From: Oscillospiraceae bacterium
Lineage (GTDB): Bacteria > Bacillota > Clostridia > Oscillospirales > Acutalibacteraceae
Assembly: GCA_902802375.1 (NCBI GenBank)
Contig: CADCLS010000014.1
Coordinates: 1 to 32,352, forward strand
Reading direction: 5' to 3'
Length of the DNA stretch: 32,352 bases
Numbering within the stretch: the first letter of the stretch is position 1; each line of letters begins with the position of its first letter. A model generated the notes under the pieces. The model did not search any database and was not told the DNA's origin. It saw only the letters and a program-made list of their open reading frames with translations. Position numbers and translations under genes: made by a program. Below are positions 1 through 32,352 of this stretch, one piece after another.

Positions 1-1
1 G

Positions 2-70
2 CGTCCTCTGAATTGGAAATCTCCTGCCGATTATATTAAGGCTTTCACTTCTAACGGCGAGGTCTTCTAA
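2..70 (+). pseudogene. C-terminal 22 codons of an IS transposase (cut by the window edge)
   Basis: An open frame enters from the left edge and ends with TAA at 68-70. It reads RPLNWKSPADYIKAF followed by TSNGEVF. The 'RPLNWKSPxD' wording resembles the extreme C-terminus of rve-type (DDE integrase core) transposases of the IS3/IS481 kind, but so little is visible that the family is a guess. The same frame appears in inverted orientation at the right edge. Whether the full gene outside the window is intact cannot be seen. Confidence 0.6.
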
Positions 71-99
71 TTTTGTAACACATCATTTACAAACCTACA
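2..99 (+). mobile_element. Right end of an insertion sequence (left copy)
   Basis: Bases 2-99 are the exact reverse complement of 32255-32352, and identity stops abruptly at base 100. The repeat contains the transposase C-terminus and then about 29 bp of non-coding terminus. Read from the inner edge outward the terminus begins TGTAGGTTTGTAAATGATG, and TG...CA tips are typical of IS ends. The transposase runs toward the window interior. The outer half is absent, so no target-site duplication can be tested. Confidence 0.75.
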
Positions 100-105
100 A
101 TGTTG

Positions 106-134
106 TTGCAAGTGCTAACACTCTGTGATATACT
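106..134 (+). promoter_or_regulatory. SigA-type promoter of the EamA transporter gene
   Basis: TTGCAA at 106-111 and TATACT at 129-134 are separated by 17 bp, upstream of the ATG at 165. The -35 box lies 6 bp inside the IS boundary, so it belongs to the host sequence and not to the IS. Confidence 0.6.
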
Positions 135-164
135 TCTTTCATATTGATTTTTTTGGTGGTTCAT

Positions 165-1085
165 ATGGGGAAAAACAACTTAAAAGGCAGTTTGATTTTA
201 TCGTTTGGCGCGCTAATTTGGGGCTTTGCGTTTGTTGCGCAGTCCGCCGCAAAAGCAGTGCCGCCTATGACGCTTAATTTTTTAAGATTTGCAATCAGCG
301 CCGCAGTGCTGGCAGTGGTGCTTAAAATCTTTGGTGTAAAAACGCACGAGCCGATATTTCCACGCGATAAATCACAACTCAAAACCGCGCTTATAGCAGG
401 TATAGTCTGCGGCGCTATGTTAGCTCTTTCCGCTAATTTGCAACAGGCAGGTATAAATTCATACCCTAACAATGTTTCTGCTGAGGCACGAGCCGGATTT
501 TTAACAGCGCTTTATGTTATTCTCGTGCCGATAATATCGTCGGTTTTCGGCAGAAAAATTCATCCGTTTGTTTGGTTATCTGTCGTTTTCGCGCTTTTAG
601 GCGTTTATATGCTTTGTGCGTGGGGAGGATTTTACGGAATTTATATAGGTGATGTACTGCTTTTCTCCTGCGCTCTCGGATTTAGTATACAGATACTATG
701 TGTTGAAAAGTACTGCGATAGCATAGGAGGGCTTAGACTTTCATTTTTAGAATTTTTGTTTTGCTCGCTTTTTTCATTTATAGCATCTTGCGTTTTTGAA
801 CTCGGCAAAATAAATATCGCCGATATAAAATCGGCGATACCGAGTATACTCTTTTTAGGCGTTATGTCAGGCGGTGTAGGGTATACGCTTCAAATAGTAG
901 GTCAAAAATATGCCGAAGCATCTGTTGCCTCGATTGCTATGAGCCTTGAGAGTGTTTTTGCCGCAATAGGCGGTTGGCTTATACTCTCGCATGCACTCAG
1001 ATGGTATGAAATCATAGGGTGCGTTATGGTATTTGCCGCGATAATTACGGCACAACTGCCCGAATTTAGAAAATCAGGCAATTAA
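165..1085 (+). CDS. EamA/DMT-family transporter
   Basis: The product is 306 residues, mostly hydrophobic, with about ten membrane segments in two homologous halves, as in EamA (drug/metabolite transporter) permeases. The N-terminal half has the usual 'lIWGFAFVAQSAA' opening helix with 'NFLRF' after it. The second half ends with a helix containing 'GCVMVFAAIITAQLP'. ATG 165 is preferred over a TTG at 144 because GGTGG lies at 155-159 with correct spacing. The family exports small metabolites or amino acids; the substrate cannot be read from sequence. It is transcribed alone from the promoter at 106-134, and its 3' end overlaps the convergent AEC gene by 12 bp with no terminator between them. 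The family call is firm; the substrate is unknown. Confidence 0.9.
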   Translation: MGKNNLKGSLILSFGALIWGFAFVAQSAAKAVPPMTLNFLRFAISAAVLAVVLKIFGVKTHEPIFPRDKSQLKTALIAGIVCGAMLALSANLQQAGINSYPNNVSAEARAGFLTALYVILVPIISSVFGRKIHPFVWLSVVFALLGVYMLCAWGGFYGIYIGDVLLFSCALGFSIQILCVEKYCDSIGGLRLSFLEFLFCSLFSFIASCVFELGKINIADIKSAIPSILFLGVMSGGVGYTLQIVGQKYAEASVASIAMSLESVFAAIGGWLILSHALRWYEIIGCVMVFAAIITAQLPEFRKSGN

Positions 1086-1991
1086 CTCGGCAAGGTATAT
1101 AATCGGCGGCAGGGTTAGTATGCAGAGCAAATGGCTCATACTGACCATTGTTGCCGCAAGTTCTGTATCATTTTCGAATTTTGCAGAGAACATAGCGGTC
1201 ATAGCGGCAGCAGGCGAGGCGAGAGCGATAGTTAAGGATACAAGTATCGTACCTCTAAAACCGAAAATATACATAATACCGAGAGCTATTAGTGGAAGTG
1301 CTATCAGCTTCAAAAATGACGATAGCATGGCTCCCTTATCTCGAAGACCTTTTAGGATATCGCTTTTTGATAAGTGGTATCCTATTATTATCATAGGAAG
1401 CGGCGTGTTAAGTCCTGACATAAAGCTTAAAGGAGTTTTAATAATATCAGGCACGGGGATGGAAAACAAAAATATAATTATACCCACCGCGATTGCTATT
1501 ATGTTAGGACTTAGTACCAGTGCTTTAGGCTTTATGTACTTTTTATCCCCACTCATAAGGAATATGCCGAAGCTCCAGGCAAACAGATTAAATACTGCTA
1601 CTACCGAGGCGCCGTAAAAAACACCGTCAGTACCAAGTAAAGCTTCTTGAAGCGGTAAAGCCATAAATCCGCAGTTGCCGAAAATGGCGGCAAACCGCAG
1701 AACGCGCTCGCGTTTAATATCCTTGGCTTTTATCAGCAATATGCTTAGCAATATGAATATAATATGCGCGATTATTGCCGCAGTGAGGCTTAAAAGTAGC
1801 CCTTTCACCGCACTTTTTTCAAATGGACGAATAAATGATTTCACGATAACGCAAGGCGTTACCGCATATAAAACGAGGTCGGTCATACACTTTGCGCCGA
1901 CCTCATTTATTATGTTGATTTTTGATAGCAGAAACCCGAGCGTAATCAGAATCAGCAGAACGCCTACCTGTGTTAAAACATTTATGAACAA
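1074..1991 (-). CDS. AEC (auxin efflux carrier) family permease
   Basis: The product is 305 residues and very hydrophobic, with about ten predicted helices. It has the AEC-family opening (LLILITLGFLLSK, then 'YAVTPCVIVKSF') and the closing 'ASPAAAMTAMFSAKFENDTELAA' type of segment typical of bacterial malate/auxin-efflux permeases. The start is TTG at 1991, only 4 nt after the galT stop codon. AAAGG lies about 9 nt upstream inside the galT end, and no in-frame ATG lies nearby. Translation is therefore probably coupled to galT. Family members carry organic anions such as malate; what this one moves is not visible. Placement after galT suggests shared transcription but proves no shared pathway. 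Confidence 0.88.
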   Translation of the reverse strand: MFINVLTQVGVLLILITLGFLLSKINIINEVGAKCMTDLVLYAVTPCVIVKSFIRPFEKSAVKGLLLSLTAAIIAHIIFILLSILLIKAKDIKRERVLRFAAIFGNCGFMALPLQEALLGTDGVFYGASVVAVFNLFAWSFGIFLMSGDKKYIKPKALVLSPNIIAIAVGIIIFLFSIPVPDIIKTPLSFMSGLNTPLPMIIIGYHLSKSDILKGLRDKGAMLSSFLKLIALPLIALGIMYIFGFRGTILVSLTIALASPAAAMTAMFSAKFENDTELAATMVSMSHLLCILTLPPIIYLAELIA

Positions 1992-1995
1992 ATAA

Positions 1996-3480
1996 TCAGA
2001 CCTTTGAAATAAATCTTAAAAATGCCGCTTCACCCTCCGCGTTACGCTTGAAAACGCCTGCGTCGGATAAAACCTCACTGAACACAATGCCGATTTCTTT
2101 TTTGAGAATATCCGCCGTGTTTTCCGGGGTAAATGTATACTTTTGTTTTAACTCATCAGCCCAGTCGGCATGCTTTGACAGAGTCACATCACTTCTGATG
2201 TCAGTATCATCAATAAGAGCGCTTTCAAGAGCCGACATTTCGTCTTTAAGTCTTGCAGGAAGCACCGCCAATCCCATAACCTCTATAAGACCGATATTTT
2301 CTTTCTTTATATGGTGAAGCTTTGCGTGAGGATGAAAAACGCCTAACGGATGCTCTTTGGTAGTAATATTATTTCTAAGCACCAAATCAAGCTCAAAATT
2401 ATCATTTCTTTTTCTTGCAATAGGAGTTATTGTGTTGTGAGGCTCACCGTCTGTCTCGCTGAATATAAATGCTTCTTTGTCTGTATATCCGCGCCAGGAA
2501 ATGAGTATTTTATCGGCAAGCTCTATTATTCTGTCGGTATTCTTGCCACAAAGCCTTATTACCGACATAGGCCAGTTTACGATACCTGCCTTTATGTCCT
2601 CAAATCCCTCAAAGGATATTTCACGGATGATGCCTGCCTTTTCCATAGGAAATGTATAATGGCCGCCCTGAAAATGGTCGTGTGAGAGTATAGAACCGCC
2701 CACTATCGGTAAATCGGCGTTCGAGCCTACAAAGTAATGGGGGAACTGTTTTACAAAATCAAAGAGCTTACCGAATGTATCGCGGTTTATAGCCATTGGC
2801 GTGTGCTTACCGTTAAAGACAATACAGTGCTCATTATAGTAAACATACGGTGAATACTGGAAATACCAGTCACTATTATTTATAGTTATCGGTATAATGC
2901 GGTGATTTTGGCGCGCGGGGAAGTTTATGCGACCTGAGTATCCCTCGCACTCGCGGCATAACATACACTTCGGATAACCCGACTGCGGCGCTTTCTTTGC
3001 AGCCGCTATAGCTTTCGGGTCCTTCTCCGGCTTTGAAAGATTAATGGTTATGTCAAGCTCACCGTACTCGGTCTCGGTCTTCCATTTAAGGTCACGCTGA
3101 ACGCGGTCGCGCCGTATGTAATTGCTGTCACAACTGAGCTTATAGAAATAATTTGTAGCTTCAAGCGGAGATTTTTTGTAAAGCTCAAAGAATTTATTTG
3201 TAATCTCAGACGGTCGTGGCATCATAAGCCCCATAAGGCGCGTGTCAAACAGGTCGCGCGCGGTGATTCCGTCGTCAATGATACCGCTGTCTACCGCGTA
3301 ATCGAGTATTCCGTCAAGAGTTTCTTTAAGGTTTACGCCCGAAAACTCTTCGTTACAGTCTATGCCGTCAAGACCGAGCGCGTCTATTAAAAGGTTGGTT
3401 ACATATACCTCGTCACGCGCGCTGAAAAGACCTTTTTCTTTTCCGTAGCAGACGAGCTTTTTTATGCTTTCGTCTATCAT
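1996..3480 (-). CDS. galT: Galactose-1-phosphate uridylyltransferase, Firmicutes class 2
   Basis: This enzyme of the Leloir pathway exchanges UDP-glucose and galactose-1-phosphate for UDP-galactose and glucose-1-phosphate in the cytosol. Its 494 residues match the class-2 GalT length (about 490-500), not the ~350-residue class 1. The nucleotidyl-transfer motif HDHFQ is at about residues 267-271, inside 'GGSILSHDHFQGGHYTFP', and a Cys cluster CMLCREC lies near 172-178. ATG 3480 is chosen because GCGGTG sits upstream with good spacing; an in-frame GTG at 3489 has no clear site. No galK or galE is in the window. It sits between a DUF3048 lipoprotein gene (14-nt gap) and the AEC permease (4-nt gap), so it looks like the middle gene of a three-gene operon. 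Confidence 0.95.
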   Translation of the reverse strand: MIDESIKKLVCYGKEKGLFSARDEVYVTNLLIDALGLDGIDCNEEFSGVNLKETLDGILDYAVDSGIIDDGITARDLFDTRLMGLMMPRPSEITNKFFELYKKSPLEATNYFYKLSCDSNYIRRDRVQRDLKWKTETEYGELDITINLSKPEKDPKAIAAAKKAPQSGYPKCMLCRECEGYSGRINFPARQNHRIIPITINNSDWYFQYSPYVYYNEHCIVFNGKHTPMAINRDTFGKLFDFVKQFPHYFVGSNADLPIVGGSILSHDHFQGGHYTFPMEKAGIIREISFEGFEDIKAGIVNWPMSVIRLCGKNTDRIIELADKILISWRGYTDKEAFIFSETDGEPHNTITPIARKRNDNFELDLVLRNNITTKEHPLGVFHPHAKLHHIKKENIGLIEVMGLAVLPARLKDEMSALESALIDDTDIRSDVTLSKHADWADELKQKYTFTPENTADILKKEIGIVFSEVLSDAGVFKRNAEGEAAFLRFISKV

Positions 3481-3494
3481 ATTAGTCACCGCTT

Positions 3495-4574
3495 TTACGG
3501 ATTTGAAGGGGTGGAAGTTGTGGCGGTAGGCTCAGCGGACTCCATTACAGGCTTGCAGGTAGCGGTATTTGCTATGCAGACCCACGAATTTCCGGCGCTG
3601 ACTTTGATTTCTTTTCCGCTTTCGTCGGTTATTTTAATGGGTGAAGTTGAATTGCCTTTTTGCCACTTTATTTTTGTGTATGTACCGTTTGTAACATAAT
3701 ATCCTGCGCCGCCTGCAAGGTCTACCTTGCGATGATAGTGGTCGGGATAATCGGCAATATTAGTCATCAGAACAAAAACATTTTTAACGGTAATCGGCTT
3801 GCCCGTTACATAGTCTTTAAGCACCTTGTTCTGTGAAAGTCTTGTATAAAGACCGGTTGTTTTATCATAATCGAATACGGTTTTAAGTATCGGGAAAGGT
3901 ACTGTAACTCTGTCGGCTCTGCCGCCGGTGAGAGTTACGGTTTCGTCCTCTTTTGCGAAATTCTGCCAAGAGGTGTTTTTGACCGTGCTTTTGAATTTCG
4001 ATGCAAGAGCAGGCCATAATTTTTCAGGGAACACATAAAGTGTGTGCTCGGTGGCAAGTCCGTTCTTTATGCGCTTAGCTCCCGGGCTGTTTGTATCAAT
4101 GCTCAAATCGTCTATATCATTAAGGTGAGGCTTGCAATAGGTCGGGTCCTGACCGCAGTGAACATAAATGGCGTCGTGACCGAGTGCCAAATCAACATAA
4201 GGATAGCGTGCAGAACGGATAGTACCTACCTGACTTGCCTTGGAAAAATCCTTAAACACCGCCATAAGACGGGTGACCCCGCCCTCAACCTCGGTTTCGT
4301 AAACTATATCTGCGCCGCCGAGTCCTGTCTGCACCTTCTGCGCTTGAGTGATATTGTTTACCATAATTGCAACAGGTCGTCTGTCTATGGTGTCTTCAGA
4401 TAAATTGTCAATTCCGGTAAGCGGATTTATATAACTCTTTACTACCGGTTCCTCTTTTGAAGATGTAACCTCGGAATCGGCGTCTACACTTGTAGGACGG
4501 CTAGATAGGCTGCACCCTCCAAGCGTTAAAACGAGCGTTAAGCAAAGAATTGCGGTTAAAACTTTTTTAATCAT
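3495..4574 (-). CDS. DUF3048 (YerB-like) lipoprotein
   Basis: The product is 359 residues. It starts with a lipoprotein signal (hydrophobic stretch to about residue 20, lipobox LGGC with Cys21), so it should be anchored outside the membrane. A Ser/Thr/Glu-rich linker follows, then the DUF3048 domain: 'NPLTGID', 'RPVAIMVNN', 'DIVYETEVEGGVTRLMAVF' and 'VGTIRSARYPYVDLA'. These are hallmarks of the family that includes Bacillus YerB. The C-terminal part contains beta-rich sequence with 'GNSWVCIANT', as in the family's second domain. The molecular function of the family is not established. The start ATG 4574 has a GGGGG-rich site. The promoter lies at 4604-4632, divergent from ylxM. Confidence 0.9.
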   Translation of the reverse strand: MIKKVLTAILCLTLVLTLGGCSLSSRPTSVDADSEVTSSKEEPVVKSYINPLTGIDNLSEDTIDRRPVAIMVNNITQAQKVQTGLGGADIVYETEVEGGVTRLMAVFKDFSKASQVGTIRSARYPYVDLALGHDAIYVHCGQDPTYCKPHLNDIDDLSIDTNSPGAKRIKNGLATEHTLYVFPEKLWPALASKFKSTVKNTSWQNFAKEDETVTLTGGRADRVTVPFPILKTVFDYDKTTGLYTRLSQNKVLKDYVTGKPITVKNVFVLMTNIADYPDHYHRKVDLAGGAGYYVTNGTYTKIKWQKGNSTSPIKITDESGKEIKVSAGNSWVCIANTATCKPVMESAEPTATTSTPSNP

Positions 4575-4603
4575 TAAAATACCCCCAAAGAAATCTTAAT
4601 AAC

Positions 4604-4632
4604 ATTATAGTATTTTCGTCCGCCAACTTCAA
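4604..4632 (-). promoter_or_regulatory. SigA-type promoter of the DUF3048-galT-AEC operon
   Basis: On the minus strand TTGAAG (4632-4627) and TATAAT (4609-4604) are separated by 17 bp, about 30 bp upstream of the ATG at 4574. Confidence 0.65.
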
Positions 4633-4662
4633 GAGGGAATTGAGTAAAATGTATTTTTATAT

Positions 4663-4734
4663 CTGTAAAGAAAAAATCTTGACAAGCTCAGAATGGGGTG
4701 TTATAATACCGACTGTAAAGAAGAAACCTTGACA
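4663..4734 (+). repeat. 22-bp direct repeat overlapping the ylxM promoter
   Basis: Bases 4663-4684 and 4713-4734 match at 20 of 22 positions and lie 50 bp apart. Each copy starts CTGTAAAGAA and ends TTGACA. The first copy carries the working -35 box. The second begins at the predicted transcription start and has no -10 box at the right distance. Confidence 0.85.
4679..4707 (+). promoter_or_regulatory. Consensus SigA promoter of the ylxM-ffh-ribosomal cluster
   Basis: TTGACA at 4679-4684 and TATAAT at 4702-4707 are separated by exactly 17 bp, a perfect match to the vegetative consensus. Transcription should start near 4714, giving a short leader before ylxM at 4751. This fits the high expression expected for ffh and rpsP. 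Confidence 0.9.
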
Positions 4735-4750
4735 GAGAGGAAGGGCGCTT

Positions 4751-5056
4751 ATGGCAAAGGATTTATCGGTCGGCGCTCTTATTGATATATACGGCGCGTT
4801 TTTAAGCGATAAACAGAGAGAGATAATGTCGCATTATTATAACGACGATTTGTCTCTGTCTGAAATTGCGGAAAACGAGGGTACTACGCGCCAGGCGGTC
4901 AGCGATATTATCCGCCGCGGCGAAGCGCAGCTCAAAAAATATGAAAGCGAATGCGGATATCTTGCAAAAATTTTGGCGATAAAAAGTATATGTGAAGCGG
5001 ATATTTCTAATGAAGACAAAGTAAAAAGAATATCGGATGTTATAGAGGATTTTTGA
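4751..5056 (+). CDS. ylxM: YlxM/p13-family DNA-binding protein, SRP-associated
   Basis: The product is 101 residues, as usual for YlxM. The N-terminal half is a sigma-70 region-4-like helix-turn-helix: 'LSDKQREIMSHYYNDDLSLSEIA' then 'EGTTRQAVSDIIRRGE'. It lies immediately upstream of ffh, the conserved position of this gene in Firmicutes. Work on streptococcal YlxM suggests it modulates the signal recognition particle; that is family knowledge and not visible here. The start ATG 4751 has GAGGAAGGG directly upstream. The gap to ffh is 19 nt. Confidence 0.93.
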   Translation: MAKDLSVGALIDIYGAFLSDKQREIMSHYYNDDLSLSEIAENEGTTRQAVSDIIRRGEAQLKKYESECGYLAKILAIKSICEADISNEDKVKRISDVIEDF

Positions 5057-5075
5057 AGTTGGAGGTGACCTTAAG

Positions 5076-6416
5076 TTGGCTTTTTCAAATTTATCGGATA
5101 AGCTTTCGGGCATTTTTAAGAAGCTAAGAAACAAGGGCAGACTTACCGAGAGCGATGTTAAAGAGGCTATGCGTGAGGTCAGGCTCAGTTTGCTTGAAGC
5201 CGATGTAAACTATAAGGTAGCTAAAGATTTTACAAACTCGGTTACCGAAAAATGCATCGGGGAGAATGTCTTTGAAAGTCTCACTGCAGCACAGAGCGTT
5301 ATTAAGATTGTTCGCGACGAGCTGACGGCTCTTATGGGCGGCGAAAATGCCCGTCTTAAAACTGCGCCGAAGATACCAACCGTAATTATGATGTGCGGTC
5401 TTCAGGGTTCAGGTAAAACCACGCACAGCGGAAAGCTGGCAAAATACTTAAAAGCTAAGGGCAACAGACCTATGCTTGTGGCGTGCGATATATACCGTCC
5501 TGCGGCGATAGAGCAGTTAAAGGTGGTAGGCAAGGCAGTTGACGCGTTTGTTTTCGAAAGAGGTACGCAAGCGCCCGAAAAAACCGCAAAAGAGGCGGTA
5601 GCGTACGCCAGAGATTACGGCTATGATTATGTGATACTCGATACCGCAGGAAGACTTCATATAGATACTGAGCTTATGGAAGAGCTCGTCCGCATAACCA
5701 AAGCGGTTGAGGTTACTGATATACTTCTTGTAGTTGACGCTATGATAGGTCAGGATGCCGTAAATATAGCAAAAGAGTTTAACGACCTGCTACAGATAGA
5801 CGGTGTTATTCTTACTAAGCTTGACGGTGATACAAGAGGCGGTGCGGCGCTCTCCGTCAGGGCTGTTACCGGTAAGCCTATAATGTTTGCAGGCGTGGGT
5901 GAAAAGCTTGACGGGCTTGAAGAGTTCCACCCTGACCGTATGGCGTCAAGAATACTCGGTATGGGAGATATGCTCTCGCTGATTGAAAAGGTAGAAACCG
6001 AGCTTGACGAGAAAAAAGCGGAAGAAGCGGCAAGAAGATTGCAGGAAAATAAGTTTGACCTTAATGACCTTCTTGACCAATTCACACAGATAAAGAAAAT
6101 GGGGAGCCTTAAAAATATACTTTCAATGCTTCCGGGTATGGATAAACAGCTTCGTGACGCGGATATTGACGATAGGCAGATGTACAGAGTAGAGGCAATT
6201 ATCAAGTCTATGACAAAAAAAGAACGCGCTCACCCCGATATTATAAACGGCTCGCGCCGTAAGAGAATTGCGGCAGGCTGTGGGCAGACTGTTGAGGATG
6301 TAAACAGGCTGATGAAGCAGTACGAGCAGATGAAAAAGATGTTTAAGCAGATGAACGGTAAGGGCTCTAAACGCCGTATGATGCGCGGCTTTAATCCGTC
6401 AAATTTCGGTTTTTAA
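5076..6416 (+). CDS. ffh: Signal recognition particle GTPase Ffh (SRP54)
   Basis: Ffh binds the small SRP RNA and signal peptides and delivers nascent chains to FtsY at the membrane. Its 446 residues match the family. Visible parts are the N domain (1 to about 95), the G domain with P-loop GLQGSGKTT (108-116), 'DTAGRL', and 'TKLDGDTRGGAAL' for guanine specificity and closure. The methionine-rich M domain follows from about residue 300, with 'MLPGM' and the RNA-binding 'SRRKRIAAGCG'. The start is TTG at 5076, behind a near-perfect GGAGGTGA at 5061-5068; a strong site with a weak start codon is common. It is cotranscribed with ylxM and the ribosomal genes. The SRP RNA gene is not in this window. 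Confidence 0.98.
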   Translation: MAFSNLSDKLSGIFKKLRNKGRLTESDVKEAMREVRLSLLEADVNYKVAKDFTNSVTEKCIGENVFESLTAAQSVIKIVRDELTALMGGENARLKTAPKIPTVIMMCGLQGSGKTTHSGKLAKYLKAKGNRPMLVACDIYRPAAIEQLKVVGKAVDAFVFERGTQAPEKTAKEAVAYARDYGYDYVILDTAGRLHIDTELMEELVRITKAVEVTDILLVVDAMIGQDAVNIAKEFNDLLQIDGVILTKLDGDTRGGAALSVRAVTGKPIMFAGVGEKLDGLEEFHPDRMASRILGMGDMLSLIEKVETELDEKKAEEAARRLQENKFDLNDLLDQFTQIKKMGSLKNILSMLPGMDKQLRDADIDDRQMYRVEAIIKSMTKKERAHPDIINGSRRKRIAAGCGQTVEDVNRLMKQYEQMKKMFKQMNGKGSKRRMMRGFNPSNFGF

Positions 6417-6464
6417 GGTAAAGCCTTGAAATATAATATAAATACTTTTTATGGAGGTGTAATT

Positions 6465-6707
6465 ATGGCTGTTAAAATCAGACTTCGCAGAATGGGCGCC
6501 AAAAAAGCTCCTTTCTACCGCGTTGTTGTTGCCGATTCAAGGTATCCGCGTGACGGACGCTTTATTGAGGAAATCGGTTATTATGATCCTACCAAAGAGC
6601 CGGCAAGCGTTCAGATAGACGCTGAGAAAGCTCAGAAGTGGATTAAAAACGGCGCTCAACCTACCGATACGGTAAAGGCGCTTCTTAAAAAGAACGGTGT
6701 TCTTTAA
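6465..6707 (+). CDS. rpsP: 30S ribosomal protein S16
   Basis: The product has 80 residues, the normal S16 length. It opens with '[25 protein letters not shown]' and contains '[11 protein letters not shown]' and '[12 protein letters not shown]', all highly conserved in S16. The protein binds 16S rRNA early in 30S assembly. ATG 6465 is chosen because GGAGGTG lies at 6453-6459 and because S16 proteins begin MAVKIR. A longer frame from 6426 has no ribosome-binding site and would add residues the family lacks. It lies 48 nt after ffh. Confidence 0.98.
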
Positions 6708-6735
6708 TCTGAATTCAAAATGGAGAAAATGAACT

Positions 6736-6972
6736 ATGAATGAACTTCTTAAAGTGATAGCTTCGGGTCTTGTTGAAAATCCTGAGGCTGTAAGCGTTAC
6801 TGTCGATGAACCCAACGAAGAGGGCATAATCGTTTATCATCTTCGTGTAGCTCCCGATGATATGGGCAGGGTTATAGGTAAGCAGGGCAGAATAGCTAAG
6901 GCTATACGCACAGTTATGCGTGCTGCTGCAAATCGCAACGAACAGAAAATTGCGGTTGATATTGACGAGTAA
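6736..6972 (+). CDS. khpA: KhpA, KH-domain RNA-binding protein
   Basis: This is a 78-residue single KH domain with the RNA-binding GxxG loop as GKQG at 48-51, inside 'DDMGRVIGKQGRIAKAIRTV'. The conserved slot between rpsP and rimM identifies it as KhpA (YlqC). In other Firmicutes KhpA pairs with KhpB/Jag and binds many small RNAs and mRNAs, affecting division and envelope growth; that role is known from relatives and is not shown here. ATG 6736 follows 'GGAGAAAATGAACT' at a suitable distance. It ends shortly before a GC-rich hairpin at 6979-6999. Confidence 0.95.
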   Translation: MNELLKVIASGLVENPEAVSVTVDEPNEEGIIVYHLRVAPDDMGRVIGKQGRIAKAIRTVMRAAANRNEQKIAVDIDE

Positions 6973-6978
6973 AATTAT

Positions 6979-7005
6979 CCCCCTCTTTCTTTGAGGGGGC
7001 ATTTT
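6979..7005 (+). terminator. Weak terminator or attenuator-like hairpin between khpA and rimM
   Basis: CCCCCTC (6979-6985) pairs with GAGGGGG (6993-6999) over a 7-nt loop, followed by CATTTTG, an imperfect U tract. It may reduce read-through into rimM/trmD or protect the upstream mRNA end. No separate promoter for rimM is evident, so complete termination is unlikely. Confidence 0.5.
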
Positions 7006-7024
7006 GCTTATTTGAGGTGCATTT

Positions 7025-7537
7025 ATGAAAAAAGAGTATATCGAGGCGGGGAAGATAGTCGGCACTCATGGTGTGCGCGGTATGGTCAGAATTATGCCGT
7101 GGGCGGATGACGGCACATTTTTGTGCAGATTTGAAACGCTCTATTCGGGCGAGAACAAAACGCCTCTGAAAATAAATACAATCAAACCCCACGGTAATGT
7201 GGTGATAGCCCAAATCGAGGACATCGATTCGTTAGAAAAAGCCGAAACCTTGAGAAACCGTGTGGTTTACATAAAGCGCAGTGATGCAGACATACCGGAG
7301 GATAGATACTTTGTAAGCGAGCTTATAGGGTGCAGTGTTTTTGATTTTGATACCGGGGTTAAATACGGCATAATAGCAGATGTGTCTAAGACTGGCGCTA
7401 ACGATGTGTGGCATATTAAAAACGGAGATAAAGAATACCTTTTACCGGCAATAAGTGAAGTGGTAAAGGGTGTTGACATAGAAAAAGAGGAAATAAAAAT
7501 CAGCCCGATGAAGGGGATATTTGACGATGAGAATTGA
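7025..7537 (+). CDS. rimM: 16S rRNA processing protein RimM
   Basis: RimM binds S19 and helps mature the 3' (head) domain of the 30S subunit. Its 170 residues are standard. The N-terminal RimM beta-barrel opens with 'EAGKIVGTHGVRGMVRI', and the C-terminal PRC-barrel starts at about residue 95 ('YFVSELIGCSVFD') with 'DVWHIKNGDKEYLLPAI', a typical RimM signature. ATG 7025 has GAGGTG at 7014-7019. Its 3' end overlaps trmD by 11 nt, so the two are translationally coupled, the usual rimM-trmD arrangement. Confidence 0.97.
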   Translation: MKKEYIEAGKIVGTHGVRGMVRIMPWADDGTFLCRFETLYSGENKTPLKINTIKPHGNVVIAQIEDIDSLEKAETLRNRVVYIKRSDADIPEDRYFVSELIGCSVFDFDTGVKYGIIADVSKTGANDVWHIKNGDKEYLLPAISEVVKGVDIEKEEIKISPMKGIFDDEN

Positions 7538-8246
7538 TATAATGACGCTTTTTACCGATATGTGCGAGTGCGTGGTATCCGAAAGCATTATCGGCAGGGC
7601 GCGAAATGCCGGAAAGGTGGAAATAAGAATTACCGATATAAGAGATTTTGCAGGTAATAAGCATAATAAGGTTGACGATATGCCTTACGGCGGCGGAATG
7701 GGGATGATAATGGCGGCTTCACCGATTTATAATTGCTATAAGAGCCTCTACTCAGAAAGCGAGCCTAAGCCGCACCTTATATATATGTCTCCTAAGGGCA
7801 AAACTCTTACGCAGGAAAGAGTGGTAGAGCTTTCAAGACTAAATAGGATAGTAATTCTTTGCGGTCACTATGAGGGTGTTGACCAAAGGGTTATAGATGA
7901 AATTGTCGATGAGGAAATATCTGTAGGCGATTATGTGCTGACCGGTGGGGAGCTGCCGGCACTCACACTTACGGATGCGGTTTGCAGGATGCTTCCGGGT
8001 GTACTTTCAGACGACATATGCTTTGAGGAAGAGAGCCATTTCAGCGGTCTTCTTGAATATCCGCAGTATACAAGACCGGCTGAGTGGATGAATAGAAAAG
8101 TGCCGGATGTGCTTCTTTCGGGTAATCACGCCGAGATAGCTAAGTGGCGAAAAAAGCAGTCGCTTATTGAAACCAAACTTCGGCGCGAGGATATGTTTAA
8201 CAAATTAGAGCTTACTGAAAAGGATAAAAAGCTTTTAGACGAATAG
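7527..8246 (+). CDS. trmD: tRNA (guanine-N1)-methyltransferase TrmD
   Basis: TrmD methylates G37 of tRNAs that read CNN and other codons, using S-adenosylmethionine, and so prevents +1 frameshifting. Its 239 residues match the family. Visible motifs are 'DDMPYGGGMGMIM', then the trefoil-knot SAM site 'LCGHYEGVDQRV', and 'SVGDYVLTGGELPAL' that completes the knot. The C-terminal helical domain carries 'YTRPAEW' and 'IAKWRKKQSL'. ATG 7527 gives the canonical MRIDIMTLF start and has AAGGGG about ten nt upstream within rimM; TTG 7521 is less likely. The transcript ends at the terminator at 8257-8280. Confidence 0.98.
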   Translation: MRIDIMTLFTDMCECVVSESIIGRARNAGKVEIRITDIRDFAGNKHNKVDDMPYGGGMGMIMAASPIYNCYKSLYSESEPKPHLIYMSPKGKTLTQERVVELSRLNRIVILCGHYEGVDQRVIDEIVDEEISVGDYVLTGGELPALTLTDAVCRMLPGVLSDDICFEEESHFSGLLEYPQYTRPAEWMNRKVPDVLLSGNHAEIAKWRKKQSLIETKLRREDMFNKLELTEKDKKLLDE

Positions 8247-8256
8247 ATGTGATTTT

Positions 8257-8280
8257 GCCGGCGTAAGCCGGCATTTTTTG
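8257..8280 (+). terminator. Rho-independent terminator after trmD
   Basis: GCCGGC (8257-8262) pairs with GCCGGC (8267-8272) around a GTAA tetraloop, followed by ATTTTTTG. The next promoter's -35 box starts at the very next base, 8281. Confidence 0.9.
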
Positions 8281-8309
8281 TTGACAAGCTAGTGTAACGG
8301 TGTTATACT
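8281..8309 (+). promoter_or_regulatory. SigA promoter of the zinc-uptake operon
   Basis: TTGACA at 8281-8286 and TATACT at 8304-8309 are separated by 17 bp. Transcription should start near 8316, inside the palindrome at 8310-8332. Confidence 0.88.
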
Positions 8310-8332
8310 AATTTGCGAAAGTTTCGCAAATT
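8310..8332 (+). promoter_or_regulatory. Perfect 23-bp palindrome, probable Fur/Zur-family operator
   Basis: AATTTGCGAAA (8310-8320), a central G, then TTTCGCAAATT (8322-8332) form a perfect inverted repeat. It starts immediately after the -10 box and covers the expected transcription start, ending just before the ribosome-binding site GAGGTGG (8333-8339) of the regulator gene. A Fur-family dimer bound here would block RNA polymerase. That it is the encoded regulator's own site is inference from position and symmetry. Confidence 0.75.
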
Positions 8333-8343
8333 GAGGTGGTAAT

Positions 8344-8751
8344 ATGCCCAAATATGAAACCAGGCAGAGACGGGAATTATTATCTTTTCTTTATGAAAAC
8401 GCTCACATTTCGTTTTCTGTATCTGATATAGCAAAGGCGCTTAAAAGCAAGGGGATAAGTATGAGCGCAATTTATCGCAATTTATCTGACTTAGAGGCTG
8501 AAGGCAAGGTGCAAAGAGTAACTTCAGGCGGAGATAAAAAGGTGCATTACCGTTATATCGGCGCCCAAAAATGCGAAAAGCACATACATTTATCTTGTTC
8601 AAAATGCGGCAAAACCTTTCATATGGATGTGCCTGATACCAACAATTTAATTGATGAGGTTATGAATAATTCGGATTTTAAGGTGGATAGCTCAAGCACA
8701 GTGCTTTACGGTGTTTGCAAGCAATGCATTAAAACGGGTGGTAAAGTATGA
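8344..8751 (+). CDS. Fur-family transcriptional regulator, probably zinc-sensing (Zur-like)
   Basis: The product is 135 residues. The N-terminal winged helix (about 1-70) includes the recognition region 'ISMSAIYRNLSDLEAEGKV', typical of Fur proteins. The C-terminal dimer domain has 'HIHLSCSKCGKTFHM' (H80, H82, C85, C88) and a second CxxC (C125, C128) that together form the structural zinc site. Because it leads an operon with a ZnuABC-type importer, the likely role is zinc-dependent repression of uptake. Fur, PerR and other metal specificities cannot be excluded from sequence alone. ATG 8344 has GAGGTGG 5 nt upstream. Its stop overlaps the next start as ATGA, so translation is coupled. Confidence 0.9.
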   Translation: MPKYETRQRRELLSFLYENAHISFSVSDIAKALKSKGISMSAIYRNLSDLEAEGKVQRVTSGGDKKVHYRYIGAQKCEKHIHLSCSKCGKTFHMDVPDTNNLIDEVMNNSDFKVDSSSTVLYGVCKQCIKTGGKV

Positions 8752-9707
8752 AAAAAATACTGTCTCTTGTCATTTGTTTATGTTTGATATTGAGCCTTTC
8801 GGCGTGTGGGGCGCAGTCCGAAAAAGGGACAAAGATTAAAGTTGTTACAACAGTTTTCCCTATTTATGATTGGGTAAGGGAGATTGTTGGAGATAACAAA
8901 AATGTTGATATCTCGATGCTCCTTGACAGCGGCACGGATCTTCACAGCTTCCAGCCTACGGCGGAGGATATAATAAAAATATCCACATGCGATATGTTTA
9001 TTTATGTAGGCGGCGAGTCGGATAAGTGGGTAGATGATGTTTTGGAGGAAAAGCAAAATAGTGATATGGTTTCAATAAATCTGCTTGATTTACTCGGCGA
9101 AAGCAGAAAACAGGAAGAAATCAAAGAGGGTATGGAAGTAGAAGAGGAAAGCGAGGAGGCAGAGGAAGTTGAATACGATGAGCATGTATGGTTGTCTTTG
9201 AAAAATGCATCTTTGTTTTGCCTTAAGATAAATGATGAGCTTTGCAAAATTGATAAATCCGGCGCCGAGGGCTACAAGGCAAATGCAAGCAGCTATTCTC
9301 AAAAGCTTAGCAGTATCGATAAAGAATACGAATCGGCGTTAAGTAATTCTGCATCTAAAACATTGGTTTTCGGCGATCGCTTTCCATTCAGGTATTTGAC
9401 AGACGATTACGGGCTTGACTATTATGCAGCCTTCGTAGGTTGTTCGGCAGAGAGTGAAGCAAGCTTTGAAACCGTTGCATTTCTTGCAAAAAAGGTGGAC
9501 GAGCTTGGTCTTAAGAGCATTATCAAGATAGAAGGCTCTGACGGTAAACTTGCAAATACAATCAAAGAGAATACCAAATCAAAAAGCGCTCAAATATTAA
9601 CGCTTGATTCAATGCAGTCCGTAACCTCAAAGCAGATAGATAAAGGCGTTACATACCTTAAAATATGTGAAGAAAATCTTGAAGTGTTGAAAAAAGCACT
9701 CGGTTAA
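8748..9707 (+). CDS. znuA: Zinc ABC transporter substrate-binding lipoprotein (ZnuA-like)
   Basis: The product is 319 residues. It has a lipoprotein signal with lipobox LSAC (Cys20), then a cluster A-I metal-binding protein fold. Metal-ligand histidines are in 'GTDLHSFQPTAEDI' (H66) and 'DEHVWLSLKNA' (H146). The position of the usual third histidine ('SHxAFxY') reads 'VFGDRFPFRYL', so Asp210 replaces it. The flexible loop before H146, His-rich in many zinc-binding relatives, is instead Glu-rich (about 122-145, with runs such as EEESEEAEE). It hands metal to the ZnuB/ZnuC pair encoded next. Zinc is the most likely cargo; manganese is the alternative. The start codon overlaps the regulator's stop. 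Confidence 0.9.
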   Translation: MKKILSLVICLCLILSLSACGAQSEKGTKIKVVTTVFPIYDWVREIVGDNKNVDISMLLDSGTDLHSFQPTAEDIIKISTCDMFIYVGGESDKWVDDVLEEKQNSDMVSINLLDLLGESRKQEEIKEGMEVEEESEEAEEVEYDEHVWLSLKNASLFCLKINDELCKIDKSGAEGYKANASSYSQKLSSIDKEYESALSNSASKTLVFGDRFPFRYLTDDYGLDYYAAFVGCSAESEASFETVAFLAKKVDELGLKSIIKIEGSDGKLANTIKENTKSKSAQILTLDSMQSVTSKQIDKGVTYLKICEENLEVLKKALG

Positions 9708-9724
9708 CAAGAGAGGCGGGAAGT

Positions 9725-10429
9725 ATGTCTTTGATAGAATGTAAAAATTTATCGCTTGGATATGACGGGCACGAAATAGCAAAAAACTTAAATCTCAGTG
9801 TTAATAGCGGAGATTACCTTTGCATAGTGGGAGAAAACGGCTCGGGTAAGACTACTTTTATGAAAACTCTTTTAGGTCTTAATCCGTTGATTTCGGGTGA
9901 AATAAAGTTTGGTGACGGTCTTAAAAGAAGCGAGATAGGCTATCTTCCTCAGCAAACGGCTGTTCAGCGTGATTTCCCGGCAAGTGTTTTTGAAATTGTG
10001 ATATCCGGCTTTTGCGGCAGTATGGGATTAAAGCCGTTTTACAGTAAGGCGCAAAAGGCTCAGGCTCAAATAAACATTGAAAAAATGGGCATTTCTCATA
10101 TTAAAGACCGTTGCTACAGAGAGCTTTCAGGCGGTCAACAACAGCGTGTGCTTTTAGCGCGAGCGCTTTGTGCCACAAAAAAGCTCATCCTCTTGGATGA
10201 GCCTGTTTCCGGGCTTGACAGTAATGCTACTGCCGAGATGTATTCAATAGTAAAGAGGCTTAATTCGGAAGATAATATTACGGTTATCATGATTTCTCAC
10301 GATATATCTGCGGCGGTAAGCTATGCAACACATATTCTTCATATAGGCGCTTCCTGCTTTTTCGGCACAAAAGAAGATTATATTAAAAATCAAAACACAA
10401 CTTCTTTGGAGGTGGCTGAAAATGAGTGA
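9725..10429 (+). CDS. znuC: Zinc ABC transporter ATP-binding protein (ZnuC-like)
   Basis: This 234-residue cytosolic ABC ATPase powers metal import. The Walker A GENGSGKTT is near 36-44, the Q-loop region is 'IGYLPQQTAVQRDFP' (typical of the ZnuC/MntB branch), the signature is LSGGQQQR, Walker B is 'KLILLDEPVSGLD', and the switch His is in 'MISHD'. ATG 9725 follows GAGGCGGG. Its 3' end overlaps znuB by 8 nt, and the znuB ribosome-binding site GGAGGTGG lies within its last codons. Confidence 0.95.
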   Translation: MSLIECKNLSLGYDGHEIAKNLNLSVNSGDYLCIVGENGSGKTTFMKTLLGLNPLISGEIKFGDGLKRSEIGYLPQQTAVQRDFPASVFEIVISGFCGSMGLKPFYSKAQKAQAQINIEKMGISHIKDRCYRELSGGQQQRVLLARALCATKKLILLDEPVSGLDSNATAEMYSIVKRLNSEDNITVIMISHDISAAVSYATHILHIGASCFFGTKEDYIKNQNTTSLEVAENE

Positions 10430-11276
10430 GTCCTTAAATCAACTATATACCTATCTTCAATTTCCGTTTGTAAGATATGCACTTATAGTAGGCGTGCTGA
10501 TAGCGTTTTGTTCATCTCTTTTAGGGGTGACGCTTGTGCTCAAAAGATTTTCGTTTATAGGAGACGGACTTTCTCATGTTGCCTTTGGTGCTATGGCGGT
10601 AGCGGGAGTGGTAGGTCTTACAAACGATATGCCGTTAGTACTTTTTATCACCACTATTAGCGCAATTTTGCTTTTGCGAACAGGCACAAATGCCAAAATT
10701 AAAGGTGATGCGGCGGTAGCCATGATTTCTGTAGGCGCTTTGGCTGTAGGATATTTACTTATGAATGTATTTTCAAAGTCATCAAATGTCTCAGGCGATG
10801 TCTGCACAACTCTTTTCGGTTCAACCTCAATACTTACCCTTAATAAAACAAAGGTTTGGCTATGCGTTGTACTTTCTGTAATAGTTGTTGCGGTATTTAT
10901 AATATTTTATAATAAGATATTTGCCCTGACATTCGATGAAAACTTCGCCCGTGCCACAGGCACAAGGGTGAGCGCATATAACCTTATGATTGCAGTTATT
11001 ATTGCCTCGGTAATTGTGCTCGCTATGAATCTTGTGGGTTCTCTTCTTATTTCGGCGTTGGTGATTTTTCCGGCGTTATCTTCAATGCGCGTATTCAAAA
11101 CATTTAAGTCGGTAACGGTTTGCTCGGCTATTGTATCAGTATTTTGTGCGCTGTCGGGAATACTTATTTCGATTATAATTTCCACGCCGGTAGGCTCTAC
11201 TATCGTATTAGTTGATATACTTGTATTTTTCGGCTTTTGGCTCGTTGGCAATTTCAAAGTGAGGAGTGCAAAATGA
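10422..11276 (+). CDS. znuB: Zinc ABC transporter permease (ZnuB-like, ABC-3 family)
   Basis: The product is 284 residues with about eight hydrophobic helices. The ABC-3 family hallmarks are 'LGVTLVLKRFSFIGDGLSHVAFGAMA' near the N-terminus and 'MNLVGSLLISALVIFPALSSMRV' near residue 210, the expected coupling region. It forms the membrane channel with ZnuC. Its stop codon overlaps the next gene's ATG (ATGA), continuing the tightly packed operon. Confidence 0.95.
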   Translation: MSESLNQLYTYLQFPFVRYALIVGVLIAFCSSLLGVTLVLKRFSFIGDGLSHVAFGAMAVAGVVGLTNDMPLVLFITTISAILLLRTGTNAKIKGDAAVAMISVGALAVGYLLMNVFSKSSNVSGDVCTTLFGSTSILTLNKTKVWLCVVLSVIVVAVFIIFYNKIFALTFDENFARATGTRVSAYNLMIAVIIASVIVLAMNLVGSLLISALVIFPALSSMRVFKTFKSVTVCSAIVSVFCALSGILISIIISTPVGSTIVLVDILVFFGFWLVGNFKVRSAK

Positions 11277-11812
11277 AAAGAATAATCAGTATATTGTTAA
11301 GCTTTATAATATGCCTTACTTTCTGCGCATGCAGTGAGGTTGATGCGGGGAGAAAAAAGCAAAACAATACCAAAACCGTAGATGATATACTTAATGAAGC
11401 CGCAGATGATGAAAATCAGTTGTCTTCTGCGCCTATAGGAGGTACTGATTTTACTGCCGATAATCTTGATGGGGAAAAATGCGATATTGACCTTACGACT
11501 ATGAGCGCAACAATGGTTTATTCCGAAGTAAACAATATGATGATAAATCCTGATGATTACATCGGCAAAGTGATAAAAATGGATGGTCAATTCAGTGTTT
11601 TTGAAAGCGGTGAGCGCAACTATTTTGCCTGCATTATTGCCGATGCCACGTCTTGTTGTTCACAGGGTATAGAGTTTATATTAAAAAAAGAGCGACAATA
11701 TCCCGGGGAATATCCGAAATTGGGTAGTAAAATTACCGTTATAGGCGAGTTTGAAACATACCTTGAGGGAGATAGAAAATACTGTCAGCTCAAAAACGCT
11801 CTTATAAGTTGA
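11273..11812 (+). CDS. Lipoprotein with an OB-fold-like domain, last gene of the zinc operon
   Basis: The product is 179 residues. The N-terminal hydrophobic segment ends in FCAC (lipid Cys probably Cys20), and a short Lys/Asn/Asp/Glu linker follows. The C-terminal ~90 residues look like a small beta-barrel of the OB type ('GKVIKMDGQF' near the start, 'GSKITVIGEFETY' near the end) with a Cys pair in 'ADATSCCSQG'. I cannot name a studied homologue. The ATGA overlap with znuB and the shared promoter suggest a role in metal uptake or delivery, but that is inference. ATG 11273 is used; the frame open further upstream lies inside znuB and has no supporting site. The stop codon is overlapped by the next promoter's -35 box. 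Confidence 0.8.
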   Translation: MKRIISILLSFIICLTFCACSEVDAGRKKQNNTKTVDDILNEAADDENQLSSAPIGGTDFTADNLDGEKCDIDLTTMSATMVYSEVNNMMINPDDYIGKVIKMDGQFSVFESGERNYFACIIADATSCCSQGIEFILKKERQYPGEYPKLGSKITVIGEFETYLEGDRKYCQLKNALIS

Positions 11813-11837
11813 CATTGTGCCTTTCGTATGCTACAAT
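11809..11837 (+). promoter_or_regulatory. SigA promoter of the TM2/DUF2752 pair
   Basis: TTGACA at 11809-11814, overlapping the preceding stop codon, and TACAAT at 11832-11837 are separated by 17 bp. Confidence 0.85.
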
Positions 11838-11866
11838 TTGACTGTTAAATTATTGGAGGTAATATT

Positions 11867-12280
11867 ATGTTTTGTAAAAATTGTGGCGCAGAAATTGATC
11901 CGCAGGCGGCGGTATGTGTAAAATGCGGTTTTCAAAACGGAACCGGCAGTAATTATTGTTCGAATTGCGGCACTCAGGTAGTCCCCGGCGCTAATGTATG
12001 TATGAATTGCGGGCATTTCGTTAATCAAGCGCCGAAGTATGATCCTTCAATTCAAAAATCGAAGCTTGCCGCCGGTATACTCGGTATACTTGTAGGCGCT
12101 TTTGGTGTACATAACTTTTATTTAGGATTTACCGGTAAAGCAGTAGCACAGCTTCTTATAAGTGTTTTGACTTGCGGTGTCGGCGCGGCAGTTTCAGGTG
12201 TTTGGGGACTTATAGAGGGCATTTTGATACTTACAGGCTCTATTGATAAGGATGCAAAGGGCATTCCGCTTAAAGATTAA
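11867..12280 (+). CDS. Double zinc-ribbon, TM2-domain membrane protein
   Basis: The product is 137 residues. Two consecutive zinc ribbons with CxxC...CxxC pairs occupy residues 3-20 (C3, C6, C17, C20) and 31-48 (C31, C34, C45, C48). A short linker leads to a TM2 domain of two helices: 'LAAGILGILVGAFGVHNFYLGF' carries the family's G-x-H-x-FYLG turn, then 'GVWGLIEGILILTGSI'. The ribbons should face the cytosol. TM2 proteins are widespread and mostly without assigned function. ATG 11867 has GGAGGT at 11855-11860. It sits just behind the zinc operon but has its own promoter, so a zinc link is only suggestive. Confidence 0.92.
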   Translation: MFCKNCGAEIDPQAAVCVKCGFQNGTGSNYCSNCGTQVVPGANVCMNCGHFVNQAPKYDPSIQKSKLAAGILGILVGAFGVHNFYLGFTGKAVAQLLISVLTCGVGAAVSGVWGLIEGILILTGSIDKDAKGIPLKD

Positions 12281-12286
12281 AAATTA

Positions 12287-12631
12287 ATGATAGAATTTAT
12301 TAAAAATCATAAGTTCGGTATATCGTTGCTTTTAGCTTCGGGTATAGGGGTGCTTTTGATTTACCTATCCGGAGGTTGCCTGATATACCGCATATTCCAT
12401 ATCGAGTGCTTAAGCTGCGGAATGACACGGGCTATCCTTGCGGCATTAAGGCTTGATTTTCACTCGGCATTCCATTTTCACCCTATGTTTTGGAGTGTTC
12501 CTATAATAGCGGCAGTAATATTGTTCGAGGGCAAACTGTTTAAGAAGAGAATAATAAATACGGTAATTATCGGATTGATTGTTGCAGGCTTTATTATACA
12601 GTATATATTCAGAATAATAGGTATAATTTAA
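12287..12631 (+). CDS. DUF2752 membrane protein
   Basis: The product is 114 residues with about three hydrophobic helices. The DUF2752 signature is clear: 'CLSCGMTRAILAALRLD' at about 41-57 followed by 'AFHFHPMFW'. The function of the family is unknown; these proteins often accompany TM2-domain genes in Firmicutes, as here. The start ATG 12287 is 6 nt after the TM2 gene's stop, with only a poor ribosome-binding site, so it probably depends on coupled translation. The transcript ends at the hairpin at 12639-12669. Confidence 0.9.
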   Translation: MIEFIKNHKFGISLLLASGIGVLLIYLSGGCLIYRIFHIECLSCGMTRAILAALRLDFHSAFHFHPMFWSVPIIAAVILFEGKLFKKRIINTVIIGLIVAGFIIQYIFRIIGII

Positions 12632-12638
12632 GTAAAAA

Positions 12639-12669
12639 AAAGACTTGAGGGTTGAAACCTCAAGTCTTT
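12639..12669. terminator. Bidirectional terminator between convergent genes
   Basis: AAAGACTTGAGG (12639-12650) pairs perfectly with CCTCAAGTCTTT (12658-12669) across a 7-nt loop. A-rich and T-rich flanks give a U tract in both directions, serving the DUF2752 gene and the dockerin gene. Confidence 0.88.
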
Positions 12670-12676
12670 AATAATT

Positions 12677-13357
12677 TTAGTGGATGTCTACATCCCAATC
12701 AGAGAGGAATTGGAAAAGTCTTGTCAAGTCTTTGTTGTTAACCCAGCCGTCATCGTTAACATCAAGAGCTTCCTCATCCACTTCAACATCCCAATCGGAG
12801 AGATATTGGAAAAGCCTTGTCAAGTCTTTGTTGTTAACCGAGCCGTCTTTATTGATATCACCGGGGATGTGTGAGTTATATACAATTTCTTCACTGTTGC
12901 CGGACTCGTATCCGCACACAGAACAAACCTCTTTTTTAAGACCGTTTTCAGTTTCGGTCGCTTTCTTAACTATAACCCAACTATATGTGTGGGCGGCAGT
13001 ATCTACCAGCTGCTCACATTCTGAGCATATATGCCAGTGATTTTCCGCATCAGACTGCCAAGTCTCACCGGGTGTGTGAATTCCTGTGGCATTAATAGTT
13101 TTGGGTGTGCGCGAAAGTTCAGTATTACAAACCGTGCAGTATACAACTTCGTCATAAGAACCGTCTTTACCGCAAGTAGCAGGAACTTCGTTTTCCCTTA
13201 CCGCCGCACCGGGTGTGTGAGTACAAGCCAGAGGATTAACTTCGCCACCTGTATAATCACCGTTTTCGGCGCTTGCCAAAAGCGTGGTAGAGGATAATGA
13301 TAAAACGAGTATTGCCGATAACAATACCGCAAGTATCTTTTTCATTGAAGTCTTCAT
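12677..13357 (-). CDS. Secreted Cys/His-rich protein with a C-terminal type I dockerin
   Basis: The product is 226 residues. A Sec signal peptide (about 1-30, ending near LLASAEN) is followed by two Cys/His-rich repeats of about 50 residues (C-T-H-TPG..., CTVCNTELSR; then HTPGETW..., HICSECEQL, VCSVCGYES) of a kind seen in cell-surface proteins of gut Clostridia. The last ~60 residues are a type I dockerin with two calcium-binding F-hand repeats, DINKDGSVNNKDLTRLF and DVNDDGWVNNKDLTRLF. The dockerin should plug into a cohesin on a scaffoldin or another surface protein, none of which is in the window. No catalytic domain is present. ATG 13357 has GGGAGGAAA upstream. The two dockerin repeats are nearly identical at DNA level. 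Confidence 0.9.
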   Translation of the reverse strand: MKTSMKKILAVLLSAILVLSLSSTTLLASAENGDYTGGEVNPLACTHTPGAAVRENEVPATCGKDGSYDEVVYCTVCNTELSRTPKTINATGIHTPGETWQSDAENHWHICSECEQLVDTAAHTYSWVIVKKATETENGLKKEVCSVCGYESGNSEEIVYNSHIPGDINKDGSVNNKDLTRLFQYLSDWDVEVDEEALDVNDDGWVNNKDLTRLFQFLSDWDVDIH

Positions 13358-13388
13358 ATAGATTTCCTCCCAAAATATTTATGAGACA

Positions 13389-13417
13389 ATTTTAACATAT
13401 TAGTCGCGCATTATCAA
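13389..13417 (-). promoter_or_regulatory. Probable SigA promoter of the dockerin gene
   Basis: On the minus strand TTGATA (13417-13412) and TAAAAT (13394-13389) are 17 bp apart, about 32 bp upstream of the ATG at 13357. Confidence 0.6.
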
Positions 13418-13500
13418 TATTATTTTTGTTGATTTTTAGCAAGGTTTTTTGTGCATTTTTTCAAAGCGGATTATTTTGACGACGAAATCAGCAGAATTAT

Positions 13501-14604
13501 TTAGTAAAGCTTAAGATCTATCCACAAGTTTTCATAATAACTTCTTATTTCGGGGTCAATATCGTGATAATACTGAGTGGGCGGCATATCCTCGGGAGCA
13601 GGGTAGAGTATTTCATCCTGATAGTAATAATAATCGGGGTTTTCAACCACCGCGCGGTTAGGAGAAGCGTAACCTATATACTCAGCGTTGTGAAGAGCAA
13701 CTTCCGGCTCTAACAGAAAGTCGATATAAAGCATAGCCGCATCATAGTTTTTAACTGAACTCGGAATACAAATAGCATCAACAAAAATGTTTGTGCCCTC
13801 TTCCGGATAGAAAAACTTCAAATCCTCGTTGTTGTCAAGCATTGTAAGGTAGTCGCCTGCATAATAAGGACCTATCGCGGCTTCGCCGGTTTCCATTTTT
13901 CCATAGATTTCATCCATTACATAGGACTGCAAAACGCCTTTGCCCTTTTTTAGAAGCTCTGCCGCCGCATCCCAGTCAGCCTTGTTTGTAGTATTAAGGT
14001 CCTGACCCAAAATCATTTGGGCTGTCATAAAACCGTCCCTCGGGTTACTGAAATTAAGTGACATATCGCGGTATTTTTCGTCCCAAAGCGTTTTCCAGGA
14101 GTGCTCAGGCTCACCAATTAGCTCCGGGTTGTAAATAATACCAACCATGCCGACATTATACGGAACAGAATACTCGTTGTTTTCATCGTAAAACAGACTT
14201 TTATATTCGTCATAAATAAAGCCGTAGTTTTGAAGTCTGCTTACATCTATTTTTTTGAGCATATTTTCATTTTTAAGTCGTTCAATCATATAGTCGGACG
14301 GAATAATTATATCGTACGAAACACCGCCGCTTTTAAGCTGAGAATACATACTTTCGTTGCTTTCAAATGTAGTATAATTGACATGAATACCTGTTATTCG
14401 CTCAAATTCGCGGTTTACATCCATCATATCGTCTGAACCGTCGGATATATATTCGCCCCAGTTATACACATTAAGTTCACTGCCGGCGAGGTTCTTTGTA
14501 TAAGTGCGGTTAAGTTCTATATCCATATATTCATATCCGCACGCGGAAAGAGTGCAGCATAAAATAATCGCGGAAAGAAGTAATAAAACTGATTTTTTAA
14601 GCAC
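13501..14604 (-). CDS. potD: Spermidine/putrescine-binding lipoprotein PotD
   Basis: This is the extracellular polyamine receptor of the PotABCD importer. It has 367 residues with a lipoprotein signal and lipobox LSAC (Cys22). The PotD signature 'LNVYNWGEYISDG' follows, then 'YDIIIPSDYMIERL', 'VPYNVGMVGIIYN', and the C-terminal 'NRAVVENPDYYYYQDEILYP' of the family. The start is GTG at 14604, chosen because AAAGGAGG lies directly upstream; a longer frame from 14643 lacks a site. It overlaps potC by 8 nt. It is the last gene of the operon, the usual Firmicutes order A-B-C-D. No clear terminator follows. Confidence 0.95.
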   Translation of the reverse strand: MLKKSVLLLLSAIILCCTLSACGYEYMDIELNRTYTKNLAGSELNVYNWGEYISDGSDDMMDVNREFERITGIHVNYTTFESNESMYSQLKSGGVSYDIIIPSDYMIERLKNENMLKKIDVSRLQNYGFIYDEYKSLFYDENNEYSVPYNVGMVGIIYNPELIGEPEHSWKTLWDEKYRDMSLNFSNPRDGFMTAQMILGQDLNTTNKADWDAAAELLKKGKGVLQSYVMDEIYGKMETGEAAIGPYYAGDYLTMLDNNEDLKFFYPEEGTNIFVDAICIPSSVKNYDAAMLYIDFLLEPEVALHNAEYIGYASPNRAVVENPDYYYYQDEILYPAPEDMPPTQYYHDIDPEIRSYYENLWIDLKLY

Positions 14605-15400
14605 GGGAATTCCTCCTTTGCTCACTTTTGGTCTGCACAACATTATAAAGTATCAAAAGCACAAAAATAGTTACAAATACAAGGGTTGAAAGGGCATAAA
14701 CATCCGGTTTTACAGTTTTCTTTGTCATATTGTAAATTACTACCGGAAGGGTCTGATAATGACCGCAGGTGAAATAACTTATAACAAAATCGTCAAGAGA
14801 AAGGGTGAAAGACATAATAAAGCCTGTAAATATACCGGTTTGAATTGATGGTATCACTACCTTAAAAAATGCTTGCACAGGAGTACAACCGAGGTCAAGC
14901 GCCGCCTCGTGCAAATTCTTATCAGTCTGACGGAGCTTAGGTATTACCGAAAGTATCACATAGGGTAGGTTAAATGTAATATGAGCTACCAGTACGGTAA
15001 CAAATCCAAGCGATTCGGAAAGACCTATCATCCTGCCGAAAAATACAAACAAAAGCATTAAGGAAACGCCGGTGACAATATCGGCGTTCATCATCGGGAT
15101 GTTTGTAACGGTGGTAACAAAGCTGCGTGCGATTTTCCGCCTTAGTGCCAGGATACCTACCGCCGCCGCAGTGCCGAGAACCGTTGCTGTGCTTGCGGAA
15201 AGTAAAGCTACGATAAGCGTATGTTTAAGGCCATCCATCATTGAAGTGTCGAAAAGTATGCCTTTGTACCAATCAAGCGAGAATTTATCAAATATCCAAA
15301 CACTTGAGCCTGAGTTAAAAGAGAAAAATACCATTACCGCGACTGGAGCATAAAGGAAGATTATCATAAGCGCAATATAAATTTTTGAAAAAGCTTTCAT
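14597..15400 (-). CDS. potC: Spermidine/putrescine ABC transporter permease PotC
   Basis: The product is 267 residues with about six membrane helices. The inner-membrane permease signature 'EAALDLGCTPVQAFFKVVIPSI' (EAA loop, contacts PotA) is at about 165-186, followed by 'FTLSLDDFVISYF', characteristic of PotC. The opening 'MIIFLYAPVAVMVFFSFN' is typical. The start ATG 15400 overlaps the potB stop as ATGA, so the two permease subunits are translationally coupled. Confidence 0.95.
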   Translation of the reverse strand: MKAFSKIYIALMIIFLYAPVAVMVFFSFNSGSSVWIFDKFSLDWYKGILFDTSMMDGLKHTLIVALLSASTATVLGTAAAVGILALRRKIARSFVTTVTNIPMMNADIVTGVSLMLLFVFFGRMIGLSESLGFVTVLVAHITFNLPYVILSVIPKLRQTDKNLHEAALDLGCTPVQAFFKVVIPSIQTGIFTGFIMSFTLSLDDFVISYFTCGHYQTLPVVIYNMTKKTVKPDVYALSTLVFVTIFVLLILYNVVQTKSEQRRNSRA

Positions 15401-16224
15401 ATGATAACGCCTCCTTCCTCGTCACTTGAAAATCTGCTCATTACCGCAAGACAGAGAAGTATCATAACCATAAGTATGAGCGAAATTGCGGAGGCAATAT
15501 TATAATATTCAGGACCAGCGCCAAATAGGTACTCAATAGCATCGCCTATTAGCCAATTTTTGTTTCCGCCGAGCTTTTGTGAAATATAGAATGTGCTGAC
15601 CGACGGTACAAATACCATAGTAATACCGGAAATTACTCCCGGCATAGAAAGCGGTATAATAACTCGTCTAAGGCGAGAAAACGCGTTTGAGCCAAGGTCC
15701 TCTGCCGCCTCTAAAAGCGACTTATCAATTTTTGACATTACCGAGTAAATAGGCAGTATCATATATGGCACGAAATCATATACCATACCGAGAATTACCG
15801 CACCGGGTGTATTAATCAGATGCAGCGGTCTAAGCCCTATTGATTTCAAAAAGGTATTTATAATACCGGTGTTTGCAAGAATTGATATCCAGGAATATGT
15901 GCGGATAAGAAAGTTCATCCACATAGGAAGCATTACGATTATCATAACCATGCGCTGAGAGCTTACTTTCATTTTCGTCATAAAGTAAGCCATGGGGTAG
16001 GAGATAAGAAGCGTAACGATTGTAGCGGCGAGGGCGTAAAGAATGGAAACACCAAAAGCTTTTTTATACTTTCCTATCTGCGCCATATTACTTAGCGTAA
16101 ACGCACCGGAATTATCGGTGAACGCAAAATATGCCATCATCAGAAGCGGCACTATAACGAATATTGCCGCCCATACAAGATACGGAGCCGCTACAAGACG
16201 GCTTCCGAAGCTTTTTTTGTTCAT
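15397..16224 (-). CDS. potB: Spermidine/putrescine ABC transporter permease PotB
   Basis: The product is 275 residues with about six helices. The EAA loop 'EAAEDLGSNAFSRLRRVIIPLS' is near residue 180, followed by 'GVISGITMVFVPSVSTFYI', characteristic of PotB. ATG 16224 is chosen: its ribosome-binding site GAGGAGG lies in the Glu codons that end potA, and its MNKKSFGSRLVAAPYLVW start fits the family. A longer frame up to 16293 lies inside potA and is rejected. It forms the channel with PotC. Confidence 0.95.
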   Translation of the reverse strand: MNKKSFGSRLVAAPYLVWAAIFVIVPLLMMAYFAFTDNSGAFTLSNMAQIGKYKKAFGVSILYALAATIVTLLISYPMAYFMTKMKVSSQRMVMIIVMLPMWMNFLIRTYSWISILANTGIINTFLKSIGLRPLHLINTPGAVILGMVYDFVPYMILPIYSVMSKIDKSLLEAAEDLGSNAFSRLRRVIIPLSMPGVISGITMVFVPSVSTFYISQKLGGNKNWLIGDAIEYLFGAGPEYYNIASAISLILMVMILLCLAVMSRFSSDEEGGVII

Positions 16225-16228
16225 ACCA

Positions 16229-17350
16229 TTATTCCTCCTCTTCCTCAATTTCGGAGAGGTGGTCCATTTCCTCGCTGTATGAGCTGTAATCACCGTAAAG
16301 ACCTGAGTATTCGGATTTTTTCATTATATGGATAGCATCAGGCTCAATGTAAAGGCCTACATTGTCACCAACAAAACATTCGTCGGTAGTTTGTATCATC
16401 CACTTGAAACCGCCGATGTCAACAATTATTTCGTAGTGAACGCCAAGGAAATCCACTGAGGTTACAGTGCCTGTCAGCATACCTTTATCCACAGGCACAA
16501 TATCAACATCCTCAGGGCGCACAACAACATCAACCGCCTCGTTTTCATCAAAATCTTTATCGAGACAGTCAAATGTGTGGCCTGAAAATTTAACCACGAA
16601 ATCCTTTAGCATTACGCCGTCAACAATATTTGATTCGCCGATAAAATCGGCAACAAATGCGTTTTTCGGCTCGTTATATATATCTTTAGGCGTGCCTACC
16701 TGCTGAATTTTACCCTTATCCATAACCACAACTCGGTCGGACATTGTGAGTGCCTCTTCCTGGTCGTGAGTTACAAATATAAATGTTATGCCAAGTGTGC
16801 GCTGAATGTTGCGAAGTTCCTTTTGCATATCCTTACGAAGCTTTAGGTCCAAAGCGGCGAGTGGTTCGTCAAGAAGCAGAACTTTCGGCTTGTTAGCGAT
16901 AGCTCTTGCTATTGCAACACGCTGTTGTTGACCGCCTGAGAGCGTAGTAATTCTGCGCTTTTCGAAGCCTTCAAGGTTTACAAGACTAAGCATTTCCGAA
17001 ACGGTTTTTTTGATTTCAGCCTCCGGCATCTTTTTAACTCTCAGCCCAAAAGCGACATTTTCAAAAACATTAAGATGTTCAAAAAGCGCATAACGCTGAA
17101 AAATGGTGTTTACCTGCCTTTTATAAGCCGGAACACCATTAAACTTTTTGCCCTCAAAAAGAACATCTCCCGAGTCAGGGTCCAGAAAGCCTGCGATAAG
17201 ACGAAGAGTGGTGGTCTTACCGCAACCGGAAGCACCGAGAAGTGTAATAAACTCTTTGTCACGAATTTCGAGACTAAGCTCGTCTAAAACCTTCTCCCCG
17301 TCAAACGACACACATACATTTTTGAGTTCTACAATATTTTCTTTTGCCAT
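16229..17350 (-). CDS. potA: Spermidine/putrescine ABC transporter ATPase PotA
   Basis: The product is 373 residues. ABC motifs are Walker [10 protein letters not shown] (about 39-47), signature LSGGQQQR, Walker B '[13 protein letters not shown]' and '[15 protein letters not shown]'. A TOBE domain follows from about residue 270 ('[10 protein letters not shown]'). The C-terminal ~25 residues form an acidic, Tyr/Ser/Glu-rich tail ending in Glu residues that I would not expect in a minimal PotA; its DNA also holds the potB ribosome-binding site. ATG 17350 has AAAGGGGG, which lies within the leader RNA structure described separately. It is the first gene of potABCD. Confidence 0.96.
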
Positions 17351-17511
17351 TTAAGCATCCCCCTTTGTCACACTATGCTTGTCGTTCGTCTGTTTGTGTG
17401 CCCTGACAAAGGGTTTTTCACAGTCTAATTTTAGCTGCGGCACACATTAGTATCGAACGACCGTTTTTACACAGATGCGTTAAATACCGAATATTAAATT
17501 TTTATCCGATG
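17351..17511 (-). ncRNA. Structured 5' leader of potABCD with a pseudoknot over the ribosome-binding site (candidate cis-regulatory RNA)
   Basis: The leader is ~160 nt and is read on the minus strand. Helix P1: GTCGTTCG (17461-17454) with CGAACGAC (17388-17381). Helix P2: TGTGTGCC (17446-17439) with GGCACACA (17402-17395). A small hairpin within P2 spans 17437-17421. The loop of P2 contains CCCTTTGTCA (17413-17404), exactly complementary to TGACAAAGGG (17370-17361), which includes the potA Shine-Dalgarno. That second segment is itself the loop of a hairpin AAGCAT (17380-17375)/ATGCTT (17358-17353). The 10-bp loop-loop pairing would hide the ribosome-binding site, as in translational riboswitches. 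I cannot match it to a named class; a polyamine-responsive element is inference. Confidence 0.65.
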
Positions 17512-17517
17512 TGTATG

Positions 17518-17546
17518 ACTATACGGCAAAAAGCCTGCAATGTCAA
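17518..17546 (-). promoter_or_regulatory. SigA promoter of potABCD
   Basis: On the minus strand TTGACA (17546-17541) and TATAGT (17523-17518) are separated by 17 bp. The predicted start near 17511 leaves the long structured leader before potA. Confidence 0.88.
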
Positions 17547-17603
17547 GTGATTTTTTGCAAAAAAACATATATTTTCACCGTTGTTTTCTTTGAGTTTTCA
17601 ATT

Positions 17604-17633
17604 AGCTCGTTTTATCACTGAAAAGCTCGTTTT
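17604..17633 (+). repeat. Short direct repeat upstream of the XRE gene
   Basis: AGCTCGTTTT occurs at 17604-17613 and 17624-17633, exactly 20 bp apart. It lies between the potABCD promoter and the XRE promoter; two helical turns of spacing would suit a regulator site, but this is unproven. Confidence 0.5.
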
Positions 17634-17661
17634 TTCTCACTTTTTTATGATTTGTAAAATA

Positions 17662-17690
17662 TTGCTTTTTTTGCACAGATGTCGTATAAT
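17662..17690 (+). promoter_or_regulatory. SigA promoter of the XRE-membrane regulator gene
   Basis: TTGCTT at 17662-17667 and TATAAT at 17685-17690 are separated by 17 bp, upstream of the ATG at 17719. Confidence 0.7.
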
Positions 17691-17718
17691 GTTATCAGCA
17701 GAATTTTGGAGGCTTATT

Positions 17719-18321
17719 ATGCCGGATATAAAACAGACTATTGCTAAGAACATTACCGAACTTCGCCTTATGAACGATATGACGCAGGCACAGCTCGGCG
17801 AAAAACTTAATTATTCCTTTAAGACGGTTTCAAAATGGGAACGCGGAGAGTCTACCCCAGATATAGAGGTGCTGACGGCTATTTCCGACCTTTTTGGCGT
17901 GTCGCTCGATTCACTTGTTCGGGAGGACAGTATCGCCGTAGGAACCGAAATAAGCGAAAAGAAGCAGAAAAACTATAATCACCGCGCGATTATATTTATA
18001 GTTGAAGCGTCGGTTATGCTGGCGGCACTCTTTGCTTTTATAATTACTTCACTTATAATAGGCGGCAAGGGATTTCAAATATTATATTTTGTGTATTCGT
18101 TGCCGATAATCTTTATAATCAGGCTGATTTTTAATTCTATATGGTTTAATCCGCGGCATAACTATTACATAGTATCAGCGCTTATGTGGGCAATACTCGC
18201 GGCAGTTCATATATCGTTTCTGTATTTCGGTATGAATGTTGCACTGATATATCTTTTGGGGCTCTTTGGCCAAATAATAATTATAATTTGCGCGTTTGTA
18301 AGCAGACCGTTCAAAAAATAA
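17719..18321 (+). CDS. XRE-family regulator with C-terminal membrane domain
   Basis: The product is 200 residues. The N-terminal HTH_3/XRE domain (about 5-65) has 'LRLMNDMTQAQLGEKLNYS' and 'KTVSKWERGESTPDIEVL'. After a polar linker there are four hydrophobic segments (about 92-197), so the DNA-binding domain would be tethered to the inner face of the membrane. Such XRE-TM proteins are common in Clostridia and are usually uncharacterised. ATG 17719 has GGAGG at 17708-17712; the open frame further upstream is promoter DNA. It is transcribed divergently from potABCD and could regulate it or itself, but nothing in the sequence proves a target. It ends at the terminator at 18324-18350. Confidence 0.92.
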   Translation: MPDIKQTIAKNITELRLMNDMTQAQLGEKLNYSFKTVSKWERGESTPDIEVLTAISDLFGVSLDSLVREDSIAVGTEISEKKQKNYNHRAIIFIVEASVMLAALFAFIITSLIIGGKGFQILYFVYSLPIIFIIRLIFNSIWFNPRHNYYIVSALMWAILAAVHISFLYFGMNVALIYLLGLFGQIIIIICAFVSRPFKK

Positions 18322-18323
18322 TC

Positions 18324-18350
18324 AAAGCAGGGTAAGTCCCCTGCTTTTTT
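18324..18350 (+). terminator. Rho-independent terminator after the XRE gene
   Basis: AAAGCAGGG (18324-18332) pairs with CCCTGCTTT (18339-18347) across a 6-nt loop, followed by a T run. Confidence 0.9.
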
Positions 18351-18352
18351 TA

Positions 18353-18381
18353 TTGATTTTTATACTCTCATATGATATAAT
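18353..18381 (+). promoter_or_regulatory. SigA promoter of the structured RNA
   Basis: TTGATT at 18353-18358 and TATAAT at 18376-18381 are separated by 17 bp. The predicted start near 18388 is exactly where the first long helix begins. Confidence 0.8.
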
Positions 18382-18387
18382 GCACTT

Positions 18388-18543
18388 GCCACACAACCTA
18401 ATAGCTTTTGGACTTAAACGGGATGTATTTTTACTTCGGTAAAAATGCATACTCTTAATTTGGCATCCCATAAGTCCAAAGGTTGTGTGGCGCAATCGGA
18501 GTTATGCGTTTTTCGGTGCGTAGCTTCGGCTGCGCACTTTTTT
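18388..18543 (+). ncRNA. Structured RNA of unknown class with intrinsic terminator (sRNA or attenuation leader)
   Basis: The ~155-nt unit folds as a rod. GCCACACAACCT (18388-18399) pairs with AGGTTGTGTGGC (18480-18491). TTTGGACTTA (18407-18416) pairs with TAAGTCCAAA (18471-18480). GGG (18420-18422) pairs with CCC (18467-18469). ATGTATTTTTAC (18423-18434) pairs with GTAAAAATGCAT (18439-18450) with one G-U, capped by a UUCG tetraloop. A hairpin at 18491-18508 and the terminator at 18516-18543 follow. No ORF of useful length lies inside. It does not look like SRP RNA, tmRNA or a T-box; 6S RNA cannot be excluded by eye. The terminator ends 4 nt before the ribosome-binding site of the 59-residue gene, which suggests attenuation control. 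Confidence 0.7.
18516..18543 (+). terminator. Rho-independent terminator of the structured RNA
   Basis: GTGCGTAGC (18516-18524) pairs with GCTGCGCAC (18529-18537), with one G-U pair, around a TTCG tetraloop, followed by six T at 18538-18543. Confidence 0.9.
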
Positions 18544-18561
18544 AATTAAGGGGAAGCACAA

Positions 18562-18741
18562 ATGAAATGTGAAAATTATCTTTGCATTTATGAATTAGAC
18601 GGAGACTGCACACTAAAAGAAATATCGTTAAATATCACCGGTACTTGCGAAGAATGCATATATCCTTCAATTAACCGTGGATACTTGCAAATGGCAAAGG
18701 AAAGCTTGCTGACGGAATTAGAACTCAGAGATAACGAATAA
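18562..18741 (+). CDS. Small Cys-rich conserved protein, 59 residues
   Basis: The ORF begins MKCENYLCIYELDGDCTL and ends at TAA 18739-18741. It carries five cysteines in the pattern CxxxxC...C...CxxC (C3, C8, C16, C29, C32), compatible with a small metal- or disulfide-stabilised fold, then a charged C-terminal helix. Similar short Cys-rich proteins with the order 'MKCEN..CIY...C.L.EISL...G.C..C' are, to my recollection, common in Clostridia without assigned function. ATG 18562 has AAGGGGAAG at 18548-18555. It lies directly behind the structured RNA's terminator, so its expression should need read-through. It is followed by a perfect 30-bp hairpin. Confidence 0.8.
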   Translation: MKCENYLCIYELDGDCTLKEISLNITGTCEECIYPSINRGYLQMAKESLLTELELRDNE

Positions 18742-18762
18742 AATCTATTATCTGCATTTATT

Positions 18763-18792
18763 AAGAGGGAGACGGCGCGCCGTCTCCCTCTT
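18763..18792. terminator. Perfect 30-bp palindromic bidirectional terminator
   Basis: AAGAGGGAGACGGCG (18763-18777) is followed immediately by its reverse complement (18778-18792). The hairpin lies 4 nt beyond the LRR gene's stop and 21 nt beyond the small gene's stop. T-rich flanks on both sides suit termination of the two converging transcripts. Confidence 0.85.
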
Positions 18793-18796
18793 ATAT

Positions 18797-20125
18797 TTAC
18801 CGATCATATTTACTGAAAGATTCGCTTAATTCTTTACAGTCCTTATCGTGGAACATTCCTATCATCGCAAAATATCTTTCATGTGTGCGCCAGCCTTGGT
18901 CTATTGAGCCGGTGCCTTCTGTGACGATTTTTGTATCAGGGTGTTTTTCTTTAAGTATATTCACCTGCTCTTTGGGGATGGGTGTGTGTTCAAACCAAAC
19001 GCGCTCAAGAATCGGTAAATCGTAAAGCGGCGATATATCCCTAACATTATGAAGATAGCTTACATTAACATCTACAAGCTCTTTGCAAGCTGATAGCGGC
19101 GATAAATCGACAAGCTTTCTGCTGTTAACAAAAAGCTCTATATAATGTAAATGCTTCATCTTTGAAAGCGGCGTTAAATCAGATACCTGATTGTCAGCTA
19201 AAATAAGGAGTCTTAACTGCGGAAGGTAATCGCCAAGCACTGAAATATCGGTTATCGCTTGATGGCCTAAATCGAGCGCCTGCAAATCGGTGCAGTATTT
19301 AAGTACTTCTATATCCTCACTTTTAAGTCTTGTATGACTGTAATCATATATAAGAACAGAAAAAGCTACCGCGTCGGTTTTTAGCGACCATCTGCCCATA
19401 TGTATACGCCATACTATTTTTATGTGGGGCAAAGCATTTCTGAGCATCTCCATTTCTTCGTTTGAAGCTCCGCAATCCGACATATCAATTCTTTTAAGGT
19501 TTGAAAAGAGAGGGGCGTATTCAAGTATCAGTTCAGGTGTCGCCTTTTTGTTGCCTGACAGGTCCAGTTCATCCGCGTCGGAATCGTAAGTTTTTCCGAG
19601 AAGCGTAATTTCCCAGCCGAAATCAATGCTCGGAAAGTCTTTAGAAAGCTTCTTTTGCAGGGCTAATGATATAGTCTTTCCGCGTAGGTTTACTTTTTTA
19701 ACCTTCGGCAGTTGATTTAATACTACGGGTAGTGCGTCAATATCTTGTTCGGTGAGCTTTTTTTCGGATAAATCGAGCACCTCTTCGTTTGCAGGTATCA
19801 ATTCACCGTGAAAGGATACACAACACTTATAATTTATCTCGGCATTCGGGAATGCGGAGATAAGTTTTTCTTCATCATTAGGCGGCACCGGAAAATCTCC
19901 AAGCTCAAGCTTTTTAAGGCGCTTAAACGGAGCAAGAGCATTCACAAGCTCGCCTACGGATTTAATATTCTTGTTTTCAAGGTTTATGCTCGCGGTGTCT
20001 GCCCTCAGTGTCATACCGTATACTTTAATAGGTCTTACAGAGTAAATATAAAATGCGAGGACGGCGCCGGTGATGAGCGCCGCCACTATAAACCTTAGTA
20101 TAAGCCATTTCTTTTTCATAAGCAT
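18797..20125 (-). CDS. Membrane-anchored leucine-rich-repeat protein
   Basis: The product is 442 residues from ATG 20125. The N-terminus is basic, followed by one hydrophobic helix (about 8-30, 'FIVAALITGAVLAFYIYSV') that acts as an uncleaved anchor or signal, so the rest should be extracytoplasmic. Irregular LRR-like units run from about 60 to 240, then clear SDS22/internalin-type repeats: 'LQALDLGHQAITDISVLG', 'LRLLILADNQVSDLTPLS', 'LVDVNVSYLHNVRDISPLY'. LRR stacks bind proteins, but the partner is unknown. The start overlaps the rnfB stop (TAATG), so it is co-translated with the Rnf operon. ATG 20119 is an alternative start. A role in Rnf is possible but is only positional inference. Confidence 0.85.
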   Translation of the reverse strand: MLMKKKWLILRFIVAALITGAVLAFYIYSVRPIKVYGMTLRADTASINLENKNIKSVGELVNALAPFKRLKKLELGDFPVPPNDEEKLISAFPNAEINYKCCVSFHGELIPANEEVLDLSEKKLTEQDIDALPVVLNQLPKVKKVNLRGKTISLALQKKLSKDFPSIDFGWEITLLGKTYDSDADELDLSGNKKATPELILEYAPLFSNLKRIDMSDCGASNEEMEMLRNALPHIKIVWRIHMGRWSLKTDAVAFSVLIYDYSHTRLKSEDIEVLKYCTDLQALDLGHQAITDISVLGDYLPQLRLLILADNQVSDLTPLSKMKHLHYIELFVNSRKLVDLSPLSACKELVDVNVSYLHNVRDISPLYDLPILERVWFEHTPIPKEQVNILKEKHPDTKIVTEGTGSIDQGWRTHERYFAMIGMFHDKDCKELSESFSKYDR

Positions 20126-20910
20126 TATACTTCTATTATTGCCTTTCTCGGGCATACTTCTTTGCATTTTCCGCAGGAAGTACAAAGGGTGTAATCAATA
20201 ACTGCCAAGTTGTCTACAACCTTAATTGCGCCAAATTCGCAGGACCTTTCGCACATACCGCAGGCAATACACGAAACATCACACGCTTTAAGCACCGCAG
20301 GTCCTTTTTTCTTGTTTGAGCAATTAACTCTGACCTTTGCCTCTTCTTTAGGTATAATCGAAATTATAGACTTAGGGCAGGCTTTTGCGCATTTTCCGCA
20401 AGCGGCGCACATATCTTCACAGATTATGGGCTTGCCGCCTGAAAGTGTTATTGCGCCGAAGTCGCAGGCACGCATACAGTCGCCGTACCCGAGGCATCCG
20501 AACTCACACGCAATAGGTCCGCCTCCGGCGAGAGCCGCCGCCGCACAGGTCTTAAGACCTGTGTAGTCGAAATTAACTTTAACCGAATCGGGTCTGCCGC
20601 CACAGGCAATAAAAGCGACCTTTTTCTGTGCTTCAACTGTTACGCCTAAGACTTCGCTGAGCGCTTTCGCGGTATTCTCGCCGCCGGGTGCGCATTTGTT
20701 GGGTTCTGCTTTTCCCACTGCCAGCGCCGCGGCGTATCCGTCACATCCGCTATATCCGCAAGCACCGCAGTTAGCGCCGGGCAGGCATTCTCTTATCTTC
20801 ATTTGTTTTTCGTCAACCGGTACACTCATAAATTTATCTGCGAGCGTAAGGCCTACGCCTAAAACTATACCGATAACTAAAACAACCAAAACAGGTATAA
20901 GTATTTCCAT
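20125..20910 (-). CDS. rnfB: Rnf complex subunit RnfB (iron-sulfur protein)
   Basis: RnfB receives electrons from reduced ferredoxin and passes them into the membrane Rnf complex. Its 261 residues include an N-terminal membrane helix (about 3-25), then the Fe-S motif 'CLPGANCGACGYSGC' (C42, C48, C51, C56, with C73 further on). Multiple 4Fe-4S ferredoxin motifs follow: 'CAACGKCAKACP', 'CIACGMCERSC' and 'CTSCGKCKEVCP', plus a Cys set around 'GYGDCMRACDFGA'. This multi-cluster form is the clostridial long RnfB. ATG 20910 is 3 nt downstream of the rnfA stop. Confidence 0.97.
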   Translation of the reverse strand: MEILIPVLVVLVIGIVLGVGLTLADKFMSVPVDEKQMKIRECLPGANCGACGYSGCDGYAAALAVGKAEPNKCAPGGENTAKALSEVLGVTVEAQKKVAFIACGGRPDSVKVNFDYTGLKTCAAAALAGGGPIACEFGCLGYGDCMRACDFGAITLSGGKPIICEDMCAACGKCAKACPKSIISIIPKEEAKVRVNCSNKKKGPAVLKACDVSCIACGMCERSCEFGAIKVVDNLAVIDYTLCTSCGKCKEVCPRKAIIEV

Positions 20911-20913
20911 TGG

Positions 20914-21498
20914 TTATCCTCCTATTCCGGCAAAGCCTAAGAACGAAAGGGAAACGAGCGCCGCAGAAATCAGCGTTATCGGTAAGCCCTTTAAGAATTC
21001 GGGAATATCGGCATCGTCAACCTTTTGCCTGACACCTGCAAAAAGCACCATAGCAAGCATAAAACCGAGACCTGCCGCAAGGGCGTTAAATATAGAGGAA
21101 ACGAAATCAAGCTCATTTTGAATGTTAAGCATTGTAACGCCTAAAACCGCGCAGTTCGTGGTTATAAGCGGCAAGTATATGCCCAACGCATTGTAAACGG
21201 GTTTGATATACTTTTTAAGTACCATTTCTATGAGCTGTACGAGTGCCGCAATAACAAGAATAAACACAACGGTCTGCAAATAATCATACTTAGGATATAG
21301 CAGATAATGGTATATAGGATATGTAACTGCGGAGGCTACTACCATTACGAGCGTTACCGCTACACTCATTGAAAAAGCTGTGTTAAGCTTTTTGGAAACG
21401 CCGAGGAACGGACAAATTCCCAAAAACTTGGAAAGCACCATATTGTTTGTGAGAATTCCGGCAAGTAAAATCGAACATATAAGTGTAAACTTATTCAT
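20914..21498 (-). CDS. rnfA: Rnf complex subunit RnfA
   Basis: The product is 194 residues with six membrane helices. Highly conserved RnfA/NqrE wording includes 'NNMVLSKFLGICPFLGVSKK' near the N-terminus and 'YLPLITTNCAVLGVTML' in the middle. Together with RnfE it forms the inverted-topology pair that holds a membrane Fe-S cluster between conserved cysteines (in ICPF and TNCAV). The start ATG 21498 overlaps the rnfE end by 8 nt. Confidence 0.97.
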   Translation of the reverse strand: MNKFTLICSILLAGILTNNMVLSKFLGICPFLGVSKKLNTAFSMSVAVTLVMVVASAVTYPIYHYLLYPKYDYLQTVVFILVIAALVQLIEMVLKKYIKPVYNALGIYLPLITTNCAVLGVTMLNIQNELDFVSSIFNALAAGLGFMLAMVLFAGVRQKVDDADIPEFLKGLPITLISAALVSLSFLGFAGIGG

Positions 21499-22186
21499 TC
21501 TCCGTTACCTCCTTTTCACAAACTGTTGCGTTTTCGCAAATGCCTTTTGAGGGGCAGCTTTCACAACCTAAGTGTTCAACAGGCTTTTTACCCTGCTTTT
21601 TAGCAATGGCGTTTGATACCGCAACTAAAATGCCGAATACAAAGAATCCGCCCGGAGGAAGTAAGAATATAATCATAGGGCTTACAAATCGTGAAGTTAT
21701 TGGAAATGAAAACAGCGTTCCGGCACCCAAAAGCTCTCTTATTGCGCCCATTATAGTGATTACTGCAGTAAACCCGAGTCCCATACCGAGACCGTCAAGC
21801 AAACTCGGCAGTATAGGGTTTTTAGAGGCAAAAGCCTCGGCACGACCGAGAATTATGCAGTTAACAACTATCAGCGGAAGATAAATGCCGAGCGCCGCGT
21901 CAAGAGACGGGGTAAACGCTTTTACAAGCATCTGCACCACGCTTACAAAGCCTGCGATTATGGTTATGAACGCCGGTATTCTTACTTTATCGGGTATAAC
22001 ATTTCTGAGCGCCGCTATAACAACATTTGAACATACGAGAACGAGGGTTGCGGCAAGTCCCATACCGATGCCGTTTATTGCGGCGGTGGTAATGGCAAGC
22101 GTGGGGCAAGTACCGAGCACTAAGCGAAGCGTCGGATTTTCCTTAAGAAGACCGTTTGTAAAGATACTTAAATTTTTACTCTTCAC
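21491..22186 (-). CDS. rnfE: Rnf complex subunit RnfE with Cys-rich C-terminal tail
   Basis: The product is 231 residues, with six membrane helices homologous to RnfA: 'LVLGTCPTLAITTAAINGIGMG' and 'YLPLIVVNCIILGRAEAFA'. After the last helix a cytosolic tail contains four cysteines in 'CESCPSKGICENATVC', as if for another metal site. GTG 22186 is preferred because GGTGA lies upstream at good distance; GTG 22195 would sit almost on its own site. It overlaps rnfG by 11 nt. Confidence 0.93.
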   Translation of the reverse strand: MKSKNLSIFTNGLLKENPTLRLVLGTCPTLAITTAAINGIGMGLAATLVLVCSNVVIAALRNVIPDKVRIPAFITIIAGFVSVVQMLVKAFTPSLDAALGIYLPLIVVNCIILGRAEAFASKNPILPSLLDGLGMGLGFTAVITIMGAIRELLGAGTLFSFPITSRFVSPMIIFLLPPGGFFVFGILVAVSNAIAKKQGKKPVEHLGCESCPSKGICENATVCEKEVTENE

Positions 22187-22748
22187 TTGTCTCACCTGCC
22201 TTAAAAATTACTTCGTCTGCGAGTGCCAACGCTTCGTTCACTGATTTTGTTACAGCTCGAGAGGTAATGGTGGCACCCGTTACGGCGTTTATCTCATTTT
22301 TGTTTTCGTCAGCACCTGATTTTACAACAGTAATACCGCTGCACTTTGAACTGAATTGTCCATAAAAGTTTTCCTTTGCGGCGTTTTGTCCGAGTCCCGG
22401 TGTCTCACTCGATATATCGAGTATCTCTACTGCCTTAACGGTTTTATCGGGTAGTACCGCCGTCATAACCTTGACCTCGCCGCCGTAACCGTTAGCACTT
22501 GTTATAAATATGTAGCCGGTAGGTGCGCCGCCGTCGTTAGCAATATAATAGGTTTTTCCGTCAAAAGTCTCTTCGGTGTAGTTATCGGCTTTGAGAACTC
22601 TTGACATCGCCTTTTTTGTATTTTCGTTATTTATGTCAGCAATTTTATCCTTTGTCAAGGCGTTGGTGGAACTGAGCGCCAGCGATACTATAAGGCATAT
22701 CGCCGCTAAAATCAGGGTGGGGTAGATAAACTTAAACGCTTTATTCAT
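22176..22748 (-). CDS. rnfG: Rnf complex subunit RnfG (covalent FMN)
   Basis: The product is 190 residues. One N-terminal membrane helix (about 8-28) is followed by an FMN-binding domain. The flavinylation motif is 'NAVTGATITSRAV' with Thr160 as the expected FMN-carrying residue, and 'TPGLGQNA' upstream is a further family mark. The domain should be extracytoplasmic and needs ApbE, which is not in the window. ATG 22748 overlaps rnfD by 8 nt. Confidence 0.96.
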   Translation of the reverse strand: MNKAFKFIYPTLILAAICLIVSLALSSTNALTKDKIADINNENTKKAMSRVLKADNYTEETFDGKTYYIANDGGAPTGYIFITSANGYGGEVKVMTAVLPDKTVKAVEILDISSETPGLGQNAAKENFYGQFSSKCSGITVVKSGADENKNEINAVTGATITSRAVTKSVNEALALADEVIFKAGETSEE

Positions 22749-23661
22749 CAGTTTTTACCTCCTTATACCCGAAAGGACGGCTGAACGGTATTCTGTTTAT
22801 AAGAGGTGTGATGATATTCATCAAAAGGATGGCATAGGAAACACCCTCGGGCAGAGAACCGAAACGGCGTATAACAAAGGTGATTGCACCGCATCCGATA
22901 CCGAAAATCAGTTTGCCCCAGTTTGCTGTCGGGCTTGTTACATAGTCGGTAGCCATAAATATAGCGCCCAGCATTAGTCCACCTGAAAGTATGTATTTTA
23001 ACGGGTTTTCACCTGATACTGTCGCGAGTAAAGCAACAGTGCCTATAAAAGATACGGGGATTATAGGATTTATTACCTTGCGCACTATAAGATAAAGACC
23101 GCCGATAATAAGTAAAAATGCACTCGTCTCGCCGATACAGCCTGAATGCATACCGAAAAACAGAGTTTTAATACTTGTAGCTTTCAGGTCTGCGAGAGGA
23201 GTGGCAGACGAAATGACATCTGATATCGGCTCGCTGAATTTTGTCATAAATGATGGGAAGGATACAAGAAGTATAATTCTCGCACCCAAAGCCGGGTTTA
23301 CAAAGTTGTAGCCGAGACCGCCGAACATCTGCTTAATTACTATTATCGCCGCCACACTTCCTATTGCGGCTATCGGGAGTGGTGTGTAAGGGCTTAAATT
23401 CATACCGAGCAAAAGACCTGTAACAACGGCGGAAATATCACCTATCGTCTGCGGTTTTTTGAGTATTAAATTCCAAAGGAATTCAGAGGCTATCGCAGTT
23501 ATAACCGTTGTAAGCAATACAAATACTGCTCGAAGACCGAATATAACACATCCGTAAACTGCCGCAGGGGACAGTGCTAACACAACATCAAGCATAATGC
23601 CTGCCGTTGTGTCTTCATGCCTTATGTGCGGAGAAGATGCGGCTTTAAGTAAATTACTCAT
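22741..23661 (-). CDS. rnfD: Rnf complex subunit RnfD (covalent FMN, membrane)
   Basis: The product is 306 residues with about nine or ten membrane helices. It opens 'SSPHIRHEDTTAGIMLDVVLALSPA', as RnfD/NqrB proteins do. The flavinylation site is 'SSATPLADLK' with Thr154. 'GGLGYNFVNPALGARI' is another conserved element. It forms the main ion-coupling membrane subunit with RnfA/E. ATG 23661 overlaps rnfC by 8 nt. Confidence 0.96.
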   Translation of the reverse strand: MSNLLKAASSPHIRHEDTTAGIMLDVVLALSPAAVYGCVIFGLRAVFVLLTTVITAIASEFLWNLILKKPQTIGDISAVVTGLLLGMNLSPYTPLPIAAIGSVAAIIVIKQMFGGLGYNFVNPALGARIILLVSFPSFMTKFSEPISDVISSATPLADLKATSIKTLFFGMHSGCIGETSAFLLIIGGLYLIVRKVINPIIPVSFIGTVALLATVSGENPLKYILSGGLMLGAIFMATDYVTSPTANWGKLIFGIGCGAITFVIRRFGSLPEGVSYAILLMNIITPLINRIPFSRPFGYKEVKTDE

Positions 23662-24994
23662 TTTTGCTGCCTCCTAAGTGTATCTTGGCAATTCTCATTA
23701 CTTCCGTAAGCGGCCGCTTAGCGGGGCATATAAACGAACAGCTTCCGCATTCTATACAGTAGTTTACATTGAGTGTTTTATATGCCGCGGTATCACCTTT
23801 TTTGTAGGCTGTTTCCACCCTTGCCGGAGTTAAATTCATAGGGCATGTCTTTTGGCATCTGCCGCATCGTATACAAGCGGTAGTGGTGCGAGCACGCTCG
23901 TCTTTTTTCATAATGAGCAAGGCGTTGGTTCGTTTTTCCACAACCGCATCAAGCGAAGATACCGGCTGACCCATCATAGGACCGCCCATTATTATGCGCT
24001 CAACTATATCCGCATCTATGCCTAAATATTTAAGAACTGCACTTATAGGCGTTCCGATAGGAACCATAAGGTTTTTGGGGGTATCTACGGCGCTGCCGTC
24101 AACCGTAATCCTTTTGGCGGTGAGCGGCATACCCGTAACAATAAAATCATATAACTTCGCGAGGCTTGTAACATTCATTACAATACAACCCACATCACTC
24201 GGCAGCTTGCCGAGAGGCACTTTTCTGCCTGTTGCGGAGTAAATTATAACTTTTTCGGCACCCTGCGGATAAGTGGACGGAAGCTTCATTAGCTTTACTG
24301 TATCGTCTACATCCTGCTTGTTTGTCGCAACCTCCATAAGCTTTTCGATAGCTTTTGGCTTGTTATTTTCTACGCAAATAATAACCTTTTCAATATTGAG
24401 CTTTTCTTTAAGTAGATAAGTGGCGGCAATTATACCGTCAACATTCTCCATACACTCTCTGTAATCCGATGTTATATATGGCTCGCATTCTGCGGCGTTT
24501 ATTATCAGAGTATCGATTTTTGTGTCTTTTGACGGAGATAGCTTTACATGTGCCGGAAAACCCGCGCCCCCGAGACCTACAAGACCGCACGCTTTTGCCG
24601 CCGCCGCTATATCCTCAGCAGTGTTTACCGGAAACGCCTTTAAGTCTGGGTCGATTTTCATTTCACCGTCAGACTCGATTTCAACGCACTTAACCGCTGC
24701 GGCACCGTTTAATACCTTATCAACTACACCCTTAACCGTGCCTGAAACACTTGAATGAACCGGCGCTGATACAAAGCCTGTAGCTTCTGCAATGATTGTG
24801 CCGACAAATACTTGGTCGCCTTTTTTAACTATCGGGTTTGCCGGCGCGCCTATATGCTGGGAAAGCGGAATGTAAACCGTATCGGGTGCCGGCATTACTT
24901 CCGTTTGGATTTCGGCTGAATTTTTGTGGTGTGGCAGTTTAGCTCCGCCGTGTATGCGCCTAATGGGCTTTAGTGGCTTTTCCTTTCTTGCCAT
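23654..24994 (-). CDS. rnfC: Rnf complex subunit RnfC (NADH-binding, Fe-S)
   Basis: The product is 446 residues. The N-terminal barrel-sandwich domain opens 'IRRIHGGAKLPHHKN'. The FMN/NADH-binding region has 'GLGGAGFPAHVKLS' at about 140-153. Two 4Fe-4S motifs lie at 374-384 (CIRCGRCQKTC) and 413-423 (CIECGSCSFIC). RnfC is the site where NAD+ is reduced by electrons from ferredoxin while Na+ or H+ is pumped. The start ATG 24994 has GGAGG upstream. It is the first gene of the operon, transcribed from the promoter at 25029-25057. Confidence 0.97.
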   Translation of the reverse strand: MARKEKPLKPIRRIHGGAKLPHHKNSAEIQTEVMPAPDTVYIPLSQHIGAPANPIVKKGDQVFVGTIIAEATGFVSAPVHSSVSGTVKGVVDKVLNGAAAVKCVEIESDGEMKIDPDLKAFPVNTAEDIAAAAKACGLVGLGGAGFPAHVKLSPSKDTKIDTLIINAAECEPYITSDYRECMENVDGIIAATYLLKEKLNIEKVIICVENNKPKAIEKLMEVATNKQDVDDTVKLMKLPSTYPQGAEKVIIYSATGRKVPLGKLPSDVGCIVMNVTSLAKLYDFIVTGMPLTAKRITVDGSAVDTPKNLMVPIGTPISAVLKYLGIDADIVERIIMGGPMMGQPVSSLDAVVEKRTNALLIMKKDERARTTTACIRCGRCQKTCPMNLTPARVETAYKKGDTAAYKTLNVNYCIECGSCSFICPAKRPLTEVMRIAKIHLGGSKNE

Positions 24995-25028
24995 ACTGTA
25001 CCTCCGAGCAAAAAAATTATCATTTTAC

Positions 25029-25057
25029 ATTATACAACCATATTCGCCCGATTACAA
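25029..25057 (-). promoter_or_regulatory. SigA promoter of rnfCDGEAB
   Basis: On the minus strand TTGTAA (25057-25052) and TATAAT (25034-25029) are separated by 17 bp, about 35 bp upstream of the rnfC start. Confidence 0.75.
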
Positions 25058-25114
25058 GTAAAAACATCGCCAAAATTTTGACAAGTGTATACTTGGGTAA
25101 ATTCAGCTTTTTTG

Positions 25115-25143
25115 TTGCAAAAGAAGCAAAAATATGGTAATAT
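25115..25143 (+). promoter_or_regulatory. Probable promoter of the cardiolipin synthase gene (extended -10)
   Basis: TTGCAA at 25115-25120 and TAATAT at 25138-25143 are 17 bp apart, with TGG directly before the -10 box (extended -10 form). Confidence 0.55.
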
Positions 25144-25173
25144 TATCTCATAGTAGTGAAAGGAGTGCCGAAA

Positions 25174-26712
25174 ATGCGTCAGAGTGTTAAAAACAAGCGC
25201 GGTATACCGATACCGACTCGCATTGTAATATCTGCGCTTGTGCTGATTTTTCAGCTTGTCATTCTGTTTGTTACACTTCGCACTTTATCTGATAAATCGG
25301 TATTTCTGTACACCGTTTCCGAAATTCTTGCTATCATAACAGTGATTTACATCGTTAACCGAAGAGGAAATCCCAGCTATAAAATGGCGTGGATAGTTTT
25401 TATACTTATCGTGCCGGTTTTCGGTATAACAGTATTTGTTTTCTTCGGCGGCGGTAGAGTTATGCCTCATCTTAAAAAGAAAATGCGTGATTGTGAGTCG
25501 CATAATATGCCTTATCTTAAAGACGATGAGCAAGAACAGAATTTACTCAAATACGATGATTATTCGCATTCCCGTCAGGCGGAGTATCTATCGCGTGAGT
25601 CAGGATATCCGCTTTATAAAAACACTTCTGTTGAGTATCTTTCTCCGGGTGAAGTTTTTTTGCCCCGTTTTCTTGAAGAGCTTGAGGCAGCGCAAAAATA
25701 CATTTTTCTTGAGTTTTTTATTGTTGCCGAGGGAAAAATGTTCAACTCGATTTACGGAATACTAAGAAAAAAAGCCGCACAAGGACTTGATGTAAGACTT
25801 CTTTTCGATGATTTCGGCTCAATTAAAAGGCAGAGAAAAGACTTTATCGAGAGGCTTCGCAAAAGCGGTATAAAGGTTGCGGTGTTTAACCAGATAAAGC
25901 CGTCTCTAAATATTTTTATGAATAACCGTAATCATAGAAAAATAGCTGTTATAGACGGTGCGGTAGCCGTTACCGGAGGCTTAAATCTTGCCGACGAATA
26001 TATAAACGCCGAAAAACGGTTTGGATATTGGATGGACTGTGCTGTGATACTAAAAGGCGAGGCGGTATCAAGCTTTGCCGTTATGTTCCTTAATATGTGG
26101 GAATTTACTACCGGGCATAGGCTTGAAACCGCTAATTATCTTACCGATTATTCTGTCGAGACCGGCGGATATGTGCTTCCCTACTGTAACGACCCACTTT
26201 CAAACAAAAATGTTGCCGCCGGCATTTATATGCAGATACTGAATTCTGCTCAGCGCTATGTTTATATAATATCGCCGTATCTTATAATTGATAACACAAT
26301 GACCGAGGCGCTTAAAATGGCGGCACGCGCCGGTATAGATGTTCGTGTAATCACACCTCATATCCCCGATAAATGGTATGTTCACCCTGTGACGCAATAT
26401 AACTATACCGAGCTTTTAGAAGCCGGTGTGCGTATATACGAGTATACTCCGGGATTTATACATTCTAAAATATTTGTGTCGGACGATAGCGTCGCTACGG
26501 TTGGTACGGTGAATATGGATTATCGCTCGTTCTCTTTGCACTTTGAGTGCGGCGTGTGGTTTGCGCTAAATGAGACTGTCGGTGATATTAAAAATCATTT
26601 TGACGAAATATTAATGCAGTCGCGTGAGATAACCATTGAAAAATGGCGTAAGACACCGTGGGGGATAAGGCTTAAAAGGGCCATTCTTCACCTGTTTGCG
26701 CCCTTTATGTAA
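25174..26712 (+). CDS. cls: Cardiolipin synthase (phospholipase D superfamily)
   Basis: This enzyme joins two phosphatidylglycerols to cardiolipin and glycerol at the membrane. Its 512 residues match the family. Two or three N-terminal membrane helices (about 15-90) are followed by 'NPSYKMAWIVFILIVPVFG', the PLDc_N signature. Two HKD motifs are complete: H254/K256/D261 in 'NHRKIAVIDGAVAVTGGLN' and H430/K432/D437 in 'HSKIFVSDDSVATVGTVN'. ATG 25174 has GAAAGGAGTG upstream; a GTG at 25156 is not supported. It is divergent from rnf and is followed closely by a small membrane protein gene. Confidence 0.95.
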   Translation: MRQSVKNKRGIPIPTRIVISALVLIFQLVILFVTLRTLSDKSVFLYTVSEILAIITVIYIVNRRGNPSYKMAWIVFILIVPVFGITVFVFFGGGRVMPHLKKKMRDCESHNMPYLKDDEQEQNLLKYDDYSHSRQAEYLSRESGYPLYKNTSVEYLSPGEVFLPRFLEELEAAQKYIFLEFFIVAEGKMFNSIYGILRKKAAQGLDVRLLFDDFGSIKRQRKDFIERLRKSGIKVAVFNQIKPSLNIFMNNRNHRKIAVIDGAVAVTGGLNLADEYINAEKRFGYWMDCAVILKGEAVSSFAVMFLNMWEFTTGHRLETANYLTDYSVETGGYVLPYCNDPLSNKNVAAGIYMQILNSAQRYVYIISPYLIIDNTMTEALKMAARAGIDVRVITPHIPDKWYVHPVTQYNYTELLEAGVRIYEYTPGFIHSKIFVSDDSVATVGTVNMDYRSFSLHFECGVWFALNETVGDIKNHFDEILMQSREITIEKWRKTPWGIRLKRAILHLFAPFM

Positions 26713-26732
26713 ATATAAACGGAGGTATTGTT

Positions 26733-26894
26733 ATGAAAGGTTTTTTGAAATTTTTAGGTACGGTAGCGGCGATATTTACCGCTATTTTAGGCGCAATTAC
26801 GGTTTATGACCGCTTTGCAAATAGAAATGCAATTAAGACCGAGTATCTTGATTGCAGTGATAGTTTGCCCGACACGGAGGATGACGATAAATAA
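26733..26894 (+). CDS. Small single-span membrane protein, 53 residues
   Basis: It begins MKGFLKFLGTVAAIFTAILG and ends with the acidic run DTEDDDK. One hydrophobic helix (about 4-25) is followed by a polar tail with one cysteine. ATG 26733 has GGAGG at 26721-26725, 20 nt after the cls stop, so it is probably in the cls transcript. The layout (short basic start, helix, acidic tail) resembles small DUF-type membrane proteins of Clostridia. I do not recognise a named family. Confidence 0.7.
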   Translation: MKGFLKFLGTVAAIFTAILGAITVYDRFANRNAIKTEYLDCSDSLPDTEDDDK

Positions 26895-26897
26895 TTC

Positions 26898-26926
26898 TTG
26901 ACTATTTGGTAAATTATTGCTATAAT
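26898..26926 (+). promoter_or_regulatory. SigA promoter of rpsF-ssb-rpsR
   Basis: TTGACT at 26898-26903 and TATAAT at 26921-26926 are separated by 17 bp. The start near 26933 leaves a ~70-nt leader. Confidence 0.88.
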
Positions 26927-26932
26927 ATCTTT

Positions 26933-27001
26933 TGCTAAATTTTTAGCTCCTTGCCGCGTTTTATGTAATGCGGCCAATAGACCATAAGGAGGTGCAACGA
27001 A
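26933..27001 (+). promoter_or_regulatory. Structured rpsF leader, possible S6:S18 autoregulatory element
   Basis: GCCGC (26953-26957) pairs with GCGGC (26970-26974). Outside it, CTCCTT (26947-26952) can pair with AAGGAG (26986-26991), which is the rpsF Shine-Dalgarno. S6:S18 binding to rpsF leaders is known in several bacteria. I do not see the diagnostic CCG bulge clearly, so this is a tentative assignment. Confidence 0.5.
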
Positions 27002-27283
27002 ATGACCAATAAGTATGAGGCGGCTTTTGTGTTCTCGGTGGCAGGCGGCGATGAAGCTGTTGCGGCGCTTAACACAAAGTTTAACGACCTTATAGCCAAA
27101 AACGGTACGGTCGAGGGCGTTGACGATTGGGGCAAGAGAAAGCTTGCTTATCTCATCAACGACGAGGCTGAAGGCTATTATACTTTCATAACATTTGAAA
27201 GCGAGCCCGATTTCCCGGCTGAGCTTGAAAGAATTGCCGGTATTACGGACGGCGTTCTTCGTGTTATGGTAATCAAGAAGTAA
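27002..27283 (+). CDS. rpsF: 30S ribosomal protein S6
   Basis: The product is 93 residues, standard for S6. Conserved elements are 'YEAAFVF' at the start, 'WGKRKLAYLINDEAEGYYTFITFE' in the middle and 'GVLRVMVIKK' at the end. S6 binds S18 and 16S rRNA in the platform of the 30S subunit. ATG 27002 follows AAGGAGGTG. It is the first gene of rpsF-ssb-rpsR, the normal Firmicutes arrangement. Confidence 0.98.
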   Translation: MTNKYEAAFVFSVAGGDEAVAALNTKFNDLIAKNGTVEGVDDWGKRKLAYLINDEAEGYYTFITFESEPDFPAELERIAGITDGVLRVMVIKK

Positions 27284-27296
27284 TGGAGGAACTTTA

Positions 27297-27728
27297 ATGT
27301 TTAACTTGGTAGTTTTAACAGGTAGGCTTACTGCCGACCCGGAGCTCAAAAAGACGAACACCGGCATTTCGGTGACTTCTTTTTCCATTGCTGTAAATCG
27401 CCGCTACCGTGCAGGCGAAGAAACGCAGACTGATTTCATCAATATTGTTGCATGGCGTCAGACTGCGGAATTCATCACAAATTATTTCAAAAAGGGCAAT
27501 ATGATAGGCATAGAGGGTTCAATTCAGACCCGCAAGTATGTTGATAAGAACGGCAATAACCGCACGGTATTTGAGGTTGTTGCAAGTAACGCCCAGTTTG
27601 TAGAATCTAAAAGAGATAGCGCACCGTCCGCCGGCGGTATTACGGAGGATACTGCTTCTTTCAGCAACGCTGACAGCAGTGATTTTACCGAAATCGATTC
27701 CGGTATGGATGATGACCTTCCATTCTGA
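27297..27728 (+). CDS. ssb: Single-stranded DNA-binding protein
   Basis: The product is 143 residues. The OB fold occupies the first ~105 residues ('LVVLTGRLTADPELKKTNTG', 'FINIVAWRQTAEFITNYFKKG', 'IEGSIQTRKYVDKNGN'). A disordered acidic linker ends in the classic DDDLPF tail that recruits repair and replication proteins. ATG 27297 has GGAGGA upstream, 13 nt after rpsF. Confidence 0.98.
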   Translation: MFNLVVLTGRLTADPELKKTNTGISVTSFSIAVNRRYRAGEETQTDFINIVAWRQTAEFITNYFKKGNMIGIEGSIQTRKYVDKNGNNRTVFEVVASNAQFVESKRDSAPSAGGITEDTASFSNADSSDFTEIDSGMDDDLPF

Positions 27729-27746
27729 TGAGAGGAGTTTTCTGAA

Positions 27747-27986
27747 GTGGAGAAGACTGATAGACCGTTTCACAAAAAGGCAAGAAAGAAAGTTTGCCAT
27801 TTCTGTGTTGACCGTGTAGAAGAAATCGATTATAAGGATATAGCAAAGCTTCGCAAGTTTGTTTCCGAGCGCGCAAAGATTTTACCGCGCAGAGCTACCG
27901 GTACTTGCGCAAAGCACCAGCGTGCACTCACAACAGCTATTAAGCGTGCTCGCCAGGTAGCGCTTCTTCCTTATGTAAACGATTAA
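27747..27986 (+). CDS. rpsR: 30S ribosomal protein S18
   Basis: The product is 79 residues. It retains cysteines typical of the zinc-binding (C+) S18: 'CHFC' near residue 16-19 and '[11 protein letters not shown]' later, plus the core '[23 protein letters not shown]'. It pairs with S6. The start is GTG 27747 with GAGAGGAG about 10 nt upstream. It is followed by a strong terminator. Confidence 0.97.
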
Positions 27987-27999
27987 TAAAAACAGTTTT

Positions 28000-28027
28000 G
28001 CCGCAGGTTATGCCTGCGGCTTTTTTT
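28000..28027 (+). terminator. Rho-independent terminator after rpsR
   Basis: GCCGCAGG (28000-28007) pairs with CCTGCGGC (28013-28020) over a 5-nt loop, followed by seven T. Confidence 0.93.
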
Positions 28028-28028
28028 G

Positions 28029-28057
28029 TTGAAAAACCTCGAAAAATGCTGTATAAT
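28029..28057 (+). promoter_or_regulatory. SigA promoter of the solute-binding lipoprotein gene
   Basis: TTGAAA at 28029-28034, starting 2 bp after the preceding U tract, and TATAAT at 28052-28057 are separated by 17 bp. Confidence 0.82.
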
Positions 28058-28085
28058 AATCATATATTTATCTTTGAGGTGTATT

Positions 28086-29531
28086 ATGAGTGCGTTGAAA
28101 CGGTTTTTGGCTGTTTTTATTTTGTTGTGCATATTATTATCTTTTTGCTCGTGTGGGGATGCTGGCACCGACGCACGCATTTATTTTTCTCTCGAAAAAA
28201 TGCCCGAAACGCTTGACCCACAAGTGGCAAGCAGTGATAGCGAACTGCTTGTTTGCCGTAATATTTATGAAGGGCTCATAAGGCAAAACGAAAAAGGAGA
28301 AATGGTGCCTGGTGCGGCGAAAAGTTATGAGTTTTCGTCACTTACATATACATTTACACTAAGAGAAAACCTTAGGTGGGCTGACGGTGAGCCTCTTAAA
28401 GCTGAGGATTTTGTGTTTGGTATAAAACGCGCACTAAGCCCCGAAACCCGAGCGCCGTTTGCACGGCTTTTATATGCGATTGCAGGTGCTGCGGAGTTTA
28501 ATTCGGGGAAAAAGACTGTAACACCTGCTTCAGCGCTGGGCATATCTGCACCTGATGATAAAACAGTAGTTATAAAACTTGCATATGACGATAAAAACTT
28601 CCTGAAAGCACTTTCCATGCCGGTTTCAATGCCGTGTCGCAAAGAGTTTTTTATAGAGAGTACAGGCAAGTACGGTCTTGAAAAGGATTGCGTGCTATCA
28701 AACGGCTCATATAGGCTTGCTCGCTGGAATAAGGAGGATTTTGGTATCCGCCTTTATAAAAACGATGAATACACCGGCGCATTCAAGCCTAAAAACGGCG
28801 GTGTTTTTATATCCCGTGACAAAGAAAAAAGCGTATCCGAAAAGCTACTCAGTGGCGACTCGGATATTGCGCTTTTGACGGCAGAATATCTTCCGGAAAT
28901 TAAAACGCAAGGCATAAAGGAGACATCTGTGCAGAATATCTGTTGGATATTATCCTTAGGCGGTGACTTTAATGAAAATATCCGTCGCGCACTTTTAGGA
29001 TGCATATCCGCAGATGTTTACGGCAAAATACTGCCCGTAGGTTTCACGGTTGCAAATTCGTTTTTTCCGGGCTGTCTTAACGCGGAAACTGATGATATGT
29101 CTTATCATTTGCCCTATGACCCTACTGCCTCACGAGAGATAATTTCAAAAGAAATAAAAGGTTTTAAGAATAAAAAATTCCCTCAAACCACACTTATTTA
29201 TGCAAATACAGAGCCTTTAAGACCTGTTATTACCGAAATAGTGGGGGATTGGCAAAAGAATTTAAGCACATTTATAAATATAAAACCTACAGATAAGTCG
29301 CTTGAAGGTCAGCTTTTAGAACAAACGCTTCCGATTTCGGTCTTTCCCGTGAAAGCTGAGTCTACAACCAAAGAATACATTTATAAATTCAACGATAAAT
29401 ACTATAAAGGTTATAGATTTATGCCGATAGCATTTGAGGAGACTACTTTAGGCTATCGCGACAACCTGAATGGCGTTTATATGAACTATTCGGGCGGATA
29501 TATAGATTTTTCCTATGTAACAAAAAAATAA
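28086..29531 (+). CDS. Family 5 (oligopeptide-type) extracellular solute-binding lipoprotein
   Basis: The product is 481 residues. A lipoprotein signal with lipobox FCSC at about residue 22-23 is followed by the SBP_bac_5 fold: 'MPETLDPQVASSDSELLVCRNIYEGLI', 'YTFTLRENLRWADGEPLKAEDFVFGIKRAL' and 'YRLARWNKEDFGIRLYKNDEY'. The family binds peptides, nickel, sugars or other solutes outside the cell. No ABC permease or ATPase lies beside it, so it may serve a distant OppBCDF-type transporter or act in sensing. ATG 28086 has TGAGGTG upstream; the longer frame from 28026 lies in promoter DNA. It is monocistronic between its promoter and the terminator at 29616-29646. Confidence 0.92.
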   Translation: MSALKRFLAVFILLCILLSFCSCGDAGTDARIYFSLEKMPETLDPQVASSDSELLVCRNIYEGLIRQNEKGEMVPGAAKSYEFSSLTYTFTLRENLRWADGEPLKAEDFVFGIKRALSPETRAPFARLLYAIAGAAEFNSGKKTVTPASALGISAPDDKTVVIKLAYDDKNFLKALSMPVSMPCRKEFFIESTGKYGLEKDCVLSNGSYRLARWNKEDFGIRLYKNDEYTGAFKPKNGGVFISRDKEKSVSEKLLSGDSDIALLTAEYLPEIKTQGIKETSVQNICWILSLGGDFNENIRRALLGCISADVYGKILPVGFTVANSFFPGCLNAETDDMSYHLPYDPTASREIISKEIKGFKNKKFPQTTLIYANTEPLRPVITEIVGDWQKNLSTFINIKPTDKSLEGQLLEQTLPISVFPVKAESTTKEYIYKFNDKYYKGYRFMPIAFEETTLGYRDNLNGVYMNYSGGYIDFSYVTKK

Positions 29532-29615
29532 CTTGAGGTAAAGTGTCTGGTGTAATATAGTAATGAAAACAAATGCATTAGTAGGAAAAAATGACTAAAA
29601 ATATACTAAACACAA

Positions 29616-29646
29616 CACGGACTGCAAAAAGCAGTCCGTGCGTTTT
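29616..29646 (+). terminator. Terminator after the solute-binding protein gene
   Basis: CACGGACTGC (29616-29625) pairs perfectly with GCAGTCCGTG (29631-29640) over five A, followed by CGTTTT. It lies 8 bp from the convergent dpaB stop and may act on both strands. Confidence 0.85.
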
Positions 29647-29653
29647 ATGTGAG

Positions 29654-30226
29654 TTAAAATATCATAGGTTGTATCTGTTTGCCTTTAAGTGCGTGTTCTA
29701 TTGTTTCTTGCGTTTTCGTAAAATCGCAAACAAGCGAAGTCGGCTTGCCTATCGGGTCGTCCTGCCCGAATGGTACGAAATATATATTATTTGTATTGCT
29801 TAAAAGTCCTATATTCTTTGCCGAGGCACCGAGAGCGTCATTTGTGGCAAGCCCTATTACTACCGGACGGTCGTTTCTCAAATGCGCCTTTACCGCCATT
29901 GTAACCGGCGTATCGGTTATGCCGAGAGCGATTTTTGCCGTCGTGTTTCCGGTGCAGGGGGATACTACGATTATGTCGAGCAAACCCTTAGGACCTATAG
30001 GCTCTGCGGTTGTTATACTGTGAATTATTTTCTCACCGCACAAATCCTCTACGCGCTCTATTAAATCGGCGGCTTTTCCAAACCGAGTGTCGGTGTTATA
30101 TACGATTTCAGACATTATAGGCTTAATTTTTATATCCAGCTTTGATAGCTTTTCAAGTTCCTTAAGTGATTGACTTATTGTGCAAAAGGAGCCGCAAAAA
30201 GCGTACCCCAAGGTTATATCACGCAT
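29654..30226 (-). CDS. dpaB: Dipicolinate synthase subunit B (DpaB/SpoVFB)
   Basis: The product is 190 residues with a flavoprotein fold of the DFP/UbiX type: 'ITLGYAFCGSFCTISQ' at the start, 'IIVVSPCTGNTTAKIALGITDTPVT' in the middle and 'RPVVIGLATNDALGASAKNIG' later, typical of DpaB. With DpaA it oxidises dihydrodipicolinate to dipicolinic acid, the calcium chelator of the spore core. This marks the organism as a spore former using the spoVF route. ATG 30226 has AGGAGA upstream, 9 nt after the dpaA stop. In Bacillus the pair is made in the mother cell. Confidence 0.95.
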   Translation of the reverse strand: MRDITLGYAFCGSFCTISQSLKELEKLSKLDIKIKPIMSEIVYNTDTRFGKAADLIERVEDLCGEKIIHSITTAEPIGPKGLLDIIVVSPCTGNTTAKIALGITDTPVTMAVKAHLRNDRPVVIGLATNDALGASAKNIGLLSNTNNIYFVPFGQDDPIGKPTSLVCDFTKTQETIEHALKGKQIQPMIF

Positions 30227-30235
30227 ATTTATCTC

Positions 30236-31018
30236 CTATGCTTTGATTAGTTCGATTACTGTTTCGGCTATTATTTCACCTGCCGTTACAGGCGCGCATT
30301 TTGCAGGGATAGATGGCAGCTTAGTGTAATGTATACCGTATTTTTCCGCTATACCGTCTTCTAAACCACCACGGCTTGACAGGTCGATAAACGAAGAATT
30401 AGCGAGAGCCTTCCCGACAGCCTTATCTTGTTTTATGTCAACCGTATTGAAGATGATGTCAAAACTGCTGTTTGCATCCTTGATTTCTGATGTTTGGATA
30501 TGATTTACACCGCTTGCTTCAAGTAATGCAAAGTCGCGTTCGTTTCTTGCACTAACCGTGAGATTGGTTTTGAAACCTAAGAGTCTGTCGGTTAAAATTT
30601 TACCCACTCTGCCGTACCCAATAACCAAAACACGAGATTTCCACAGTGAAAAATCAGTGTTATCTATAGTATGAGCTATTGCGCCCTCGGCGGTTAGCAC
30701 TGCGTTTTTGAGTGCGTAGCCGTCAAGTGATAAATAGTCCGTATAATTGTTGAGGTCGAGTTTTCCGCCACCGAAAATTCTTGTGCTTTTTCGCGAGGAG
30801 TTCAGTATGTCAAGAGGTATTTCCTTTTCACTGATTGTGCAGTTTATGTTAACCCCGTCGCGCGTGACAGGTACCGGCAACAGTATAACATCAGCGTCTA
30901 AAATATCGCCGTTGTCATTTTGTGTCAGCCCTAAGGTATCAACGAAAAAACCGTAACTTTTAAGCTTACGGCAGGCATAAAGCATACGGCGGTCGCCGCC
31001 GATAACAAGTATTTTCAT
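30236..31018 (-). CDS. dpaA: Dipicolinate synthase subunit A (DpaA/SpoVFA)
   Basis: The product is 260 residues from ATG 31018. The N-terminal domain begins MKILVIGGDRRMLYACRKL. A Rossmann NAD(P)-binding domain follows from about residue 125 ('WKSRVLVIGYGRVGKILTDRL'), then 'FDIIFNTVD' and 'SIPAKCAPVTAGEIIAETV', as in DpaA. It is the dehydrogenase partner of DpaB. GGGTGA lies upstream of ATG 31018; the frame up to 31057 lies inside the preceding terminator and is rejected. The ribosome-binding site directly follows the U tract of the cca terminator, leaving almost no room for an ordinary promoter. Confidence 0.95.
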   Translation of the reverse strand: MKILVIGGDRRMLYACRKLKSYGFFVDTLGLTQNDNGDILDADVILLPVPVTRDGVNINCTISEKEIPLDILNSSRKSTRIFGGGKLDLNNYTDYLSLDGYALKNAVLTAEGAIAHTIDNTDFSLWKSRVLVIGYGRVGKILTDRLLGFKTNLTVSARNERDFALLEASGVNHIQTSEIKDANSSFDIIFNTVDIKQDKAVGKALANSSFIDLSSRGGLEDGIAEKYGIHYTKLPSIPAKCAPVTAGEIIAETVIELIKA

Positions 31019-31030
31019 ATAATCACCCAC

Positions 31031-31075
31031 AAAAAAAGATGCCGAAATGTAATTCATTACATTTTATGGCATCTT
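31031..31075 (-). terminator. Terminator between cca and dpaA
   Basis: Read on the minus strand, AAGATGCC (31075-31068) and an inner AAATGTAA (31064-31057) pair with TTACATTT (31052-31045) and GGCATCTT (31043-31036) around a 4-nt loop, followed by a run of T (31037-31031). Confidence 0.9.
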
Positions 31076-31089
31076 CTCTTGTTTGTTAC

Positions 31090-32232
31090 TTAAATCAATT
31101 TCAAAAGTTTACCCTTCGTGTTAAGGCTCGGATTTTCTATTATACATTCGAGCAGGTATTCAAGCTTATCGCCTATTTCTTTTCCGCGGTAACCATTGTT
31201 TTGCAAATCTTTACCGTCAACACATAATTGACTGATTTTATACGGTTCATCACTTTCAAGTATTTGCTCTGCGATATTGATTTGCTCAGTTATATCAATG
31301 CCTGATATTGCCGATTTGTAATAAAACAAATCGAAAATATCATTTTCAAGCCGTCTCAGTATTCTTTTTATATCGGCTCTTGTTTTGCATTCCGTATTTA
31401 TATCGGCTTGAAGCCTTTTAGCGTACGAACTGAATGAGTTTGAGCACTTAAGGCTGTTAAGCGTTGTTTCAAGGTTTTCGCTTGTGGCTGATAAAAATGC
31501 AAAGAATTTGAGCTGAGATTTTTCAGGCAAAAGCGGTATTTTTGATATTTCGCCCGTTCTTAAAAAGGGTATACATCCGGTGCGGATAAGCGGTGTTATC
31601 ACTTCAGGGCAACTGCCGAGGGATAGCCTTAAAAGCTCCGCTCTTATTCTTTCTGCACTTATGTTACTTAAAAGCATAGCATTTTCTATTGCGGCATTGT
31701 AGGTTTCTGATTCAATGTCAAACCCGAGTGTTGAAGCAAAACGGAAAAGCCTTAGTATTCTCAGAGCATCCTCCTTAAATCTCAAATCTGCAACTCCTAC
31801 GGCTTTAAGCGTTCTGTTTTTCAAATCGTCAAGACCGCCGAAATAGTCAATAATTCCGGTATCATCACTGTAGCACATCGCGTTTACTGTAAAATCCCGG
31901 CGAGATAGGTCCTCTTTTAAGCTTTCTGTAAATCTTACATTATCAGGGTGTCGGAAATCTTTATATGCGCCGTCAGTGCGAAAGGTTGTCACTTCAAATG
32001 GCTTACCGTCCGATATTACAGTAACGGTACCGTGCTTTATTCCGGTGTTTACTGTTTTATCAAAGAGATTTAGTATTTGTTCGGGTCTTGCACTTGTACA
32101 AATATCAAAATCATCGGGAAGTATGCCTAAAAGATAGTTGCGAACACTTCCGCCTACAATATAGGCTTCAAATCCGGAATTTTTAAGAGTGCTCAATACT
32201 GCTTTTACGCTTTCCGGCAAAAAAAATTGCAA
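31090..32232 (-). CDS. cca: CCA tRNA nucleotidyltransferase / polynucleotide polymerase family
   Basis: This enzyme adds or repairs the CCA end of tRNAs. Its 380 residues fit the bacterial class II family. The N-terminal head has 'YIVGGSVRNYLLGILPDDFDICTSA' with catalytic D41 and D43 (the usual GGxVRD reads GGSVRN here). 'RRDFTVNAMCY' and 'DALRILRLFRFASTLGF' follow. A helical body lies after residue 180. The start is TTG 32232 with GAGGTGG upstream; the LPESVK opening supports it. Family members can be CCA-adding, A-adding or poly(A) polymerase; CCA-adding is likeliest. An IS end lies only 22 bp upstream, so the native promoter is missing from the visible sequence. Confidence 0.93.
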   Translation of the reverse strand: MQFFLPESVKAVLSTLKNSGFEAYIVGGSVRNYLLGILPDDFDICTSARPEQILNLFDKTVNTGIKHGTVTVISDGKPFEVTTFRTDGAYKDFRHPDNVRFTESLKEDLSRRDFTVNAMCYSDDTGIIDYFGGLDDLKNRTLKAVGVADLRFKEDALRILRLFRFASTLGFDIESETYNAAIENAMLLSNISAERIRAELLRLSLGSCPEVITPLIRTGCIPFLRTGEISKIPLLPEKSQLKFFAFLSATSENLETTLNSLKCSNSFSSYAKRLQADINTECKTRADIKRILRRLENDIFDLFYYKSAISGIDITEQINIAEQILESDEPYKISQLCVDGKDLQNNGYRGKEIGDKLEYLLECIIENPSLNTKGKLLKLI

Positions 32233-32254
32233 TTTTTTCCACCTCTCTCAAAAA

Positions 32255-32352
32255 TGTAGGTTTGTAAATGATGTGTTACAAAATTAGAAGACCTCGCCGT
32301 TAGAAGTGAAAGCCTTAATATAATCGGCAGGAGATTTCCAATTCAGAGGACG
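32255..32352 (-). mobile_element. Right end of an insertion sequence (right copy, inverted)
   Basis: This is an exact inverted copy of bases 2-99. The inner boundary is sharp at 32255. The transposase runs leftward, toward cca. Both visible IS copies therefore point their transposase 3' ends into the window. Confidence 0.75.
32284..32352 (-). pseudogene. C-terminal 22 codons of an IS transposase, second copy (cut by the window edge)
   Basis: It encodes the same residues as the fragment at 2-70, on the opposite strand, stopping at 32286-32284. Only the end is visible, so the state of the full gene is unknown. Confidence 0.6.

Follow-up and report, generated by a model that had tools for sequence, protein, structure and literature searches.

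The question raised by this locus is whether the RNA leader in front of potABCD, an operon for a polyamine importer, controls the translation of that operon, and if so, by what kind of switch. The window, namely the whole stretch of 32,352 nucleotides that was analysed, comes from an Oscillospiraceae bacterium and carries the operon as follows.

16229 to 17350, minus strand: potA, polyamine ABC transporter ATP-binding protein, matching NCBIfam NF043075 and TIGR01187 above their cut-offs
15397 to 16293 as listed (possibly with its true start further downstream), minus strand: potB, permease, whose best NCBIfam match is PotB, below the curated cut-off
14597 to 15400, minus strand: potC, permease, whose best NCBIfam matches are spermidine/putrescine permeases, below cut-off
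13501 to 14643, minus strand: potD, polyamine-binding protein, whose best NCBIfam match is PotD, below the curated cut-off

The PotD protein also matches solved spermidine/putrescine-binding proteins (4eqb with E 2.6e-62, 1pot with E 2.8e-45), and at all ten loci inspected for pot genes, potB comes after potA, with potC and potD behind it where the DNA reaches far enough. The window's genome, which is 99.86% complete, gave no match to PF01564 (spermidine synthase), PF02675 (AdoMet decarboxylase) or PF01276 (Orn/Lys/Arg decarboxylase), and because these three polyamine-synthesis families are missing, the bacterium probably depends on polyamine uptake.

The promoter, the leader and its predicted pairings lie directly upstream of potA, whose ATG start codon begins at 17350.

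17546 to 17541 and 17523 to 17518, minus strand: sigma-70 type promoter of the operon, TTGACA and TATAGT with a 17-nt spacer, matching the consensus at 11 of 12 positions
17510 to 17503 with 17493 to 17486, minus strand: 5' hairpin of the nested fold, outside the conserved element
17478 to 17474, minus strand: 5' strand of helix P1, GCAUC, partner of GAUGC at 17359 to 17355
17461 to 17454, minus strand: 5' strand of P3, GUCGUUCG, paired with 17388 to 17381 in the fold
17446 to 17439, minus strand: 5' strand of P4, UGUGUGCC, from covariation
17438 to 17420, minus strand: P5 hairpin, GCAG.CUAA / UUAG.CUGU, from covariation
17419 to 17414, minus strand: conserved single strand GAAAAA, all six positions conserved at 95% or more across the 94 aligned leaders
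17413 to 17404, minus strand: 5' strand of the pseudoknot, CCCUUUGUCA, from complementarity and from covariation in relatives
17402 to 17395, minus strand: 3' strand of P4, GGCACACA, from covariation
17388 to 17381, minus strand: 3' strand of P3, CGAACGAC, from the fold
17370 to 17361, minus strand: 3' strand of the pseudoknot, UGACAAAGGG, taking in most of the potA Shine-Dalgarno sequence
17366 to 17359, minus strand: potA Shine-Dalgarno sequence, AAAGGGGG, of which AAAGGG is covered by UGACAAAGGG
17359 to 17355, minus strand: 3' strand of P1, GAUGC, between the Shine-Dalgarno sequence and the start codon

The promoter that a preliminary description had placed ahead of the leader is indeed near-consensus; the scan of the whole stretch returned 3 promoter-like sites, where shuffles gave 1.0, and from promoter spacing the transcription start is inferred at about 17510-17512. 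Likewise, the 10-bp pseudoknot which that description had drawn over the potA Shine-Dalgarno sequence is confirmed on the sequence in its coordinates and in its perfect complementarity, with a duplex energy of -14.7 kcal/mol. The nested fold of 17520-17340, in which the pseudoknot takes no part, is better than that of 200 out of 200 dinucleotide shuffles (z -3.8). The other helices drawn earlier stood only in part: an AAGCAU/AUGCUU hairpin (17380-17375 / 17358-17353) is not in the relatives' leaders, and P1 had been missed, for in nearly all relatives the 3' GAUGC can pair instead with a nearly invariant 5' GCAUC. Because of this pairing in relatives, the conserved element would span about 17482-17351. 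The window copy (L001; 17380-17350) and that of one other genome of the genus (L037, G081) are a shortened variant, without the GGUAUCG..CAGGGUAA..UUUACUACUGUCGACAC part which most genus members have between P3 and the Shine-Dalgarno sequence.

The structure was examined by covariation in an alignment of 94 rows (37 from the genus and 57 from the family), which were taken from 96 model matches, 95 of them distinct, chosen from those then known; loci L262-L309 lie outside this test, and the window's own copy (L127) was left out by the anchor-distance rule, its pairing being perfect. All column pairs at least 4 apart were scored over 94 leaders and 173 columns, and compared with 150 null alignments which replay the inferred substitutions along the tree, this being our own approximation of the R-scape approach with an E floor of 1/150. 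Most helix columns other than those of P1 and the pseudoknot came from an alignment fitted to a model containing these helices, so that the counts lean towards them, while P1 was re-anchored by its own motif and the pseudoknot is in no model. CTTTG and CAAAGG served as anchors for the pseudoknot columns, hence those pairs are canonical by construction and the evidence comes from the flanking pairs only; where a leader has four G's, one of them belongs to both the CAAAGGGG and the GATGC block and is counted twice.

Twelve pairs reached E<=0.05, and eight of them were among the proposed pairings, in P4, P5 and the pseudoknot. Pairs 39-87 and 38-88 of P4, and 49-60, 48-61 and 44-65 of P5, outscore every pair of the 150 null alignments, and the tree shows as many as 19 double changes for pairs in P4 and 16 for those in P5. 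In the pseudoknot, pairs 80-156, 81-155 and 82-154 are significant (E<=0.05); these variable pairs are canonical in 94, 93 and 88 of the 94 rows while their identities change (UCA/UGA, UUC/GAA, CGG/CCG), each with one or two double changes, and 82-154 has four breaking changes as well. The other four significant pairs join these pseudoknot columns off register; they too reach E=0, since between clades the block changes as a whole. They are canonical in at most 75 of the 94 rows, so it is only the canonical counts that single out the proposed register. Covariation is borderline for P3 (best pair E 0.06) and for P6 (best three pairs E 0.5-1.2), and P2 (CUGUG/CGCAG) is drawn without being claimed, its covariation being weak (E 7.5 and 34). 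The five pairs of P1 are canonical in 91-93 of 93 rows and so nearly invariant that they lie beyond covariation testing; in a few loci both sides of the P1 flank have changed. L161, of the paralogue type, has ACAGC with GUUGU in place of the usual P1 strands, and around two of the four elements outside the family no P1 5' strand was found. Conservation reaches 95% or more at bases that include GCAUC, GAAAAA, CUUUG and CAAAGGGG-GAUG, among which CUUUG, like CAAAGG, had served as an anchor, and the stretch between P3 and the Shine-Dalgarno sequence is poorly conserved across genera.

By this comparison the conserved core consists of P1, P4, P5 and the GAAAAA strand, with P3 less certain, together with a long-range pseudoknot of consensus CYUUUGnnn with nnnCAAAGG whose 3' strand falls within the Shine-Dalgarno region. 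The comparative evidence is strong for P4 and P5, and good for the Shine-Dalgarno pseudoknot. The paired segments on which the preliminary description had staked its proposal are thus kept in relatives, the substitutions in the pseudoknot being mostly compensated. That the complementarity arose by chance in one leader is ruled out for practical purposes, since conservation in relatives and covariation refute it and nothing is left in its favour after the comparison.

To follow the element through the genus, 62 potA upstream regions (L001, L036-L096) were surveyed by pattern, with PotA relatives present in 61 of 70 genus genomes (E<=1e-100). The full element occurs in 44 regions and an altered form in 4 further ones (L037, L039, L051, L091); one region (L059) runs into a contig end, two (L077, L078) hold only remnants, and in 11 the element was not seen (L081, L084, L085, L087-L089, L090, L092, L094, L095, L096). 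Three of these eleven (L092, L094, L096) lie before more diverged potA genes, with 56-71% identity. Both regions with remnants, and two regions with no element (L090, L095), have kept a GGGGAUGC-like ribosome site. Since 11 of the 62 regions have no element and 2 have remnants, the element is dispensable.

The 11 regions without the element, together with the ribosome site kept in these four, speak for a structured leader that senses nothing and just adjusts mRNA stability or the basal level of translation, or that responds to temperature. We consider such a leader improbable, because its unpaired bases and the Shine-Dalgarno pseudoknot are conserved over dozens of genera, beyond what a stability hairpin would need.

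Within the genus, a model (R1) built from 29 aligned genus leaders matched 48 of 70 genomes, with a single match per genome except in two. One of the genomes, G068, carries two element copies before two potA genes (L065 and L091, of UUCA type and CGG type), and this presence of two potA genes with their own RNA versions suggests that operon and leader move together. In another, G077, the element (L051) was scored as two pieces, split at C33:32490/32703, since an insert of about 210 bases interrupts the leader; this insert is flanked by imperfect inverted repeats and is possibly a small mobile element.

Beyond the genus, R1 matched 62 of 398 family genomes and 10 of 394 order genomes sampled, including four order matches in other families without potA. 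A second model (R2), built from 38 leaders, matched 80 of 300 family genomes, in 38 of the 135 genera sampled, 15 of 391 class genomes, five of them within the family, and 2 of 299 phylum genomes, the second of these without potA; the filters in these model searches were strict, at the cost of weak matches, and the samples at family level and above are incomplete. Among the ten class matches outside the family, four are directly before potA (L265-L268, in families f39, f77 twice and f27) and six are not. The weak matches without potA were treated as chance (L131-L134 in the order, L269-L274 in the class, L281 in the phylum). An exact 21-base motif found 69 loci in named records, 67 of which have potA behind them by tblastn; of the other two, L216 shows a PotA-like start before the sequence is cut, and L258 sits inside a 490-residue open frame and was rejected as a chance match. 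The named carriers are Caproiciproducens galactitolivorans, C. faecalis, Anaeromassilibacillus, Clostridium minihomine and many gut MAGs, names which point to the GTDB family Acutalibacteraceae; these bacteria live largely in animal guts.

Throughout the genus and the family, potA follows every match checked except L120, which ends at a contig end: the family loci gave 57 of 57, 3 of 3 and 34 of 34 (six of them repeats), and the genus loci 32 of 33, while the genus leaders of the pattern survey had been taken upstream of potA in the first place. This exclusive association, together with the missing synthesis families in the window's genome, strengthens the guess of a polyamine as ligand, for which we would give even odds. 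Ligands are unreadable from sequence, and validated riboswitches have surprised before. A riboswitch for some other ligand, for instance a SAM derivative, arginine, ornithine or another linked metabolite, or else a metal ion, has a small share of the probability; it is set back by the fact that all genes found under control are polyamine-importer genes by homology, and that with the three synthesis families missing from the window's genome, regulation would fall on import. Autogenous control would fit the exclusive link to a single operon as well as a riboswitch does, and the same anatomy would serve a protein: a subunit of the transporter, a ribosomal protein or a dedicated regulator might bind the core of P4, P5 and the pseudoknot and control the translation of potA. 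Long conserved single strands such as GAAAAA are, however, usual in aptamers, which counts indirectly against a protein-bound leader, and we hold this explanation to be unlikely, about on a par with that of another ligand.

The comparison with known RNAs bears out the earlier remark that no named class could be recognised. At gathering score, Rfam 15 gave no match in the window and none among 20 diverse family loci, so a known Rfam class is rejected. A permissive search gave three matches in the window at 17200-17700 (two microRNA families and one snoRNA), all far below gathering, and five matches on three of five relatives' loci, each below its family's gathering score; the SAM-I four-stem aptamer had no match in the window or in the relatives' loci, either in strict or in permissive searches. 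The Rfam library contains a potC RNA, named after a pot transporter gene, and the potA leader gave no hit to it. In riboswitches of the preQ1 and SAM-II type, a pseudoknot takes in the Shine-Dalgarno sequence and shuts translation; these pseudoknots are smaller than that of the potA leader and differ in sequence, and the potA leader has no Rfam match.

In titles and abstract openings, with few subscription journals covered and outside a 2017 survey of 224 candidate RNAs, we found no paper describing this leader RNA. The nearest precedent is the spermidine riboswitch of Gram-positive bacteria, a variant of SAM-I with 13 examples which is an OFF switch, precedes synthesis genes such as speE, speB and ldcC and acts by transcription termination (Salvail et al. 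2023, PMC10853860). According to the passages cited here, it is the only polyamine riboswitch that its authors present as convincing; they find earlier claims unconvincing and hold that more classes surely remain (PMC10853860). Both RNAs are associated with polyamine genes, and the OFF logic, shown there, is proposed here for the potA leader; in contrast, the latter has another architecture without Rfam match, precedes potA and would work through the ribosome site. It also has many more examples than the 13 of the SAM-I variant (PMC10853860), is tied to uptake rather than synthesis, and is present in named isolates, so that the question whether RNAs sense imported polyamines becomes directly testable.

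Spermidine lowers potA/B in the spermidine auxotroph Borrelia burgdorferi once transcription has started, with premature 3' ends inside potB, by a mechanism that the authors leave open (PMC10319736). This resembles the present proposal in that the potABCD importer is lowered after transcription initiation, and differs in that no leader aptamer is described in the passages cited (PMC10319736). The potE and odc1 motifs are candidate RNAs near polyamine-related genes, the former with weak covariation support and some 200 nt from its gene, the latter involving an upstream ORF (Brewer et al. 2021, PMC8632094); unlike the potA leader RNA, they precede other genes. In the main text of a 2024 survey of 50 genomes, a term search finds neither potA nor polyamines (PMC11109978).

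Taken on its sequence comparisons, the potA leader is a real conserved cis-regulatory RNA family, not in Rfam 15, and presents a well-supported candidate for a new translational riboswitch. As generally expected of such RNAs, it is a conserved structured leader with covarying helices, with a predicted structure able to sequester the Shine-Dalgarno sequence, and the architecture of a translational switch that had been read from the single sequence gains support from these same features. No transcription terminator was found in 17300-17620, so a reading by transcription termination is rejected and translational control is more likely. In the proposed mechanism, the leader would act in cis on the translation of potABCD: with the pseudoknot and P1 formed, the 30S subunit could not bind and the importer would not be made, while with both open the Shine-Dalgarno sequence would be free. 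The core would serve as the aptamer of a small-molecule ligand, with an imported polyamine (spermidine or putrescine) as the most likely one, and ligand binding would stabilise the pseudoknot and thereby give feedback repression of uptake. We put the probability of this reading, a translational control RNA with a polyamine as the most likely ligand and a ligand-stabilised pseudoknot as OFF switch, at roughly 0.6. That the leader is a riboswitch at all we think probable, somewhat beyond this. A new class that binds a polyamine directly and shuts importer translation by a Shine-Dalgarno pseudoknot could go either way; it would have a fold unrelated to that of the one validated spermidine riboswitch and be common within a single Clostridia family of gut and fermentative bacteria.

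The best nested fold has -45.2 kcal/mol, with Shine-Dalgarno bases unpaired in the ensemble with probability 0.43 to 0.97, and a fold with the pseudoknot bases kept free, P1 included, has -41.2 kcal/mol, to which the duplex adds its energy before an initiation penalty; by this rough estimate the nested and pseudoknot states are close. In some leaders a competing four-base partner lies just upstream of the pseudoknot 3' strand (GCGG for CCGC, UGUC for GACA). The resulting hairpin occurs more often than expected in the CCGCA group (30 of 85, with 11.8 expected) and in the UGACA group (12 of 15, with 2.4 expected), by a test that treats related sequences as if they were independent and shuffles single bases. 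The small groups gave 3 of 3 (GGACA), 1 of 2 (ACGCA), 0 of 2 (TGGCA) and 0 of 1 (CACCA). It is absent from the GAACA group (0 of 20), from two thirds of the CCGCA group and from the window copy. As a contiguous stem tested per leader, it reaches p<=0.05 in 6 of 126, most being not significant; the four-base count by group is simpler and gave the clearer signal. The competing hairpin is thus a plausible candidate for the ON state in some lineages only, and not in the window copy.

As for the neighbours of the operon, a divergent HTH_3 regulator gene adjoins potA at 17581-18321, its true start lying probably well inside the listed ORF, and a small protein with a type I dockerin domain is encoded at 12677-13357. 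A leucine-rich-repeat protein at 18797-20185 adjoins another operon at 20125-24994, presumably of Rnf type.
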